A DNA stretch of 64,000 nt from Myxococcus dinghuensis (GTDB lineage Bacteria; Myxococcota; Myxococcia; Myxococcales; Myxococcaceae): the NCBI RefSeq assembly GCF_024198235.1, contig NZ_JAKCFB010000005.1, positions 62,001 through 126,000 on the forward strand. The letters run 5' to 3'. The first letter of the stretch is position 1; each line of letters starts with the position of its first letter. A model generated the notes under the pieces. The model saw nothing but the letters and a program-made list of their open reading frames with translations. It did not search any database and had not been told where the DNA came from. The position numbers were made by a program, and so were the translations under genes. Positions 1 to 64,000 of the stretch are shown here, piece after piece.

Positions 1-157
1 CCCGCCCCGTGTCCACCAGGGTACACTCCCTTCTAGAGCGGGCAGGCAACCGGGAAAACCGGTGGGTGTGAATTTCCAGCGCCGAGTCCGCGTCAGGAGG
101 CCCGTGGTTGCGAAGAAGGACAGGCTGGGAGTCCACTTCGCCCGGGAGATTCGTCAC

Positions 158-1651
158 ATGCGCCGATTGCTCGCCCTCACCGTCCCGTTCGCCCTGCTGA
201 TGGGAACAGGTTGTTACGCCCACTACCACGGCCCCGCCACGCGGTACGGCTCGGTGGTGGTGGACTACAGCTACTCGGGCAACCACCCCATTCCGGACGA
301 GGACGGCGGCGGCTGGTGCCCCTACTCCCACGTCCACTCGCACGGCTATCAGCCCGTGGCGGACGCGTACACGTACACCAACGACGTGTACTACTACTCG
401 GGGCCGACGGTGGTCTGGTACTGGGACTACCACCTGGATCCGATCGGCGTCGCGTGCCACCTGCACGGGCGCCACTCCCACGACTACTACCCTTCGACCG
501 GCCGGGCCTACCGCTGGGAGCGCAGCCGGGGCTACGTCTACGACCGCACCCACGCGGCGTCCGCGGGCTACAGCTACGTGCGGCCCTCCTCCCGGCCCCA
601 GCAGGCCCCCTCGCGAGGCTACTCGCCGCGTGACGACGACAACCGTCCGGGCCGGGCGCCTCCGGGAGGCACCGGGTGGGGCACGCAGCCTCCGCGTGGC
701 TCGCGCTACGACAACAACAACAACGGCGGCGGCTGGAGCGGTGGGAACAACAACGGCGGCGGCCGGGGCAACAACGGCGGCCCCCGCCCCCGTCCGGGCC
801 GGGGCAACGACGACGACCAGGGCAACAACGGCGGCGGTTGGGGCAACTCCGGCGGAGGCTACGGCGGCACGCCCGGCGGCAGCGGCTCCGGCAACAACGG
901 CGGCGGCAACAACGGCGGCGGCTACGGCAACAACGGTGGGCACGGCAACAACGGCGGCGGTTGGGGCAACCCCGGCGGAGGCTCCAGCGGTGGCGGCAAC
1001 TCCGGTGGCGGCTACGGCGGCACGCCCGGTGGCAGCGGCTCTGGCGGAAACAACGGCGGCGGCTACGGCAACTCCGGGGGCGGCAACTCCGGCGGCAACA
1101 GCGGCGGTGGCAACAGCGGCGGCGGCTGGGGCAACCCCGGTGGCGGCTCCAATGGTGGAGGCTCCAGTGGTGGCGGCAACTCCGGCGGTGGCTCCAGCGG
1201 TGGCGGCAACTCCGGTGGCGGCTACGGCGGCACGCCTGGCGGCAGCGGCTCCGGGGGTGGTTACGGCAGCGGCGGCTCCAGTGGCGGTGGCAGCTCCGGC
1301 GGCTGGGGCAACTCCAGCGGCGGTGGCTCCAGTGGTGGTGGCTCCAGTGGTGGTGGCTCCAGCGGCGGTGGCTCCAGTGGTGGTGGCTACGGGCGGGACC
1401 GGGACAGCGACGGAGGCGGACGGGGTGGCAGCCGCGGCGGCTCCAGCAACGGTGGTTGGGGCAGCGGCGGCAGCTCGGGTGGAAGCCGGGGCGACTCCAG
1501 CTCCAGCGGCGGGCGCAGCTCCAACAATGGCGGGTGGAGCAGCGGGGGTTCGTCGGGCTCCTCTTCGCCTCGCTCGAGCGGCGGCTCCTCTTCGGGCGGC
1601 AGCCGGGGTGGGCGCTCCAACTCGAAGGGCGGCAACAACGGCTGGCGTTGA
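158..1651 (+). CDS. Gly/Asn/Ser-rich repeat lipoprotein
   Basis: A 497-residue predicted lipoprotein. The start at 158 gives a short basic N-terminus, a hydrophobic stretch and a lipobox-like MGTGC, so the mature protein should be anchored through Cys19; a GGGAG sits about 10 bases upstream. Residues 20-190 are rich in Tyr, His and Ser (many YYY and HSH groups). From about residue 200 to the end the protein is almost only Gly, Ser, Asn and Arg, built of GGGNSGGG, GGGSS and GYGGTPGGSGS-type repeats; the DNA for the last motif recurs at about 857, 1010 and 1220. No enzymatic domain is visible. Such sequences are flexible and probably surface or matrix exposed; a structural or adhesive role is inference. 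Long open frames on both strands here are artefacts of the repeat. Confidence 0.75.
   Translation: MRRLLALTVPFALLMGTGCYAHYHGPATRYGSVVVDYSYSGNHPIPDEDGGGWCPYSHVHSHGYQPVADAYTYTNDVYYYSGPTVVWYWDYHLDPIGVACHLHGRHSHDYYPSTGRAYRWERSRGYVYDRTHAASAGYSYVRPSSRPQQAPSRGYSPRDDDNRPGRAPPGGTGWGTQPPRGSRYDNNNNGGGWSGGNNNGGGRGNNGGPRPRPGRGNDDDQGNNGGGWGNSGGGYGGTPGGSGSGNNGGGNNGGGYGNNGGHGNNGGGWGNPGGGSSGGGNSGGGYGGTPGGSGSGGNNGGGYGNSGGGNSGGNSGGGNSGGGWGNPGGGSNGGGSSGGGNSGGGSSGGGNSGGGYGGTPGGSGSGGGYGSGGSSGGGSSGGWGNSSGGGSSGGGSSGGGSSGGGSSGGGYGRDRDSDGGGRGGSRGGSSNGGWGSGGSSGGSRGDSSSSGGRSSNNGGWSSGGSSGSSSPRSSGGSSSGGSRGGRSNSKGGNNGWR
857..1252 (+). repeat. In-gene tandem/dispersed Gly-Tyr repeat
   Basis: A roughly 33-base block encoding GYGGTPGGSGSG occurs three times, at about 857-889, 1010-1042 and 1220-1252, separated by shorter GGC/TCC/AAC triplet repeats. 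Synonymous differences between copies (cccgg versus cctgg) show they have diverged under coding constraint. The block is a candidate for replication slippage and length variation between strains. Confidence 0.7.
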
Positions 1652-1863
1652 TTGACGCCGCGCGCCCCCGACTCGGGTCGCGCGGAGTCTCGCAGGACGA
1701 TTGAAGGATTGCCGACACCGGGCTCCGCGCTCCGTCCGACACGGGCGGGCGGACGGCCCGGTGTCGCGCTTTGCGGCACCTGTTCGCCAGAAGTCGAATG
1801 GGGGGCAGTGACCAGGCGACACTGGATTGCCTGCGCGACGGGGCATGGAGATGTTGCTCCCCG

Positions 1864-2727
1864 ATGAAGCGCCCATTCCTGTTCGTCACGTGTGTCGTGC
1901 TCGGGCTCGCGTCGTCAGCCTGCGGGTCGGGAGGAGCCACGCCGGACCCGGGGTTCCAGACCGAGGACGCGGAGGCCGTGGACCTCGAGAACCTCCGCAT
2001 CCGGATCAGCGGCAAGGTCGAGGTGTTCCCGGAGGCGGCGAGCCTGCTCGCATCCCAGGGCCAGTCGATGCCCGCGCTGGAGGGCCTCCCACTCACCGTC
2101 GAGGAGCCGCTGCGCGCGGCGGTGAACGACGCCAACGCCACGTTCGGCGCGAGCACCACGGGCGCGCAGGGGGCGTTCAGCGTGGATGGGATTCCGGTGA
2201 AGGAGATGCACCTGAGCCTCGCGGCGCGGCCCGAGGCTTCGGGGCTCACGCGCGCGACCACCGTCCTCTATGACAGCGCCTTCACCGGCGCGCGTCCCCG
2301 GACGGACATCATCGAGGCGCGCGTGTGGCTGCTGCCCACGGCCTTCCACGACGCGTTGAGTGCCGCGCTGGGCGAGGCCCGGCTGCGTGGCCTCACCGAC
2401 GACCAGGCCCAGACGTTGAGCGGCGCGGGCTTCGTGCTCGGGCGCGTGGTGGACGAGGATGGCGCGCCCGTGGCTGGCGCGCGCGTGGTGCCCGACCGGG
2501 CGGAGCTCGCCGAGCGCGTCTTCTACCCGGCACAGGACCTCGCCAGCATGGGACAGGAGGGCACGGCGGCGAGCGGCCTGTTCGTCTACGTCCACTCTGG
2601 CGGAAGCGCCGAGGCGTTCCAGTTGGGCGTGGACGGACGGGAGGGCTACGTCGGCCGCAACGTCGACGTCGCGCCGGGCTGGGGACTGGTGCTCACGCTG
2701 TACCCGGGCCGCCATCCCCCTCCGTAG
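1864..2727 (+). CDS. Putative lipoprotein with a carboxypeptidase-regulatory-like fold
   Basis: A 287-residue protein. The start at 1864 gives MKRPFLFVTCVVLGLASSAC, a clean signal peptide with lipobox ASSAC, so I prefer it to the upstream in-frame start at 1771. After an acidic linker (about 25-45) the sequence has beta-rich stretches, including RIRISGKVEVFPEA and later VLGRVVDEDGAPVAGARVVPD. The second is the signature of carboxypeptidase-regulatory-like (CarboxypepD_reg) beta-sandwich domains. It probably acts at the outer membrane as a binding or scaffold domain. The ligand is unknown. It stands alone between the Gly-rich lipoprotein and a histidine kinase. Confidence 0.75.
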   Translation: MKRPFLFVTCVVLGLASSACGSGGATPDPGFQTEDAEAVDLENLRIRISGKVEVFPEAASLLASQGQSMPALEGLPLTVEEPLRAAVNDANATFGASTTGAQGAFSVDGIPVKEMHLSLAARPEASGLTRATTVLYDSAFTGARPRTDIIEARVWLLPTAFHDALSAALGEARLRGLTDDQAQTLSGAGFVLGRVVDEDGAPVAGARVVPDRAELAERVFYPAQDLASMGQEGTAASGLFVYVHSGGSAEAFQLGVDGREGYVGRNVDVAPGWGLVLTLYPGRHPPP

Positions 2728-2913
2728 GCGGAGGCGAGCGCCCACCCCGCCGCTCGGGGCGGACACGGACGACGCATCCGGCGACACCCCGCACCGTCGT
2801 TCGACGCGGCACGGGTCCGTCGTGAGCATCCATGTCCCAGGGGTGTTCGCGCACCGAGGGGTCCCTCCCCGACACCGCGTCGCCGAGCGCCCGAGCGTTC
2901 CGGGGGGACGTCG

Positions 2914-5274
2914 ATGAACCGGACCTGGAGGCCCAAGCCCCATCGCCAGGCCGTGGCCCGGGCGCTCGCCTGGGGCGCCGCGGTGGGAGTCCCCCTGCTC
3001 GGGGCGCTGGGGTTGGCCGGCGTGACGCTCGACCTGGCGCTCGCCGACGCCTCCTCCATCGACCTCCCCCTGACCACCCCGCGCACGCACGTCTCGCTCA
3101 TCCTGGGGGGACTCGCGCTGGGGCTCCGGCTGCCTCGCGCGCAGTCGTCGATACGCCAGTGGCTCTCCAGGACGTCGGCGCTGGGCATGGCGTTCATCGG
3201 CTCCGCGGGGCTGATGCTGGACCTGCTGGGCATCGAGCCCTTCGCCTGGGGCATCGGACCGCGCCCCTCGCCGCTCACCGGCACGAGCCTCTTGCTGCTC
3301 GGCGTGGCCCTGCTGCTCCCCGCCCATCGGCCGGTTCGCACCCTGGCCCGGGATGCCGTGACGTTGCTGGCGCTGCTCGTCGCATTGCTGGGGCTCAATG
3401 GGCTGCTCCTCGGCACGCTCGTCGCGAAGGGGATGACGCCCTTCCCCGCCCAGCGGGGCATGGGGCTGCATACCTCGCTGGCGTTGCTGCTCCTGGGCCT
3501 GGGGGTCCTCTGCGTCCAGCCCGAGCGGGGCCTCGTGGGACGCATCACCCAGGACTCCCTCGGCGGGTTCCTCGCGCGGCGGCTCGTCCCCGTGGCGATG
3601 CTGGGGCCCACCCTGTTGGGCGCCATGCTGGTGTTGATGTTCGCGGAGGGGCTGCTGGGCCGGGGAGCACCGCTGCCCATCTTCGCCACGCTGTTGAGCG
3701 CGGGCGGCGTCATGCTGGTCCTGTTGTCCGCGCGGGCCCTCGACGTGCTCGAGGTCGGGAGGCAACGCGCCACCTCGGCGTTGGCCGCCTCCGAGTCCCG
3801 CTACCGGGGCCTGCTGGAGACGACCCCCACTCCGCTGCTCATGGTGGACCCCCAGGGACGCCTGCGCTTCGTCAACTCGGAGGCGGAGCGGTTGTTCGGG
3901 CATCCGCGCGACTCACTCCTGGGCCAGTCCGTGGACGTGCTGGTGCCGGCCGGACTCGTCGGCCAGGACCGCGCCGAGGGAGAGACCGTCGAGCACACCC
4001 TGCGAGGCGTCCGCGGGGATGGCGCGGACCTCCACCTGGAGGCGCGGCTGCGTCCGGTGGAGAGCCCGGAGGGGATGTGCCTGCTCGTCGCGCTGCGGGA
4101 CGTCACCGAGCGCGAGCACTTCATCTCCCGGCTCGAACACGCCCGGGAAGAGGCGGAGATGCAGCGCGGGTTGCTGCAGGCCGTGGTGAACCACGCGCCC
4201 GTGGGCGTCCTCTTCATCGACCCCACGAAGCGCCTGACGGTGACCAACCCCTTCGCGGAGACGATGCTCGGCCGTGGCCCGGGCGGCATCGAGCGGGGCG
4301 CCTACCTGGGGCGGGTCCGCGCGTTGGATGGACGTCCCCTCACGCTGGAGGAGCTGCCCTCCACGCGCGTGTTCCGGACCGGGAAGGTGGTGGGGCCGCA
4401 GGAGGTCCTCATCGTCCGACCGGAGGACGGGAAGACGATGCCGGTGCTCATCACCGCCGCCCCCGTCCCCGGCTCCCATGGGGGGATTCGCGGCGTGGTC
4501 GTCACGGGCCAGGACCTCACGCCCCGCAAGGAGCTGGAGCGGCTGCGGGAGGAGTACGTGAGCCTCATCTCCCACGACCTGCGCACGCCGCTGCAAGGCA
4601 TCACCCTGCGCGCCAGCCTGCTGCGCCGGCACCTGCGGGAGCACCACCTGCCGCGCGAGGAGTCGATGACGGAGGCCATCCTGCGCGACGTCGGGTGGAT
4701 GAGCGGCATGATCGAGGAGATGCTCGAGGGCTCGCGCATGGAGTCGCGCGGCCTGACGCTGCGGCGCAAGCCGGTGGACCTGGCGCGCTTCCTCGAGGAG
4801 GCGCTGGAGCGCGACCTGCCCCCCGCCCTGCGCGAGCGCTTCCGGCTGGAGGTGGCCACGCCCCTGCCCATCGCATGGCTGGACACGGCGCGCGTGGAGC
4901 GGGTGCTGAGCAACCTGCTGACCAACGCGGCCAAGTACGGACCGCCGGACCGTCCCGTGGAGGTGCGCGTCGTCACGCGCGACAGCGAGGCCGTGGTGTC
5001 GGTGCGCGACGAGGGCGCGGGCCTCACGCCCGAGGAGGCCGAGCACATCTTCGACAAGTACTACCGCACGCGGCAGGGCAGCGCGGCGGACACCCATGGC
5101 CTGGGGCTGGGCCTCTACATCAGCCGTCTCATCGTCGAGGCACACGGCGGACGCATCTGGGTGGTGAGCGCGCCGGGCCAGGGCGCCACCTTCTGCTTCA
5201 GCCTGCCGCTGTGCCCACCGGGCGGAGACGCGCCCTCGATGAAGGCGGGCTCCGGCCCGGAAGGCGTGGGGTGA
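2914..5274 (+). CDS. Membrane PAS-domain sensor histidine kinase
   Basis: A 786-residue sensor kinase. Residues 15-270 contain about eight hydrophobic segments forming a membrane sensor region. Two PAS domains follow (about 290-400 and 420-540), then a HisKA dimerisation domain with the phospho-acceptor His554 in LISHDLRTPLQG, and a HATPase_c domain with N box NLLTNAAKYG, G1 DEGAGL and G2 GLGLGLYIS. The start at 2914 has a run of G about 8 bases upstream. No receiver is fused and no response regulator is adjacent, so it is an orphan kinase whose partner cannot be named from this window. The stop at 5274 lies 10 bases from the convergent TolB-like gene. Confidence 0.9.
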   Translation: MNRTWRPKPHRQAVARALAWGAAVGVPLLGALGLAGVTLDLALADASSIDLPLTTPRTHVSLILGGLALGLRLPRAQSSIRQWLSRTSALGMAFIGSAGLMLDLLGIEPFAWGIGPRPSPLTGTSLLLLGVALLLPAHRPVRTLARDAVTLLALLVALLGLNGLLLGTLVAKGMTPFPAQRGMGLHTSLALLLLGLGVLCVQPERGLVGRITQDSLGGFLARRLVPVAMLGPTLLGAMLVLMFAEGLLGRGAPLPIFATLLSAGGVMLVLLSARALDVLEVGRQRATSALAASESRYRGLLETTPTPLLMVDPQGRLRFVNSEAERLFGHPRDSLLGQSVDVLVPAGLVGQDRAEGETVEHTLRGVRGDGADLHLEARLRPVESPEGMCLLVALRDVTEREHFISRLEHAREEAEMQRGLLQAVVNHAPVGVLFIDPTKRLTVTNPFAETMLGRGPGGIERGAYLGRVRALDGRPLTLEELPSTRVFRTGKVVGPQEVLIVRPEDGKTMPVLITAAPVPGSHGGIRGVVVTGQDLTPRKELERLREEYVSLISHDLRTPLQGITLRASLLRRHLREHHLPREESMTEAILRDVGWMSGMIEEMLEGSRMESRGLTLRRKPVDLARFLEEALERDLPPALRERFRLEVATPLPIAWLDTARVERVLSNLLTNAAKYGPPDRPVEVRVVTRDSEAVVSVRDEGAGLTPEEAEHIFDKYYRTRQGSAADTHGLGLGLYISRLIVEAHGGRIWVVSAPGQGATFCFSLPLCPPGGDAPSMKAGSGPEGVG

Positions 5275-5283
5275 GGCGGCCCG

Positions 5284-6396
5284 TCAGCGCCGCGCCACCC
5301 AGCGAGGCAGCCAGTCCGGCGCCTTCGCGGTGGTGAGTCGCGTCTGTCCGGAGCCGTCCGCCCGCATGAGGTAGAGGTCGACGTCGTCCTCCCGCTCGGA
5401 CACGAACGCGAGGTACTTCCCGTCCGGACTCCACGCCGGCATGTCGTCCCGGTGCGAGCCGTCCGTCAGCGCCACCGGCGAGCCGCCCTCGACGGGGACA
5501 CTCCAGATGCGGCTGCGTCCGTCCTCCGAGCGGCTCACGTACGCCAGCCGCTGGCCATCCGGGCTGAACGTCCCCTCGCGCTCCTCTCCCGCGAAGGCAT
5601 GGGCGGACACCCCGCGCACGTCGGAGCCGTCCGGGCGCACCAGGAACAGCCGGTCCGGGCCCTCCCGGTCGCTGACGAACAGGAGCCACGTCCCGTCCGG
5701 ACTCCACTGCGGGGAGCGGTCCTCCTTGTGGAACGTGGTGATGCGGCGCTCCTGGGAGCCGTCCGCCTTCGCCACGTAGACCTCCGGGTCCCCCTCGCGG
5801 CTGCACACGTAGGCCAGCGACTGGCCGTCCGGCGACACCGCCGGCTCGAAGCAGCCCTGGGGCACCTGCGTCAGCCGCACCTCCGCCCCACCCGCCTTCG
5901 GCTCCAGGCGCACCAGGTCGCTGAAGCCCTGGGCGTCCGACTCGGCCACCAGCCACGAGCCATCCGGCGCCCAGCTCGCGTTGCGCGAGCGAGCGCGGGG
6001 CGCGTGCAACGGCAGCGCGTCACCGCCCGACAGCGGCTGGACCCGCAGCTGCTGGAAGAGCAGCCCCTGCTCCTCGCGCACCGCCACCACGAGCAACGAC
6101 TTCCCATCCGGCGACACCGGGCCGGGATAGTCGTCCTCCGGGCCGCGCGTCACCTGCGTCTCCGTCCCGTCAGGGCTCACCGTCCACACGTCCTTCTGAC
6201 CCGCCCGCTCCGACAGGAAGACGACCACGCCTGGGATGGCGCGCGCCTCCTCCTTCGACAGCGGCCCGGCGCCCGATGCCCGCTCGCCGCCGCAGCGGCC
6301 CGCGCATCCGACGCCGAGCACGGCGAGCGCGGCCCCGAGGGACCCCGCCCGCCACGGCCAGGAACGCGGCTTCCGTTCGAGGCCTCGCCCGCTCAC
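5284..6396 (-). CDS. TolB-like beta-propeller lipoprotein
   Basis: A 370-residue protein made of repeated PD40/WD40-like blades. The motif (S/P)PDGxxLAxVS occurs at least six times, e.g. SPDGQSLAYVC, SPDGTWLLFVS, SPDGQRLAYVS and SPDGKYLAFVS, as in the C-terminal propeller of TolB. The N-terminus has a basic, hydrophobic segment ending in LGVGC, suggesting lipid anchoring. It starts with GTG at 6396, one base after the stop of the amidase gene, with a GGTGGAG ribosome site inside that gene's end, so the two are almost certainly co-transcribed. The TolB N-terminal domain is absent, so this is a stand-alone propeller rather than TolB itself; a periplasmic binding or scaffold role is inferred. 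Confidence 0.85.
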   Translation of the reverse strand: MSGRGLERKPRSWPWRAGSLGAALAVLGVGCAGRCGGERASGAGPLSKEEARAIPGVVVFLSERAGQKDVWTVSPDGTETQVTRGPEDDYPGPVSPDGKSLLVVAVREEQGLLFQQLRVQPLSGGDALPLHAPRARSRNASWAPDGSWLVAESDAQGFSDLVRLEPKAGGAEVRLTQVPQGCFEPAVSPDGQSLAYVCSREGDPEVYVAKADGSQERRITTFHKEDRSPQWSPDGTWLLFVSDREGPDRLFLVRPDGSDVRGVSAHAFAGEEREGTFSPDGQRLAYVSRSEDGRSRIWSVPVEGGSPVALTDGSHRDDMPAWSPDGKYLAFVSEREDDVDLYLMRADGSGQTRLTTAKAPDWLPRWVARR

Positions 6397-6397
6397 G

Positions 6398-8035
6398 TCA
6401 CTCCACCTTGATGGCGTCGGCGATGACCACGGAGCCCTCGGCGGCCCAGCGGCTGAGCTGCACGGTGTTCCAACCCGCGGCGAAGCTGAACGTGCCCAGC
6501 GAGTTCCACTTGCCGCCGTTGGCCTGCTGGTTCACCGCCACCGTGGTGCTGCCGCTCGTGTGGTGGATGATGAAGGGCGCCGCCGCCGAGCGGTTGGTGC
6601 CCGCCACCCACCACGCGCTGATGGTCTTCGAACCCGCCGCGGCCAGGTAGAACTTGAAGGTGAACGGCTGCGACACGGCCTCCGTGCCGGCGTAGTAGTA
6701 ACCGCTGCCGTAGTAGCCGGCGCTGGTCCCCTGCGCCCAGTCCCCCGTCATCTCGACGCTGGCCTTGGACGCGTCGTTGTTCGCCTGGTGGCTGTCGACG
6801 ACGATGGCCGAGGCGCCGCAGAAGGAGTTCACCTTCGAGATGTAGCTGCTCCACGGCCAGTTGGGACCCGGGTCCGTGCGGGTGGCGGGCTGCAGCCGGC
6901 CGTGCGCGACGATGTGGAAGCTGTCGCGCGTCACGGCGGTGTTCCCCTTGGTGATGTCGCAGGACAGCTTCGCGGACGCGTCGATCTGCCCGGCGGGGAA
7001 CGACGCCTGGCTGGCGAAGCCCGCGTGCTCGATGCCCACGGAGAAGTGGTTGACCGACACGCCCTGCAGGCCGCACTGGGTGCCGCCGTTGAGGTTGCAG
7101 TCGTAGCTCGCGCCCACGTGCCAGGCGCGGTTGGACTCGCGCACCAGCTGCGAAACCTCGCTGCCGCTCTCGTTCACCACGTAGTGCGCGCTCACCTGCG
7201 CGGACGGGTTGACGAGCCAGCCCCAGCACCCGGCGTAGTTGCCCTCGCAGGTGTGGATGATGATGAGCGAGACCTTCGTGCCCGCGGGGCGGTCGTTGTA
7301 GTTGGGGGACTCGCGCCAGATGGAGGACGCGTAGTCCGGGCCCGCCGCCATCGCGGAGACCCTCGGCAGCGCGAACTTCGCCTCCACCGGGGTGCCCTCG
7401 AGCGACACCGCCACCTTGCCCTGCGGCGTGAAGGCACCCGCGCCCTCGCGCAGCACGCGGTACACGTCACCGTGGATGAACTGCGCCTGGGCGCCCGGGT
7501 CCGTCACGTCCGACAGGCGCGCCACCGCGGGGGCCCACGCCCCCAGGTCCGCGCGGTCGATGCCGTCCTCCGCGGCGTACTTCGCCAGCAGCGCCGCGCC
7601 CGCGCGCAGGTTGGCCAGCGGCTCGCCGCGCACGGCCTCCGCGCTCACACCCGCCAGGGCCGCGCCCTCCGTCACGTGCTCGCCGCGCAGCGCCAGCAGA
7701 CCGAACGCCGCCGGACGGCCCGCGAACTCCTCCTCGCCCTTCACGTGCTCCCACCGCGTCTGCGCGTAGGAGACGGCCTTGAGCAGGCTCACCGGGACGT
7801 CGAACTCCTTCGCGGCCTGGGCGAACAGCCCGTCCAGCTCGTATGGCGTGCGGCGCGCGACGTCCGCCACCTCGCGGGCCGGGTCATCCGCCGTGCCCGA
7901 GGGGTTCTCCGTGGGGGCGGGCGACTCCGGAGCGGGGGCCTCCGGGGCTTGCGTCTCGGGCTGGGGCTGGGGACCACAGGCGGCCAGGGCCATGGCCGCG
8001 GCGGTCGCCGCGAGCGTTTTGCGAAATACGTGCAC
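6398..8035 (-). CDS. N-acetylmuramoyl-L-alanine amidase with golvesin-like C-terminal domain
   Basis: A 545-residue lipoprotein (signal peptide, lipobox ALAAC at about 16-20) followed by a Pro/Glu/Ala linker (21-50). Residues 55-205 form a helical region reminiscent of lysozyme/transglycosylase-like folds (FGLLALRGEHV, NLRAGAALLAKYA). Residues 240-400 form an Amidase_2/PGRP-type domain: IIIHTCEG, SAHYVV, SVGIEHAG and IVAHGRL, with zinc-ligand His candidates in IHT and AHG and a C-terminal DPGPNW. Residues 410-545 match the golvesin/xanthan-lyase C-terminal beta domain (VVDSHQANND, YYYAGT, IADAIKV). It should cleave the amide bond between muramic acid and L-alanine in peptidoglycan. It is the first gene of an operon with the propeller lipoprotein. 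Confidence 0.9.
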   Translation of the reverse strand: MHVFRKTLAATAAAMALAACGPQPQPETQAPEAPAPESPAPTENPSGTADDPAREVADVARRTPYELDGLFAQAAKEFDVPVSLLKAVSYAQTRWEHVKGEEEFAGRPAAFGLLALRGEHVTEGAALAGVSAEAVRGEPLANLRAGAALLAKYAAEDGIDRADLGAWAPAVARLSDVTDPGAQAQFIHGDVYRVLREGAGAFTPQGKVAVSLEGTPVEAKFALPRVSAMAAGPDYASSIWRESPNYNDRPAGTKVSLIIIHTCEGNYAGCWGWLVNPSAQVSAHYVVNESGSEVSQLVRESNRAWHVGASYDCNLNGGTQCGLQGVSVNHFSVGIEHAGFASQASFPAGQIDASAKLSCDITKGNTAVTRDSFHIVAHGRLQPATRTDPGPNWPWSSYISKVNSFCGASAIVVDSHQANNDASKASVEMTGDWAQGTSAGYYGSGYYYAGTEAVSQPFTFKFYLAAAGSKTISAWWVAGTNRSAAAPFIIHHTSGSTTVAVNQQANGGKWNSLGTFSFAAGWNTVQLSRWAAEGSVVIADAIKVE

Positions 8036-8482
8036 TTGGAGCTCCTTGAGAGGGGGTCAGCAGCTCAGCCGTCCGCCCCCTTCCACGGGAGCGGCGCAGG
8101 GCCCGGCTGTGAGCAGCATGCGTGCCAGCCTCGAAAGCCCCGGAAACAGCCCATCCAGCCGCTGGGGACTGGAGCATCCATGCTCCACCCGGCCGCGCCC
8201 CGGGACACCGGCTCCCTCCAGACCCATGACCCCAACCCACTGGAATCACATGACACCTACTTGTCGTGTGGCGCCGACGTCGTGCCCAGATGGCCGGCTT
8301 TGTCGCAGTGGCGCGTTTCGAGACAGGACCCCTGTAAAGAATCCTTACTTCATTCCCGTTAATTCAAATCTTTCAAGTAGCGCCGGATTGTGTCACGAGG
8401 GGGGTGACGGGCACGGGGAGTGTGGGGCTCGGGCATGGTCTTCGCAGGCCACCACGGTGAAGCCATCCGCTATGAGGAGGAC
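8036..8482. other. Divergent intergenic region
   Basis: 447 bases between the divergent amidase and metallophosphoesterase genes. I see no supported gene. The part from about 8330 to 8385 is clearly richer in A and T than the surroundings and probably carries promoter sequence for one or both genes. No convincing -35/-10 pair, operator or riboswitch could be assigned. Confidence 0.5.
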
Positions 8483-9220
8483 ATGCGGCTCTTCGGTATT
8501 GGCGACACACACCTGCCCTCCACGCGGCAGAAGGACATGCACCGGTTCGGCTGGGCGGAGCACCCGCTGCCGCTCCAGCGGGCGTGGGACGAGAAGGTCC
8601 GCCCGGAGGACGTGGTCATCGTGGCGGGCGACATCTCCTGGGCCACGCGGCCCCACGAGGTGATGGAGGACCTGGCGTGGCTGGACGCGCGGCCGGGGCG
8701 CAAGCTGCTGGTGCGCGGCAACCACGACTACTGGTGGGGAGACTCGGCGTCGAAGCTGCGCAAGCTGCTGGAGCCGTTCAAGACGCTGGAGGCGTTCCTG
8801 CACAACAGCGCGGCGGTGATGGGGCCGTGGGTGATTGCGGGCACGCGGCTGTGGACGGCGCCGGAGGCCCCGCCCATGCCGGGTGGAGAGATGGGGGACG
8901 AGCCCATCGACGCGGGCTACGTGGAGCGCGAGACGCGCCGGCTGGCGACGTCCATCGAGGACGCGAAGAAGAAGGAAGCGGCCAGCGCCACGCCGCTCAT
9001 CCGCGTGGCGGCGGTGCACTTCCCGCCGCTGTACGCCAACGAGAAGCCCACCGCGTTCAGCGCCCCCATCGAGGCGTTCCAGCCCAAGGTGTGCGTGTAC
9101 GGGCACCTGCACGCGGCGGGAATCGCGGCGGGCTTCACGGGGATGCGGGCGGGGGTGCGCTACGTGCTGGCGTCGTGCGACGCGGCGGGGTTCACGCCGC
9201 TGCTGCTCGACGAGGTGTGA
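8483..9220 (+). CDS. Metallophosphoesterase
   Basis: A 245-residue calcineurin-like phosphoesterase. The motif series is visible: GDTH near the N-terminus, GDISW, GNHDYWWG, the distal His in VAAVHFPP and GHLH near the C-terminus. These supply the two-metal centre of the family. The ATG at 8483 follows a GAGGAGG and places the first beta strand (MRLFGIGDTH) at the very start as expected, so upstream in-frame starts are unlikely. No signal peptide is visible, so it is probably cytoplasmic. The substrate is unknown. It is followed by the TIGR02265 protein after 68 bases. Confidence 0.9.
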   Translation: MRLFGIGDTHLPSTRQKDMHRFGWAEHPLPLQRAWDEKVRPEDVVIVAGDISWATRPHEVMEDLAWLDARPGRKLLVRGNHDYWWGDSASKLRKLLEPFKTLEAFLHNSAAVMGPWVIAGTRLWTAPEAPPMPGGEMGDEPIDAGYVERETRRLATSIEDAKKKEAASATPLIRVAAVHFPPLYANEKPTAFSAPIEAFQPKVCVYGHLHAAGIAAGFTGMRAGVRYVLASCDAAGFTPLLLDEV

Positions 9221-9288
9221 AGTCGGACAAGGCACCGGGGAGGGCTCGACGGCCCGCCCCGGTGTGGGAAAGCAGCAGGAGGGTCGTC

Positions 9289-9870
9289 ATGCCGTCCAAC
9301 AAGACCGAGCTCGCGGCCCGACTGGCCGCCGCGCAGCCCGGCGACGCGGTGCGGGGACTGTTCTTCAAGGCGGTGTTCAACCTGGTCGAGGCCAAGGCCG
9401 GCATGCCGGCGCTGGAGTCGGTGCGCACGGGGGTCCTGGCGAAGGACTACTCGGACCTGCGCAGCTATCCGGTGCAGGACTTCCTCACCTTGCTCTACGC
9501 GGCGGCGGACGCGCTGGAGCCGGCGATGGGCGCGGAGGAGGCCGTGTACCACGCGTGCGGCGAGTCGAACGTGACGCGCTACTCGACGGGGCCGGGCATG
9601 CTCATCTTCGGCATCATCTCCCGCGGCGACCCGCAGAAGCTCTTCTCCGGCGCGCAGATGGGCTACAGCGCGGCCGTCACGTACGGCAGCCGGGAGTACA
9701 TCACCACGGGGCCCAAGTGCGGCACCCTGCGCGTGCGCCGGGACATGCTGCCCCCCGCGTACCACGAGGGCATCCTCACCGGAGCGCTGAAGGTGCTGGG
9801 ACTCAAGGGCACGGCGAAGGCCCACCCGCAGGGCATCGACCGCGTGGACTACGACATCCAGTGGGAGTGA
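9289..9870 (+). CDS. TIGR02265-type (DUF2378) myxobacterial protein
   Basis: A 193-residue soluble protein. AGGAGGG lies 5 bases before the ATG at 9289. It shows the pattern I associate with the TIGR02265/DUF2378 family of Myxococcus: VRGLFFKAVF near the N-terminus, a central helical part, LIFGIISRGDPQKLFSG, then GYSAAVTYGSREY and a basic beta region (LRVRRDMLPPAYHEGIL). The family is expanded in myxobacteria and its biochemical role is unknown; its C-terminal half recalls heme-NO-binding-associated sequences, which I would not press further. It is probably transcribed with, or just after, the phosphoesterase. Confidence 0.8.
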   Translation: MPSNKTELAARLAAAQPGDAVRGLFFKAVFNLVEAKAGMPALESVRTGVLAKDYSDLRSYPVQDFLTLLYAAADALEPAMGAEEAVYHACGESNVTRYSTGPGMLIFGIISRGDPQKLFSGAQMGYSAAVTYGSREYITTGPKCGTLRVRRDMLPPAYHEGILTGALKVLGLKGTAKAHPQGIDRVDYDIQWE

Positions 9871-9900
9871 GCGGCGCCGGGCCGGGCGCACACGCTCGGG

Positions 9901-10938
9901 CTACTCCACGCGCTCGTAGGTCACGTCCAGCTCGGCCACCACGCGCTCCCCCACGGAGGCCTGGCAGGTGAAGGTGTGGTTGGCGCCGTCCTGCGAGCGG
10001 CGCACGGCGCCGAAGTTCACCGTCTGGCCGGCGTAGGCCAGGCTGTCCGCGGACAGGCGCACGTCCTTGGCGAGGCAGCGGGCCCAGGGCGCGCCCTCGA
10101 GCTTGCGCAGCAGCGTGGTGGCCACGCGGGTCATGCCGCTGGCGACGATGGCCACGGGCATCACCGGGTGCAGGGCGAAGTGGCCCTTGCACATGTCCTT
10201 CGTCACCGGGCCCAGCGTGGCGTTGAGGCTCTCGCCGTCCGAGCGCCAGTCGCGCAGCTCGAGCTGCTTGCTGTACGGGTTCTGGCGCAGCCGGGCCCAC
10301 TCCTCCGGGGTGCGCTGCACGCCGTCGTCGCGGCGCGGCTCGCGGCGCATCTCCACGCGGGCCTCGCCGAACAGGCGGGTGAAGGCGGCGGCGGACAGCA
10401 CGTTGTAGTCCACCTCCAGGCGGAACACCGGCGTGCCGTCCGGCGTCGACAGCAGCGTGCGCGCGGTGGCGGTGCGCTTGCCCGTGAAGGACGCCTGCGC
10501 CAGGCCCCAGAGCAGCTCGTTGCCGCGCTTCATCGGCTCGCGGCGCAGCCACTCACCGCGCGCGCCACAGGCCAGATAGAAGTGCTGCCCGTCCTTGGGC
10601 GACATCAGCGCGGACGCGCAGGAGCCCAGGATGGCCATGTGGCGGCCCGCCTCCGCGATGCCGATGATGCCCGCCTCCGCGTCCGGGTCCTGCTGCACCG
10701 GCACCCGCGCCACCACCTCGCCCTTGCCCATCACCGTCACGTCCTTGAGCGCGAAGTACGGATCACGCACGCAGATGCGCGGGTACAGGTCCGACGCGCT
10801 CAGGACCGTGTGCGGCGCGACGTTCGACCAGTCCAGCTCCGACTGCTCGGTCCACGGCGTCACCGGCGAGGTGACGTTGGACGACAGGCCGGAGGAGCGG
10901 AGCGAGGCGGCAGCAACGGAGGGAGCGACGTCGAGCAT
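9901..10938 (-). CDS. Double-hotdog-like protein (FabA/FabZ-type fold), function unknown
   Basis: A 345-residue protein. The N-terminal third contains DPYFALKDVTV...GEVVARVPV, resembling the first strand and helix entry of a hotdog domain. The C-terminal half has GHFALHPVMPVAIVASGMTR, close to the GHFPxxPxxPG core of FabA/FabZ-type dehydratases, followed by a beta-rich end. This suggests two fused hotdog domains. The strict dehydratase catalytic pattern is not obvious (PG is replaced by PV), so an acyl-thioester binding or modifying role is inference. Immediately 3' of the gene (minus strand) lies the convergent TIGR02265 gene; about 430 bases of non-coding DNA lie upstream. Confidence 0.6.
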   Translation of the reverse strand: MLDVAPSVAAASLRSSGLSSNVTSPVTPWTEQSELDWSNVAPHTVLSASDLYPRICVRDPYFALKDVTVMGKGEVVARVPVQQDPDAEAGIIGIAEAGRHMAILGSCASALMSPKDGQHFYLACGARGEWLRREPMKRGNELLWGLAQASFTGKRTATARTLLSTPDGTPVFRLEVDYNVLSAAAFTRLFGEARVEMRREPRRDDGVQRTPEEWARLRQNPYSKQLELRDWRSDGESLNATLGPVTKDMCKGHFALHPVMPVAIVASGMTRVATTLLRKLEGAPWARCLAKDVRLSADSLAYAGQTVNFGAVRRSQDGANHTFTCQASVGERVVAELDVTYERVE

Positions 10939-11370
10939 GGGGCTGACCTCAATTCGGACGCAGGGTTCTGCGCGACACCTGGAAGCAAGGTAACCGAGGA
11001 AGCTTCCGCCAGTACAGAACTATTTCTGTCTGGTGAAAATATTCTCGTCATGGCGCGCGCGGAGTTGCCTGGACGCTGTAACTTTCCGCTGAGACACGAC
11101 GAAAACGCTGATTCGGTGTCACCCCACGTGAGGCTTTGGGGCCCTTGAACCCACACTCAACGCATGGTGTCAGCGCGAGAAGTGGGGTTCAAAGCACCCC
11201 ATTATCGAGCCCGCAGGCGCCGTGTTTCCGAAGAGTTACACCTCCACTGGGTCTTGGACGCAGTGCGTCTTTCCTGACCCGTCAGCAGAAGTGATGGCTG
11301 GGCGGAAGGATTCCAGTCTCTCTGCTCTTCCAGGGGAAAGTGCCCGGGAAATTCGCCGGAAAATGGCGGG
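10939..11370. other. Intergenic region with two short inverted repeats
   Basis: 432 bases without a supported gene, upstream of the hotdog gene and downstream of the SDR gene (both minus strand). It is less GC-rich than the flanks. A hairpin with 6-bp arms (TGGGGT/ACCCCA, 11183-11188 and 11196-11201, 7-base loop) and an odd palindrome GACGCA-G-TGCGTC (11257-11269) are present. Neither has a T-run. They may be a terminator for the SDR transcript and an operator, but this is not established. Confidence 0.4.
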
Positions 11371-12771
11371 CTACCAGGGGGCTTCGCGGAAGTCCTTCAG
11401 GAAGCGGCCATGGACGGGGTGGCCCTGGAAGCCCAGGTAGAGGGGCTCGCAGACGCGGGCGGCGGCGTCCGCGCCGTCCAGCGGGAGCAGAAAGCCCTCC
11501 GCCTCCATCTGGCGGCGCTTGGCCTCCGGGTTCTCGTTGGAGATCCACCCCGGGTCCACGCTGTTCATGAAGATGCCGTCCTGGGCGTAGTCCTCGGCGG
11601 AGGTGCGCGTGAGCATGTTGAGGGCGGCCTTCGCCATGTTGGTGTGGGGGTGGAAGGCGGTCTTGTTCCCGCGGGTGAACTGCCCCTCCACGGCGGAGAC
11701 ATTGAGGATGTAGCGGTCCGCGAAGGGGGAGCGCGTCAGCAGCGGCTTGAGCCGGCTGCACAGGAGGAAGGGGGCGACGGCGTTGATGAGCTGCGCCTCC
11801 ACCAGCTCCAGGGGGGCCACCTCGTCCAGGCGCGCCACCCAGCCATTGAAGGTCGCCTCCGGGGCGGTGGTTCCCACGGGCAGGAGGGCGAGGCCAGGGG
11901 CCTCGGGCGAGGGCAGGCCGGGGACCTCGCGCACCCGGTCCGCGACGGGGGTGGGCAGGGCCTGGGCCAGCTCCCGCTCCCCGGCCAGGAGCGCCACGCT
12001 CCGCTCGGGGGTGAGGCGCACCGTCTGGGCCGCGTTGTTCACGAGGATGTCCAGGTGGGGCTGCGTCGCGTCCAGGTGGTGGACGAAGGCGAGCACCTGC
12101 TGGGGGTAGCGCAGGTCGAGGGCGTGGAGGACGAGCCGCTCGCGCCACTGCTCGAAGTCCGGCTCCTGGGCGAAGCGCGCGGCGGCGTCACGGGGGAAGC
12201 GGGAGGTGACGTGGACGTGGGCCCCGTCGCGCAGCAGGCGCAGGGCGACGTGGAAGCCGACCTTGATGCGGCCCCCCGTCACCAGGGCGCGACGCCCCTC
12301 CAGGGACAGGCGCGCGCGGCGGCGCCCGAGGCTCAGCTCCGCGCAGTCCGGACAGAGCGAGAGATAGACGGGGTGGAGCTGCTTGAAGGCGTCGCCGCAC
12401 ATGTAGCAACGGCGGGAGCGGCGCGTGTGGACCGCGGGCGCGTCCTCCGGGATGGCCTCCGGCGCGGGCAGGACCCGCACGCCGTTCTCCTCGACGCGGG
12501 CGTCGGCGAGCTCCTGGAGGGTGGCGCGGTCCTCCTGCCGGGTGACGACCCGCCGTGCCCGGCGAAGCCGCTTCTTGAACCCGCGCTGCACCTGCGTCGC
12601 CGCCGCCTCCACCTGGTGGCGCAAGGGGTGGTCATCGGGGAGCCGGGCCACGGCGCGCAGCACCTCGAGGCACCGGGCCACGTCCTCGGCGGAGGGCTCC
12701 GGAGGTGGGGCGGAGTCCGGCTCCGACGTGTCGGTCTCGTCGTGTCTACGCGCTGCCTCTTCCCGCGTCAT
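11371..12771 (-). CDS. Zinc-ribbon/SDR fusion oxidoreductase
   Basis: A 466-residue protein with an unusual layout. Residues 1-110 are charged and helical; residues 130-165 carry CYMCGDAF...LSLCPDCAELSL, a CxxC...CxxC zinc ribbon; residues 170-460 are a Rossmann short-chain dehydrogenase (ALVTGGRIKVGFHVALRLL, DILVNNAAQT, LNVSAVEGQF). Where classical SDRs have YxxxK this protein has TNMAK in FHPHTNMAKAALNM, so the catalytic Tyr is replaced. The N-terminal zinc ribbon suggests a nucleic-acid or protein docking role; substrate unknown. I start it at ATG 12771: the same frame continues upstream only into tRNA-like DNA and would give spurious residues. Confidence 0.85.
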   Translation of the reverse strand: MTREEAARRHDETDTSEPDSAPPPEPSAEDVARCLEVLRAVARLPDDHPLRHQVEAAATQVQRGFKKRLRRARRVVTRQEDRATLQELADARVEENGVRVLPAPEAIPEDAPAVHTRRSRRCYMCGDAFKQLHPVYLSLCPDCAELSLGRRRARLSLEGRRALVTGGRIKVGFHVALRLLRDGAHVHVTSRFPRDAAARFAQEPDFEQWRERLVLHALDLRYPQQVLAFVHHLDATQPHLDILVNNAAQTVRLTPERSVALLAGERELAQALPTPVADRVREVPGLPSPEAPGLALLPVGTTAPEATFNGWVARLDEVAPLELVEAQLINAVAPFLLCSRLKPLLTRSPFADRYILNVSAVEGQFTRGNKTAFHPHTNMAKAALNMLTRTSAEDYAQDGIFMNSVDPGWISNENPEAKRRQMEAEGFLLPLDGADAAARVCEPLYLGFQGHPVHGRFLKDFREAPW

Positions 12772-12848
12772 CCCTGCGCTCCGAACCGCCCTCCCCCGCG
12801 CCGCTGTTGGCGACAGGAGGACCGCTGGGCGGAAGGTCACGCCCGGAC

Positions 12849-12921
12849 ACGAGACGACCGGATTCGAACCGGCGTCCTTCTCGTTGCAAACGAGACGCGA
12901 CGACCGCTGCGCTACGCCTCG
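12849..12921 (-). tRNA. tRNA-like element 1, anticodon UGC
   Basis: Read on the minus strand this 73-base unit folds into a full cloverleaf. The acceptor is CGAGGCG/CGTCTCG, the anticodon stem TCTCG/CGAGA has loop TTTGCAA (anticodon UGC, nominally Ala), and the T arm is GCCGG-TTCGAAT-CCGGT. Against an ordinary Ala tRNA, pair 3:70 is A:U rather than G:U, base 73 is U, A21 is missing and no CCA is encoded. The acceptor helix continues outward (12922-12930 with 12841-12849, 8 of 9 pairs). It is part of an array of seven; whether it is charged is doubtful. Confidence 0.5.
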
Positions 12922-12979
12922 TGACCGAGCCGCCCGAGCCTGCCGGGCATGCACGCGCCACGCAAGCCGCGCCTGGACG

Positions 12980-13054
12980 GGGGCGCGGCCGGATTCGAAC
13001 CGACGTCCTCCCGACGAGCCGTCGGGCGCGACCACCTCCCTGCGCTACACGCCC
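12980..13054 (-). ncRNA. tRNA-like element 2 (loop lacks U33)
   Basis: The minus-strand fold has acceptor GGGCGTG/CGCGCCC (all seven pairs, one G-U), D stem GCGC, anticodon stem CCCGA/TCGGG and T arm GTCGG-TTCGAAT-CCGGC. The seven-base loop is CGGCTCG, so the universal U33 is replaced by G; positions 34-36 would read GCU. The acceptor helix extends by ten further pairs (13055-13064 with 12971-12980). A normal decoding tRNA without U33 is not expected, so I call it tRNA-like. No CCA follows. Confidence 0.5.
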
Positions 13055-13169
13055 CCGCCCAGGCAGGGACACGGTTGCACGAATTGCCCGCATCGGGCAG
13101 GGCAGAGCCCCCGGACAAGGCGGTCCGAACCGACCGGGCTCGCGCGCGTCCGACGAGCAGCGCCCGGGC

Positions 13170-13242
13170 GGAACGGAGCCGGATTCGAACCGGCGTCCTC
13201 CTGAATCGTAGTCAGGCGCGACAACCGCTGCGCTACACGCCC
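13170..13242 (-). tRNA. tRNA-like element 3, anticodon ACG
   Basis: A 73-base minus-strand cloverleaf with anticodon stem CCTGA/TCAGG, loop CTACGAT (anticodon ACG, nominally Arg) and T arm GCCGG-TTCGAAT-CCGGC. The inner acceptor is weak (GGGCGTG against TCCGTTC, one mismatch and three G-U). The helix is continued by nine perfect pairs outside it (13243-13251 with 13162-13170). Its D-arm sequence is nearly identical to element 4 although the anticodon differs. No CCA is encoded. Confidence 0.5.
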
Positions 13243-13302
13243 CGCCCGGGCTCGCGCACGGTGCACGCCTCCGTCGGGTCATGCAAAGCAAAACACCGGG
13301 GC

Positions 13303-13375
13303 GAGGCGCGACCGGATTCGAACCGGCGTCCTCCTGATTGGCAGTCAGGCGCGACAACCGCTGCGCTACACGCCC
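13303..13375 (-). tRNA. tRNA-like element 4, anticodon GCC
   Basis: The best-formed member. Acceptor GGGCGTG/CGCGCCT, D stem GCGC with loop AGCGGTTGTC, anticodon stem CCTGA/TCAGG with loop CTGCCAA (anticodon GCC, nominally Gly) and T arm GCCGG-TTCGAAT-CCGGT. Outside the acceptor, five pairs, one mismatch and two more pairs continue the helix (13376-13383 with 13296-13303). Except for the anticodon loop and the acceptor 3' half, it matches element 3 almost base for base. A21 is absent and there is no CCA. Confidence 0.55.
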
Positions 13376-13435
13376 CGCCCAGGCACACGCACGGTGCACG
13401 CCTCCGTCGAGTCATGCAAAGCAAAACACCGGGAC

Positions 13436-13497
13436 GAGGCGCGGCTGGATTCGAACCGGCGCCCTCCAAGGGTCATGAGCCGTCGCGCGACGTCCCT
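13436..13497 (-). pseudogene. tRNA-like element 5, truncated, CAU anticodon
   Basis: A 62-base relative of element 6. The CTCATGA anticodon loop (CAU) and the T arm GCCGG-TTCGAAT-CCAGC remain, but the 5' half of the D arm (the GTGTAGCGCAG segment present in the others) is missing, so no cloverleaf can form. The outer helix is still partly intact (CCGGGCGAGG against CCTCGTCCCGG with one bulge). It looks like a deletion derivative. Confidence 0.5.
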
Positions 13498-13556
13498 CGC
13501 CCGGACACAGTCGAGCATGGCGTCATGGCCAGCGACCGTGCAGCTAGCGCCCGGGC

Positions 13557-13633
13557 GAGGTGCGACCGGATTCGAACCGGTGTCCTCCGAGGGTTATGAG
13601 CCTCCGGCGCGACGACCCCTGCGCTACACCCCT
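13557..13633 (-). tRNA. tRNA-like element 6, anticodon CAU
   Basis: A 77-base minus-strand fold with acceptor AGGGGTG/CGCACCT (one mismatch), D stem GCGC/GCGC with a ten-base loop, anticodon loop CTCATAA (CAU, nominally Met) on a GGAGG/CCCTC stem with one mismatch, a seven-base variable region and T arm ACCGG-TTCGAAT-CCGGT. Eleven further pairs extend the acceptor (13634-13644 with 13547-13557). The mispaired anticodon stem and missing CCA argue against an ordinary methionine tRNA. Confidence 0.5.
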
Positions 13634-13678
13634 CACCCGAGCGCACGCGAGCGTGACGCGCGCACCGTGACGAAGCAA

Positions 13679-13752
13679 GGGGTGCCCGGGCGGACTCGAA
13701 CCGGCGTCCTCCGACGCGGACGGCGTCGACGCGACGACCACCGCGAGCCCCC
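13679..13752 (-). ncRNA. tRNA-like element 7, degenerate
   Basis: The most diverged copy. A T arm is still recognisable (GCCGG-TTCGAGT-CCGCC, one mismatch) and an anticodon-like hairpin CGACG/CGTCG has loop CCGTCCG without U33. The D arm is rearranged. A closing helix GGGGGCTCG/CGGGC(A)CCCC of nine pairs with one bulged A joins the ends. It lies closest to the kup gene. Confidence 0.4.
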
Positions 13753-13797
13753 GCGTCGGAACCGCGGGAGCGCTGCGTCTCACGACGTCGGGGACTT

Positions 13798-13829
13798 CGC
13801 CCCACCCGGAGGGACTCCCGGGCGGGGCG
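13798..13829 (-). terminator. Probable terminator hairpin downstream of kup
   Basis: Twelve-base arms (13798-13809 and 13818-13829; one A-C mismatch) with an eight-base loop lie 10 bases beyond the kup stop codon on the minus strand. There is no T-run, which is common in very GC-rich genomes. The arm sequence resembles the outer helices of the neighbouring tRNA-like repeats, so it could alternatively be a remnant of one. Confidence 0.5.
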
Positions 13830-13839
13830 AGGCGAGACG

Positions 13840-15765
13840 CTACAGCTCCACCTGGCTTCCCAGCTCCACCACGCGGTTGGGCGGAATCCGGAAGTACGCC
13901 GTGGCGCTGCGCGCGTTGCGGCTCATCCAGGCGAACAGCGCCTCGCGCCACACGGCCATGCCGGGCCGCTTGGTGGGAATCAGCGTCTCGCGACCGAGGA
14001 AGAAGCTGGTGCCCATCAACTGGAACTGGAGCCCCTTCTCCCGGCAGCGCTTGAGCACGTCCGGGATGCTGGGGTTCTCCATGAAGCCGTAGCGGGCCAC
14101 CACGCGCACGAAGCCCTGCTCCAGCGGCTCCACCTCCACGCGCTCGGCGGGAGGGACGTGCGGCACGTCCTCGGACAGGATGGTCAGCAGCACCACCTGC
14201 TCGTGCAGCACCTTGTTGTGCTTCAGGTTGTGCAGCAGCGCCGGCGGCGTGCCCTCCGCGTTGCCCGTCATGAAGATGGCGGTGCCCGGCACGCGCACGG
14301 GCGGGTGGTCTCCGAAGCTGCCCAACAGCTCCTTGAGCGGGATGCTCGACGCGCGCAGCTTGCCCGCGAGGATGTCGCGCCCGCGCTTCCACGTGGTCAT
14401 CAGCGTGAAGACGATGATGGCGAGCAGCAACGGGAACCAGCCGCCGTCTGCCAGCTTCATCGCGTTGGCCGTGAAGAAGGACAGCTCCACCGTGAAGAGG
14501 ATGCCCGCCACGGGGATGGCCACCCAGCGGCTCACCGCCCAGCGCTCGCGCGCGACCACGTAGGCCATGAGGGACGTGATGACCATCGTCGTGGACACGG
14601 CGATGCCGTACGCGGCCGCCAGCGCGCTGGAGGAGCGGAACGTCAGCACCAGCGCGAAGACGCCCACCATGAGCGCCCCGTTGATGCCCGGCAGGTAGAT
14701 CTGCCCCATCTCCTCCGCGGACGTGTGCACCACCTCCATGCGCGGGCTGTAGCCCAGTTGCATCGCCTGGCGCGTCAGCGAGAACGCCCCGGAGATGAGC
14801 GCCTGCGACGCGATGACACCCGCCACGGCGGCCAGGACCACCAGCGGGTAGAGCATCCACGAGGGCGCCAGCAGGAAGAACGGGTTGCGCGCAGCAGACC
14901 CGTCGCGCAGCAAGAGCGCGCCCTGCCCCAGGTAGTTGAGCATCAGCGCCGGCAGCACCGCGGAGAACCACGCCCAGCGGATGGGCTTCCAACCGAAGTG
15001 GCCCATGTCCGCGTAGAGCGCCTCGCAGCCCGTCACGCACAGGAACACGCCGCCCAGGACGAGGAACCCGTGCCAGCCGTTGTGCACCAGCAGCAGCACG
15101 CCGTGCGTGGGCAGCAGCGCCCCCAGCACCGCGGGGTTGTGCACCAGCTCCTTCACGCCCAACGCGGCCAGCGTGAGGAACCACACGCACATCAGCGGAC
15201 CGAACACCGCGCCGATGCCCGCGGTGCCGTGACGCTGCACCGTGAAGAGGACGAACAGGATGACCAGGGTGATGGGGACCACGTACGGCTCGAACACCGG
15301 GGTCGCCACGCTCAGGCCCTCCACCGCGCTGAGCACGGTGATGGCCGGGGTGATGAGGCCGTCTCCATAGAGGAGCGCCGCGCCGAAGATGCCCAGCACG
15401 ATGAGCACCGGGCGCGTCGTATGCGCCTGCTGCCCCTTCTGCCGCTGCATCACCAGCGCCATCAACGCCAGGATGCCGCCCTCGCCCCGGTTGTCCGCCC
15501 GCATCACGAAGATGAGGTACTTCACGGACACGATGATGATGAGGGACCAGAAGATGAGCGACAGCACCCCGAGCACGTTCTGCGGCGTGGGGGCGATGCC
15601 GTGGGGTCCGTTGAAACACTCGCGCAACGCGTACAGCGGGCTCGTCCCGATATCTCCGTAGACGATGCCCAGGGCCCCGAGGGCCAGGAGCGCCGTGCGC
15701 TTGAAGGTGTCCGGACCCTCCCGGACCTCTTCGCCGCCAGGAACTCCAGTGGTGGTGGCTTTCAC
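13840..15765 (-). CDS. kup: Kup-family potassium uptake protein
   Basis: A 641-residue membrane protein of the KUP/HAK/KT family, the usual length for bacterial Kup. The N-terminus has the family hallmark LGALGIVYGDIGTSPLYALRE, cited here by its core GIVYGDIGTSPLY. About twelve hydrophobic segments fill residues 25-440, including NRGEGGILALMAL, CVTGCEALYADMGHFG and GQGALLL. A cytoplasmic C-terminal domain of about 190 residues follows (GTAIFMTGNAEGTPPALLHNLKHN). It should import K+ with protons. It is a single gene with a hairpin after the stop, and is divergent from the large kinase gene across about 250 bases. Confidence 0.95.
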   Translation of the reverse strand: MKATTTGVPGGEEVREGPDTFKRTALLALGALGIVYGDIGTSPLYALRECFNGPHGIAPTPQNVLGVLSLIFWSLIIIVSVKYLIFVMRADNRGEGGILALMALVMQRQKGQQAHTTRPVLIVLGIFGAALLYGDGLITPAITVLSAVEGLSVATPVFEPYVVPITLVILFVLFTVQRHGTAGIGAVFGPLMCVWFLTLAALGVKELVHNPAVLGALLPTHGVLLLVHNGWHGFLVLGGVFLCVTGCEALYADMGHFGWKPIRWAWFSAVLPALMLNYLGQGALLLRDGSAARNPFFLLAPSWMLYPLVVLAAVAGVIASQALISGAFSLTRQAMQLGYSPRMEVVHTSAEEMGQIYLPGINGALMVGVFALVLTFRSSSALAAAYGIAVSTTMVITSLMAYVVARERWAVSRWVAIPVAGILFTVELSFFTANAMKLADGGWFPLLLAIIVFTLMTTWKRGRDILAGKLRASSIPLKELLGSFGDHPPVRVPGTAIFMTGNAEGTPPALLHNLKHNKVLHEQVVLLTILSEDVPHVPPAERVEVEPLEQGFVRVVARYGFMENPSIPDVLKRCREKGLQFQLMGTSFFLGRETLIPTKRPGMAVWREALFAWMSRNARSATAYFRIPPNRVVELGSQVEL

Positions 15766-16018
15766 GGCCCCCGTTTAGCCGAACCCCGGTGGGTAGCAAC
15801 GGGGGCCACGCCTCCTCCTCCATCATCCGATGGGTGGGCGCATGTGCGCACGCGTCCTCCTCCCACGCTTTCCGCGCGGGCTGTGCGACGGAGCGTGCGT
15901 CCGGCGTGAACAGTCCCGGAGGCACGTATGTTGTCCAGCCATGACCGAGGGCCGGGGGGCGTCGGGTTCGATCGCCTGTCTGCTTTTCCCGTGTTCCGAT
16001 GGTTGCCGCGGGGGCGCA

Positions 16019-18718
16019 ATGACGATGGCAGCATCTCGGGTCGGAGACGCGCGGCAGTTCGGGGGGCAGGCCCCGGAGGTGGAGGAGCGGCTGGCGTTGC
16101 TGGCGGAGGCCTCCCGGGTGCTGGCCGACGCCAGCCTGGAGCCCCCGGCCGTCATGGACCGGTTGTGCGCGCTGGTGGTGCCGCTCCTCGGAGCCGCCTG
16201 CACGCTGAGGCTGCTGTCCGAGGATGGGCTCTGGCTGCGCACCGTGGCCTCGGCCGCCTCCACGCCGGAGGCCCGGCTCTTGTTCCAGACGCTGAGCCCC
16301 ACCGCGCTGCGGGCGGACGAGGGCCCCTCCGCGGAGGTGCTGCGCACGGGCGAGGCGCTGCGCGTGCTGGACGCGGATCCCCAGGAGCTGCGGAGCATGG
16401 TGCCGCCCCAGCAGCAGGGGCTCCTGGACCACTTCCCCTTCACCCGGCTGATGCTGCTCCCGCTGCGGGCTCGCGGGCACAGCCTGGGGACGCTCACCGT
16501 GTGGCGGGACACGGCGGCGCCGCCGTTGGAGTCCGGGGAGCAGCTCCTGCTCCAGGAGCTGGCGGACCGGGCCGCGCTGGCGCTGGACGTGGCGCGCGCG
16601 TACGCGGCGGAGAAGAAGGCCCGGCAGGCGGCGGAGGTGGCCGCGGGGCGACTGTCCCGGCTCCAGAAGGTGACGGCGGAGCTGTCCCAGGTGCTCACCG
16701 CGGAGCGCGTGGCGGAGGTCATCGTCGACCAGGGCCTGCGCGCGGTGGGGGCCCGGCGCGGCGCGCTGTGGGTGGTGGAGGGGCAGCACGCGCGGATGCT
16801 GCGCTGCTCCGGCTATGACGACTCGCTGGGCTTCATCGACACCTTCGGGTTGATGACGCTGGATGGCACCGGGCCGATGACCGCCGCCATCCTGGAGGCG
16901 CGCCCCATCTGGGTGGAGTCTCTGGAGGCCATGGCGGAGCGCTACCCGGAGGAGGCCACGCGGCGCGCCGGGGTGATGCGCACGCCGTCGCCGTCCGTGG
17001 CGGCCCTGCCGCTCATGGCGGAGGGGCGCGCGCTGGGCGTGCTGCTGTTCGCGTTCCCCGAGCAGCGGGACTTCGACTCGGACGAGCAGGCGTTCCTGGA
17101 GCTGCTGGCGCACCACGCGGGGCAGGCGGTCGGGCGCGCGCGGCTGCTGGAGCAGGAGCAGGCCGCGCGCGCGGAGCTGGCCGAGGCCAACAAGCGGCTG
17201 GCCGCCATCATCCAGGCGTCGCCCGCCTCCATCCTCCTGGTGGACATGGAGGGGCGGGTGCGGATGTGGAACCCCGCCGCGGAGCGCATGTTCGGCTGGA
17301 AGGCGGAGGAGGTGCTGGGGGAGGTGCTGCCGGTGGTGCCCGACGGCAAGCACGCGGAGTTCCGCCGCAACCTGGAGAAGGCCGCGCGCGGGGAGTCGCT
17401 GGGCGGCGCGGTGATGCAGCGCCAGCGCAAGGACGGCTCGTTCATCCAGGTGGCGCTGTGGACGGCGCTGGTGCATCCGGCGGGGGGCTCCGAGCAGGTG
17501 CTGAGCATGGCGGTGGACGTCACCGAGCGGCAGCGCAGCGAGGCGGCGCAGCACTTCCTCGCGGAGGCGGGCGGCGTGCTCGCCACGAGCCTGGACCAGG
17601 AGGAGACGCTGGAGCGGGTGGCCCACCTCGCGGTGCCCACCTACGCGCAGTCGTGCGGCGTGTTCCTGGCGGACGACTCGGGCGAGGCGCGGTGCGTGGC
17701 GGCGGCGCACGAGGGCGAGGGTTCGCTCGACGCGCTCCCGGCGCCGGGGGCCGTGGTGGTGGCGCGGGTGGTGGCGTCCGGCGTGCCGGAGCTGCGCACG
17801 GGCGTGGGCTTCGGCGCTCCCGGTAGCGCGCGGCCGCCGCCGGGCAGGCCCGGGTGTGGCGCGTGGATGTGCGTGCCGCTCCAGGTGCGCGGGCAGACGC
17901 TGGGGGCGTTGACGTTCGTCACCTCGAAGCGGGACTACGACGCGCAGGACCTGGGCCTGGCGCAGGAGCTGGCGCGCCGCTCGGCGCTGGCCATCGACAA
18001 CGCGCGGCTGTACCGCGAGGCGCGGCAGGCCATCCGCCTGCGCGAGGAGTTCCTCTCCATCGCCAGTCACGAGTTGAAGACGCCCATCAGCGCGCTCCAG
18101 CTCCAGGTGCAGAGCCTGGCGGCGCTCGCGCGCGCTCCGGCGGGCGTCCCGGCGGAGCGGCTGGGCCGCGCGCTGGAGGTGGTGGACCGGCAGGTGAAGC
18201 GGCAGACGCAGCTCATCCACGACCTGCTGGACGTGTCGCGCATCAGCGCGGGGCGGCTGGAGTTGAGCCCGGAGCCGTTGGACCTGGAGATGCTGGTGCG
18301 CGAGGTGGTGGAGCGCTTCGAGCCGGAGCTGGAGCGCACGAGCACGCGGCTGGAGCTGGTGCTGGCGCCGGACGTCCACGGCCGCTGGGACAAGCTGCGG
18401 CTGGACCAGGTGCTCACGAACCTGGTGAGCAACGCGGTGAAGTACGGGCGGGGCAATCCGGTGTGTGTCGTGCTCGAGGCGCACCCGGGCGGAGTCCGGG
18501 TGGAGGTGAAGGACGGCGGCATCGGCATCGCGGAGGAGCACCTGCCGCGCCTGTTCCACCGCTTCGAGCGCGCCGTGTCCGAGCGCAACTACGGAGGCTT
18601 CGGGCTGGGGCTGTGGATCACCCGGCAGATCGTCGAGGCGATGGGCGGGAACATCACGGTGCACAGCGTGCTGGGCGTGGGCTCCACGTTCACCGTGGAG
18701 CTTCCCCGCCCCGCGTGA
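16019..18718 (+). CDS. Multi-GAF/PAS sensor histidine kinase
   Basis: An 899-residue soluble sensor kinase. From N to C: GAF (about 15-170), GAF (about 205-350), PAS (about 385-500), GAF (about 510-655), HisKA with phospho-acceptor His684 in SIASHELKTPISAL, and HATPase_c with NLVSNAVKYG, KDGGIGI and GFGLGLWIT boxes. No transmembrane helices are visible, so it senses cytoplasmic signals. The ATG at 16019 has GGGGGCG upstream; an in-frame ATG at 15941 is possible. It has no adjacent response regulator, so it is another orphan kinase. Confidence 0.9.
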   Translation: MTMAASRVGDARQFGGQAPEVEERLALLAEASRVLADASLEPPAVMDRLCALVVPLLGAACTLRLLSEDGLWLRTVASAASTPEARLLFQTLSPTALRADEGPSAEVLRTGEALRVLDADPQELRSMVPPQQQGLLDHFPFTRLMLLPLRARGHSLGTLTVWRDTAAPPLESGEQLLLQELADRAALALDVARAYAAEKKARQAAEVAAGRLSRLQKVTAELSQVLTAERVAEVIVDQGLRAVGARRGALWVVEGQHARMLRCSGYDDSLGFIDTFGLMTLDGTGPMTAAILEARPIWVESLEAMAERYPEEATRRAGVMRTPSPSVAALPLMAEGRALGVLLFAFPEQRDFDSDEQAFLELLAHHAGQAVGRARLLEQEQAARAELAEANKRLAAIIQASPASILLVDMEGRVRMWNPAAERMFGWKAEEVLGEVLPVVPDGKHAEFRRNLEKAARGESLGGAVMQRQRKDGSFIQVALWTALVHPAGGSEQVLSMAVDVTERQRSEAAQHFLAEAGGVLATSLDQEETLERVAHLAVPTYAQSCGVFLADDSGEARCVAAAHEGEGSLDALPAPGAVVVARVVASGVPELRTGVGFGAPGSARPPPGRPGCGAWMCVPLQVRGQTLGALTFVTSKRDYDAQDLGLAQELARRSALAIDNARLYREARQAIRLREEFLSIASHELKTPISALQLQVQSLAALARAPAGVPAERLGRALEVVDRQVKRQTQLIHDLLDVSRISAGRLELSPEPLDLEMLVREVVERFEPELERTSTRLELVLAPDVHGRWDKLRLDQVLTNLVSNAVKYGRGNPVCVVLEAHPGGVRVEVKDGGIGIAEEHLPRLFHRFERAVSERNYGGFGLGLWITRQIVEAMGGNITVHSVLGVGSTFTVELPRPA

Positions 18719-18739
18719 CGGCTCGCGCCGGCCGAGGCC

Positions 18740-19285
18740 TCAGATGGCCAGCAGCAGCAGCGCGGCCCTCTCCTCCGGGCTGGCGGCCAGGAACTCGTCT
18801 GGCAGCCAGATCTCCGACTCGGGGACGGAGGCCCGGTCGCAGCTACGCCGCCCCGCGTAGGAGCGTCCCGGTTCCCGGGCGTTCAACCGGTAGGTGCAGT
18901 TGCGCAGGTAGATCTCGAGGTAGTCGGGGGACATCTTCACCGTGGCCGGACGGCCGCCGAAGCCTCCCTTGGCGGAGAGGGTGTCGCCCTCCTGGGTCAC
19001 CTTCAGGTTCACCATGGAGCCCGCGAGGGTGCCGGATACGTCTCCCTTCTTGAGCTGGAGGTCGACGACGCCCACGTGGTTGCGGCCTCGGAGCGCGCCG
19101 GGGGTACGGGAGACCTGGAAGTCCTGGCCGGTCACCTCGTCACCGGTCATCACCAGGTTGTACTGCTGCCGGGCGATGCGCAGGGCGATGGCGTCCTGAC
19201 GTGGCGCGGATACCGCGACGCCCGTGCCCATCAGAATTCCCACCATCAATACGCCGCGTCGAAGCGGCATCAGCAAACGCTTCAT
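18740..19285 (-). CDS. Secreted protein of unknown function
   Basis: A 181-residue protein. Residues 1-28 form a signal peptide (basic RRG then a hydrophobic segment ending at VSA). The mature part is mainly beta-like with alternating hydrophobic residues (GVVDLQLKKGDVSGTLAGSMVNLKV, cited for its pattern up to GTLAG), contains three cysteines, and ends in a helical LPDEFLAASPEERAALLLL. I recognise no family. It is probably periplasmic and monocistronic. Its stop faces that of the kinase gene. Confidence 0.65.
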   Translation of the reverse strand: MKRLLMPLRRGVLMVGILMGTGVAVSAPRQDAIALRIARQQYNLVMTGDEVTGQDFQVSRTPGALRGRNHVGVVDLQLKKGDVSGTLAGSMVNLKVTQEGDTLSAKGGFGGRPATVKMSPDYLEIYLRNCTYRLNAREPGRSYAGRRSCDRASVPESEIWLPDEFLAASPEERAALLLLAI

Positions 19286-19634
19286 CTGTGGACCTCCTCG
19301 TCCCTTCCTCGAACCAGTCTATGAACGTCCACCCGTCCGCCGCATACCGGGCCCCTCCCCCATCCCCGGGAGAAGCCCCGTGATGACGCCTGGCTGCCCG
19401 CTCATGGCCTCGTCGCGCCCTCCAAGGCATCCACCACCCCACGCGACAAGGTCCCCCGTTCGGGATTGCCAGGCGTCACCACGGTGACGGTCCGCGCCCC
19501 TCGCGGGGTCGCGGAGCCGAACGAGACCATCATCTTCACCACGGGCCCCATCATCCTCACTGTTGAACCACCCGTGTCTCATCGTTTCATCACGAATGGC
19601 CCCCCGACGAGCGGACCCAGCCCCGATGTGACAC
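19286..19634. other. Intergenic region, no gene seen
   Basis: 349 bases between the S9 peptidase stop and the start of the secreted protein, both on the minus strand. The short open frames here have no signal, ribosome site or recognisable composition. The part next to 19285 presumably holds the promoter of the secreted protein gene. Confidence 0.5.
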
Positions 19635-21656
19635 TCAGGGCTTCGTCGCCGTGGTGCCCTGTCCCAGGTGCTTCTCGAAGAACATGAGCGCGGTCATCTG
19701 CGCGAAGTCGCGGTTGGGCTTCTTCTGGAAGCCGTGGCCCTCGTCGGTCGCGAGCATGTACCAGACGTCCGGCGACCGCTTGCGCACCGCCTGGACGATC
19801 TGCTCCGCCTCCGACTGCGGCACGCGGGGGTCGTTCGCCCCCTGCTGCACGTAGAGCGCCGCGCGAATCTTGTCCACCGAGCCCAACGGGGAGATGCGCT
19901 CCTGCACCGCGCGCACCTTCGGGTCCCGCTCGTCGCCGTACTCCGCGCGCCGCAAATCCCTCCGGTACGCCTGCGTGTTCTGCAGGAAGCTCGGCAGCGA
20001 GGAGATGCCCACCACGTCCACCGCCGCCCGGACGCGGTCCGGGAAGAACGCCACCGTCGCCAGCGTCATGTAGCCACCGTACGAGCCGCCATAGACGCCG
20101 ACCCGCGACGCGTCCAACTCCTTGCGCGACGCGATGTAGTCCAGCGTCGCGCCGATGTCCGCCAGGCTCTGCTCCCGCTTCACCCCGTCATCCATCGCCC
20201 GATACGCCTTGCCGTAGCCCGTCGAGCCCCGCACGTTGGGCAACAGCATCGCCATGCCCAGCTCGTTCACCAGGTACTGCGCGAACGAATTGAACACCGG
20301 CAACGACTGCCCCTCCGGCCCGCCGTGGAACACCATCACCACCGGCACCTTCGCGGAGGTGTTCTTCGGCAGGTACAGGAACGCCGGGACCTCGACGCCA
20401 TCCGTGGAGGGGTAGCGCACCAGCGTCGGCGTCACGAAGGTCGAGGGGTCCAGCCCGCCCACCTCGGAGCGCGTCCACCGCGTCGGCTTGCGCGCCTTCA
20501 GGTCCACCGTCCACGCATCGATGGGACCACTCGCGTCACCGAACGACAACGCCACCACGTCCGAGCGCCGGTTCGGGAACACCAGCCCTCTCGCCACGCC
20601 CTTGGGCAGCGAGTCCACCCGGGACAACGCCCGCGTGCGCGCGTCCAACACCGACATCGTGCTGAACCCATCCTCGTTGAAGAGCAACACCAACTGCTTG
20701 CCATCCGGCGACAGCGCCAGGTCCGTCACGTCCCACTTCACCGACTTCGTCAGGGACTCCGGCGTCCCCGCCGGCGGCGACTTCTCCACGTCGAGCTGAT
20801 AGAGCTGCGCGAAGTCGCTGTACCGGTCCGTGACCAGGTACACGCCCTTGCCGTCATGCGTGAAGACGGCGGCGTCGACGCTCCCCTTGCCCTCCTTCGG
20901 CGTGACCTGGCGCAGCGCCCCCGTCTTCACGTCCACCACGTACAGGTCCGAATCGTCCGCCGCGCGGAACTGCTGCACCAGCAGCTTCGACCCGTCGTGC
21001 GAGAACTCCATCGGCTGCCACGTGCCCTCCTTCTCCGTCAGCCGACGCGCCTGCTTCGGGTCCGACGTGGGCGCCACGTACACGTCCGTGTCCTTGCCGT
21101 TGCGCCCCGTGCCCGCGTACGCGAGCCAGCGCCCATCCGGGGAGACCTCCAACTCCTCGTGACGGCTCTTCCCGTCCGTCAGCAGCTCCGAGCGCCCCGT
21201 GCGACGATCCAACCGGAACACCTGGAAGAACTCCCCACCGCCCTTGTCCTGGAGGAAGAAGAGGGTGCGCGCATCACCGGGCAGGAAGCGCGCATTGTTG
21301 ATGGGCTCGTCCGTGAAGGTGAGCTGGGTCCGCGCCCCCATGGGCATCTCCACCACGTGGAGCTGATTGGTGTTCCCGAAGCGCGTGGAGATGAGCACCT
21401 GCTTGCCGTCGTCGCTCGTGTCCTGCACCCCGGCCGAGCGCGACTCCAGGTACTGGTCCAACCGCTGGCGCACCGGCTCGGGCACCGGCGGAACGTTGCT
21501 CACCCAGACGTCGGGCAGGCCCGCCAACGGCGAGATACCCGGCACCTGCGAAGGAGCAGCCGGCTTCGCGACCTCGGGCTTCTGCGCCGACGTGGCGGTC
21601 GCGGGAGCCTGGGTGGCCAGCAAGGACACGACGAGAGGAAGCAGTCCTGGGTTCAT
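19635..21656 (-). CDS. S9 family peptidase (prolyl oligopeptidase type)
   Basis: A 673-residue secreted peptidase. The start at 21656 gives a signal peptide (NPGLLPLVVSLLATQAPA). Residues 60-400 form a beta-propeller with PD40 blades (SPDGRWLAYAG, SHDGSKLLVQQ, SPDGKQLVLLF). Residues 420-665 form the alpha/beta-hydrolase catalytic domain: oxyanion region VVMVFHGGPEGQ, nucleophile Ser525 in GGSYGGYM, acid Asp in GANDPRVP and His in DEGHGF. It should cleave short peptides, perhaps after Pro or with dipeptidyl activity. A second S9 enzyme sits at 36827-38923. It stands alone, divergent from the desaturase gene. Confidence 0.92.
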   Translation of the reverse strand: MNPGLLPLVVSLLATQAPATATSAQKPEVAKPAAPSQVPGISPLAGLPDVWVSNVPPVPEPVRQRLDQYLESRSAGVQDTSDDGKQVLISTRFGNTNQLHVVEMPMGARTQLTFTDEPINNARFLPGDARTLFFLQDKGGGEFFQVFRLDRRTGRSELLTDGKSRHEELEVSPDGRWLAYAGTGRNGKDTDVYVAPTSDPKQARRLTEKEGTWQPMEFSHDGSKLLVQQFRAADDSDLYVVDVKTGALRQVTPKEGKGSVDAAVFTHDGKGVYLVTDRYSDFAQLYQLDVEKSPPAGTPESLTKSVKWDVTDLALSPDGKQLVLLFNEDGFSTMSVLDARTRALSRVDSLPKGVARGLVFPNRRSDVVALSFGDASGPIDAWTVDLKARKPTRWTRSEVGGLDPSTFVTPTLVRYPSTDGVEVPAFLYLPKNTSAKVPVVMVFHGGPEGQSLPVFNSFAQYLVNELGMAMLLPNVRGSTGYGKAYRAMDDGVKREQSLADIGATLDYIASRKELDASRVGVYGGSYGGYMTLATVAFFPDRVRAAVDVVGISSLPSFLQNTQAYRRDLRRAEYGDERDPKVRAVQERISPLGSVDKIRAALYVQQGANDPRVPQSEAEQIVQAVRKRSPDVWYMLATDEGHGFQKKPNRDFAQMTALMFFEKHLGQGTTATKP

Positions 21657-21857
21657 GGCGGCGCACGGTAGCAGCGCATCCGATCCGGCTCCCGTCCCCC
21701 GGTGACCACCTGACACTCCACCGTCCACGCCGTATGCACCGCGTCGTGAACGGCGTTGACGGTCCCGCCGCCGAGCCCCCTCAACCCCTCGGAATCAGGC
21801 CCGCGCCCGCGTGGCAGGCCCCTTGCGATGGGCCCCTTCCGAAAGGAACGGCGCATC

Positions 21858-22964
21858 ATGGACATGGGCGAGACACACTGGGGCGAGGCACGGTGGGACG
21901 CGGGCAAGGCAGCGCGCTGGACGCTCCTCCACGCGGGCGCCATCGCGGGCTGCGCGACCTTCCACTCCTGGAGCGCGGTGTCCGTCTTCGCCGTGCTGAC
22001 GGTGCTGACGATGGGGCCCGGCGTCTCCGTGGGCATCCACCGCGGCCTCATCCACCGCGCGTTCCGCGCATCACGCACGGTCGAGCGGTGGCTCGGCACG
22101 CTCGGCGTGCTCGCGGGCCTGGGCGGCATCATCGGCATGAGCCGCATGCATGCGCTGCGCGACTTCCACCAGAACCAGCCGGAGGCCGACTGCCCGCCCT
22201 ACTTCGGCTACCGCGAGGGCTTCACGCGCGCCATGGCCGATGCGCTCTTGCGCACCTGGCACCCGCGCGACGCGTCCGTGTATCCCCCCGTGGACGCGGA
22301 CCTCGCCACCGACCCGTGGTTCCGCTTCCTGGAGCGCGCGGGCCTCTGGCTCCAGGTGCCGCTGGCGCTCGTCCTGTACGCGGTCGGTGGTCCCGCGTGG
22401 GTCGCCTGGGGCGTGCTGCTGCGGCTCGCCCTCACGCAGGACGGCTTCTGGTTCGTCCACTACGTGAGCCACGTCGAGGGCGAGCGCCCCTATGTGATGC
22501 CCGGCACCGCCGAGGAGGGACGCAACGCGGGCTGGCTCGCGCTCGTGAGCCTGGGCGAGTCGTGGCACAACAACCACCACGCCTACCCCGGCTCCGCGCG
22601 CATGGGCTTCGGCTGGCGACAGCCGGACCCGGGCTGGTGGTGCGTGCGGGTCCTCGCCACGCTGGGCCTGGTGCACGACGTGAAGACGCCGGACACGCTG
22701 CCCCTGCGCCCCGGCGCGCTCGCCGTCACCGCTCCAGGTCAGAAGGCCCAACCCACGGAGAGCGCCAGCCGCTCGCGGACGGACCACTGCTTGATTCGGC
22801 TGCCCAGGCGGCTCTGCGGATTCTCCTCTCCGAGCGTGATGGCGCGCGACTCGTACTTCATCCAGTCGTGGCGCGCCTCGGCGCCCAGTCCCGCCTGCAC
22901 CGCGAGCCCCTTGCCGAGGATGGCGGTGTACCCCACGAGGAAGGTGGCCCCCACGCCCCACTGA
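21858..22964 (+). CDS. Fatty-acid desaturase-like membrane protein, atypical
   Basis: About 368 residues from ATG 21858 (AAAGGA 10 bases upstream; an in-frame ATG at 21828 is possible). Hydrophobic segments and two His boxes of membrane desaturases are seen: HRGLIHRAF and SWHNNHHAYPG. The second box, normally HxxHH, is replaced by MHALRDFHQNQPE, so one metal-ligand set is incomplete. The last 75 residues lie opposite the barrel gene on the other strand and read like non-coding sequence (Arg/Ser/Pro), so the functional protein probably ends near residue 295 and the stop may have been lost. Substrate and activity are uncertain. Confidence 0.7.
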   Translation: MDMGETHWGEARWDAGKAARWTLLHAGAIAGCATFHSWSAVSVFAVLTVLTMGPGVSVGIHRGLIHRAFRASRTVERWLGTLGVLAGLGGIIGMSRMHALRDFHQNQPEADCPPYFGYREGFTRAMADALLRTWHPRDASVYPPVDADLATDPWFRFLERAGLWLQVPLALVLYAVGGPAWVAWGVLLRLALTQDGFWFVHYVSHVEGERPYVMPGTAEEGRNAGWLALVSLGESWHNNHHAYPGSARMGFGWRQPDPGWWCVRVLATLGLVHDVKTPDTLPLRPGALAVTAPGQKAQPTESASRSRTDHCLIRLPRRLCGFSSPSVMARDSYFIQSWRASAPSPACTASPLPRMAVYPTRKVAPTPH

Positions 22965-23401
22965 CGCTCCCGCCGCTCCAGCCGGAGCGACTCCGGCCCC
23001 GTGTCGATGGAGCGCCACTGGTAGCTCACCTCCACACCGGGGGACAGCCACAGTCCCTCGGGGGCGGTTCCCGTGAGGAAGAAGCGCGCCCGCGGCCCCG
23101 CGCCCACCACATAGGAATGCACGTCGTCGTCTCCCTCGCTGGGGAACGCCGTCCCGAAAGACTCCGTGGTCCCCACGGCGCGGGTGAGCCCCACCCGCAC
23201 ACCGACGCCGAGCGACGTGCGTGGCCCCACCACCCGCTCACCCTCCAATGTCACCGCCCCCAAGTCATCGGGCGCGAACGACACCCCCAGCACCGTGTCC
23301 CGGACCTGGGATTCCGAAGGAACGAGCACGGCCTCGTCGGCGTGGGCGGTGGCGCTGGCGGACAACAGCAACGACAGACACATCATCGAGATGGGCTTCA
23401 T
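22739..23401 (-). CDS. Outer-membrane beta-barrel protein
   Basis: A 220-residue protein with a signal peptide (KPISMMCLSLLLSASATAHA). The rest has alternating amphipathic strands ending in aromatic residues (GVGVRVGL, VGAGPRARFFLTG, WLSPGVEVSYQW, WGVGATFLVGYTAI) and a terminal Phe in LALSVGWAF, as in small outer-membrane barrels. GGGGGA lies upstream of ATG 23401. No specific function can be named. Its 3' end overlaps the tail of the desaturase gene by 226 bases on the opposite strand. Confidence 0.75.
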   Translation of the reverse strand: MKPISMMCLSLLLSASATAHADEAVLVPSESQVRDTVLGVSFAPDDLGAVTLEGERVVGPRTSLGVGVRVGLTRAVGTTESFGTAFPSEGDDDVHSYVVGAGPRARFFLTGTAPEGLWLSPGVEVSYQWRSIDTGPESLRLERRERQWGVGATFLVGYTAILGKGLAVQAGLGAEARHDWMKYESRAITLGEENPQSRLGSRIKQWSVRERLALSVGWAF

Positions 23402-23571
23402 GTGTGGGATTCCCCCGGAGTGTCCATGACCCTGACGACGCCATGGACGCGCGGACCTCGTGCAATTCATATGCACAACGACCCTTCCGAGGGATCTTCC
23501 CCGGCGGCAGGCCCTTTTCCCGCCACCCAGACACGGCACGCCCCGCGCTCGCGGGACAAACTGTCACCGCG

Positions 23572-26500
23572 TCACAGCGCGAGCACCGCCTGCTCCCGCC
23601 GCAACTGGAGCACGCGCACGTCCGGGTCCACCACCCACCGCTCGGGTTCGAAGTCGGCGCGCACGGTGACCTCCGCCGTCTCGCCCGCGCCCAGCACCAC
23701 CCGGCCGCGTGCGTCACGGTAGTCCGGCGAGGGCTTCGAGGGACCCGACTCACCGTCCGGACGTGGGACGAAGCGCGCGCCCTTCACCGCCGCGACCTCC
23801 ACCGGCATGCGGCCATCGCCCACGTTCCGCACCGTCACCGTGGCCACCCACTGGCCACCCTCCTGCTTCACGCGGGCGTCGGACAGGCGGTACTCCGGGA
23901 CGTGGACCTCGTGGAACCACTGCCGCACGAAGGCGTCATAGGCCGCCGCGTCCGGCGCGAAGGGCCGCAGCGTGGCGATGAAGTCCTGGAGCACGGGGTG
24001 GTCCGCGTCGGGGATGTACTGGCGGAGGAACGCCTGGAGGCCGGCGTGCATCGCCTCGCGGCCCATCAGGTCCTCCAGCATGGTGAACACCCAGCCGCCC
24101 TTGTCGTAGAGGACGGTGTTGTCGCCCTCCCGCGTGTTGTCGAGCTTCACCAGCGGCTGCTCCGCGTCCACGCGCCGGTCCTTCGCGTAGCGCTCCTCCA
24201 GTCGCTTGGCGATCTCCATCCGCACCTGGGGACCCTCCAACTGCTCCATCAGCTTCATCGCGGAGTAGTGCGACGTGCCCTCCGACAGCACCTCCCCCCC
24301 AGGCCCCTTGCCCGGCACGAGCAGGTTGCCCCACCACTGGTGCGCCGCCTCGTGCGCGGTGATGAGCAGCACCGCGTTCGCCTCCGGCGTGCTGCTCGCG
24401 AGGAAGCCGATGCTCTCCGAGAACGTGATGTTGGTGGCAAAGCCCTGCGCGTAGGTGGCCAGGCCCGGGAACTCCGACAGCTTCAGCTCCTTCCACGGGT
24501 ACGGGTAGAACCACTCGGAATAGTAGCGGCGCGCGGCGTCCAGGCCCCGGCGCATGTCCTCCACGTTGTAGACGTGCGCGGGGTGGTGGAAGACGGTGGT
24601 GCCCTCGCCCCGCAGCGCCGCCCACTTCCCGGCGACGATGTTGAACATGCTCACCGGATGGTCGCTCCGCCACACGCTCACGCGGCGGCCGTCCTTCACC
24701 TCGTCGCTCTCCAACACGCCCACCGAGTTGAGCGTGTACTCCGCCGGCCCCGTCACGCGGATGCGCGTGGTGAAGGGCACCCCCGTGCCCCAGGCGGCGC
24801 GCGTGGGGCCCTCGTAGTAGTCATCCGGATACACGCGCGGCTCGTACTTGTTCTCCTCCGGGTCGATGCCGATGTCGTCCAGGAACCCGAGCACCGGCGC
24901 GAAGCTGGGGCCGAAGCTGGTGAGCACGACGCCCGACGGGAGGATGAACTCGTCCGTCTTGCCTCCGTTCTTCGTCGCGCCCCTGGGATAGCGCCCGTGG
25001 AAGTCGAAGCCCACGCGCGTCACCGCGCCCGGTGCGAGCGGCGTTGGCGGCCTGAAGACATACAACCGCGAGCGGTCCTCCGGCGTCACGTCCTGCCCCT
25101 CCACCGTCCAGCGCACGTCCTCCCAATGGTCCCCGCCCGTGAGCGCGTAGGCCGCGAGCGCCTTCGCCTCCCGGTTGACCAGCGTGTAGCTGCCTCGCGT
25201 GTGGAACGTCCCCGCCGCCGGGTCGAGCTCCACGTCCAGGTCCACGGACTGGATGGCGGGCCGCGGCGCGTCGAGCCACGTGGCCAGGTTCTTCTGCCAG
25301 TACTCCTTCGCGCGCTTCTTCGCCGCGGCGCCCTGCCAGCCCTGCCCCACCTCCACCGCCGCGAGCAGCAACACGCCCAGCGGCACCACGGCCCAGGGCA
25401 GCATCCGCCACGCGCCGCGCAGCAGCCCCGCCGGACGCAACCGCTCCAGCGTGTTCACCGCGTCCGGCGCGCGCCGCCCGTCCAGCCGCGTCGCCAGCAC
25501 CGCGAAGAAGACGGACAGGCCCAGCATCCCCACGCGATTGAGCAGGAGCGCCGTCCGGTCCCGCTCGAAGGCGCCCATGTCCGACCAGAGCACCGAGCCC
25601 CACAGCGGCCAGTTCGTCGCCCAGTTGAGGTGACCTCGCACCGCCGCGTAGCCCGTGAGGCACAGCGCTGCGAGCGCCAGGCCATACGCACCGAGGCGTC
25701 CTCCCGACACCGCGCGCGCCAGCAACACGAAGCACGTCCACGCGACGAACGTCGGCACCAGCAGGCCCCACACCACCAGGTACGGCGTCAGCGTCAGCGG
25801 CACGCGCCCCTGGGAGAGCTGGACGAGCACGCCCGCCACCGACACCGCGACCAGGATGGCCACGCCCACGAGGCTGTTGGCGAGCGCCTTGCCCAGCAAC
25901 ACCGACAGCGTCGGCACGGGCGTCGCGTCGTGGATGGGCGCCAGGTTCCAGGCCTTCTCCCGCTCCAACGACTCCACCGTGTAGAACATGAGCAGCAGGC
26001 ACACGAGCGTCGACGCCACGCCCATGGACCGCACCGCGAAGAAGCCGGGCGACAGGAGCAGCCGCGTCTCGAAGGGCCCCAGTTGGTTCATCGCCTGCAC
26101 CACCGTCTGGAGCAGGATGAGCGGCACGAAGAGGTAGAGCCCCGGCTGGGACAGGAGCCCGCGCACCTCCGCGCGAGCGACCACCCACAGCCCGGACAGC
26201 ACCCCCGGCGCCCGCGCGCCCATGCCGAGCGACGCCAGCGGCGCCTCCTCGTACACCACCGTCCCCAGCGGCGTGGCCACCGGGATGTCCGCGAGCGTCT
26301 TGCCGCGCACCGGCCGCACCTGCGCGCCTCTCAGCCCCCGCTCCACATGACGCGCCGTCCACGCCACGCACGCGAGCCCCAGCACGAGGAAGCCCACGCG
26401 GTTGACGAGGAACACGCCGTCCAACCCCACGCGCTCGTGGTTGTAGAAGGCCACGCCCCGGTCCACCTTCACCCAGGTCTCGGTCAGCCAGCGGAAGCCC

Positions 26501-27177
26501 GACGGGTCCACCGCCTGGAGCAACCGGTTCACCCGCGGGTCCAGCCACCCGGGGGACCAGTCCCAGAGGAAGAAGGCGCAGACGAACAGCATCGTCACCG
26601 GCAGGAAGTAGACGAGCACCGGGCGCCGCGTCCCCTCGCCCAGCGCGAAGGCCGCGCCCGTGACGAACACCAGCAGCGGCGCGCCGAAGAGGACGGCGGG
26701 GCGCACGTAGTTGACGAGCGACAACGGACCCCGGAACTCCGCGTTCTCCCCCGCGGGCACGACGTGGTGGAAGAACAGCAGGAAGCCCACCAGCGCCACG
26801 AGCGCGAGGAGGTAGGCCGACAGCACCGCGAGGAACTTGCCCCACACGTACTCGCGCGGCGTCAGGGGCGACGCGTGGAGGAGGGGGCCGATACGCGCCT
26901 CCTCGTCCGCGATGATGCCCAGCCCCGAGCCCACGGACGCGAAGAAGCTGTAGAGCAGCACGGTGAGGAAGATGAGCGTCTGCGCGACGGCGAACTCGCT
27001 CGTCACCCACGCCTTCTGTCCCCCCACCTGGCTGGCGCCCGACTGGATGGTGACGTTGCCCGACGACAAGCCCGCCACCGTCAGGAAGGTGATGACCAGC
27101 AGGATGACGAACAGCGGGCGGCGGAGCTGGTGCGCCAGCTCCGTGCGCGCCACCGTGGCCAACCGGCCCGCGTTCAT
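23572..27177 (-). CDS. ABC transporter permease fused to M1 aminopeptidase-like domain
   Basis: A 1201-residue fusion. Residues 1-600 are an ABC-2-type permease region with two blocks of about six membrane segments (e.g. LLALVALVGFLLFF and VLVYFLPVTMLFVCAFFLW). Residues 650-1200 resemble M1 family metallopeptidases: beta-rich N-terminal part, then the HEAAHQWWG zinc motif with His942, Glu943 and His946, and the third ligand in the following VLSEGTSHY. It would be membrane-bound with an extracytoplasmic peptidase domain. The start ATG overlaps the stop of the ATPase gene by four bases, so the two are translationally coupled and should form one complex. Confidence 0.92.
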   Translation of the reverse strand: MNAGRLATVARTELAHQLRRPLFVILLVITFLTVAGLSSGNVTIQSGASQVGGQKAWVTSEFAVAQTLIFLTVLLYSFFASVGSGLGIIADEEARIGPLLHASPLTPREYVWGKFLAVLSAYLLALVALVGFLLFFHHVVPAGENAEFRGPLSLVNYVRPAVLFGAPLLVFVTGAAFALGEGTRRPVLVYFLPVTMLFVCAFFLWDWSPGWLDPRVNRLLQAVDPSGFRWLTETWVKVDRGVAFYNHERVGLDGVFLVNRVGFLVLGLACVAWTARHVERGLRGAQVRPVRGKTLADIPVATPLGTVVYEEAPLASLGMGARAPGVLSGLWVVARAEVRGLLSQPGLYLFVPLILLQTVVQAMNQLGPFETRLLLSPGFFAVRSMGVASTLVCLLLMFYTVESLEREKAWNLAPIHDATPVPTLSVLLGKALANSLVGVAILVAVSVAGVLVQLSQGRVPLTLTPYLVVWGLLVPTFVAWTCFVLLARAVSGGRLGAYGLALAALCLTGYAAVRGHLNWATNWPLWGSVLWSDMGAFERDRTALLLNRVGMLGLSVFFAVLATRLDGRRAPDAVNTLERLRPAGLLRGAWRMLPWAVVPLGVLLLAAVEVGQGWQGAAAKKRAKEYWQKNLATWLDAPRPAIQSVDLDVELDPAAGTFHTRGSYTLVNREAKALAAYALTGGDHWEDVRWTVEGQDVTPEDRSRLYVFRPPTPLAPGAVTRVGFDFHGRYPRGATKNGGKTDEFILPSGVVLTSFGPSFAPVLGFLDDIGIDPEENKYEPRVYPDDYYEGPTRAAWGTGVPFTTRIRVTGPAEYTLNSVGVLESDEVKDGRRVSVWRSDHPVSMFNIVAGKWAALRGEGTTVFHHPAHVYNVEDMRRGLDAARRYYSEWFYPYPWKELKLSEFPGLATYAQGFATNITFSESIGFLASSTPEANAVLLITAHEAAHQWWGNLLVPGKGPGGEVLSEGTSHYSAMKLMEQLEGPQVRMEIAKRLEERYAKDRRVDAEQPLVKLDNTREGDNTVLYDKGGWVFTMLEDLMGREAMHAGLQAFLRQYIPDADHPVLQDFIATLRPFAPDAAAYDAFVRQWFHEVHVPEYRLSDARVKQEGGQWVATVTVRNVGDGRMPVEVAAVKGARFVPRPDGESGPSKPSPDYRDARGRVVLGAGETAEVTVRADFEPERWVVDPDVRVLQLRREQAVLAL

Positions 27178-28100
27178 CGCGCCACCTCGCGGACCCCTTC
27201 CGCCACGGGCGCCCGCGCGGCGTCGGGCTCGCGCGTGTCCTTCATGAGCAGCAGGTACGCGTCCTCCAGCGTGGGCGGCACCCGCTCGAAGCCCGGGGGC
27301 ACGTCACCGGTGGGCGCGTGGATGCGCACGCGGTTGCGCCCCTCGAAGAGCACCGCCTGCGTGACGCGGCGGGTGCGCTGCAGGTCGACCAGCTCGGCGG
27401 TGGAGGCGGTGCCCTCGAAGATGGTGCCCTGGATGGCGGCCTTCGCCTCGGTGGGCGACGTAATGGCCATGACGCGCCCCTGGCGGATGACCGCGAAGCG
27501 CGGGCACAGCATGGCCACGTCCTCGACGATGTGCGTGGACAACAACACCGTGCGCTCGCTGGCCACCTCCGCCAGCAGCCGGTAGAAGCGCAGCCGCTCC
27601 TCCGGGTCGAGGCCCGCGGTGGGCTCGTCCACGATGATGAGCTTCGGGTCTCCCGCCAGCGCCTGCGCGATGCCCAGCCGCTGCCGCATGCCCCCCGAGT
27701 ACTCCTTCACCTTCCGCTTCGCCGCGAAGGTGAGGTTCACCCGCTCCAGCAGCTCCGCGCACAGCGTCTTCAAGCCTCGCGGCGCGGTGACGCCCTTGAG
27801 CTTCAACAGGTACGTCAGCATCGCCTCGCCCGAGAGGTACGGGTAGAAGCCGAACTCCTGCGGCAGGTAGCCCAGGTAGGGACGGAGCGCCTCGGGGTGG
27901 CGGACGATGTCGACCCCGTCCAGCGTCACCTCGCCCGAGGTGGGCTCCAGCAGGCCCGCGAGGATCTTCATCAGCGTGGACTTGCCCGCGCCGTTGGGAC
28001 CCAGCAGGCCGAACATCCCGCGTGGCACGTCCAGGTCCACGCCGCGGAGCGCGGACACGGGCCCCGGGTAGACCTTCACCAGATTGCGGAGGGAGAGCAT
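27174..28100 (-). CDS. ABC transporter ATP-binding protein
   Basis: A 308-residue ABC ATPase. Walker A GPNGAGKSTLM (about 36-46), Q-loop LGYLPQEFG, signature YSGGMRQRLGIAQAL, Walker B LIIVDEPTAGLDPEE and the switch His in LLSTHIVEDV are all intact. The C-terminal about 85 residues form an accessory domain. It is the first gene of a two-gene operon with the permease/peptidase fusion, overlapping it by ATGA. The substrate is unknown; the M1 domain suggests peptides. Confidence 0.95.
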   Translation of the reverse strand: MLSLRNLVKVYPGPVSALRGVDLDVPRGMFGLLGPNGAGKSTLMKILAGLLEPTSGEVTLDGVDIVRHPEALRPYLGYLPQEFGFYPYLSGEAMLTYLLKLKGVTAPRGLKTLCAELLERVNLTFAAKRKVKEYSGGMRQRLGIAQALAGDPKLIIVDEPTAGLDPEERLRFYRLLAEVASERTVLLSTHIVEDVAMLCPRFAVIRQGRVMAITSPTEAKAAIQGTIFEGTASTAELVDLQRTRRVTQAVLFEGRNRVRIHAPTGDVPPGFERVPPTLEDAYLLLMKDTREPDAARAPVAEGVREVAR

Positions 28101-28275
28101 GGACCTCCTACGGATGGAGGCCCGCCCTCATTTCCCGGGACGGGAGGCGAGACACCGGGCCGAGGCCTCTCCACGGAGGAGCCTGCCCCACCTGGGTATC
28201 GTCACCGCCCCCCTGCATGCACCTATGCTCCGGCACATGCTCTCGCTCGCCCCTCGTCGACCTCCTCGCGTCGTG

Positions 28276-28707
28276 ATGACCCCGCGGCTGTCTCGGCTGC
28301 TCGGCGCGGTCGGGCTCCTCGGAGCGTCACCCGCCTGGGCGCAGGGGGCCGAGAGCGCCCTGGGCGCCTGGTTCACGGCGGTCGTCGCGCTCGGAGTCCT
28401 GAGCGTGGTGGTGGTCGTGGGGCTGCTGACCGTCCAGCTCAACCGCGACAAACCCCAGCGCTCCGTCCCCATCGCCCTGGGAATCATCACGGGGCTGGCG
28501 AAGGCCCTCGCCGGGGGCGGGCTCCTCGTCTTCCTCGTCGTCGGCTCCATTCGCAGCCTGTTCACCAACGGCTCCGTCGCCCTCGAGGGTGTAGGTGGAT
28601 TCCTGCTCGGGGCGCTCGGACTGCTGGCCCTCGGGGGCTACGAGGTTCGCGTGGCCTGGAAGGCCATGGCCCCGCCTCCCCCGTCGCAGCCGTCCCGACA
28701 GGCGTGA
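28276..28707 (+). CDS. Small membrane protein of unknown function
   Basis: About 143 residues. A signal-like segment (LLGAVGLLGASPAWA) is followed by three hydrophobic helices (FTAVVALGVLSVVVVVGLL, ALGIITGLAKALAGGGLLVFLV, GFLLGALGLLALGG) and a Pro/Ser-rich tail. The start is uncertain: in-frame ATGs at 28225 and 28237 are alternatives. I recognise no family. It is divergent from the ABC operon, and its 5' side overlaps that operon's upstream region. Confidence 0.6.
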   Translation: MTPRLSRLLGAVGLLGASPAWAQGAESALGAWFTAVVALGVLSVVVVVGLLTVQLNRDKPQRSVPIALGIITGLAKALAGGGLLVFLVVGSIRSLFTNGSVALEGVGGFLLGALGLLALGGYEVRVAWKAMAPPPPSQPSRQA

Positions 28708-28917
28708 CGCCGTCGGGCTCGCCCGCCTGGGCTCACGCCGAGAGCCGGTGCAGCGGCGCGCAGCACGCGCGCCACGGGCAGCCTGCCCGCTGGTGAGACC
28801 GCTCGAGCTGTTCGAGGGTGGTGCCCCAACCCGATGCACATCTCGAAGAACGCGTGGAATCCTTCGCGCCGGGCACGAGGTCCGACATGGCCGAACGCCT
28901 CACACGGCCCACGGGCC

Positions 28918-29862
28918 TCAGGCCGTGTGCACCAGCCGCAGCGGCGCGCGCACGCCCACGACCTGCTCGGCCACCGGCTCCACCTCTTGCGCCAGGCGCT
29001 CCGGCCGGCCCTCCGCGAGGAAGGCCACCGCCTGCCCCACCACCTCCGGCGCGTACAGGATGCGGTGGTGCCCCAGGCCCTGCGTCCGCGTGAGCTTCGC
29101 GCCCGGCCACGCCTCCACCACCGCCTCGCCCGCCGCCAGCGGCACCTCCCGGTCCTCCACGTCGTGGAAGACGTGCAGCGGGACGCGGTGGAACAGCGGC
29201 ACGAAGTGGGGCAGCGCCAGGTCGCGCAGCCGCACGCCGAAGCGCGCCTCGATGCGCGCCTCCATCCGCAGCCACACGCCGTCCGTCAGCCCGACGTAGC
29301 GGGCGAACGCGCGGATGCCCCCGCGAGGGTCCGACGGCGGCGACACGAACACCGCGCGCCCCACCTTCATCCCATTGCGCATCGCCACCGCCGTGGCCGC
29401 CGCGCCCAGCGAGTGCGCCACCACCGCGTACGGCCCACCCGTCGCCCGCGCCACGTCCGCCACGAACTCCGCCAGCTCCGGCAACGAGCTGGTGCGCCCC
29501 GACGACTGCCCGTGCCCCGGCGCGTCGTACGTCACCACCGAGAACCCCGCCGCCACCAGCGGCTCCACGAACGCCGTCAACTGACCGCCATACCCGCTCC
29601 ACCCGTGCACCAGCAGCACGCGCGGGCCCTCCCCCCAACTCCACACCCGCACCTGCTCGCCCCGCAGCGCCAGCATCCGAGGCTGCCCTCGCGCCAGCAT
29701 CGCGTCGGCCGTGCGCGAGCGACGCGGCCGCAACGGCGTCAGGAACCGCCGCTCCGCCCACCTCGCCACCAGCCCGGGCGCCACCGCCCCCGCGCCACCC
29801 AACGCCGTCCGCAGCCCCCACACCGACATTTTGGCCCGAACGTTCGTGCTATTTTCTGCCAT
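28918..29862 (-). CDS. Alpha/beta-fold hydrolase
   Basis: A 314-residue hydrolase: RVLLVHGWSGYGG (oxyanion loop), YDAPGHGQSSGR, nucleophile elbow VVAHSLGAAA, the acid in FHDVEDREVP and a late GLGHHRIL His. It is probably a cytoplasmic esterase or peptidase-like enzyme; substrate unknown. It follows the TetR gene by 38 bases on the same strand, so the regulator probably controls it. ATG 29862 has GAGAGAGGA about 9 bases upstream. An in-frame ATG at 29829 is an alternative: a 21-base element shared with the TetR promoter ends 9 bases before it. Confidence 0.88.
   Translation of the reverse strand: MAENSTNVRAKMSVWGLRTALGGAGAVAPGLVARWAERRFLTPLRPRRSRTADAMLARGQPRMLALRGEQVRVWSWGEGPRVLLVHGWSGYGGQLTAFVEPLVAAGFSVVTYDAPGHGQSSGRTSSLPELAEFVADVARATGGPYAVVAHSLGAAATAVAMRNGMKVGRAVFVSPPSDPRGGIRAFARYVGLTDGVWLRMEARIEARFGVRLRDLALPHFVPLFHRVPLHVFHDVEDREVPLAAGEAVVEAWPGAKLTRTQGLGHHRILYAPEVVGQAVAFLAEGRPERLAQEVEPVAEQVVGVRAPLRLVHTA
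29839..29859 (-). promoter_or_regulatory. Putative TetR operator copy A
   Basis: A 21-base element matching 18 of 21 bases of another just upstream of the TetR gene (30513-30533), in the same orientation. It contains the perfect palindrome CGAACGTTCG (29837-29846) at one edge. It lies over the first codons of the hydrolase gene as annotated, or immediately upstream of the alternative start at 29829. It is a likely binding site for the adjacent TetR protein; this is inference. Confidence 0.55.
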
Positions 29863-29900
29863 GACGAGGTCCTCTCTCGAAGAACACCGCAACCAGGGGG

Positions 29901-30500
29901 TCAGGAAGCCACGGGGCGGGCGGCGCGGAGCAGCGCCTCGAAGGCCCGGCGCGCCCAGGCCTCCGCGCGAGGCTCCTTCAGGAGCCGGGCGGCGTGGTGG
30001 AAGCCGAGCAGCAGGGCCTTCTCGTCGTGGGCGAACGCCTCGACGTCCAGGTCCTTGCGGAAGTGGCCCTCCGCGACGGCGATGCGCGCGGCCTGGGCCA
30101 GGCAGTCCAGCCAGTCCCGCTCCGTCTGGACCAGCCGGTCCCGGGCGGGGCCGGGCACGTCGTCCAGCTCCGTGGCCGCCGCCACGAAGATGCAGCCGCC
30201 CTCCGGCACCAGCTCCTTCGCCCACGTCAGCCACGTCTCGAAGAGCGCCCGCACCCGGGGCTCACCCCGGGGCCGCGTCAGCGCCGGGCGGATGACGCGC
30301 TCGGTGAACATCGCCGTGGCCGCCTCCAATATCTCCACCTGGAGGGACGACTTGGAGCGGAAGTGCGCGAACAGGCCGCTCTTGGAGAGCTGCAGCTCCT
30401 CCGCCAGCCCGCCGATGCTCAGCCCCTGCAGGCCCACCCGGCTGGCGAGCTGGACGGCCCGCTCCAGGATGGCTTGATGGGTGAGCTCGCCCTTGCGCAT
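29901..30500 (-). CDS. TetR/AcrR family transcriptional regulator
   Basis: A 199-residue repressor. The N-terminal helix-turn-helix reads ILERAVQLASRVGLQGLSIGGLAEEL then LSKSGLFAHFRSK, the standard TetR pattern (about residues 10-55). The rest is the all-helical ligand-binding domain (WLTWAKEL, CIFVAAATEL, ALLLGFHHAARLL). It probably represses itself and the hydrolase 38 bases downstream through the repeated 21-base element near both starts. The inducer is unknown. Confidence 0.92.
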   Translation of the reverse strand: MRKGELTHQAILERAVQLASRVGLQGLSIGGLAEELQLSKSGLFAHFRSKSSLQVEILEAATAMFTERVIRPALTRPRGEPRVRALFETWLTWAKELVPEGGCIFVAAATELDDVPGPARDRLVQTERDWLDCLAQAARIAVAEGHFRKDLDVEAFAHDEKALLLGFHHAARLLKEPRAEAWARRAFEALLRAARPVAS

Positions 30501-30512
30501 GCGACAGTTCTA

Positions 30513-30533
30513 AACGCTCGTGCTTTTTTCCGC
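30513..30533 (-). promoter_or_regulatory. Putative TetR operator copy B / promoter
   Basis: The second copy of the 21-base element (AACG[T/C]TCGTGCT then T-rich then C[T/C]GC), ending 12 bases before the TetR start codon. Sharing it with copy A near the hydrolase start suggests autoregulation. Its palindromic core is imperfect here (GAGCGTTT on the minus strand). Confidence 0.5.
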
Positions 30534-30555
30534 AAGTCGCGGTCCAGCGGGCGGC

Positions 30556-31005
30556 TCACTCCTCCGTGTTGCGCAGGAAGTCCGCCACCTGGGCGAACCG
30601 CTCGTTCAGGAAGCGGCGCAGGCCGCCGGTGAGGCCACGGGCATCCATGGCCCGCCCCATGGCGCGCAGCCACGCGTCGCGCATGGCGACGTCCACCCGC
30701 ACATGGCCGTGGCGCATGCGCAGGCGGGGGTGGCCGTGGAGCGCCTGGTAGTCCTGCGGGCCTCCCAGCCAGCCCACCAGGAAGAGGGCGAAGCGGTCGC
30801 GTGTGCCCTGGTTCACCCGCCCCTGGGCGTCCAGCTCGTGCAGCTTCGCCAGGTCGGGCTCGTGCGCGTCCATCGCGTCATAGAAGGCGTACGCCAGCGC
30901 CTTCACGGGTTCGACGCCACCCATCCGCTGGAAGGGGGTGTCCTCCAGGGAGGGGAGCCAGTCGTCGTCGGAGGAGGGGGAGGGTGTTTTGAGTTCAACG
31001 GGCAT
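30556..31005 (-). CDS. Group II truncated haemoglobin
   Basis: A 149-residue truncated globin. It shows TPFQRMGG near the N-terminus, a Tyr in the B helix (KALAYAFYDAMD), and LFLVGWLGGPQDY with the key Trp of group II (HbO) globins. The proximal His region HPRLRMRHGHVRV is followed by RDAWLRAM. Length and motif order match trHbO. It should bind O2 or NO through heme. The ATG at 31005 is preferred over an in-frame GTG at 31020. It is a single gene, upstream of and divergent from the REC-PAS kinase. Confidence 0.92.
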   Translation of the reverse strand: MPVELKTPSPSSDDDWLPSLEDTPFQRMGGVEPVKALAYAFYDAMDAHEPDLAKLHELDAQGRVNQGTRDRFALFLVGWLGGPQDYQALHGHPRLRMRHGHVRVDVAMRDAWLRAMGRAMDARGLTGGLRRFLNERFAQVADFLRNTEE

Positions 31006-31173
31006 GGCTTGCGTCAACACCTCGCGTCAGCGGCTTCCATCCCTACACGAGGAATCCCCGGAGCGCCCGGCGATGCAACTGGCGACAAGCAGACAGGTTG
31101 GCGGGCGTCAGGCGTCCTGCTTATCGAAGATTTGACCCACGAAAGAGGCGGTTGCTAGAGGCTGGGGCCCAGC

Positions 31174-32802
31174 GTGTCCCTCTCCCACCAAGCTTCGTAC
31201 GCCGAGGCTCCACGTCCGCGCGTCTGGGTCGTCGACGACAGCCCCGTGGAGTGCGAGGCCATCCGCCAGACCCTGGCCGTGAGCTGTGACGTCGGCACGT
31301 TCCCGGACGGGCCGGCCTTGGTGGAGGCGCTGGGCCAGGGCGCGGCTCCCGAGGTGCTGGTGCTGGACTGGTACCTGCCGGTCATGTCGGGGTTGGAGGT
31401 GTGCCGCTTCGTGCGGGCCCATCCCGCCACGGCGCTGGTGCCGGTGCTGCTCCTGACGGCGAACACGCGCGTGGAGGACGTGGAGGAGGCGCTGGCGGCG
31501 GGCGCGGACGACTACGTGTTCAAGCCCTTCCGCGCGGCGGAGCTGACCGCGCGGGTGCGGGCCCTGGCGGCGCGGGAGCGCAAGCGGCGCCAGCAGTTCG
31601 AGGACGAGCGCGCGCGGCGAGTGCTGGCGGAGGGCACGCTGACGGAGGTCCAGGCCGCGGAGGAGCGTGCGTGGCGCAGCGAGCTGCGCTTCCGGCTGGC
31701 GGCGCGCGCCACGCGGGACGCCGTCTGGGAGTGGGACCCGCGCACGGGCGCGGTGGACTGGACGAGCGGCCTGCACGAGCTGTTCGACCACACGCCGGGC
31801 CGGACGCGCGACGACCGGAACTGGTGGGAGGCGCAGCTTCACCCCGACGACCGCGAGCGGGTGGTGGCGGGCCTGGACCAGGTGCTCGCGAGCACCCAGC
31901 ACGAGTGGCAGGACACGTACCGGTTCCGACGCGGGGACGGGACGTGGGCCTTCGTGGTGGACCGCTGCCACATCGTGCGGGACGCGGAGGACCGGCCGGT
32001 GCAGGTGGTGGGCGCGATGCAGGACGTCACCGCGCAGCAGGAGGCGGAGGCCGAGCGCCTGCGCCTGCTCGCGGAGGTGCACGCGCAGGCGGACTTCGAG
32101 CGGCAGCTCATCGGCATCGTCAGCCACGACCTGCGCAACCCGCTGGGGGCCATCACCCTGGCGGTGTCCATGCTGCTGCAGAAGGCGGAGGACGAGCGGC
32201 AGTTGCGGCACGCCCAGCGCATCCAGCGCGCGGCGGAGCGCGCGACGCGGATGATTCGGGACCTGCTCGACTTCACGCGCGCGCGCCAGGGCCGGGGGCT
32301 GCCGGTGTATCCGCAGCGGATGGACCTGCACGAGGTGGTGCACGCGGCGCTGGACGAACTGCAGGCGGCCTGGCCGGAGCGGCGCATCGAGGCGCGCTAC
32401 GAAGGCAGCGGCGCGGGCGAGTGGGACCCCGACCGGGTGGCGCAGGTGCTCGGCAACCTGGTGGGCAACGCGATGCAGTACAGCCCTCCGGACACGCGGG
32501 TGCGGGTGGAGGCGCGCGGCGAGGAGCACGGCGTGGTGCTGACGGTGCACAACGACGGCCTGCCGATTCCGCTCGAGCTCAAGCCGCGCATCTTCGAGCC
32601 GCTGGAGCGCGGCATGGAGCGCCCCGAGGACCGGGGCGGACGCAGCATCGGCCTGGGGCTCTACATCGTGCGCAGCATCGTCGTGGCCCACGGCGGCACG
32701 GTCGAGGTGCAGTCCACCACCGAGGCCGGCACCACCTTCACGGTGCGCCTGCCTCGGCGTCCGCCCACGAGCGGCAGCCCCCCCACGACGCCAGGAGCGT
32801 AG
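31174..32802 (+). CDS. REC-PAS hybrid histidine kinase
   Basis: A 542-residue protein beginning at GTG 31174. Receiver domain (about 15-130) with VVDDS acidic pair, phospho-acceptor Asp65 in VLDWYLPVMSG and Lys in YVFKPF. A coiled segment (about 130-165) leads to a PAS/PAC domain (about 170-290, WEWDPRTG to MQDVT), HisKA with His318 in IVSHDLRNPLGAI, and HATPase_c with NLVGNAMQYS and SIGLGLYIV boxes. The receiver at the N-terminus implies input from another kinase, so it acts in a phosphorelay. Its 3' end overlaps the convergent AbiEi-like gene. Confidence 0.92.
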   Translation: MSLSHQASYAEAPRPRVWVVDDSPVECEAIRQTLAVSCDVGTFPDGPALVEALGQGAAPEVLVLDWYLPVMSGLEVCRFVRAHPATALVPVLLLTANTRVEDVEEALAAGADDYVFKPFRAAELTARVRALAARERKRRQQFEDERARRVLAEGTLTEVQAAEERAWRSELRFRLAARATRDAVWEWDPRTGAVDWTSGLHELFDHTPGRTRDDRNWWEAQLHPDDRERVVAGLDQVLASTQHEWQDTYRFRRGDGTWAFVVDRCHIVRDAEDRPVQVVGAMQDVTAQQEAEAERLRLLAEVHAQADFERQLIGIVSHDLRNPLGAITLAVSMLLQKAEDERQLRHAQRIQRAAERATRMIRDLLDFTRARQGRGLPVYPQRMDLHEVVHAALDELQAAWPERRIEARYEGSGAGEWDPDRVAQVLGNLVGNAMQYSPPDTRVRVEARGEEHGVVLTVHNDGLPIPLELKPRIFEPLERGMERPEDRGGRSIGLGLYIVRSIVVAHGGTVEVQSTTEAGTTFTVRLPRRPPTSGSPPTTPGA

Positions 32803-33401
32803 GGCCCGCTCACGCTTTCGACGCGGCACTGGCGCGCATGCAGGAGCAGGGCCGGAAGGTGCTTGCGGCGTCGAGCCCGCCACGCCTTGAGCGCCTCCAC
32901 CGGGATGTCCGGCCCCAGCTTGTTCCGGTACTTGAAACAGTCCGCGAGTGTCTTCTCGGGTCCGTAGACGCGGACGTGCTGGCCATCCAGGACATGGGTC
33001 TCGATGCCTTCATGGAAGCTGTCGCCCGAGAACCACACGAAGTGCGTGGGGGGATGCGCCAGGCGCGGCCTCGGGCGTCCACGCTCGAGCGCCACCTCCA
33101 CGACGTGTGGCACCTGCGTCGTCAGCGAATGGAAGGCGAGCGCCGAGACCAGGCTGATGACACCTCGCGGGACTCGCCTCGCGACGACGACGAGGTCCGG
33201 CTGGGTGAGCGGCGTCAGCGAGGAGAGCCGGAAGAGTCCCCGCCCCAGGACCTCGAGCACGCCCTCGTCCCGCATGCCGTAGAGCGCCCGCCGGGAGACG
33301 CCGAGCGACAGCGCCTCCGACATGCGGAGCAGCCCGCCCCGGGAGCGGATGAGGCCGACCTCTCGCTGGAAGCGCCTCGCGGGTGATGGGCGTGGAGACA
33401 A
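32661..33401 (-). CDS. AbiEi-like antitoxin-domain transcriptional regulator, orphan
   Basis: 246 residues from a TTG at 33401. The N-terminus is the winged-helix AbiEi_4-type antitoxin domain (LIRSRGGLLRMSEALSLGVSRRALYGM then VLEVLGRGLFRLS). A central domain follows with VVVARRVPRGVISLVSALAFH and VYGPEKTLADCFKYRNKLG, both typical of the family. Relatives end shortly after a CRVxxVMRPY motif; here CRVESVSGPY runs on without a stop for about 40 residues antiparallel to the kinase gene, so the tail is probably a readthrough after a frameshift. No AbiEii nucleotidyltransferase toxin is adjacent. Confidence 0.8.
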   Translation of the reverse strand: MSPRPSPARRFQREVGLIRSRGGLLRMSEALSLGVSRRALYGMRDEGVLEVLGRGLFRLSSLTPLTQPDLVVVARRVPRGVISLVSALAFHSLTTQVPHVVEVALERGRPRPRLAHPPTHFVWFSGDSFHEGIETHVLDGQHVRVYGPEKTLADCFKYRNKLGPDIPVEALKAWRARRRKHLPALLLHARQCRVESVSGPYAPGVVGGLPLVGGRRGRRTVKVVPASVVDCTSTVPPWATTMLRTM

Positions 33402-33438
33402 AACATCGTCAGAAATAGCGCCTCGACGAGGCTTTGTC

Positions 33439-34323
33439 TCACGCCGCCCAGCGCTTCGGCCTGCGCTTGAGGGTGTTGACGCCCAGCCGGTCGCACAGCG
33501 CCTCGAACGTGGCGCGGGGCACGCCCTTCCATTCCAGGTCCGCCAGCGACGCCGTGCCCGGCAGGGGCGCGTCCGTCACCAGCGTGGCCAGCTTGCGGTA
33601 CAGGAGCGCCGCGTCCCGGTGCTCGCGCAGCGTCGCGCCCAGCTTGTCCGCGCCGCGCGGGCGCACCGACCACGTCGACGCGTCACCCGGAATCGCCTCC
33701 AGGTGCCCGTAGGCCCCCAGCAACGCCGAGGCGCCCTTCTCCCCGAACCCGGGCAGCCCGGGGATGCCGTCCGCGTCGTCCCCCATCAGCGCCAACAGGT
33801 CCGGCACGCTCACCGGGGCCACGCCCAGCTTCGCGCGCACCGCGTCCTCGTCCAGCACCTTCTCCTGGCGCCGGTCCACCTGCACCACCTTCTGCCCCCG
33901 CACGCACTGGCCCAGGTCCTTGTCCGGCGTGAGCAGCCGCACCTGCTCCACCTCCCCCGCCCAGCGCGCGGCCGCCGTGGACAGCGCGTCGTCCGCCTCG
34001 TACTCCTTCATGGACCACACGCGCACGCCCAGCGACGCCACCGCCTCCTCGACCAGGTCGAACTGCGCGTGCAGCTCCGGCGGCACGCCCTCGTCGCTCT
34101 TGTAGCCGTCGAACAGCGCGTTGCGGAACGAGCGGATGGGGTTGTCGAACGCCACCGCCACGTGCGTCACCGCCTCGTCGGCGTCGTGCAGCAACATCAG
34201 CAGCGAGGACATCACCCCCACCGTCGCCTTCACGTCGCGCCCGTCCGGCGACGTGTGTCCCGGCCGGGGCGAGAAGTGGGCCCGGTACAGCTCATACGTC
34301 CCATCCACGAGGTGCAGGCGCAT
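33439..34323 (-). CDS. Stand-alone 5'-3' exonuclease
   Basis: A 294-residue nuclease resembling the 5'-3' exonuclease domain of DNA polymerase I. It has HLVDGTYELYRAHF, VAVAFDN, RNALFDGYKSDE, EADDALSTAAA, LLTPDKDLGQ and a helix-3-turn-helix GDDADGIPGLPGFGEKGASALL, giving the acidic metal-binding residues of the family. AGGAGGT lies 6 bases before ATG 34323. It lacks a polymerase domain, as in ExoIX/Xni-like proteins. A role in flap or RNA-primer removal is inferred from the family. Confidence 0.92.
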   Translation of the reverse strand: MRLHLVDGTYELYRAHFSPRPGHTSPDGRDVKATVGVMSSLLMLLHDADEAVTHVAVAFDNPIRSFRNALFDGYKSDEGVPPELHAQFDLVEEAVASLGVRVWSMKEYEADDALSTAAARWAGEVEQVRLLTPDKDLGQCVRGQKVVQVDRRQEKVLDEDAVRAKLGVAPVSVPDLLALMGDDADGIPGLPGFGEKGASALLGAYGHLEAIPGDASTWSVRPRGADKLGATLREHRDAALLYRKLATLVTDAPLPGTASLADLEWKGVPRATFEALCDRLGVNTLKRRPKRWAA

Positions 34324-34539
34324 GCCGCACCTCCTACCCTTCCCCATGCCCGCCGGCCAGTGCCGCCTGCCCCGTCACGCCCCGGCGCGAGCGCAAGGGC
34401 GAGAGAGGACGACACCGGGCCGCTCGCCTCCTGCTCGGGCGGCCCGAGCCCATGCGAATTGCCACCGTGTCCCCTCGAACACACTTCTGCCCTGGAGCGC
34501 GACGTCCGCGTTCCATGGACCGACGGCCGGAGGTGAACC

Positions 34540-34899
34540 GTGCGCCCGAAGCTGCTTGCCGCCGTGCTCTTCACGACCCTGATGGGTTGCGCGAGCCAGC
34601 AAGTCACCCACATCTCGAACAAGGAGCGGACGGAGGCCGTGGCCTCGATGAGGGCCGCGGAGGGCGCAGGCGCGTCCCGCGTCCCCGAAGCCGCCCGACA
34701 CCTGGAGTTCGCCCGGCAGCAGATCAACCGCGGCGAGGAGCTGCTGCTCGACAAGGACAAGGAGGGCGCGGAGCTGAGCTTCATGCAGGCGGATGCCGAC
34801 GCGGACCTCGCCTACGCCATCGCCCAGTCGACCCAGCTCGAGGCCCAGGCCCGACAGACCACCCAGCAGGCCGAGCAGCTGCACCGCGGCCTCGAGTGA
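34540..34899 (+). CDS. DUF4398-type small lipoprotein
   Basis: A 119-residue lipoprotein starting at GTG 34540 after GGAGGTGA. Signal peptide and lipobox LMGC at about 14-17. The mature part is helical and charged (PEAARHLEFARQQINRGEEL, then AELSFMQADADADLAYAIAQ), the pattern of DUF4398 proteins. It is probably a periplasmic coiled-coil. It precedes the OmpA-like protein by 25 bases, and that protein has a related N-terminal helical region, so the two probably work together in the envelope. Confidence 0.85.
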   Translation: MRPKLLAAVLFTTLMGCASQQVTHISNKERTEAVASMRAAEGAGASRVPEAARHLEFARQQINRGEELLLDKDKEGAELSFMQADADADLAYAIAQSTQLEAQARQTTQQAEQLHRGLE

Positions 34900-34924
34900 G
34901 CCACCCGTCCCGGAGGAGAGTGCA

Positions 34925-36097
34925 ATGGTGCGAAGCAAGCGTGGATGGAAGGCCCTCATCGGGGCCACGGCGCTCCTCGCCGCCGGAGGCGCGAGCGCGA
35001 AGGAACCGCAGGAGCTGAGCGAGGCGCGCTCCGCCTACAAGGAGCTGGTCAGCAGCAGACAGGGGCGCGAGCGCCCGCGGGAGGTCTCCGAGGCGCGAAC
35101 GGCGCTGAAGAAGGCCGAGCAGGCCTACCGCCGCGACGAGGACTCGCAGAAGGTGCGCGTGCTGTCCTATGTGGCCCTGCGCAAGGCGGAGACCGCCGCG
35201 GCGCTGGGTGACGCGGACCTCGCGGCGCGCCAACTGGCCCAGGCCCAGTCGCAGCTCGCGCAGGGGCAGGCCCTCCAGCAACAGGCGTCGCGGATGCGGC
35301 AGCAGGACGTGTCCCGGCAGGAGGAGTGGTCCCGCCAGCAGCAGGCCGGCGCGCAGCAGCTCTCCGAGGAGAGTGCGCGGCGACAACAGCTCGAGGCGGA
35401 GACACAACGGCTGGCCTCCGAGAACCAGGTCCTCCAGCAGCGCACGGCGGAGCTGGAGGCGGAGCGCCAGGCCAGCATGGACGCCGAGCGCAAGGCGAGC
35501 GAGGCCCTCTCCCAGCTCGAGCAGGCCAACAAGGACCTGCGGGTCAGCGAGGAGGCACGCGGCACCGTGCTGACCCTCTCCGGGAGCGTGCTCTTCGCGT
35601 CGGGCAAGTCGGAGCTGCTCCCCGTGGCGCGGCAGCGGCTCTCGGACGTGGCGGAGGTCCTGAAGCAGTCGGACAACCCGCTGCTCATCGAGGGCCACAC
35701 CGACTCGCAGGGCTCCGATGAACTCAACCAGCGGCTGTCCTATCAGCGCGCGGAGCGGGTGAAGGACTACCTGATGGACCGGGGCATCCCCGGTGACCGC
35801 ATCCAGGTGCGGGGCCTGGGCGAGTACCAGCCGGTGGCGAGCAACAGCACCGCCGAGGGGCGCGCCAACAACCGCCGCGTGGAGATCGTCGTCGAGCGCG
35901 GCCAGCGCGCCGTGGGCGGCAGCGGCGAGAAGCAGGGCACCGGCGGAGGTGGCCACCAGCACCACCGGGGTACCTCCAGCGGCTCGTCCTCGCAGGGCAC
36001 GGGCGGCGCGGGGCAGGAGCAGGAGTCGGGCTCCACGCGCGACACGTCCCAGCAGGGCACGCAGTCGGGCGGGAGCAACGACCTGTCGCCTCGCTGA
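34925..36097 (+). CDS. OmpA-family peptidoglycan-binding protein with DUF4398-like helical region
   Basis: A 390-residue envelope protein from ATG 34925 (GGAGGAG upstream). Signal peptide to about residue 25 (ALLAAGGASA). Residues 30-110 are a DUF4398-like helical domain; 110-210 a Gln/Glu/Ala-rich coiled coil. Residues 215-325 are the OmpA C-terminal domain: GSVLFASGKSELLPVA, IEGHTDSQGSDELNQRLS, RAERVKDYL and STAEGRANNRRVEI, which binds diaminopimelate peptidoglycan. A Gly/Ser/Gln-rich tail ends the protein. It is second in a two-gene operon and is followed by a strong terminator. Confidence 0.92.
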   Translation: MVRSKRGWKALIGATALLAAGGASAKEPQELSEARSAYKELVSSRQGRERPREVSEARTALKKAEQAYRRDEDSQKVRVLSYVALRKAETAAALGDADLAARQLAQAQSQLAQGQALQQQASRMRQQDVSRQEEWSRQQQAGAQQLSEESARRQQLEAETQRLASENQVLQQRTAELEAERQASMDAERKASEALSQLEQANKDLRVSEEARGTVLTLSGSVLFASGKSELLPVARQRLSDVAEVLKQSDNPLLIEGHTDSQGSDELNQRLSYQRAERVKDYLMDRGIPGDRIQVRGLGEYQPVASNSTAEGRANNRRVEIVVERGQRAVGGSGEKQGTGGGGHQHHRGTSSGSSSQGTGGAGQEQESGSTRDTSQQGTQSGGSNDLSPR

Positions 36098-36117
36098 GTC
36101 CTCCGCCGGAACCCGGT

Positions 36118-36152
36118 CGGTCCTCTCGCGCGTCCGCCGCGCGGGAGGACCG
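36118..36152 (+). terminator. Strong terminator hairpin after the OmpA gene
   Basis: Inverted repeat CGGTCCTC-t-CGCGCG / CGCGCG-g-GAGGACCG, fourteen pairs with one internal mismatch and a five-base loop, starting 20 bases after the stop codon. No T-run follows. Confidence 0.65.
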
Positions 36153-36227
36153 CGCCCCGCCCCGTACGCGTCCCTCAATCCGGGGCGTGAAGGCTCCGGA
36201 AGCGCTAGCCTCCGGGGCGCCCACGCC

Positions 36228-36830
36228 ATGGCTTCCGACAAGCATCCCGTCCTGCTCACCACCGAGCGCCTGCGCCTGACGCAGCTGCCTCCCGACGCGG
36301 CGGCGCGGGTGGTGGCCTACCACGAAGCGAACCGGGACCACCTCGGGCCCGTGTCACCCACGCGGCCCCCCAACTTCTTCACCCTCACCTACTGGCGCAC
36401 GCGGCTCGCGCAGGACCTCGAGGACGCGCGGCTCGACGTCTCGCTGCGCCTGGTCATCCTCCCGCGCTCCGAGCCGCTCTCCTCCGCTCCCGTCATCGGC
36501 AACATCTCCCTCACCCACATCCGCCGAGGCCCCTTGCAGGCCGCGGACCTGGGCTACGGCCTGGACCACCGCCACGAGCGCCGGGGCCTGATGACCGAGG
36601 CCCTGCGCGCGGTGTGCACGCACGCCTTCATCTCCATGGGGCTGCACCGCATCCAGGCCAACCACCTGCCGGAGAACCTGCGCAGCGCCGCCGTGCTGCG
36701 CCGCCTGGGCTTCGCCGTGGAGGGCTACGCGCGCGACTTCCTGCTCATCGACGGGCGCTGGAGGGACCATGTCCTCACCTCGCTCGTCGCCCCCCAGCCG
36801 CCGCCCGACCCCGTCCCGCCCGGACCCTAG
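36228..36830 (+). CDS. GNAT acetyltransferase, RimJ/RimL type
   Basis: A 200-residue acetyltransferase. The N-terminal TTERLRLTQL, central VIGNISLTHI, and the acetyl-CoA motif region LGYGLDHRHERRGLMTEAL followed by LHRIQANHLPENLRSAAVLRRLGF match RimJ/RimL-like N-acetyltransferases. It probably acetylates a protein N-terminus or a small amine in the cytoplasm. The ATG at 36228 is preceded by only a weak ribosome site. Its stop overlaps the stop of the convergent S9 peptidase gene by four bases. Confidence 0.88.
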   Translation: MASDKHPVLLTTERLRLTQLPPDAAARVVAYHEANRDHLGPVSPTRPPNFFTLTYWRTRLAQDLEDARLDVSLRLVILPRSEPLSSAPVIGNISLTHIRRGPLQAADLGYGLDHRHERRGLMTEALRAVCTHAFISMGLHRIQANHLPENLRSAAVLRRLGFAVEGYARDFLLIDGRWRDHVLTSLVAPQPPPDPVPPGP

Positions 36831-38923
36831 CGCGTCGGCGCCGCGACCCGCGCGGGCCCCTGCGCGCCCGCTTGCAGGTGCGCGTCGAACCACTCCACCG
36901 TGCGCCGCAGGCGGTCGACCTGGTGCTCGGGCTTGCGGAAGATGTGGCCCTCGTCCGCGTAGACGACCAACTGCGCCTTCACCCCCAGCGACTTGAGCGC
37001 CCGGTGGAACTCGTGGGACTGCGTCGCGGGGACCTCCATGTCCCGCTCGCCGTGCAACATCAGCGTGGGCGTGCGCGCCAGCTTCACGTAGTTGATGGGC
37101 GAGCTGCGCGAGTAGACGTCCGGCTCGTCGTAGAGGGTGGCGCCGAAGTACGGCAGCATCCACGTGTCGATGCGGTTGGTGCCGTAATAGCTCTGCCAGT
37201 TGGAGATGCCCGCGCCCGCCACCGCCGCCTTGAAGCGCTGCGTCTGCGTCACCGTCCACATCACCATGTAGCCGCCATAGCTCCAGCCCGACACGCCCAG
37301 GCGGGACGGGTCCACCGGCGCGCTCGCCACCACCGCGTCCACGCCCGCCAGGACGTCGCGCAGGTCGCCGAAGCCGAAGTCCCGCCGGTTCGCCTGCACG
37401 AAGTCCTCGCCCAGGCCGTAGCTGCCGCGCGCGTTGGGGAGGAACACGTAGTAGCCCCGACTGGCGAGCACGAGCACCTGCGGCAGGAACTGCGGCACCA
37501 CGCCCGCCGCGGGTCCGCCGTGGATCATCGTCACCATGGGCGCCCGCGCGCCCTGCGCCGGAGCCACGCCCCGCGCGGGAGCAATCAGCCAGCCCTGCAC
37601 CTCCTGCCCGTCGCTCTTCCAGGACACGCTGCGCACCGCCCCCGCCAGCGCGCCCAGGTCGTCGTCGCGATGGGTGAGCTGCTCCCACTCGCCCACCGCC
37701 CCCACCCAGAGGTTCTTCGAGCGGGTGAACGACTCGCGCACCACCGCGCTCACCTCCCCGTCGCGCGACAGCGACAGGAGCGCCGTCTCGCCCGCGCTGA
37801 GGCGCTCCGGCCCCGTCCACAGCACCGTCGCCCCGCCCTTCACCGCGTCCACCGACGCCACCGCCGACTCGCCTCGGACCTGGCCGCCGAAGAGCAGCTT
37901 GCGCGGCGCCACCCACGCGAGGCTCGACGCCGTGGCCTTCATCCCTGGCGTCAGGTCGCGCGCCTTGCCCTCGCCCTCCGCCGTCACCACCCAGACGTCG
38001 CCGCCCGTGACGCCCTGGTCGCTCATCAGCCCCTCGATGAAGGCGATGTGCCGTCCATCCGGGCTCCACGTCGGCTCGGCCACCTGCCATTTCGGCACAT
38101 GCACCACGCGCGCGCGCCCGCTCGCCACGTCCACCACGTGCAGCTTCGCCGTCCACCAATGGGCATCCCCCGGCGGCGCCGCCGCGACGAGGGCCAACCG
38201 GCGCCCCTCCGGGCTCCACGCGTACTCGTAGACGTGCAGCCCCTCCGGCGACACGAAGCGGTGCCCGCCGTCCGCCACCGACACCAGCGCCACCCGCTGC
38301 ACCGGCGCGGACTCGCCCACGACGCCCGTCTCGCGCGCCGCCGCCTCCGTGGGGCCCCGCGCGTGCTCGGCCCCTTCGCCCTGCATGACCAGCACCGCGA
38401 CGGTCTTCCCATCCGGGGACCAGCGCGGAGAGGCCAGCGGCGTCTCGAACGACGTCAGCCGGCGCGCCTCCCCTCCCGCCACGTCCACCACGTGCACCTG
38501 GGCCTGCTTCGACGGGCCCGCGTCGGAGAGGAACGCCAGGTGGCGCCCATCCGGACTCCACGCCAGGGAGGACTCGTCACAGGCCCGCGCCTGCGGACAC
38601 GCGGTGACGCGCACCGCCCGCGACTCGGGTTCGCCACGCGCCACCACCTGGATGAGCGTGCCGCCCTGGGCCACCTCCACCCAGGCCACGCGGTCCCCCG
38701 CTGGAGAGACCACCACCTCCACGAAGCGCGGCGCGCGCTGGCACACGTCCAGCACCGACTCGACGGAGGGCCGCGGAGGTGGCTTCACGGCGGCACGCGC
38801 CGCGGACTCCTGGGCGCCCACCAGCGACGGAGGCGGAAACCCACCTCCCTGTTGAGCGGAGCCAGGGAGCGCGCCCAGCAACACCAGCCCCACGCTCGCG
38901 AGTCTCGCCACCGTCCACATCAC
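36827..38923 (-). CDS. S9 family peptidase (dipeptidyl/acylaminoacyl peptidase type)
   Basis: A 698-residue secreted peptidase. Signal peptide at 1-24 (LASVGLVLLGALPGSA). Residues 60-420 are a propeller with SPDGRHLAFLS, SPDGKTVAVLV and SPEGRRLALVA blades. Residues 430-690 are the catalytic hydrolase: MVTMIHGGPAAG, nucleophile Ser548 in GVSGWSYGGYM, acid in HGERDMEVP and His in DEGHIF. It is independent of the S9 enzyme at 19635-21656 and not closely similar outside the motifs. It is probably periplasmic or secreted, in line with protein-scavenging growth. Confidence 0.92.
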   Translation of the reverse strand: MMWTVARLASVGLVLLGALPGSAQQGGGFPPPSLVGAQESAARAAVKPPPRPSVESVLDVCQRAPRFVEVVVSPAGDRVAWVEVAQGGTLIQVVARGEPESRAVRVTACPQARACDESSLAWSPDGRHLAFLSDAGPSKQAQVHVVDVAGGEARRLTSFETPLASPRWSPDGKTVAVLVMQGEGAEHARGPTEAAARETGVVGESAPVQRVALVSVADGGHRFVSPEGLHVYEYAWSPEGRRLALVAAAPPGDAHWWTAKLHVVDVASGRARVVHVPKWQVAEPTWSPDGRHIAFIEGLMSDQGVTGGDVWVVTAEGEGKARDLTPGMKATASSLAWVAPRKLLFGGQVRGESAVASVDAVKGGATVLWTGPERLSAGETALLSLSRDGEVSAVVRESFTRSKNLWVGAVGEWEQLTHRDDDLGALAGAVRSVSWKSDGQEVQGWLIAPARGVAPAQGARAPMVTMIHGGPAAGVVPQFLPQVLVLASRGYYVFLPNARGSYGLGEDFVQANRRDFGFGDLRDVLAGVDAVVASAPVDPSRLGVSGWSYGGYMVMWTVTQTQRFKAAVAGAGISNWQSYYGTNRIDTWMLPYFGATLYDEPDVYSRSSPINYVKLARTPTLMLHGERDMEVPATQSHEFHRALKSLGVKAQLVVYADEGHIFRKPEHQVDRLRRTVEWFDAHLQAGAQGPARVAAPTR

Positions 38924-39178
38924 ATGTCCCCCAATGGGTCAGGAAGTCCGCGGCACACTACCTGAGTGGGGGAGCCCCTCACGCATCCAGTTGCGTGACA
39001 CGCGGCGCCCACGACTCCCCGCTCGAAGGACACGCGACTCCAGGTGACTTCGTTCGTCGCCCAATCGTTGGACCTCGGAACTTTTCACCGGAGGGGCGTG
39101 GCGATATGCGTCGGCCAGGGGCCCCCGAGCCTCCGCGCATGGAGCCGGAACATCGGGGGGCCCCGACACTGGCGCGCC

Positions 39179-39739
39179 ATGGCGAAGACCGAGAAAGAGA
39201 AGATGCTCGCGGGCGAGCTGTATCTCTGCAACGACCCGGAGCTGGTGGCGGCGCGCGCGCGGGCGCGGCGGCTGCTGCGCGCCTTCAACGACACCCTCAT
39301 GGAGGACGCCGCGCCGAGACGAACGCTGCTCGGGCAGCTCATCGGCGAGCTGGGCGAGGGCGTCTACATCGAGCCGCCCTTCCACTGCGACTACGGCGCG
39401 TTCATCCGCCTGGGCGCGCGCGTCTACATGAACTTCCAATGCGTCATCCTGGACTGCAACCGGGTGACGATTGGTGACGACGTCGCCTTCGGCCCCAACG
39501 TCCACGTCTACGCGGCCACGCATCCGCTCGACGCGGACGAGCGCATCAAGGGCCCGGAGCTGGCGAAGCCCGTGGCCATCGGCGCGAAGACGTGGGTGGG
39601 CGGCGGCTCCATCATCCTGCCGGGGGTCACCATCGGCGAGGGCGTCACCATCGGCGCCGGCAGCGTGGTGACCAGGGACGTCCCGCCCTACGTCCTCGCC
39701 GCCGGCAACCCCTGCCGCGTCATCCGCTCGCTGCGCTGA
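39179..39739 (+). CDS. maa: Maltose/galactoside O-acetyltransferase family protein
   Basis: A 186-residue sugar O-acetyltransferase. The N-terminal KEKMLAGELYLCNDPELVAARARARRL is the Maa/LacA (NodL) cap, cited here by KMLAGELY. Left-handed beta-helix hexapeptide repeats follow: VTIGDDVAFGPNVHVYAATHP with the catalytic His, then IGAKTWVGGGSIILPGVTIGEGV. The C-terminus LAAGNPCRVIRSL is typical. It should transfer acetyl from acetyl-CoA to a sugar hydroxyl. The ATG at 39179 sets the family's normal N-terminus. Gene symbol by family resemblance only. Confidence 0.9.
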   Translation: MAKTEKEKMLAGELYLCNDPELVAARARARRLLRAFNDTLMEDAAPRRTLLGQLIGELGEGVYIEPPFHCDYGAFIRLGARVYMNFQCVILDCNRVTIGDDVAFGPNVHVYAATHPLDADERIKGPELAKPVAIGAKTWVGGGSIILPGVTIGEGVTIGAGSVVTRDVPPYVLAAGNPCRVIRSLR

Positions 39740-39753
39740 GGGCGGCGCCGCGC

Positions 39754-40503
39754 CTACCGCTTCGTCATGTCGAACAGCGCGTGGGCCTGCGGGCCCAGGA
39801 AGCCGTCGAAGTCCGGCGCGCGTTGGGCAATCTCGAAGTACGCATAGGGCCACTCGCGGGTGCCGCCCTCCGCCAGCGCCACCGGCAGCGGCGCGGCGTG
39901 GGTGGCCGTCTGCCGCAGCGCCGTGCCCGGCGCGCCCTCGATGTCCGACTTCATGGGCACCCCCGCCTCGCGCATGCGCCGCTGCCACGCCTCCACGTCG
40001 TCCACCGCGCCGGTGAAGTGGTTCACCTTGCGGCCGAAGGCCAGGAGCCACGCGCCGTACTGCGACTCCTTCTCCAGCTCCAGCAGCGCGGCCCCGGAGG
40101 GCGGCGGCGGCGCGGAGAACCAGGCCGCCAGCGCGTCCACGTCCTCGGGCGGTGCGGGGTCCTCGGGCAGCGTCGCGAGCAGCTCGCGCGCCCGGGGCGA
40201 CAGCTCCTCCGACAGCAGCTCGGAGATGAAGACCCGGGGCAGCCCGGCCGGATGTGACAGATAGATGGCGGAGAGGTGCGCGTCCGGGAACCGGTACGCC
40301 CCCGCCGGCCGCCAGCCCAGCCGCTCGAAGGGACGGGAGAACAGCGCGATGCCACCCCCGGGCCGCGCCAGCGAGCGCAGCGCGACGTGGTCGTTACGGA
40401 AGCGGCCCCCGGAGAGCGTCACGAAGGTCCTCGCATGGGGGACCTCGGCGGCGTAGCGCTCCCAGAGCAGGTCCAGGAGCCGGGTGGCGTGGGCGGTCGT
40501 CAT
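39754..40503 (-). CDS. DUF1338 family 2-oxoadipate dioxygenase/decarboxylase-like protein
   Basis: A 249-residue protein. LLDLLWERYAAEVPHA, then GGRFRNDHVALRSLA with the metal-ligand His, FISELLSEELSPRARELL and GRKVNHFTGAV, and a late EWPYAYFEIAQR match the DUF1338 family. One member (HglS/YdcJ) converts 2-oxoadipate to 2-hydroxyglutarate in lysine breakdown. At about 250 residues it is shorter than HglS but normal for the broader family. Iron binding by two His and one Glu is expected. It is transcribed alone, downstream of a strongly structured leader region. Confidence 0.85.
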   Translation of the reverse strand: MTTAHATRLLDLLWERYAAEVPHARTFVTLSGGRFRNDHVALRSLARPGGGIALFSRPFERLGWRPAGAYRFPDAHLSAIYLSHPAGLPRVFISELLSEELSPRARELLATLPEDPAPPEDVDALAAWFSAPPPPSGAALLELEKESQYGAWLLAFGRKVNHFTGAVDDVEAWQRRMREAGVPMKSDIEGAPGTALRQTATHAAPLPVALAEGGTREWPYAYFEIAQRAPDFDGFLGPQAHALFDMTKR

Positions 40504-41153
40504 GGCGGCGCACTCTACCGCCGCGCGCGCCGGGGCGAGCCCGTGCCCCCCACCCCGAAAAGAAGCGTGGCGGCGCGCGGCCCCGAACCCTTGGAGGGGT
40601 TCCATTCGGAGACGCGCGCCGCCCGCGAGAGACTCGCCTTGGAGTTTCGAGTCTCTACAACCATGGTATGCATTGACTTCCGTTCCGCCACCTTCCCGCG
40701 CCACCGAAGTCGCGCGGCGAAATAGGGTGCCGCGAGTCAAAACGCCAGCACGACACAAGGCCGCGCATCAAAGCCGCATTGCGCCATCCTGAAGCGCGAC
40801 TAATTGACGTGCCTGTTACCGTAAGATTGCGCCATAGGTGTGACGCGACGCGTCTGCTCCCTTGCTGATTCCCGCAGGCGAGGGCGGAGACAGACCCCCA
40901 GGTCCACCTCCACCCTCTTCCACCGGGAACCCCACACCGGGCCCCCGGCGGCATCCCGAAGTCGGCCCGGGCACGACACCCCTGGGCTCCGTGGCTGGGG
41001 CGCGGAGGACGGGAGCGGCGCGAACGCGAGGGCCGCGTGGTGGCGGGCCCGGGTCGTGCCGGTGTGAACGGGGGCCGGGGGATTTCTTCCCGGGACTCCG
41101 GTCGATTTCCCGCGCGGGGCCGGGTGTCCGGTGGGAGACACCTCGCCGCCTGC
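40504..41153. other. 650-base gene-free region
   Basis: No supported coding sequence. The left part (40569-40656) holds the structured element described separately. From about 40660 to 40860 the composition is less GC-rich and is likely promoter DNA. The remainder to 41153 is ordinary GC-rich sequence downstream of the 174-residue gene with no recognisable gene. Confidence 0.5.
40569..40656 (-). promoter_or_regulatory. Structured leader / attenuator candidate upstream of DUF1338 gene
   Basis: On the minus strand, 65 to 155 bases before the DUF1338 start, three helices follow one another. They are AGAGACTCG/CGAGTCTCT (40648-40656 with 40628-40636, nine perfect pairs), then an outer stem of ten perfect pairs (40614-40623 with 40569-40578) enclosing GAACCC/GGGTTC (40597-40602 with 40585-40590). 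The compound hairpin is followed by a pyrimidine-rich TTCTTTT, as in an intrinsic terminator. It may be an attenuator, or the 3' end of a small RNA. No known riboswitch class is recognised. Confidence 0.5.
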
Positions 41154-41678
41154 TCAGTGCAGGTGTTCGGAGTGCATGGGCAGGCCGTGGAAGAAGCGCC
41201 GGCCGCTTTCGAAGCGGCGGTGGAAGCTGGTGCGGTCCTCCAGGTACATCCGGGCCATGTCCTCCTCGCCGTAGGCGCGGAAGAAGGCGGCGCGGGCCTC
41301 GTCGCAGGCGGACTCGTATTCGACACACAGGGCCTCCCAGTCCTCGGGGGCCGGCTCCGTGTCGTCCGCCCAGACGCCGTCATCCAGGCCGTACTCGCGC
41401 TCCATGACGTCCAGCTCGAGCGCCAGCCGCTGGACGCGAGGGACCTCCGTCAGGGCCTCGTCCGCCATGGCGGTGAGGATGTGGGCGACGAGGAAGAAGC
41501 CCGCATCGGGCGGGACGACCCCCTCCTCCCGGGCGGCGCGGAAGGCCACGAGAAGCTGCGCGTCCATGGCGTCATCGCCCAGCTCCATCAGCCGCGCGGC
41601 GAGCCCCCGCCACCGCTCCTCCGTCTCGCGGGCCTCCTGGAGGGCCAGCGTCAGTTCCTGGTCTCGCGTCTTCTTCAT
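41154..41678 (-). CDS. Hypothetical helical protein
   Basis: A 174-residue, acidic, almost entirely helical soluble protein (RDQELTLALQEARETEERW, then ALTEVPRVQRLALELDVM, then FRAYGEEDMARMYLEDR). An AGGAG lies before ATG 41678. I recognise no domain. The regular codon bias and convincing ribosome site make it a real gene. The C-terminus is His-rich (MHSEHLH). It is divergent from the following acetyltransferase gene. Confidence 0.7.
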   Translation of the reverse strand: MKKTRDQELTLALQEARETEERWRGLAARLMELGDDAMDAQLLVAFRAAREEGVVPPDAGFFLVAHILTAMADEALTEVPRVQRLALELDVMEREYGLDDGVWADDTEPAPEDWEALCVEYESACDEARAAFFRAYGEEDMARMYLEDRTSFHRRFESGRRFFHGLPMHSEHLH

Positions 41679-41842
41679 CTCGTGCTCCTGTTTCGAATGC
41701 GCCCGAGGCTCTCATCCAGGTCTGACGTGTGGACCGTGATTCCAGGGACGTCCGGGCCCGCCGAGCCCCCATGTCGCGTCAGGCGCGCGACGCTGGGTCC
41801 GGAGGGACGTCAGGTGATGGACGCGCGCCGGCCCGCGCGGCC

Positions 41843-42346
41843 ATGCTGGGTGGCACCGTGTCCTTCAGCTCACGTCCCACCCAGGACTCCGACGAGGGGT
41901 TCCTCTTCACGCTGTACGCCGCCAACCGCGAGGGCGAGCTGGCCACGTGGGGATGGACACCGCCGCAGCGCGAGGCGTTCCTGCGGATGCAGTGGTTGGC
42001 GCAGCGCCGCTCGTGGGCCGCGCTCTTCCCGGGCGCGAGCGACCACCTGGTCCTGATGGAGGGCCGCCCCGTGGGCCGGCTGCTGGTGGACCGCGGCGGG
42101 GCCGTGTGGAGCCTGGTGGACGTCGCGCTGATGCCCTCGCACCAGGGCGGTGGCCTGGGCACGCGCGTGCTGCGGGAGCTGCTGGCGGAGGCCGGGGCGG
42201 CGCGAAGGCCGCTCACCCTGCACGTGCTCCAGGCCAACCCCGCGCGTCGACTGTATGGCCGGCTGGGCTTCCTCGACGTCGCGCCCGCGCGGCCGGAGGA
42301 GCCGTACGTGGCCATGCGGTGGACACCCGCGACGAACGCGGGCTGA
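41843..42346 (+). CDS. GNAT family acetyltransferase
   Basis: A 167-residue acetyltransferase. Motif A, VDVALMPSHQGGGLGTRVLRELL, carries the QxxGxG acetyl-CoA loop, and the C-terminal NPARRLYGRLGF is motif B. The start at 41843 is chosen for protein length; GTG 41858 is a possible alternative. The substrate is unknown. It is a single gene, divergent from the 174-residue hypothetical gene. Confidence 0.85.
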   Translation: MLGGTVSFSSRPTQDSDEGFLFTLYAANREGELATWGWTPPQREAFLRMQWLAQRRSWAALFPGASDHLVLMEGRPVGRLLVDRGGAVWSLVDVALMPSHQGGGLGTRVLRELLAEAGAARRPLTLHVLQANPARRLYGRLGFLDVAPARPEEPYVAMRWTPATNAG

Positions 42347-42446
42347 GGGCACATGGGCCCTGCCGAGGGGGAGCGAGCCATTGCCCCCTCCACACGAATG
42401 ACACGCGCGCCGATTGCTCCAGGCCGTCGCGCTGCGCGAGGGCTGC

Positions 42447-43178
42447 TCAGTGCTCGACGATGGTGTCGGCGACGGGCCGCCGCCAGCGAGGCTCGATGCG
42501 GGCGTCCGGGCGACGGCGCCCCAGGGCGATGACCAGCGGGATGACGGTGCCGCGCGGCAGCCCCAACGCCCGGGCCACCCGGCCGGCGTCGAAGCCCTCC
42601 ATGGGACAGGAGTCCAGCCCCCGCGCGGACGCCGCCAGCATGAGCGTCTGCGCGGCGTAGATGCCGCTCCGGGCCGCCCAGTGGCGCATGCCCGACGTGC
42701 CGATGGGCAGCAGCGAGTACACCGGGTCGAACAGCGACAGCAGCATGCGCACCGGCGTCCACACGAGCAGCGGCGCGAAGCGCAGGAAGCGAGCGAACTT
42801 GCGAGCCTCCGCCTGGTGCCACGCCCGCGAGCGCGCGTCGAGCCCCGAGGGCGCGTCCAGGTGCGCCCACCAAGACGCCGCCGTGCGCTGGCCGATGCGC
42901 CGGCTCGCGGCGACGACGACCAGCGTCGACGCGGTGCGGGCGGCGCGCTGGGTGTTGCAGGCCTCGGCCACGCGCCGCTTCACGGCCTCGTCGCGCAGCC
43001 AGTGCAGCTCGTAGGGCTGGAGGTTGCCGCTCGACGGCGCGAGCAGCGCGGCCTCCAGCACGGCGCGGACGTCCGCGTCGTCGAGCGGCGCGCCGTCGAA
43101 GTCGCGCACCGCGCGGCGGTGTTCGTTGAGCGCCTGGAAGTGACCCCACCGGGCGGCGTCGGAGGATGGCTTGGACAT
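42447..43178 (-). CDS. Nitroreductase family protein
   Basis: A 243-residue FMN-dependent oxidoreductase. ALNEHRRAVRDFDGAPL at the N-terminus binds the FMN phosphate, followed by LLAPSSGNLQPYEL, and at the C-terminus AAQTLMLAASARGLDSCPMEGFDAGRVARALGLP. These are the classic nitroreductase positions. It may reduce nitro- or quinone compounds with NAD(P)H. It is divergent from a TetR gene across 55 bases that contain an inverted repeat, so it is probably repressed by that regulator. Confidence 0.92.
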   Translation of the reverse strand: MSKPSSDAARWGHFQALNEHRRAVRDFDGAPLDDADVRAVLEAALLAPSSGNLQPYELHWLRDEAVKRRVAEACNTQRAARTASTLVVVAASRRIGQRTAASWWAHLDAPSGLDARSRAWHQAEARKFARFLRFAPLLVWTPVRMLLSLFDPVYSLLPIGTSGMRHWAARSGIYAAQTLMLAASARGLDSCPMEGFDAGRVARALGLPRGTVIPLVIALGRRRPDARIEPRWRRPVADTIVEH

Positions 43179-43187
43179 GCGTCGAGA

Positions 43188-43220
43188 ATGTAAGTTGGAG
43201 CTTGGATCCACAACTTGCAT
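43188..43220. promoter_or_regulatory. Putative TetR operator between nitroreductase and regulator
   Basis: Ten-base arms ATGTAAGTTG and CAACTTGCAT (one mismatch) separated by 13 bases, centred in the 55-base divergent intergenic region. Such a site would block both promoters when bound. This is the usual arrangement for TetR-type repressors next to the enzyme they control; binding is inferred. Confidence 0.6.
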
Positions 43221-43233
43221 CCCGGAGGGCACG

Positions 43234-43890
43234 ATGGCGACGAGACGACCCCGGACCGCGCCTCGGAAGCGGCCCACGCAGGAGCGCGCGGTGGCGACGG
43301 TCGACGCCATCCTGCAAGCCGCCGCTTACATTCTGGTGCGCCACGGCTGGGACGGGTTCACCACGAACCGGGTGGCCGAGCGCGCCGGGGTGAACATCGC
43401 GTCGCTGTACCAGTACTTCCCCAACAAGGAGGCGCTCGTCGTGGAGCTGCAACGCCGTCACGTGGCGAAGTCCCGCGTGGGGATGCGGGGCGCGGTCGAC
43501 GTGCTGCGCGCGCAGCCGTCCCTGCCGGTGATGTTGAGGTGGGTGGTCGAGGCGGCGGTGGCCGAGCACCGCGTGGCGCCGGAGCTGCACCGGGTGTTCA
43601 CCGAGGAGCTGCCCCGCTCCGCGCGCGCCGCGCCCGACGTCTCCGACGCGGAGGTGGAGCGCTTCTGGATGCGCGTGCTGGAGCCCTTCGCGCGCGAGGT
43701 GCCGGACCTGGCGCTCGCGGCGTTCGTGCTGCGGGTGACGCTGCACGCGGTGATTCACGAGGCGGCGTGCGCGCGGCCGGAGCTGCTGGACCGCCCCGAG
43801 TTCATCGACGACGTGGTCGTCCTGCTCGACCGCTACCTGCGCCGCGAGCCCGCCCCGCGGCGCGCGAGGGGCCGCGCGCGCACGGCCTGA
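43234..43890 (+). CDS. TetR family transcriptional regulator
   Basis: A 218-residue repressor. ATG 43234 follows GGAGGG. The basic N-terminus (ATRRPRTAPRKRP) leads into the HTH: TVDAILQAAAYILVRHGWDGFTTNRVAE and VNIASLYQYFPNKEAL. The rest is the helical ligand domain. It sits head-to-head with the nitroreductase gene and shares the 33-base inverted repeat between them. A strong hairpin follows its stop. It probably senses a toxic or redox-active compound; the ligand is unknown. Confidence 0.92.
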   Translation: MATRRPRTAPRKRPTQERAVATVDAILQAAAYILVRHGWDGFTTNRVAERAGVNIASLYQYFPNKEALVVELQRRHVAKSRVGMRGAVDVLRAQPSLPVMLRWVVEAAVAEHRVAPELHRVFTEELPRSARAAPDVSDAEVERFWMRVLEPFAREVPDLALAAFVLRVTLHAVIHEAACARPELLDRPEFIDDVVVLLDRYLRREPAPRRARGRARTA

Positions 43891-43896
43891 AGACAC

Positions 43897-43932
43897 GAAC
43901 GGCCCGCGAGCTGGTGCGCCCGCGGGCCGTTC
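43897..43932. terminator. Bidirectional terminator between convergent genes
   Basis: Perfect twelve-pair inverted repeat GAACGGCCCGCG/CGCGGGCCGTTC with a twelve-base loop, placed 7 bases after the TetR stop and 32 bases after the stop of the convergent collagen-like gene. It can serve both transcripts. Confidence 0.75.
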
Positions 43933-43963
43933 CTCCACCTCCGGGTGAGGGAGGCGTCCTCGA

Positions 43964-45709
43964 CTAGAGGAAGAGGTTCTCCGGGAGCGGCGTCACCGTC
44001 TGGAAGACGTATCCGATGCTGCCCGCCGTGGGCGTGATGTTCGTGGCGCCACCCGTGCCACCATTGCCGCCCGACGCGCCGCCGCCGCCGCCCGCGGTGG
44101 TGGCGGTGCTCGACCCGTTCGGCCCCTCGGTGGTGCCCGCGGAGCCTCCGTTGACGTTGAGGGTGCCGCTCGCCACGGGCGTCATCGAGGAGAGCAGGTG
44201 GATGATTCCGCCGCCACCGCCGCCGCCGCCGCCCTTGCCGGGGCTCGGGCTGCCCGTGTTGTCTCCCGCCCCTCCGTTCCCTCCCACGGCGTACAGGCTC
44301 CCCGTCATGGTGATGCCGGCCTTGCCCACGATGACGATGACGCCACCGCCACCGCCGCCGCCGCCCGGCACGTTGGCCGTATCCGCGGCGGTGAACCCGC
44401 CGTCACCCGAGGCATTGATGGCGCCCCCGTTCTGGATGCGGACCGTGCCCTGCGCGAGGACGACGAGCGTACCGCCACCGTCGCCTCCGACGGCCGTGTT
44501 GTTCTTCGCTCCCGCACCACCACCCTTGACACCCGGCCGCAGCAACTGCGCGGACTGGAGCGGCTGCAGCCCGACTCCGCCCGCCGGCTCACCGGCGGAG
44601 GAGCGCGCCGAGCCCGACTCCGCCGGCCCCACGCCATTGTCGGTGGAGGACTGGTCGACGATGATGTTGCCGGTCACCGTGAAATCGCCCGTCGCCCGGA
44701 TGACCGTGCCGCTGGGGACGATGAGGGTCCCGGCGATGGTCACGTTGGTGAACTGCAGGGCCTGCCGCCCCTGCGAGACGAGGGTGCTGTAACCCGACGC
44801 GATCGTCAGATCGAGGTTCGTGCCCGAGGGGACGCTCCACGCCCCCGAAGTCCCATCACCGTAGATCCCCGTCGAGCCCGCCGGACCTTGAGGTCCCGTG
44901 GCGCCCGTCGCACCCGTGGCGCCCGTGGCGCCCGTCTGCCCCTGAGGACCTTGCTGGCCCTGAGGCCCCGTATCACCAGGGGCGCCCTGCTGCCCGTCCG
45001 GGCCCCGCGCGCCGTTGCACACGAAGCGCGTCAGCGCCGCGTTCTCCTCGCCCGCGTCCAGCGTGCCGTTGCCATTGGCGTCCAGCCCGAACTGGAGCCG
45101 CACGCCGCCGGTGGCGCAGTTGCTCCCCGCGGCCTCCGTGCTCGTCGCCGACAGCGCGTGGAGCCCCGCCGCGCCCTGCGGGCCGGTCTCGCCGCGCAGG
45201 CCCTGAGGCCCCATCTCCCCCTGGGGGCCCTGCACACCTTGCAGCCCCTGCGGGCCGTTGCAGACGTAGCTGGTGGTATCCACCTCGTCTTCGTCCAGCG
45301 TGCCGTCGCCGTCATCGTCGACGCCGGCCTCGAGCTTCACGCCCCCCGTGGCGCAGTTGCCGCCCGCGGCCTCCGCGGTGGTGCGCGCCAGCGCGTTCTT
45401 GCCCGCCTCGCCCTGGGGACCGTTGCCGGAGCCCGCCGGGCCCTGGGGACCTTGAGGACCCACGGGGCCCGCCGCGCCCGTGTCTCCCTTCGGGCCCTGG
45501 ATGCCCTGGAGCCCCGCCTCGCCCGTGTCCCCCTTCGCGCCCGCCGGACCCGCCGGACCCGCCTGCCCCTGCAGCCCCTGCGGGCCCTGAGGTCCTTGTG
45601 GCCCCTGGGAGCCCTTGTCGCAGCCCGCCACGCACAACAACGTCGCCATGGGCAGGACGCGGAGCAGTCCCGTCCACTGCGTGGGGCGTCGCCAGTTCAC
45701 TCGAACCAT
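43964..45709 (-). CDS. Collagen-like triple-helix lipoprotein
   Basis: A 581-residue predicted lipoprotein from ATG 45709 (GAGGAGAAA upstream). Signal peptide ends at LLCVAGC. Gly-X-Y collagen repeats ([20 protein letters not shown]) run in three blocks in the N-terminal half. Two related inserts lie between them ([20 protein letters not shown] and [20 protein letters not shown], each calcium-loop-like and each ending in YVCNG or FVCNG). The C-terminal half is Gly-rich beta sequence ([12 protein letters not shown], then [16 protein letters not shown]). It is likely a surface fibre. The tail-collar protein is divergent from it. Confidence 0.88.
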
Positions 45710-46078
45710 GATGTTTCTCCTCGTCGTGACACTCAGGGTGCCGCCCATGAGCAAGTCACGCGCCAGGATGGATTGGCCCCCGTCCGTCATCCAACCCGAC
45801 AGGGTGAATCACATTGTCTCTCAACTCGGCTCACGCGCGATAGCAGCCAACCGCGTTCCCCGTGAACGCACGTCGCGTCTGGGCGGAACGCATGACGCGC
45901 TCGGGCGCACGTCCCCCTCGGAGGCTGTCGACGCCTCTCGAAGCGATGTCGTGAATCGTGTCAACCACGCGGGAATTTCCGGACCTCGGAGGCTGGCCGA
46001 AGAGTTGCTGATACCGGCTCCGACACCGCAGCAGCGGTCTCGACCGACCCCGAATCTCCCCCACAGAAAGGTGTTCCC
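45710..46078. other. Divergent intergenic region, no gene seen
   Basis: 369 bases between the collagen-like lipoprotein and the tail-collar gene. I see no coding signal and no clear operator. Both promoters must lie here. AGAAAGG near 46066 is the ribosome site of the tail-collar gene. Confidence 0.5.
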
Positions 46079-46603
46079 GTGTCCACGCCATACATTGGTG
46101 AAATCATCATGTTCGCAGGCAACTTCGCGCCGCGCGGATGGATGTTCTGCCAGGGCCAGTTGCTCTCCATCGCCCAGAACACGGCGCTCTTCGCCATCCT
46201 GGGCACCACCTACGGTGGCAACGGCCAGACGACCTTCGCGCTGCCGGACCTGCGCGGCCGCTATCCGATGCAGCCGGGCCAGGGCCCCGGGTTGTCGCCG
46301 CGCACCCTCGGCGAGCAGGGCGGCTCGGAGACGGTGACGCTCATCGCCAGCCAGATGCCCGCGCACACCCACTCGCTGAACGTCAGCTCGCAGGCCGGAG
46401 AGGTGGAGACGCCCATCGGCACGGTGCTGGCCACCGACACCAACGGCACCATCCTCAACTACCGGGCCGGGCCCATCGACGGGACGATGAACCCGGCGGC
46501 CATCGGCGTCGCGGGCGGGAGCCAGCCGCACAACAACATGTCGCCCTTCCTGTGCCTCAACTTCATCATCGCCGTCGAAGGCGTCTTCCCGTCGCGGGAC
46601 TAG
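46079..46603 (+). CDS. Phage tail-collar (microcystin-dependent type) protein
   Basis: A 174-residue protein from GTG 46079. YIGEIIMFAGNFAPRGWMFCQGQLL is the N-terminal collar motif (core APRGWMFCQGQ). ALFAILGTTYGGNGQTTFALPDLRGR follows, then HTHSLNVSS and the end PFLCLNFIIAVEG, all standard for tail-collar/MdpB proteins. No other phage genes are nearby, so it is a free-standing representative as often seen in environmental bacteria. A strong hairpin terminates the gene. The function is unknown; a secreted or surface trimer is plausible. Confidence 0.92.
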   Translation: MSTPYIGEIIMFAGNFAPRGWMFCQGQLLSIAQNTALFAILGTTYGGNGQTTFALPDLRGRYPMQPGQGPGLSPRTLGEQGGSETVTLIASQMPAHTHSLNVSSQAGEVETPIGTVLATDTNGTILNYRAGPIDGTMNPAAIGVAGGSQPHNNMSPFLCLNFIIAVEGVFPSRD

Positions 46604-46620
46604 CGACCGCGTGAACCGAG

Positions 46621-46645
46621 GGAGGACGGGCCCGGCCGGTCCTCC
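46621..46645 (+). terminator. Terminator after tail-collar gene
   Basis: GGAGGAC (46621-46627) pairs with GTCCTCC (46639-46645). The enclosed bases can pair further (GGGCC/GGCCG, partly). It begins 17 bases after the stop codon. Confidence 0.6.
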
Positions 46646-46801
46646 TGTCCGACACCGGACGCCTGGGCGCTCGCGTCCGCCTCCCGGTGGACGAGTCCAC
46701 ACCTCGATGGCCGCCGTCGTGCGGGGGGGCACTGGCGTTCGCGCCCGACACGACACACTCCAGCGGGGCGGAGTGTGGGTCGGGCAGCGCGCGAGGGGAC
46801 G

Positions 46802-47902
46802 GTGGCCGAGCAAGGTGGAGCGGGACAACGCTCACAGGTGACGCCGAAGACGGTGTTCACCGTGTGCTTCGCGGTGCTGGGCGTCCTGGCGCTGGTGTTC
46901 CTGGTGGTGCGCACGCGGATGGCGCTCACGCTCACCGGCATCGCGGCGCTGCTGGCGCTGGCGCTGGAGCACGGCGTGTCGCGCCTGGAGCGCTTGCGCG
47001 TCCCCCGGGCGCTCGCCATCGCGATGATGCTCGTGGGCGCGATGGCGGTGCTCGCGATGCTGGCGCTCATCGTCATCCCCGCCGCGGCGGCCCAGGTGGA
47101 CGAGCTGCTCCGCCAGTGGCCCCACCTCGTCCAGGAGGTGCGCGAGTCGCGCCTCGTCCACACCGTGAGCCAGCGGCTGGCGAACATGGGGTGGTCGCGC
47201 GAGCTCGAGGAGGCCACGCCCCGGCTCGCCACGGGGGAGCTGCCCGGGCTGGTGGTCCGCGTCCTCAGCGGCATGGTGGGGCTGGCGGGCGGCGGCATCA
47301 CCGTGTTCTTCCTGGTGGTGTTCATGCTGGTGTTCGGCGGGGGCCTGCTGCGCAGGCTGCTGGACCTGGCGCACCCCCAACACCGGCTGCGCTACGTGCG
47401 CGTGCTGCGCAACGTGTACCGGGCCACGGGGGGCTACCTGATGGGGCTCACCGTCATCTGCACCGTCAACGCGCTGCTCACCTCCACGGTGCTGGCGGTG
47501 CTCGGCGTGCCGTACTTCCTGCCGCTGGGCATCGTCAGCGGCTTCTCCAGCATGGTGCCCTACGCGGGGCCGGTGGTGGCCGGCAGCCTCATCACCCTGC
47601 TGTCCTGGGCCACCGGGGGCTTCTGGCTCGCGGTGGGCGTGCTCGCGTACTTCGTGCTGTACGGACAGCTCGAGGGCAACGTGCTGGCGCCGCTCGTGTT
47701 CCGGCGCACCGTCCACGTCAACCCGCTCATCATCCTGCTGGCGGTGCTCTTCTGCGCGGAGCTGGGCGGCATCGTCGGCGCGGTGGTGGCCGTGCCCGTG
47801 GCCGCCGCCGTGCAGGTCGTGGTGCGCGAGGTCATCCTCTACCGACAGGAGCGACGCATGGGCCTGGCGCCCACGCCGCCTCCCAGCTCGGGGAGCGGCT
47901 GA
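46802..47902 (+). CDS. AI-2E (PerM) family transporter
   Basis: About 366 residues with seven to eight membrane segments. These are two helices at the start (VFTVCFAVLGVLALVFLVV, LTLTGIAALLALALEHG), one near 80 (AIAMMLVGAMAVLAML), then after a soluble loop (about 110-180) ITVFFLVVFMLVFGG and the conserved GIVSGFSSMVPYAGPV, and a final LEGNVLAPLVFRRTVHVNPL block. These match the UPF0118/AI-2E transporter family. The start is uncertain: GTG 46802 (GAGGGG upstream) is chosen; GTG 46775 is in frame. The substrate is not predictable. Confidence 0.88.
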   Translation: MAEQGGAGQRSQVTPKTVFTVCFAVLGVLALVFLVVRTRMALTLTGIAALLALALEHGVSRLERLRVPRALAIAMMLVGAMAVLAMLALIVIPAAAAQVDELLRQWPHLVQEVRESRLVHTVSQRLANMGWSRELEEATPRLATGELPGLVVRVLSGMVGLAGGGITVFFLVVFMLVFGGGLLRRLLDLAHPQHRLRYVRVLRNVYRATGGYLMGLTVICTVNALLTSTVLAVLGVPYFLPLGIVSGFSSMVPYAGPVVAGSLITLLSWATGGFWLAVGVLAYFVLYGQLEGNVLAPLVFRRTVHVNPLIILLAVLFCAELGGIVGAVVAVPVAAAVQVVVREVILYRQERRMGLAPTPPPSSGSG

Positions 47903-47926
47903 CCCGCGCCCCTCCCGGCGTGTCCG

Positions 47927-49258
47927 TCAGCCCTTCAGCACCTCGCGCAGCGCGTCCTCGACACCGGCGAGCAGCTCGTCGAGCGCGGCGTCGGGGATGT
48001 TGAGCGCGGGGGCGACGTACACCGTGTCACCGAGCGGGCGCAGGTACAGCCCGCGCTTGCGCGCCGCCTCGTACACGCGCCAGCCGCTCTGGGCGAGGTA
48101 GCCTCCGCCGCCCAGGTCCACCGCGCCCACCATGCCCACGGCGCGCGGGCGGACCAGCCCGGGGAGCGAGCCGGCCATGCGCTCGAAGGCGGCCTTCACG
48201 CGTGGGGCCTTGCGCGCCACCTGCCCCAGCACGTCCTCGTCGCGGTACACCGCGAGCACCTCGCGCGCCACGGCCGCGCCCAGCGGATTGCCGCAGTACG
48301 AGTGCCCGTAATACAGCGCCCGCGACGACGCGCCGAGGAACCCGGAGAAGACCCGCTCGGAGGCCAGCGTCACCGCGAAGGGCATCAGCCCGCCGGACAG
48401 CGCCTTGGCCAGACACAGCATGTCCGGCACCACGCCCGCCAGGTCCACCGCGAAGCGCGCGCCGGTGCGCCCCATGCCGGTGAAGACCTCGTCGGCGATG
48501 AGGAACGTGTCCACCGCGCGTGTCTCCTCGCGCACCGCGCGCAGGAAGTCCGGCGAGTACATGTACATGCCGGCCGCGCCCTGGATGATGGGCTCGAGGA
48601 TGACGGCGGCGATCTCCTCCGGGTGCTCGCGCAGCGCGGCCCGCACCTGGGCGAAGGCGCGCTCCCAGCCGCCCTCCTCCGCGGGCGACGGCACGTGCAC
48701 CACGTCGAACAGCAGCGGCCCGAACACCTCGCGGAACAGCGGCACGCCGCCCACGCTGGTGGAGCCGAGGGTCTCGCCATGGAACGCGCCGGACAGGGTG
48801 ATGAAGCGCGTGCGGCGGGGCCGGCCGTTCTGGGCCCAGTACTGGGCCGTCATCTTGATGGCCACCTCCACCGCCGTGCTGCCGTTGTCGGAGTAGAAGG
48901 CGCGGGTGAGCCGCTCCACCGCCGGGACGTCCGCCCGGTCCGCCCCGGGGGCGATGGCGGCCAGCTCCGCGCCGAGCAGCGCGGCGGGCTCGTGGGTGAT
49001 GCCCGCGAGCGACACGTGCGGGAGCCGGCCCACCTGCTCCATCAGCGCGCGCACGAGGCGCGGGTGCCGGTGCCCCAGCGTGGACACCCACCAGGAGCCG
49101 TTCGCGTCCAGGTAGCGCCGCCCGTCCACGTCGAAGAGGTACGGCCCCTCCGACCGGCTGATGACCAGCGGGTCGGTGCTGGCGATGTACGCCTCCATGG
49201 CGGTGTACGGGTGCCAGACGTGCCCCTTGTCCAGCTTGACGATGTCCGCCCGCTCCAC
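47927..49258 (-). CDS. bioA: Adenosylmethionine-8-amino-7-oxononanoate aminotransferase
   Basis: A 443-residue class-III PLP aminotransferase. HVWHPYTAMEAY at the N-terminus and the SWWVSTLGHRHP motif are BioA hallmarks. FYSDNGSTAVEVAIKMTAQYW, GAFHGETLGSTSVGG, FLIADEVFTGMGRTG and the PLP lysine in LCLAKALSGGL are intact. It converts KAPA to DAPA in biotin synthesis using SAM. GTG 49258, with GAGAGGAG upstream, is preferred over ATG 49327. No other biotin genes are present nearby, so biotin synthesis is scattered in this genome. Confidence 0.93.
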   Translation of the reverse strand: MERADIVKLDKGHVWHPYTAMEAYIASTDPLVISRSEGPYLFDVDGRRYLDANGSWWVSTLGHRHPRLVRALMEQVGRLPHVSLAGITHEPAALLGAELAAIAPGADRADVPAVERLTRAFYSDNGSTAVEVAIKMTAQYWAQNGRPRRTRFITLSGAFHGETLGSTSVGGVPLFREVFGPLLFDVVHVPSPAEEGGWERAFAQVRAALREHPEEIAAVILEPIIQGAAGMYMYSPDFLRAVREETRAVDTFLIADEVFTGMGRTGARFAVDLAGVVPDMLCLAKALSGGLMPFAVTLASERVFSGFLGASSRALYYGHSYCGNPLGAAVAREVLAVYRDEDVLGQVARKAPRVKAAFERMAGSLPGLVRPRAVGMVGAVDLGGGGYLAQSGWRVYEAARKRGLYLRPLGDTVYVAPALNIPDAALDELLAGVEDALREVLKG

Positions 49259-49470
49259 GCGTGTGCTCCTCTCGAAGGTGTGCGTGCCCTCCGTACCGGA
49301 AGATGCACCTTGGACGAGGTGCGTCATGCGTCAGGCCCAGCGGTCCGGCTGATGGCGCCCTGAAGCCAGGGGCTGATTCCCCGCTCGGTGGAGGCGGCTT
49401 CGGGGGCGCCATGACGCTGCCATGACATGGCCGGTGTTACCCGGGTTCAGTCACGAACCGGGAGCCTGCC

Positions 49471-50268
49471 GTGGCCATCCTCCTCTTCTTCATCTCGCAC
49501 TGGCTGCTCTGTGTCTTCTTCCAGAGCTTCTTCCAGCACCGGTACGCCGCGCACCGCATGTACACCATGGGTCCGCGCACCGAGCGGGCGATGCACCTGC
49601 TCACCTACCTGGTCCAGGGCTCGTCGTACCTGTCACCGCGCGCGTACGCCATCCTGCACCGCGAGCACCACGCCTTCTCCGACACGGAGAAGGACCCGCA
49701 CTCGCCGCACTTCTTCACGGACGTCTTCCGGATGATGCTCCACACGAAGAAGCGCTACGACGCGTACACCCAGGGAGAGGGGCAGCCGGAGGCCCGCTTC
49801 CTCGGCGGCTATCCCGAGTGGAAGCTCGTGGACGACACGCTGCGCACCTCGTGGCTGGCGACGCTCGGCTGGGTGGCGCTGTACTCGGCGTTCTACCTGA
49901 CGTTCGCCACCTCGCCCTGGCAGTTCCTGCTCCTGCCGGTCCACTTCCTGATGGGCCCGGTGCACGGCGCCATCGTGAACTGGTGCGGACACAAGTACGG
50001 CTACCGGAACTTCGAGAGCAGCGACAAGTCGCGCAACACGCTGCCGGTGGAGCTGCTGTGCATGGGTGAGCTGTTCCAGAACAACCACCACAAGTACGGC
50101 AGCAGCCCGAACTTCGCGGCGCGCAGGTTCGAGGTGGACCCCACGTGGCAGGTGATGCGCGTGCTGGCGAAGCTGGGGGTCATCCGCATCGCCACCCCGC
50201 AGCGGGCGGTGTGGCCGGAGCCGCGGCAGGCCGCCCGGGAGACGGGCGCCCCGGCCCAGGCCGCCTGA
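49471..50268 (+). CDS. Acyl-CoA/fatty-acid desaturase family protein
   Basis: A 265-residue membrane desaturase from GTG 49471. Three complete His boxes: HRYAAH, HREHHAFSD and QNNHHKYG, with two pairs of hydrophobic segments around them. It should insert a double bond into a membrane acyl chain. Unlike the desaturase-like protein at 21858, all metal ligands are present. Myxobacteria use modified fatty acids in development and membranes, so a lipid-remodelling role is reasonable. It is divergent from bioA. Confidence 0.92.
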   Translation: MAILLFFISHWLLCVFFQSFFQHRYAAHRMYTMGPRTERAMHLLTYLVQGSSYLSPRAYAILHREHHAFSDTEKDPHSPHFFTDVFRMMLHTKKRYDAYTQGEGQPEARFLGGYPEWKLVDDTLRTSWLATLGWVALYSAFYLTFATSPWQFLLLPVHFLMGPVHGAIVNWCGHKYGYRNFESSDKSRNTLPVELLCMGELFQNNHHKYGSSPNFAARRFEVDPTWQVMRVLAKLGVIRIATPQRAVWPEPRQAARETGAPAQAA

Positions 50269-50323
50269 CGTCCCAGGAGGCGTGGAGCGGCGCCCGCACG
50301 GGGCTCGCGTTAGAACTGGCCCC

Positions 50324-51499
50324 GTGCCCGCCGACAACTCGCTCCGCCTCCGCATCCTCGACGCAGTGACGGACGTCCCGGCCGCCGGCTGGGACGCGCT
50401 CCTGGGCCCGGACGCGCCCCCCTTCGTGCGCCACGCGTGGTTGGCGGCCATGGAGGAGAGTGGCAGCGCCACCGAGGAGACCGGGTGGGCGCCGCACCAC
50501 CTGACGCTGTGGCGGGGGCCGAAGCTGGTGGCCGCCGCGCCCGCGTACCGCAAGTTCCACAGCATGGGCGAGTACATCTACGACTTCGGGTGGGCGGACG
50601 CCGCCGCCCGGCTCGGCGTGGCGTACTACCCGAAGCTCATCGTCGGCGGGCCGCTGTCCCCGGCCACGGTGCCCCGGTTGCTCGTCGCCCCCGGCGAGGA
50701 CGTGCCCGGCTTGCGGCGCGCGCTGCTGTCGGCGGCGGTGGAGAGCGCCCAGGAGGCGGGGTGCTCGTCGGTGCACTTCCTGTATCCCACGGACGAGGAG
50801 GCGGACTTCCTGGAGGAGGCGGGGCTGGCCCGGCGGGTGACGCTCCAGTTCCATTGGAAGAACCCGGGGTATGGCAGCTACGACGACTATCTGGCCCGGT
50901 TCGACTCCAAGCGCCGCAACCAGCTCAAGCGCGAGCGCGGGGCCGCGGCGACGCAGGGAATCACGCTGCGCACGGTGCGCACCACGGAGCTGACGCCGGC
51001 GCACGCGAAGCGCGCGTATGGGTTCTACACAGCGACGTGCGAGCGGCACGCGTGGGGGCAGATACAGCTCACGCCGGGGTTCTTCTCGCGGGTGTTCCAG
51101 GCGATGCCGGACACGGTGGAGCTGGTGGAGGCGGTGCGCGAGGGGCGGGTCATCGCGGGGGCGTTCAACCTGGCGACGAAGGAGCGGCTCTATGGCCGCT
51201 ACTGGGGCAGCGTCGAGGAGCACCCGTTCCTGCACTTCCACGTGTGTCTCTACCACTCGGTGGATGACTGCATCCGCGCGGGGCGCAAGGTGTTCGAGCC
51301 CGGGGCCGGCGGTGAGCACAAGGTGTCGCGCGGCTTCGAGCCCACGGCGGTGCACAGCGCGCACGTCATCTTCGACCGGCGACTGGACGGCGCGGTGCGC
51401 GACTACGTGCGCCGCGAGCGGGCACGGCTGAACGTCGCGGTGGAGGAGGCGGAGCAGATCGCCGGCCTCAAGCCGTGGCCTTTGCCTGGGCGGGGCTGA
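50324..51499 (+). CDS. FemAB-like (DUF482/PF04339) GNAT-fold protein
   Basis: About 391 residues. PFVRHAWLAAMEESGS, HLTLWRGPKLVAAAPAYRKFHSMGEYIYDF and FDSKRRNQLKRERG, followed by ITLRTV, WGQIQLTPGF, GAFNLATKERLYGRYWGSVEEHPFLHFHVCLYH and FEPGAGGEHKVSRGF, match the peptidogalycan-biosynthesis/FemAB-like DUF482 family (a double GNAT fold). It probably transfers an amino acid or acyl group; the acceptor is unknown. The start is ambiguous: GTG 50282 is in frame and follows AGGAGG by one base only; I use GTG 50324. Confidence 0.85.
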   Translation: MPADNSLRLRILDAVTDVPAAGWDALLGPDAPPFVRHAWLAAMEESGSATEETGWAPHHLTLWRGPKLVAAAPAYRKFHSMGEYIYDFGWADAAARLGVAYYPKLIVGGPLSPATVPRLLVAPGEDVPGLRRALLSAAVESAQEAGCSSVHFLYPTDEEADFLEEAGLARRVTLQFHWKNPGYGSYDDYLARFDSKRRNQLKRERGAAATQGITLRTVRTTELTPAHAKRAYGFYTATCERHAWGQIQLTPGFFSRVFQAMPDTVELVEAVREGRVIAGAFNLATKERLYGRYWGSVEEHPFLHFHVCLYHSVDDCIRAGRKVFEPGAGGEHKVSRGFEPTAVHSAHVIFDRRLDGAVRDYVRRERARLNVAVEEAEQIAGLKPWPLPGRG

Positions 51500-51534
51500 C
51501 GCACCCGCGAAGGGTCCCGTCGACTCGACCGAGC

Positions 51535-51553
51535 CCTGTCGTCACCTGACAGG
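51535..51553 (+). terminator. Weak terminator hairpin
   Basis: CCTGTC (51535-51540) pairs with GACAGG (51548-51553) across a seven-base loop, 36 bases after the FemAB-like gene and followed by a pyrimidine-rich CTCTTC. It could instead be part of the promoter region of the next lipoprotein gene. Confidence 0.4.
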
Positions 51554-51598
51554 CCGCTCTTCATTGGCCTAGCATGTCCGGAATATCCGGGAGAGCCC

Positions 51599-52054
51599 AT
51601 GAAGCGAGTCCTGCGGGATGTGATGCTGGGAGGAGGCTGTGCGCTGCTCGTGGCCTGCGCTGGAGACGATGAAGCAACGACCTCGTTCGCCATCCAGGTG
51701 CATGTCCCCCTGGCGACGAGTCCTTGCGACGTCGCGTCAGCGACCGCGTCCCTGAGCGGACCGGTTCGACACATCGACCCGACGCCCCTCGAGGTGACGG
51801 ACGACGCCATTCATGGGGCCCTCCTGGACGTCCCCGTGGGGCGACAGCATCAGGTGTTCGTGGAGGTCTACGACTCGAGCGGCCTGGAGGTGTACTCGGG
51901 CAACTCGACGGTGGACGTCACCACGGGCATAGAGATACCGGCGAGCATCTTCCTCTCCAGCAACGGCAAGAACTGCCCGGGTGGGGGCACGGAAAACAGC
52001 CGCCTCATCGGCAGGCTGGAGCAGATCACCGTCGACGCGGCCAGCGGCCCGTAG
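51599..52054 (+). CDS. Hypothetical lipoprotein
   Basis: A 151-residue lipoprotein: signal peptide and lipobox LVAC at about 17-20. The mature part is beta-rich (FAIQVHVPL, ASLSGPVRHI, HQVFVEVYDSSGLEVYSGNSTVDVTTG) and contains two cysteines (near 43 and 125). I recognise no family. Its regular strand pattern suggests an Ig-like or prealbumin-like beta sandwich. A GGGAG ribosome site precedes ATG 51599. Confidence 0.7.
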   Translation: MKRVLRDVMLGGGCALLVACAGDDEATTSFAIQVHVPLATSPCDVASATASLSGPVRHIDPTPLEVTDDAIHGALLDVPVGRQHQVFVEVYDSSGLEVYSGNSTVDVTTGIEIPASIFLSSNGKNCPGGGTENSRLIGRLEQITVDAASGP

Positions 52055-52096
52055 AGGCCCGCGCCTCGCCCCATCCGTCCGTGGGCGTCGGTATCC

Positions 52097-52678
52097 CTAT
52101 CGCTTCTTCAGGTCCCCGAGCCGCTCCACGGCACAGAGGGATTCGTTCACCCGGATGACGAGTCCCTGCGTGTCCAGGTCGAACTCCATGACAGGAATGG
52201 ATGACTCCCGTCGAGCGCCGGAGATCCGCACCTCGACATCGATTTCCTCGCTGACCTGGAGCGTACCTTCCTCACGCTCATCGGCCTTTCCCTTGGGCTG
52301 GAAACACACCTCCCGTGCCCCAGGTGCAAGGAGCATCCTTGCCGGCGTCTTGCGGTCGTTCTGCACGCGAAGCGTGACCCTCGAGATGGGCCTGGCGGGA
52401 AGCGTCCCGCTCGGCTGTCCCGGAGGCGCCACGAAGTCGAGATTGGAGTGGCTCCACCCCCAAAGCACGAGCGCCTGGGCGTCCAATTCGACGGGAAGCA
52501 AGCCACCATCCCCTCTAACGGACTTCCCATCCACGACTTCATCCTTCTCGGGCCCTTCCACCTCGACGTCGATGACGCCTCCAACGTCGAGGGTATGCGC
52601 GCGGCCCCATGGCTCCAGCACCAGATAGGCGGATTCAGAGAGGGCATTGCGCACGCGAACCCTGAAATTCAGTGGCAT
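52097..52678 (-). CDS. Hypothetical protein next to SUKH-like gene
   Basis: A 193-residue protein, beta-rich throughout (FRVRVRNALSESAYLVLEPWG, then LDVGGVIDVEVEGPE, RVTLRVQNDRKTPARMLLAPG and EIDVEVRISGA). It has no signal peptide. I recognise no family. It is divergent from the SUKH-like gene across 55 bases and is less GC-rich than its neighbours, which fits an accessory or immunity-type gene. The start at 52678 is preferred; the same frame upstream lies over the neighbouring gene. Confidence 0.65.
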   Translation of the reverse strand: MPLNFRVRVRNALSESAYLVLEPWGRAHTLDVGGVIDVEVEGPEKDEVVDGKSVRGDGGLLPVELDAQALVLWGWSHSNLDFVAPPGQPSGTLPARPISRVTLRVQNDRKTPARMLLAPGAREVCFQPKGKADEREEGTLQVSEEIDVEVRISGARRESSIPVMEFDLDTQGLVIRVNESLCAVERLGDLKKR

Positions 52679-52733
52679 GAATCTCCTCGAACGACGAACC
52701 GACGCGGGCAGCCCTAGCATAGTCTGACCCGCG

Positions 52734-53966
52734 ATGCCTGGAATCGTCGCGTTGTGGGATGAATGGTGTGCCCGGCAGGTCAGCGCGGGCTTCGAGGGGC
52801 TGCACGGTGCCGAGCCGCTCTCCCCCGAACAGCTCGACCCGTACGAGGCCGCCTTCTGGCGGCGTGGCTTCGACCTCCCGGACGACCTGCGCGAGCTGCT
52901 CGTCGCGCGCGGCATCGTGTGGGTCGCGCCCATCGAGCTCGATGACGGAGACCTGGTTCCGGGCCTGCGCCTGCTCAGCACCCCGCGCCTGCTCGATGAC
53001 CACGACCGACACCTGGAGCTGGCCGAGCTCAACGGCGTGGCTCGCGCCGCGCAGTGGATGCTGTTCACCACGGAGCGCGGCGACCTCGACTCCGCCTGGG
53101 CACTCGACCACCGCTTCGGTGCCCATGGCGTCGGCGCCTACTCCCAGGACCTCGTCTCCACCCACTCCGTGGACCCCGCCGAGCCCCTGCCCTCCGCGTC
53201 TCCCGATATCCACACCTGGCTCGCCGCGAAGCTGGAGGAACTCGACGCGCGACGCCAGGGCTTGAGCCGCGACGTCATCGACCTGGCGCTGGACGAAGTC
53301 CACGCCGCGCCGCCCTCGGCGGACGAGGCCTTCGCGGCGGCTCGACACGCCCTGCTCACCATGGCCGAGGCGCGCGTCGCCCGAGGCGGGCTCCGCTGGG
53401 AGACACTCGACCCGGACTGGCGGCGCCTCGCGAGCGGCACGCAAGACACCGAGCTGCTCCAGCGCATCCTCGACGGCGTGCGGGCGGATCGCCGCAAGGG
53501 CCGCCCCGGAGTCCCCTTCGACCTGATCGCCCGAGGCGCGGACTGGCCCTGGGACTACCCGGGCCCCGGCCAGCTCGTGGCCCGGCTCGATGAGCCCGCA
53601 CGCAGGAAGGTCATCGCCTGGGCGCTCGGCCGCGCCATCCAGCACACCCAGGAGGGCACGGCGCTCCACGCCGCCAGGGAGGCCCTCGCCTCGGGGCACG
53701 GCGGCCCCCGAGACTTGTCGCGCAATCTCTGCGCCGAGGGCTGGACGGAGCGCCCCATCGACCTCATGACCCCCGCCGGACGCGGCCGCCTCCTCGCGCG
53801 AGCAGCGGCGCTCGCGCTGTCATCCCCCACCGAACCCAACCTGGAGCGCGTGCTGACCCTCTGCGCGACCGTGGGCGCGGGGCAGCCAGGCGCCTGGAAC
53901 CTGCTCGACGCGTGGGATCACCTCGAGGCCGTCGTGCTCGGACGCACGCCGCCAGACCGCGCCTGA
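52734..53966 (+). CDS. SUKH/SMI1-KNR4-like domain protein
   Basis: A 410-residue soluble protein. Residues 25-170 have the SUKH/SMI1-KNR4 pattern: LSPEQLDPYEAAFWRRGFDLPDDLRELLVARGIVWV (core FDLPDDLRELL), LELAELNGVARAAQWMLFTT, and a distal segment. The rest (170-405) is helical with no recognised domain (DEAFAAARHALLTMAE, RLLARAAALALSSP). SUKH proteins are often immunity proteins to polymorphic toxins; here no toxin is adjacent. The family assignment is moderate. Confidence 0.6.
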   Translation: MPGIVALWDEWCARQVSAGFEGLHGAEPLSPEQLDPYEAAFWRRGFDLPDDLRELLVARGIVWVAPIELDDGDLVPGLRLLSTPRLLDDHDRHLELAELNGVARAAQWMLFTTERGDLDSAWALDHRFGAHGVGAYSQDLVSTHSVDPAEPLPSASPDIHTWLAAKLEELDARRQGLSRDVIDLALDEVHAAPPSADEAFAAARHALLTMAEARVARGGLRWETLDPDWRRLASGTQDTELLQRILDGVRADRRKGRPGVPFDLIARGADWPWDYPGPGQLVARLDEPARRKVIAWALGRAIQHTQEGTALHAAREALASGHGGPRDLSRNLCAEGWTERPIDLMTPAGRGRLLARAAALALSSPTEPNLERVLTLCATVGAGQPGAWNLLDAWDHLEAVVLGRTPPDRA

Positions 53967-54059
53967 CCGGGCTCCCGGCCCGCCACGGGGCCTCATGGCG
54001 AACAGCCGGCACTCCCTGGGAGCCCCCACCTTCACGGCCGGCGGCTCCCCCGGCGGACA

Positions 54060-54096
54060 GGGCCCCGTCCCCCAGCAGACAGGCGGTGGGGGGCCC
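54060..54096 (+). terminator. Terminator-like hairpin upstream of the SUFU gene
   Basis: GGGCCCC (54060-54066) pairs with GGGGCCC (54090-54096), 23-base loop, followed by TCTTC. It lies 94 bases after the SUKH-like stop. Confidence 0.4.
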
Positions 54097-54143
54097 TCTT
54101 CGGAATGTTGTGAAACCGGGGCGACCCTCTAGAGTGGAGGCGT

Positions 54144-54833
54144 ATGAAAGCCCCGGAGACGGACGAGGACTTCATCCAGTGGTACGAGGACTGCTGGGCG
54201 GACCGCGATGAAGTCGAGTACCCCAAGATGTTCGGCGCCATCGACGAAGGCGTCTTCACGCTGGACCAGACCGACGCCATCCAGGCGTGGATGGAGAGCG
54301 ACCTCGCGCAGGTACAAGGTGAACCGGACCCCAACTGGGGCCCGATGGGCGTGCGCGTCGCGCCCCCCAGCGCGGACTACCCCTACTGGACCTATGTGAC
54401 CAGCGGGCTGTCCAACCCGTTCACCATCACCCCCGGAGAGGAGTTCCCCGACGACGCACCCAGTGGCATCGGCTACGAGATGGTCATCCACACGCCGGAG
54501 GAGGCCAAGTGGCCCGTGTTCCGGCTGCTGGACATGATGGCCTACAACCTCGTGTGCATGCGCGCCTTCGCCCTCAACCACCGCTATCCGGTGGAGGGGA
54601 CGCTCGACGGCGGCGAGTCCAAGCTCAGCGGCTTCGCCTTCGTGCGCGACCCGTCCCGCCCCGACCACTTCGCCCTGCCCAGCGGCAAGGTGCAGTTGCT
54701 CACGCTCGTGGGTGTCACCAAGAACGAGATGGCCTTCGCCCGCTCCAACGGCATGGACAAGCTGATGGAGAAGCTGGTGGCCGCCGGAACGGGCTACATC
54801 ACCCACCCGGACCGCGAGGAAGTGAAGCTGTAA
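54144..54833 (+). CDS. Suppressor of fused (SUFU) domain protein
   Basis: A 229-residue protein with the bacterial SUFU layout. After an acidic start (DEDFIQWYEDCWADR), VRVAPPSADYPYWTYVTSGLS is followed by GYEMVIHTPEEAKWPVFRLLDMMAYNLV and ending FVRDPSRP...LLTLVGVTKNEMAFARSNG (core VGVTKNEMAFAR). SUFU domains occur in bacteria as immunity proteins to polymorphic toxins (Zhang/Iyer/Aravind classification) and otherwise with unknown roles. It is a single gene, 177 bases after the SUKH-like gene on the same strand. Confidence 0.85.
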   Translation: MKAPETDEDFIQWYEDCWADRDEVEYPKMFGAIDEGVFTLDQTDAIQAWMESDLAQVQGEPDPNWGPMGVRVAPPSADYPYWTYVTSGLSNPFTITPGEEFPDDAPSGIGYEMVIHTPEEAKWPVFRLLDMMAYNLVCMRAFALNHRYPVEGTLDGGESKLSGFAFVRDPSRPDHFALPSGKVQLLTLVGVTKNEMAFARSNGMDKLMEKLVAAGTGYITHPDREEVKL

Positions 54834-56852
54834 TCAACTCCCGCCCGCCACGCGTGACGGTGCCCCCAGGGCCCCGACGCGTGGCGGCGCCCCTTCCACC
54901 AGCGCCCGCAGCGTCCCGGGGTCGAAGGGCTTCTCGATGCGCGGCAGCGGCACCGACTGGAGGAACGTCCGCGCCCGCTCCGTGAACGCGCCGCCCGTCA
55001 TGAAGACGAAGCGCGACAGCAGTTGAGGCCGCCGCGCCACCAGCGCCGCGTGCAGGTCCATCCCCGTCACGTCCGCCATCATCAGGTCGCAGAAGACGCG
55101 GTCGAAGTCGTCGTCGCGCGCCAGGAGCTCCAGCGCCTCGCGTCCGCTGTGCACCACCACCACCTCGTGGTGACGCCCCAACAGCCGGTGCAGCAGCGAC
55201 GCCAGTTGCGGCTCGTCGTCCACCACCAGCACCCGCTTGCGCACCGGCACCTCGTCCGACGCGCGCGAGGAGACCTGCGGGCTCACCGCCGCCGCGACGG
55301 GCAGCCGCACGCGGAACGTGCTCCCCGCCCCCGGCGTGCTCGTCACCGACAGCTCGCCGCGCATGCTGCGCACCATGCCCAGGCTGGTGGACAACCCCAG
55401 CCCGCTGCCCGCGCCGATGGGGCGCGTGGTGAAGAAGGGCTCGAAGACGCGCGCCAGCACCTCCGGCGTCATGCCGTGCCCCGTGTCCTCCACCTCCACC
55501 ACCACCCACGGGCCGTCCACCCGCGTGGTGAGCGAGACACGGTGGTGCGTGAAGTCACCCTCCGGAATCGCCAGCGCCGCGTTGACCAGCAGGTGCAGGA
55601 ACACCTGCCCCAGCCGCGCCTCGTGCGCCATGACGGTGGGCACCTCCGCGTAGCGCCGCACCACCTCCGCGCGGTAGCGCAGGTGCGGCATCGCCATGGA
55701 CAGGCCGAACTCCAGCGCCGCGTGCACGTCCACCGGCGACAGGTGCGGTTCGTCCGCGCGGGCGAACGTCTGCAGGTCCCGGACGATGACGCGGATGCGC
55801 TCGGCGCCCTCGCGGGCCTCGCGCAGCGCCTCCAGCGCCTCGCACAGCGGCGTGCCCTTCACGCCGCCCCCGTCCAGGTGCTCCAACTGCTCCAGCGCGA
55901 ACTGGAGGTTGCCGCTGACGTAGGAGAGCGGGTTGTTGATTTCGTGGCCCACGCCCTCGGCGAGCTGACCCGCCATGGCCAGCTTCTCCGACTGCACCAG
56001 CCGCTCGCGCGCGGCGACCAGCTCCTGCGTGCGCTCGCGCACCAGGGCCTCGGCCTCCAGGCGGCCGGAGTGCTCCCGCGTGAGCAGCGCGTCGCGCTCC
56101 GCCTCCGCGCGCTTCTTGCCGGTGATGTCGCGCGAGAAGACAGACACGTTCTGTCCGGAGCACCACGCGTGCACCTCGTGCCAGCGGTCCGGCGCGGAGC
56201 GCACCTCGAAGACGGTGGAGGAGCTCTGATCGGCCACGCGCCGCAGCTCGCGCTCGAACAGCGTGCCGATGAGCTCCGGACATGCCTGCCACAGCACGCG
56301 GCGGAAGACCTGCTCCTGTGAGCGCCCCGTGATTTCGGCCGCCTGCCGGTTGACGTAGGTGACGCGCCACTCGGCGTCCACGGTGAAGAACGCCTCGGGC
56401 GTGCTCTCCAGCACGTCGCGCACCCAGTCCAGCGTGTCGCGGAGGCCCTCCTCCACGCGCAGGGCGCTGGTGACGTCGCGCAGGCGCAGCAGCACGCCGT
56501 CGCGCAGCGGCACCGCAGTGCTGTGCAGCACCGCGTCCCCCTCCGGGAAGCTGTCCGCGGCGGGACGGCCCGACTCCACCACGTGCCGCAGCACCGCCAG
56601 CCGTCCGCCCAGCCCCGCGTTCGCCGGCAGCTCCCCCAGCCGCTTGCCCCGCAGCGGCTCCGATCCCAACCGGAGCGCCTGCGAGGCCGCGGGGTTGGCC
56701 CACAGCCACTCGAAGTCGACGATGGCGCCCGCGGCGTCGCGCACCGCGAGCAGCACCATGCAGCCCTCGGAGTCGTGGCGCTCGGCCTCCTCCAACGCCG
56801 CCAACAACGTGTCCGCGCCCGTTCCCGGCTGTCTGGTGTCCGTCGCCGACAT
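54834..56852 (-). CDS. PAS sensor hybrid histidine kinase with receiver
   Basis: A 672-residue kinase from ATG 56852. PAS domains (about 15-125 and 140-260), a coiled linker, HisKA with His303 in EGVGHEINNPLSYV, HATPase_c with VNAALAIPE, DTGHGM and GSGLGLSTS boxes, and a C-terminal receiver (about 540-660) with Asp589 in FCDLMMADVTG and Lys in RIEKPF. It can phosphorylate its own receiver and then pass the phosphate on. There is no membrane segment. It ends directly next to the stop of the SUFU gene on the other strand. Confidence 0.92.
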   Translation of the reverse strand: MSATDTRQPGTGADTLLAALEEAERHDSEGCMVLLAVRDAAGAIVDFEWLWANPAASQALRLGSEPLRGKRLGELPANAGLGGRLAVLRHVVESGRPAADSFPEGDAVLHSTAVPLRDGVLLRLRDVTSALRVEEGLRDTLDWVRDVLESTPEAFFTVDAEWRVTYVNRQAAEITGRSQEQVFRRVLWQACPELIGTLFERELRRVADQSSSTVFEVRSAPDRWHEVHAWCSGQNVSVFSRDITGKKRAEAERDALLTREHSGRLEAEALVRERTQELVAARERLVQSEKLAMAGQLAEGVGHEINNPLSYVSGNLQFALEQLEHLDGGGVKGTPLCEALEALREAREGAERIRVIVRDLQTFARADEPHLSPVDVHAALEFGLSMAMPHLRYRAEVVRRYAEVPTVMAHEARLGQVFLHLLVNAALAIPEGDFTHHRVSLTTRVDGPWVVVEVEDTGHGMTPEVLARVFEPFFTTRPIGAGSGLGLSTSLGMVRSMRGELSVTSTPGAGSTFRVRLPVAAAVSPQVSSRASDEVPVRKRVLVVDDEPQLASLLHRLLGRHHEVVVVHSGREALELLARDDDFDRVFCDLMMADVTGMDLHAALVARRPQLLSRFVFMTGGAFTERARTFLQSVPLPRIEKPFDPGTLRALVEGAPPRVGALGAPSRVAGGS

Positions 56853-57082
56853 GTCACGCCCACTCCGGGCGAATGCTCGGCCCGGAGGCAATCCCCTCCA
56901 GGCCCCACGGGGGACCAAAATTCTCGGAAACGTCCGGAGTCCCCGCATGTCGCCATGAAAGGAGTGCTGGCACAAGCAAGGACAGCGGGTGGGCATCCAC
57001 CGACATCTTTCGAGAGGTATTCGGAGACCCTCGAGGGGTCATCCGCGAGGCAATCCCGCGAGTCCTCCGCGCGCGTGCGCGC

Positions 57083-58384
<1,302 letters not shown>

Positions 58385-58404
58385 TCCAGGATGCGGCCAC
58401 CGAC

Positions 58405-59481
58405 ATGACGCCCACCCTCATCACCGCCGTGAGCTTCTCGCCGTTGGACCTGCCGCTGACGGAGCCGTTCGCCATCGCCACGGGCGCGCAGCATGTCGCG
58501 CAGAACGTGCTGGTGACCCTCACCCTGGCGGACGGCACGGTGGGGTTGGGCGAGGCGGCGCCCTTCCCCGCGGTGAGCGGCGAAACGCAGGCGAGCACCC
58601 TCGCCGCGCTGGAGCCGCTGCGCGCCACGCTGCTCGGCAAGGACGTGCGGGCGTGGCGCCCGCTGTCGGAGTGGCTGGGGGACCTCCTGCCCCTGGCGCC
58701 GGCCGCGCGGGCAGGCGTGGAGACGGCGGTGCTGGACGCGCTGGCGCGGCACCACCGCGTGCCGCTGTCCGTGCTGTTCGGAGGCGCGGGGACGACGCTG
58801 GACATCGACATGACCGTGACGGCGGGCGACGTGGCGCACGCGACGGAGTCCGCGCGGGCCATCCTCGCCCGCGGCATCACCACGCTGAAGGTCAAGGTCG
58901 GCGCCCTCCCCCCCGACGAGGACGCGGCCCGGATGGTGGCCATCCATCAAGTCGCGCCCCACGCGCGGCTCCTCGCGGACGCCAACGGCGGCTATGACGT
59001 GGCGGAGGCCCTGGCCTTCCTGAAAGAGCTGGAACGGGCGGAAGTGCCGCTGGCCCTGCTGGAGCAGCCGGTGCCGGCGTCGGACCTCGCGGGGATGGCG
59101 GAGGTGGCGCGGCGCTCGCGCGTGCGGGTGTACGCGGACGAGTCCGCCCGCTCGGCGAAGGACGTGCTGCGCCTCATCCGCGAGCAGGCAGCGCACGGCA
59201 TCAACATCAAGACCATGAAGTGCGGCGTGGTGGAGGCGCTGACGCTGTGGAGCCTGGCGCGCGCCGCGGGCCTGGAGCTGATGGTGGGGGGCATGGTGGA
59301 GAGCGTGCTCGCGATGAGCGCGTCCGCGCACCTGGCCGCGGGCCTGGGCGGCTTCACGTACGCGGACCTGGACACCCCCCTCTTCATCGCGCACCATCCG
59401 TTCCAAGGTGGCATCAGTTACTCGGGTGCAACATTGAGTCTGGGTTCTGACGCGCCGGGACATGGTGTCACACGGGCGTGA
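58405..59481 (+). CDS. Dipeptide epimerase (enolase superfamily)
   Basis: A 358-residue muconate-lactonizing-like enzyme. The N-terminal capping domain (LTEPFAIATG) is followed by a TIM barrel with TTLKVKVG (KxK), LADANGGYD, ALLEQPVP, VYADESARS and INIKTMKCG, giving the lysine pair and three metal ligands of L-Ala-D/L-Glu type epimerases. It should interconvert L-Ala-D-Glu and L-Ala-L-Glu or a related dipeptide, as in murein peptide recycling. It follows the GIY-YIG gene by 20 bases, probably by chance. Confidence 0.9.
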   Translation: MTPTLITAVSFSPLDLPLTEPFAIATGAQHVAQNVLVTLTLADGTVGLGEAAPFPAVSGETQASTLAALEPLRATLLGKDVRAWRPLSEWLGDLLPLAPAARAGVETAVLDALARHHRVPLSVLFGGAGTTLDIDMTVTAGDVAHATESARAILARGITTLKVKVGALPPDEDAARMVAIHQVAPHARLLADANGGYDVAEALAFLKELERAEVPLALLEQPVPASDLAGMAEVARRSRVRVYADESARSAKDVLRLIREQAAHGINIKTMKCGVVEALTLWSLARAAGLELMVGGMVESVLAMSASAHLAAGLGGFTYADLDTPLFIAHHPFQGGISYSGATLSLGSDAPGHGVTRA

Positions 59482-59535
59482 TGACACCGGGAGACCGTGG
59501 CAGCCCACCCGGGGTGTCGCGGTAGGATGGCCTTC

Positions 59536-59904
59536 ATGAACGTGGCCGTCTGTGTCGGATGCGGCGAAACCAAGGAGGGCGCGTTCACGCCCTGCGATGA
59601 GTGTGGGCTGGACCCCGCGCGCGCCGGCACGGACCGGATGCTCCAGGCGCGGAGCCTGCTGTTGTCGGAGCGGTTCCATTCCGAGCGCGAGCTGCTGGCG
59701 CTGGGCCGGAAGATCCACCTGGGCGAGGCCGTGCCCTACGACACGGCGAAGCTGGCGGAGCTGGTGGAGGAGCTGAAGACGCGGAAGCTGCCCATCGTCT
59801 CCTCCTCGGGGCCGGGCTGCTCCATCCTGACCTGGGGCATCCTCGGCATGATGGGCACGCTGGCCGCGGGGCTCGGCTGGTTGTGGTGGTCCGCGCGCGG
59901 CTGA
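59536..59904 (+). CDS. Small zinc-ribbon protein with C-terminal membrane anchor
   Basis: A 122-residue protein. CVGCGE...PCDECG near the N-terminus (two CxxC pairs) is a zinc ribbon. The middle is helical (LLLSERFHSERELLALGRKIH). A single hydrophobic segment (ILTWGILGMMGTLAAGLGWLWW) ends the protein, making it tail-anchored. I recognise no named family. The start may be ATG 59527 or 59536. It may follow the epimerase in the same transcript. Confidence 0.65.
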   Translation: MNVAVCVGCGETKEGAFTPCDECGLDPARAGTDRMLQARSLLLSERFHSERELLALGRKIHLGEAVPYDTAKLAELVEELKTRKLPIVSSSGPGCSILTWGILGMMGTLAAGLGWLWWSARG

Positions 59905-59908
59905 GCGC

Positions 59909-61126
59909 TCAAGGCGCGGCGACGGCCCTCGCGGCGACGTCCAGGGCCTTGTCGAGCTGGACGTCCCCTCCACCCGCGAACGGCAGCGAGTCCGCCACCT
60001 CCACGTCCACCGGCACCCCCTGGCCCTCCAGCCGCGTGCCGTCCACCTCCACGTCCTCCACGGCGAGGTAGAGCAGAGCGCCGTTGGACAACCGCAGCGG
60101 GGTGCCCGCGAGCACGGCGCCCGCGGTGCGCTGCCCCACCAGCGTGGCCAGGCCGTGGCGCTTCATGGCGAAGGCGACCAGCTCCTTCCCGCTGCGGGAG
60201 TTGTCGTTGACGAGCAGCACCACGGGCTTGCGCCACGTGGGGGCCCAGGTGTTGCGCGTGCCGTCGCGACGGATGCCGGTGAAGGTGGGCACGGCGCGGT
60301 CGAAGAGGTTGAGGAACTGGGGATTGCATCCGCCCCAGCCGTCGCGGAAGTCGAGGACGAGCGCGTCCGCCTGGGCGAAGTCGCCGCCCAGCGTCTCCTC
60401 GAGCTTCTGCTGATGCTCGGGCCCCGCGCACGAGTAGAGCTGCTGGTAGGCCACGCGACGCCCGCTCCGCTCGACGACGCGGGAGCTGGCCTGCTGGGCC
60501 TCCAGCCACTCCCCCTTCGGATTCACGCGCCGCGGGGTGACGGTGAGCGTGAGGGGCTCGCCGCCGCGGGTCCGCTCGACGCCGAAGCGGGTGGGCTTGC
60601 CCACGCGCGCGTCGAGGGCGGCGAGCGACACGAAGGGCTTGCCCTCGACGGACACGAGCCGGTCTCCCCGCAACAGGCCCGCCTTCGCGGCGGGGCCTCC
60701 GACGAAGACGTGGCGGAGGAAGAAGCCCTCCGGCGTCTCCTGGACGTCCGCGCCGATGGAGGGGGCGTCGACGCGCGCGAGCTCGAGGTAGCGCTGGAAG
60801 ATGGCGGAGAGGGCCGTGTGGCCCTGGCTGCCGCGCGGGTAGTAGGCGGTGTGCGAGGCCTTCAGCTCCGAGAGAACCTCGGTGGTACGCCGCTCGAAGT
60901 CCTCCGCGCTGGTGGCGGCGGCGCCGTAACCCTGGTGCGCCGTGGCCCAGGCCTCTGCGCGCTTCGCGTCGAAGAACCGGGTGCGCACGAGCTCGACGAC
61001 CTCGTCACCGAGCTTCGCGAAGGGCGGCGGTGTCGCGGCCTGGACGACCGAGGCGAGCAGCAGGCAACCCGCCAGGAGCGCTCCGCGCGCTCGCATCCCC
61101 ATGCCCCGTGGCTCCTGACGCTTCAT
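59909..61126 (-). CDS. S41 family (C-terminal processing) peptidase
   Basis: A 405-residue secreted peptidase: signal peptide (GALLAGCLLLASVVQA), an N-terminal helical region, a PDZ domain (about 130-200, GFFLRHVFVGGPAAKAGLLRGDRLVSVEG) and the tail-specific protease domain with DALVLDFRDGWGG and the catalytic Ser310 in VNDNSRSGKELVAF. AGGAGGA lies before ATG 61126. A dyad Lys is seen in the following GKELVAFAMKR segment. It probably degrades or processes periplasmic proteins. Its stop faces that of the zinc-ribbon gene across 4 bases. Confidence 0.9.
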   Translation of the reverse strand: MKRQEPRGMGMRARGALLAGCLLLASVVQAATPPPFAKLGDEVVELVRTRFFDAKRAEAWATAHQGYGAAATSAEDFERRTTEVLSELKASHTAYYPRGSQGHTALSAIFQRYLELARVDAPSIGADVQETPEGFFLRHVFVGGPAAKAGLLRGDRLVSVEGKPFVSLAALDARVGKPTRFGVERTRGGEPLTLTVTPRRVNPKGEWLEAQQASSRVVERSGRRVAYQQLYSCAGPEHQQKLEETLGGDFAQADALVLDFRDGWGGCNPQFLNLFDRAVPTFTGIRRDGTRNTWAPTWRKPVVLLVNDNSRSGKELVAFAMKRHGLATLVGQRTAGAVLAGTPLRLSNGALLYLAVEDVEVDGTRLEGQGVPVDVEVADSLPFAGGGDVQLDKALDVAARAVAAP

Positions 61127-61285
61127 GCGATGGGTCCTCCTTCAAACTTCTTCATGGACGGCGCCCCGCCCGGACGTGACCTGTGGCGACCACGCTAGCA
61201 GCCACGCCCGCCCGGTCGTGCCAGGGATTCGTCCGTCTCGGCCCCACGAGCGGAAGGGGCGGTGGCTGGTTATGGAAGAGGCCTC

Positions 61286-61930
61286 GTGTTGGACACCTCC
61301 CTCGCACCGCTTCGTCTGGCATTGGTCGCGGAGGATCCGCTCGCCCGGGGAGCGCTCTCCCGGGTGCTGGGAGAGCAGGGGACCGAGCTGCTGGTCGTCG
61401 CGGCGGGGACCCAGGCCGAGCTGGAGTCCACGCGCGGCGAGCCCGTGGACGTCGTGCTCTGGGACACGGGCCTGCGCCCCGCGGACCCGGAGGCCCGGCT
61501 GGAGGCACCGGACCTGGGCGGGCCCGTGCTCGCCCTGGTGGCGGACGAGACCTCCGGTGAGCAGGTCCTGGCGACGGGGGTGCGTGGCCTCCTGTTCCGC
61601 GACGTGGCGCCCGCGCCGCTCACGGCGGCCCTCCTCGCCGTCTCGCGGGGACTCGCGGTCTACGAGCCGGGGCTCGCGGAGCTGCGTGCCCCCGCCTCTC
61701 GCAGTGGCCCCGCGACGGGCACCCTGGGCCCGGACGCCCTCACGCCCCGGGAGCGCGAGGTGCTGGCCCTGCTCGCGGAGGGCCTGTCGAACAAGGCCAT
61801 CGCGGACCGCCTCTCCATCAGCGACCACACGGCCAAGTTCCACGTGAACGCGGTGCTCTCCAAGCTGGGAGTCCAGCGCCGCACCGAGGCCGTCGTCCGC
61901 GCCGCGCGGATGGGACTCGTCACGCTGTAG
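61286..61930 (+). CDS. NarL/FixJ-type regulator with degenerate receiver
   Basis: A 214-residue protein. The LuxR-type HTH at the C-terminus is clear: LTPREREVLALLAEGLSNKAIADRLSISDHTAKFHVNAVLSKLGVQRRTEAV (core SNKAIADRLSISDHTAKFHV). The N-terminal part is a shortened receiver: LALVAEDPLARG, DVVLWDTGL with the acceptor-like Asp, but GVRGLLFRD has Arg where the receiver Lys should be. It may work without phosphorylation. The start GTG 61286 (GGAAGAGG upstream) is preferred over GTG 61262. Confidence 0.85.
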   Translation: MLDTSLAPLRLALVAEDPLARGALSRVLGEQGTELLVVAAGTQAELESTRGEPVDVVLWDTGLRPADPEARLEAPDLGGPVLALVADETSGEQVLATGVRGLLFRDVAPAPLTAALLAVSRGLAVYEPGLAELRAPASRSGPATGTLGPDALTPREREVLALLAEGLSNKAIADRLSISDHTAKFHVNAVLSKLGVQRRTEAVVRAARMGLVTL

Positions 61931-62065
61931 ACACCCGGCGCGCGCGACCAGCGTCCGTGAAGTCCACTTCCGCTGTCGCCTCCCGCATCCCCGCCACGGT
62001 CCAGCCGTTCACCGTTCCACGAACGCGGCCCCGCGCCGCGCGGCGAGTGCCCATGCATCGCAGCC

Positions 62066-63973
62066 ATGCACGGCATGCACCCCAGACCTCCTGGCCTCAC
62101 CGCGCTCCTCCCCCTCCTCGTCTGCCTCGCCGCGTCGCCCGACGCCGAGGCGCAAGCGCACTCCACGCTGTCCCCGCCCACCGTCTCCATCCAATCGATG
62201 GACAACCTCCGCCACCTGCTCCACGGCGGCCTGAGCGGTGACGCCCCGTTCACCCGCGTCGAGGTCTACGAGGGCACCCGGCTCCTCGGCACGGCCCGCC
62301 TCTCCACGAACACGTGGACCCTCCCGTGGACACCGACGCGCGACAGCCACTCGCTGCGGGTCGTCGCCTACGACGGCACGGGCGCCCAGGCGAAGGACCG
62401 CGTCGACTTCCAGCACCGCTCCGCCCTGGACGACGCGGGGCTCTACCACCGCCCCACCCTGCTCACCCTGCCCACGCAACCCATCGGCAAGACGCGCTTC
62501 ACGCTCGACGGCTCGCCCCCGACGCCCGACTCGCCCGTCTACACGGCGCCGCTCGCCCTGCTGGGGCGCGAGGGTGAATCCGCCCCGCTCAGCCACATCC
62601 CCACCAACCCCGAGGACGCGCCCGCGGAGTGGCGGTGGCGCCCCCCCACGGGCGAGGTCACGCTCGCGACGGTGGTGCGCTTCCAGCAGTACGTGGGGCG
62701 GCTCCCCATGGGCCCCGTGCAGACCCGCACCTATCTGGTCGGGCGCGCGCCCTACTCACTGCCCGTCCTGTCGCTGGCCACGGCGCCCGCGAACTTCTTC
62801 GACTTCGACGTCGGCCTCTACGTCCCCGGGCGCGTCCACGCGGAGCACCCCGAATGGGAGAGCTACTGGGGCACGGGCAACTACATGGAGAGCGGCGAGG
62901 CCTGGGAGCGCCCCGTCCACGTCGAGTGGTTCGACGCGTCGGGCACGCGGGTCCTCGCGCAGGAAGCGGGCGTGCGCATCCACGGCTCGGGGAGCGCGGC
63001 GCTCCCGCAGAAGAGCCTGCGGCTGTACGCCAAGGAGTCCTACGGCCCCAGCACCTTCGACGCGCCCTTCTTCCCCGAGCTGTCCCTGAAGCGCTTCAAG
63101 CGGCTCATCGTCCGCAACGGCGGCCAGGACCTCCTCTCCACCCGGCTCAAGGACTGCGTGCTCCAGGGCCTCCTGCGCGAGACGGACCTGCCCATCCAGG
63201 CCTGCCGCCCCGCCGTGGTGTTCCTCGACGGGGAGTACTGGGGACAGCACGACCTGCGCGAGCGCTTCGACGAGCACCACTTCGCCGCGCACCACGGGCT
63301 CGACCGGGACAAGGTCGTCGTCCTGGAGGGACAGGGCACGGTGGAGGTGGGCAAGGCGGCGGACGCCATCCCCTACCACGCGCTGCTGGAGTACGCGCGC
63401 ACCCACGACCTGGCCCAACCCGAGCACTACGCGCAGGTCGCCGGGCGCATCGACGTGGACGAGTTCATCGACTACCACGTCGCGCAGCTCTTCTTCGGCA
63501 ACGACGACTGGCCGTCCAACAACTACAAGGTGTGGCGCTATCGCGCGGAGGACGGAGGCCCGCTGCCGGGCAAGGGCGACGGCCGCTGGCGCTGGCTGGT
63601 GTACGACCTGGACGCGGCCTTCAACCTCCCGCCGGAGAGCAACACGCTGGCCCGCGTGCTCCACGACCCGCTCATCCCCCAGCCGTTCGTCCTCCTCCTC
63701 CGGCGGCTGTTGAAGGCACCCGGGTTCAGGGCGCGCTTCCTCTCCCGCTTCTCCTGGCACCTGGCGAACACCTTCGCGACGCCGCGCGTCCTCGCGGCCA
63801 TCGACGCGGCGGCGGCGCGGCTCGCGCCGGAGATGGCCGAGCACATCGCGCGCTGGCAGTTGCCTCCGTCCCCCGGGACCTGGCTGGCGAACGTCGAGCG
63901 GCTGCGCGACGCCGCGCGACGCAGGCCCGCGTTGATGCGCGCGCACCTGGAGGCGGAGTTCGGGACCTTCTGA
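62066..63973 (+). CDS. CotH kinase family protein
   Basis: A 635-residue secreted protein: signal peptide (LTALLPLLVCLAASPDAEA), an N-terminal beta region (about 35-190, including LHGGLSGDAPFTRVEVYEG). The CotH domain follows (about 210-560) with YGPSTFDAPFFPEL, FKRLIVRNGGQD, VDEFIDYHVAQLFFGNDDWPSNNYKVWR and WRWLVYDLDAAFN. In the family CotH is a protein kinase that modifies spore coat proteins; here it may act on surface proteins. The end is within the window. Confidence 0.88.
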   Translation: MHGMHPRPPGLTALLPLLVCLAASPDAEAQAHSTLSPPTVSIQSMDNLRHLLHGGLSGDAPFTRVEVYEGTRLLGTARLSTNTWTLPWTPTRDSHSLRVVAYDGTGAQAKDRVDFQHRSALDDAGLYHRPTLLTLPTQPIGKTRFTLDGSPPTPDSPVYTAPLALLGREGESAPLSHIPTNPEDAPAEWRWRPPTGEVTLATVVRFQQYVGRLPMGPVQTRTYLVGRAPYSLPVLSLATAPANFFDFDVGLYVPGRVHAEHPEWESYWGTGNYMESGEAWERPVHVEWFDASGTRVLAQEAGVRIHGSGSAALPQKSLRLYAKESYGPSTFDAPFFPELSLKRFKRLIVRNGGQDLLSTRLKDCVLQGLLRETDLPIQACRPAVVFLDGEYWGQHDLRERFDEHHFAAHHGLDRDKVVVLEGQGTVEVGKAADAIPYHALLEYARTHDLAQPEHYAQVAGRIDVDEFIDYHVAQLFFGNDDWPSNNYKVWRYRAEDGGPLPGKGDGRWRWLVYDLDAAFNLPPESNTLARVLHDPLIPQPFVLLLRRLLKAPGFRARFLSRFSWHLANTFATPRVLAAIDAAAARLAPEMAEHIARWQLPPSPGTWLANVERLRDAARRRPALMRAHLEAEFGTF

Positions 63974-64000
63974 GCGCGCGGGCGGTGATAGGCTGCCGCC

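What the first reader, a model, noticed from the sequence alone, without database searches (positions are those of the whole stretch)
12841..13757. Array of seven paralogous tRNA-like elements with different anticodons
Seven minus-strand cloverleaf-like units lie in one 0.9 kb stretch between kup and the SDR gene. Elements 3 and 4 are nearly identical outside the anticodon loop (ACG versus GCC), which ordinary tRNA isotypes are not; the group looks like descendants of one ancestor whose anticodon loop changed. All lack encoded CCA and keep the GGTTCGAATCC T arm. Elements 1-4 clearly lack A21 of the D loop. Some lack U33. Established knowledge: tRNA arrays exist in some bacteria, but normally hold canonical isotypes. 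Inference: a tRNA-derived repeat family or a non-decoding structured RNA.
Basis: partly seen in the sequence, partly recalled or inferred. Interest (0 to 1): 0.85.

Follow-up and report, generated by a model that had tools for sequence, protein, structure and literature searches.

The report
tRNA-mimic RNA array before SDR gene
A row of tRNA look-alikes that probably do not decode sits directly in front of an unusual dehydrogenase-like gene, and the same pairing recurs in at least two other bacterial phyla, which points to an undescribed RNA-plus-protein system rather than ordinary tRNA genes.

Summary
The array is real: five intact and two decayed tRNA-like units, minus strand, 12841-13748. 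They are not ordinary tRNAs. Intact units are cloverleaves closed by a stem of about 16 bp (7 acceptor plus 9 outer pairs, strong covariation; ordinary tRNAs of this genome average 2.8 of 9 outer pairs). D arm, T arm and variable loop are nearly invariant. The anticodon varies, yet loop classes (GCU, CAU, UGC, GCC) recur across genera on different, compensated stems. No CCA is encoded; Ser-type units lack the long arm, Ala-type units lack G3:U70. The family occurs in 11 of 96 genomes of the bacterial family, always just upstream of one SDR-like clade or its remnants. SDR relatives in Planctomycetota and on a Deinococcus plasmid also follow tRNA-like elements of different make-up, again with switched anticodons; seven tRNA-like-bearing loci have an LRR gene downstream. 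On the SDR tree the trait needs two changes (shuffled mean 14.7). Best reading: tRNA mimics co-transcribed with, and acting with, the SDR-like protein; the mechanism (leader operator or trans RNP) is inferred. Septu (ptuAB) flanks some arrays but is not the constant partner.

The parts
12841..12930 (-). tRNA-like unit 7 (anticodon TGC), intact, nearest to the SDR gene
   Evidence: R1 99.8 bits; ARAGORN Ala-TGC
12972..13063 (-). tRNA-like unit 6 (GCT, loop CGGCTCG without U33)
   Evidence: R1 79.5 bits; ARAGORN Ser-GCT
13162..13251 (-). tRNA-like unit 5 (ACG), intact
   Evidence: R1 100.8 bits; ARAGORN Arg-ACG
13295..13384 (-). tRNA-like unit 4 (GCC), intact
   Evidence: R1 98.2 bits; ARAGORN Gly-GCC
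13428..13506 (-). tRNA-like unit 3, decayed (D arm disrupted)
   Evidence: R1 33.7 bits
13549..13642 (-). tRNA-like unit 2 (CAT, enlarged anticodon arm)
   Evidence: R1 87.3 bits; ARAGORN Met-CAT
13684..13748 (-). tRNA-like unit 1, decayed (acceptor and D arm lost)
   Evidence: R1 30.4 bits
11371..12771 (-). SDR-like gene, 466 aa: basic N-terminal part, CYxC...CxxC zinc-knuckle-type motif, SDR domain with HPHTNMAK in place of YxxxK; constant partner of the array
   Evidence: start codon 69 nt after the last unit
13840..15765 (-). kup (potassium uptake), upstream flank of the locus; probably not part of the system
   Evidence: present in all 27 genus genomes with or without the array

Best explanation
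The array is a set of tRNA-derived, probably non-decoding mimic RNAs that belong with the SDR-like gene directly downstream. Shown by sequence: the units keep the tRNA elbow and anticodon hairpin under covariation, have (in myxobacteria) a closed stem of about 16 bp and no CCA, lie 8-76 nt before the start codon of one group of SDR-like proteins in three phyla, and are lost together with that gene. Inferred: the units are transcribed as the leader of the SDR mRNA; the closed stem hinders end processing and CCA tailing; the tRNA-shaped RNAs are bound by the SDR-like protein (basic N-terminal part, zinc-knuckle-type motif, classical catalytic Tyr absent). Binding would work in cis, like the tRNA-like operator of E. 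coli thrS (own knowledge), or in trans as an RNP. The changing anticodon loops would set which tRNA is mimicked.
For: Covariation over the whole extended stem and anticodon stem; canonical tRNAs lack the outer stem; invariant elbow and variable loop; loop classes conserved on compensated stems across genera; SDR clade found in nine genomes, all with arrays; deletion scar in G022 and truncated or missing SDR with a single unit left in G020 and G010; G120 and G122 share only unit(s) plus SDR in different surroundings; distance to the start codon 8-69 nt in five genomes and 71-76 nt in Planctomycetota; tRNA-like elements upstream of relatives in Planctomycetota and Deinococcus; LRR gene only at seven loci, all with tRNA-like elements; contiguous on the SDR tree, two changes against 14.7 shuffled.
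Against: No expression or binding data. Up to seven units is more than an operator needs. Most SDR relatives (Actinomycetota, ordinary copies in Myxococcota and Planctomycetota) have no such RNA nearby, so the protein can exist without it. G010 keeps a good unit without the SDR. The unit bodies of the phyla differ, so a common RNA ancestor is not shown.
Confidence: 0.45

Rival explanations
1. tRNA decoys or RNA regulators of the Septu defence system: the units are baits, substrates or an RNA antitoxin for PtuAB, which cuts tRNA in some bacteria.
For: ptuAB lies between kup and the array, 50-60 nt before the first unit, in G002, G012, G020 and G042, and a remnant remains in G131. E. [quoted passage not shown] the variable loop AGGAC is nearly invariant here. 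The two strongly decayed units are in a genome without ptuAB.
Against: Six array genomes have no ptuAB at the locus, the window's among them; 79 of 80 PtuB loci across phyla and four further PtuB copies in the family have no array; Planctomycetota and Deinococcus loci show the RNA-SDR link without ptuAB being needed.
Confidence: 0.15
2. Decoys for other anticodon-targeting nucleases or toxins: stable, uncharged tRNA mimics soak up RNases, and the anticodons diversify in an arms race.
For: Loops copy canonical anticodon loops (TTTGCAA equals that of the genome's tRNA-Ala); anticodons differ between sister units and species; the closed stem would make stable, uncharged RNA; the LRR partner is of the RNase-inhibitor repeat type.
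Against: No nuclease is constantly linked; the constant partner is SDR-like.
Confidence: 0.15
3. Genuine but unusual tRNAs that decode, for example missense tRNAs charged through G-1:C73 by HisRS whatever the anticodon, comparable to allo-tRNAs.
For: Most loops keep U33 and A37 and the elbow is intact; position 73 is mostly C, paired with G-1, the main His identity (own knowledge).
Against: Nine more outer pairs close the stem and should block RNase P cleavage and CCA addition; Ser-type units have no long variable arm, Ala-type units no G3:U70; some conserved loops lack U33; anticodon content changes between sister species and the canonical set is complete.
Confidence: 0.12
4. Decaying tRNA pseudogene repeats without function that happen to lie next to the SDR gene.
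For: Two of seven units are decayed; part of the array is a tandem repeat; the array has been lost in most genomes.
Against: Compensated stems over three genera, invariant elbow, and repeated association with the SDR in three phyla.
Confidence: 0.07

Closest known systems
Allo-tRNAs and irregular tRNA polycistrons (Mukai et al. 2017, as reviewed in PMC7609411)
   Same: Non-canonical tRNA-shaped genes with diverse anticodons, some in polycistrons, some with an extra G-1 pair and not chargeable by E. coli synthetases.
   Different: Allo-tRNAs have a 12-bp 8/4 or 9/3 branch, a long variable arm and Ser identity; these are 7/5 with nine outer pairs and a 5-nt variable loop, and are tied to an SDR gene.
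tRNA-like operator of E. coli thrS (own knowledge)
   Same: tRNA-like structures in an mRNA leader close to the start codon of a protein that may bind tRNA.
   Different: Here full cloverleaves in rows of up to seven with different anticodons, before an SDR-like gene; binding and repression are not tested.
Bacterial Y RNAs (YrlA) with Ro/TROVE proteins (own knowledge)
   Same: tRNA-like module closed by a long terminal stem.
   Different: No TROVE protein in the array genomes; YrlA is not matched in Rfam.
Type III toxin-antitoxin RNA repeat arrays such as ToxIN (own knowledge)
   Same: Repeated structured RNA units directly before a protein gene.
   Different: Units are tRNA-like, and the protein is SDR-like, not an endoribonuclease of the ToxN kind.
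Septu (PtuAB) and retron-Eco7 (PMC13096335, PMC11555353)
   Same: tRNA-centred defence; ptuAB adjoins the array in four genomes.
   Different: No tRNA-like array is described for Septu in those papers, and ptuAB is absent from most array loci.

Membership tests
canonical tRNA genes | cloverleaf with tRNA elbow (D/T loop contacts) and anticodon hairpin | tested here: met
canonical tRNA genes | identity elements that agree with the anticodon (long arm for Ser, G3:U70 for Ala) | tested here: not met
   read from the aligned sequences: 5-nt variable loop in all GCT units; no G3:U70 in the TGC units examined of G000 and G012
canonical tRNA genes | single-stranded 3' end beyond the 7-bp acceptor stem | tested here: not met
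   positions 73-81 pair with -1 to -9, 24-27 of 26-27 units per pair; canonical mean 2.8 of 9
canonical tRNA genes | CCA-tailed, aminoacylated product | not testable with these tools
   needs RNA sequencing and charging assays
allo-tRNA | 8/4 or 9/3 acceptor branch of 12 bp and long variable arm | tested here: not met
   7/5 core plus nine outer pairs, 5-nt variable loop; definition from PMC7609411
bacterial Y RNA | Ro/TROVE protein in the genome | tested here: not met
   PF05731 in 1 of 96 family genomes (G124, weak), none with an array
type III toxin-antitoxin | RNA repeats directly upstream of an endoribonuclease toxin | tested here: not met
   downstream gene is SDR-like
Septu-associated RNA | ptuA-ptuB adjacent to every array | tested here: not met
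   4 of 11 array genomes, plus one remnant
tRNA-mimic leader (thrS-like) | tRNA-like structure in the transcribed region just before the start codon | tested here: met
   same strand, gap 8-76 nt in three phyla; co-transcription itself is inferred
tRNA-mimic leader (thrS-like) | gene product binds the mimic and regulates translation | not testable with these tools
   needs binding and reporter assays

The most novel reading that the evidence does not exclude
A bacterial RNA-protein system in at least three phyla: one to seven anticodon-switching tRNA mimics, an SDR-like protein with a zinc-knuckle-type motif and without the classical catalytic tyrosine and, at part of the loci, an RNase-inhibitor-type LRR protein, acting as a tRNA-mimic device (operator, RNP or decoy) outside decoding.
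Probability: 0.45. Interest if true: 0.9.

Novelty: categorically new. Interest (0 to 1): 0.8.

Why it matters
tRNA finders annotate such units as ordinary tRNAs, so the arrangement is easy to overlook. If right, it defines a family of tRNA mimics with conserved protein partners, gives a first handle on a widespread SDR subfamily of unknown role, and makes testable why bacteria keep rows of tRNA-shaped RNAs that differ in the anticodon. Eight full-text searches found no description; most subscription papers are not held, so prior reports cannot be excluded.

Tried and rejected
Y RNA (no TROVE). Septu as the constant partner: attractive at first, dropped when 80 PtuB loci showed no array except the one already known. 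Viral contigs: no match to the D-arm/T-arm pattern. Plasmids: no LRR match. Actinobacterial SDR relatives: no tRNA-like element upstream in 30 loci; one ordinary tRNA-Asp lies on the other strand beyond the SDR. Ordinary myxobacterial SDR copies: none. PDB and NCBIfam only say 'SDR'. The tRNA-Gln of L375 looks canonical and is not counted. A sigma-70 scan found no promoter. Structure prediction was not run: too few sequences were allowed for a useful alignment.

Full report
Observation. The stretch 12841-13748 (minus strand) holds seven tRNA-like units. ARAGORN accepts five, Rfam four above threshold. A covariance model built from 17 units of six genomes (R1) scores five window units at 79-101 bits and two decayed ones at 30-34 bits. 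Units 4 and 5 belong to a 133-bp direct repeat at 89% identity; they differ in the anticodon loop and in the 3' acceptor strand.

Anatomy. The intact units are 7/5 cloverleaves closed by nine further pairs outside the acceptor stem, so one continuous stem of about 16 bp. On 29 units 96.4% of cells pair, 17 of 29 pairs change on both sides, no shuffle reaches this, and slid structures pair at 36-49% (that alignment was fitted to the model, but the MAFFT alignment of 17 units gives 95.1% and the same verdict). Seventy-four canonical tRNAs of the same genome pair 2.8 of 9 outer positions on average, at most 7. D arm, variable loop (AGGAC) and T arm are nearly invariant in 27 intact units; position 73 is mostly C, paired with G-1. 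The anticodon varies, but loop classes recur across three genera with different compensated stems: GCT 8, CAT 5, GCC 4, TGC 3, CCA 3, ACG 2 and single others. The loop CGCCAGA, without U33, is shared by G011 and G042. No CCA is encoded, Ser-type units have no long arm, Ala-type units have no G3:U70, and the genome has its own full tRNA set. Inference: these are not ordinary isoacceptors.

Distribution. In 195 Myxococcota genomes members score 75-106 bits and everything else at most 61. Members occur in 7 of 27 genus genomes and in four genomes of two other genera of the family. DNA similarity finds the best of the same loci.

Neighbours. In G002, G012 (Pyxidicoccus fallax), G020 and G042 ptuA-ptuB (Septu) lies between kup and the array, and G131 keeps a fused remnant. 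E. coli Septu cuts tRNA-Tyr in the variable loop (PMC13096335), and retron-Eco7 PtuAB depletes tRNA-Tyr (PMC11555353). But six array genomes lack ptuAB at the locus, and PtuB relatives across phyla and elsewhere in the family have no array. The constant neighbour is the SDR-like gene: one SDR clade is found in nine genomes, all with arrays; G020 keeps an internally deleted SDR and G010 none, each with one unit left. G022 has neither, but shortly after kup it retains the codons for FRDAPW-stop, the end of the SDR, a deletion scar. G120 and G122 share only the SDR and unit(s); the similarity ends at the SDR stop codon and the surroundings differ (the 5' boundary in G122 is cut by a contig end). 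The last unit ends 8-69 nt before the SDR start codon in the five genomes measured. G000, G011, G122 and G131 show no match to the ordinary SDR copy that the other genus genomes have.

Other phyla. A Deinococcus plasmid SDR relative follows one tRNA-like element and one decayed one, each followed by a hairpin with an anticodon-like loop. Among 30 Planctomycetota SDR loci examined, L357, L359, L360 and L361 have two tRNA-like elements each, the nearer 71-76 nt before the SDR, and L366 and L372 have further ones with another ORF in between. The four-locus group has a different body (8-bp acceptor stem, D loop without GG, unusual T loop, no outer stem), yet again switched anticodons: the second units of L360 and L361 differ in one base of 74, the first anticodon base. 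Model R2 finds no further copies. An LRR gene follows the SDR at seven loci, all with tRNA-like elements (L078, L357, L359, L360, L361, L366, L372), among roughly 100 SDR loci compared. Thirty actinobacterial relatives have none. On a tree of 74 SDR proteins the trait needs two changes against 14.7 in shuffles. It is contiguous on the unrooted tree, so one old origin with losses is possible; long branches make the place of Deinococcus, L366 and L372 unsure.

Mechanism. I commit to tRNA mimics that work with the SDR-like protein, as a leader operator or an RNP. 'Bound by the protein' is inferred from linkage, from conservation of the tRNA elbow and from the protein's basic, zinc-knuckle-type N-terminal part. 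The family has HPHTNMAK where classical SDRs have YxxxK, so ordinary SDR catalysis is doubtful. Decoy models (Septu or other anticodon nucleases) and decoding remain open.

Limits. There are no expression data. Association counts are not phylogenetically independent. The literature search covers open-access papers only.

Noticed in passing
L151 (G000:C36:8000-14000), 2041-4087: A second cluster of 13 tRNA genes within about 2 kb, several with low Rfam scores and shortened D arms (Cys, Trp, Met, Leu); it looks like a phage-type or mobile tRNA cluster and is unrelated to R1.
   Followed up: partly
L076 12601-13260 (-): ptuA N-terminus (42 aa) fused in frame to the ptuB C-terminal part: a deletion remnant of Septu next to kup in G131.
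   Followed up: yes
L076 8086-8385 (-): A cREC (cyclic-phosphate processing receiver, PF20274) gene lies directly upstream of the array in G131.
   Followed up: partly
window 12425-13599 (+): Long plus-strand ORFs across the array contain repeated GFEP/PDSNRR-type peptides, the antisense translation of the T arms; probably spurious proteins.
   Followed up: no
L077 and L078 ends (G122:C555 and C383): The draft assembly breaks inside the array, so unit counts in draft genomes are lower bounds.
   Followed up: no
L366 2963-3871 (-), L372 761-1438 (+): An ORF without Pfam match lies between the tRNA-like elements and the SDR; the two are distantly related (23% identity).
   Followed up: partly
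L271 2600-2650 and 2770-2805 (+): Two hairpins in the Deinococcus leader carry loops CTGCTAA and CTCCAAC, like anticodon loops of the GCT and CCA classes.
   Followed up: partly
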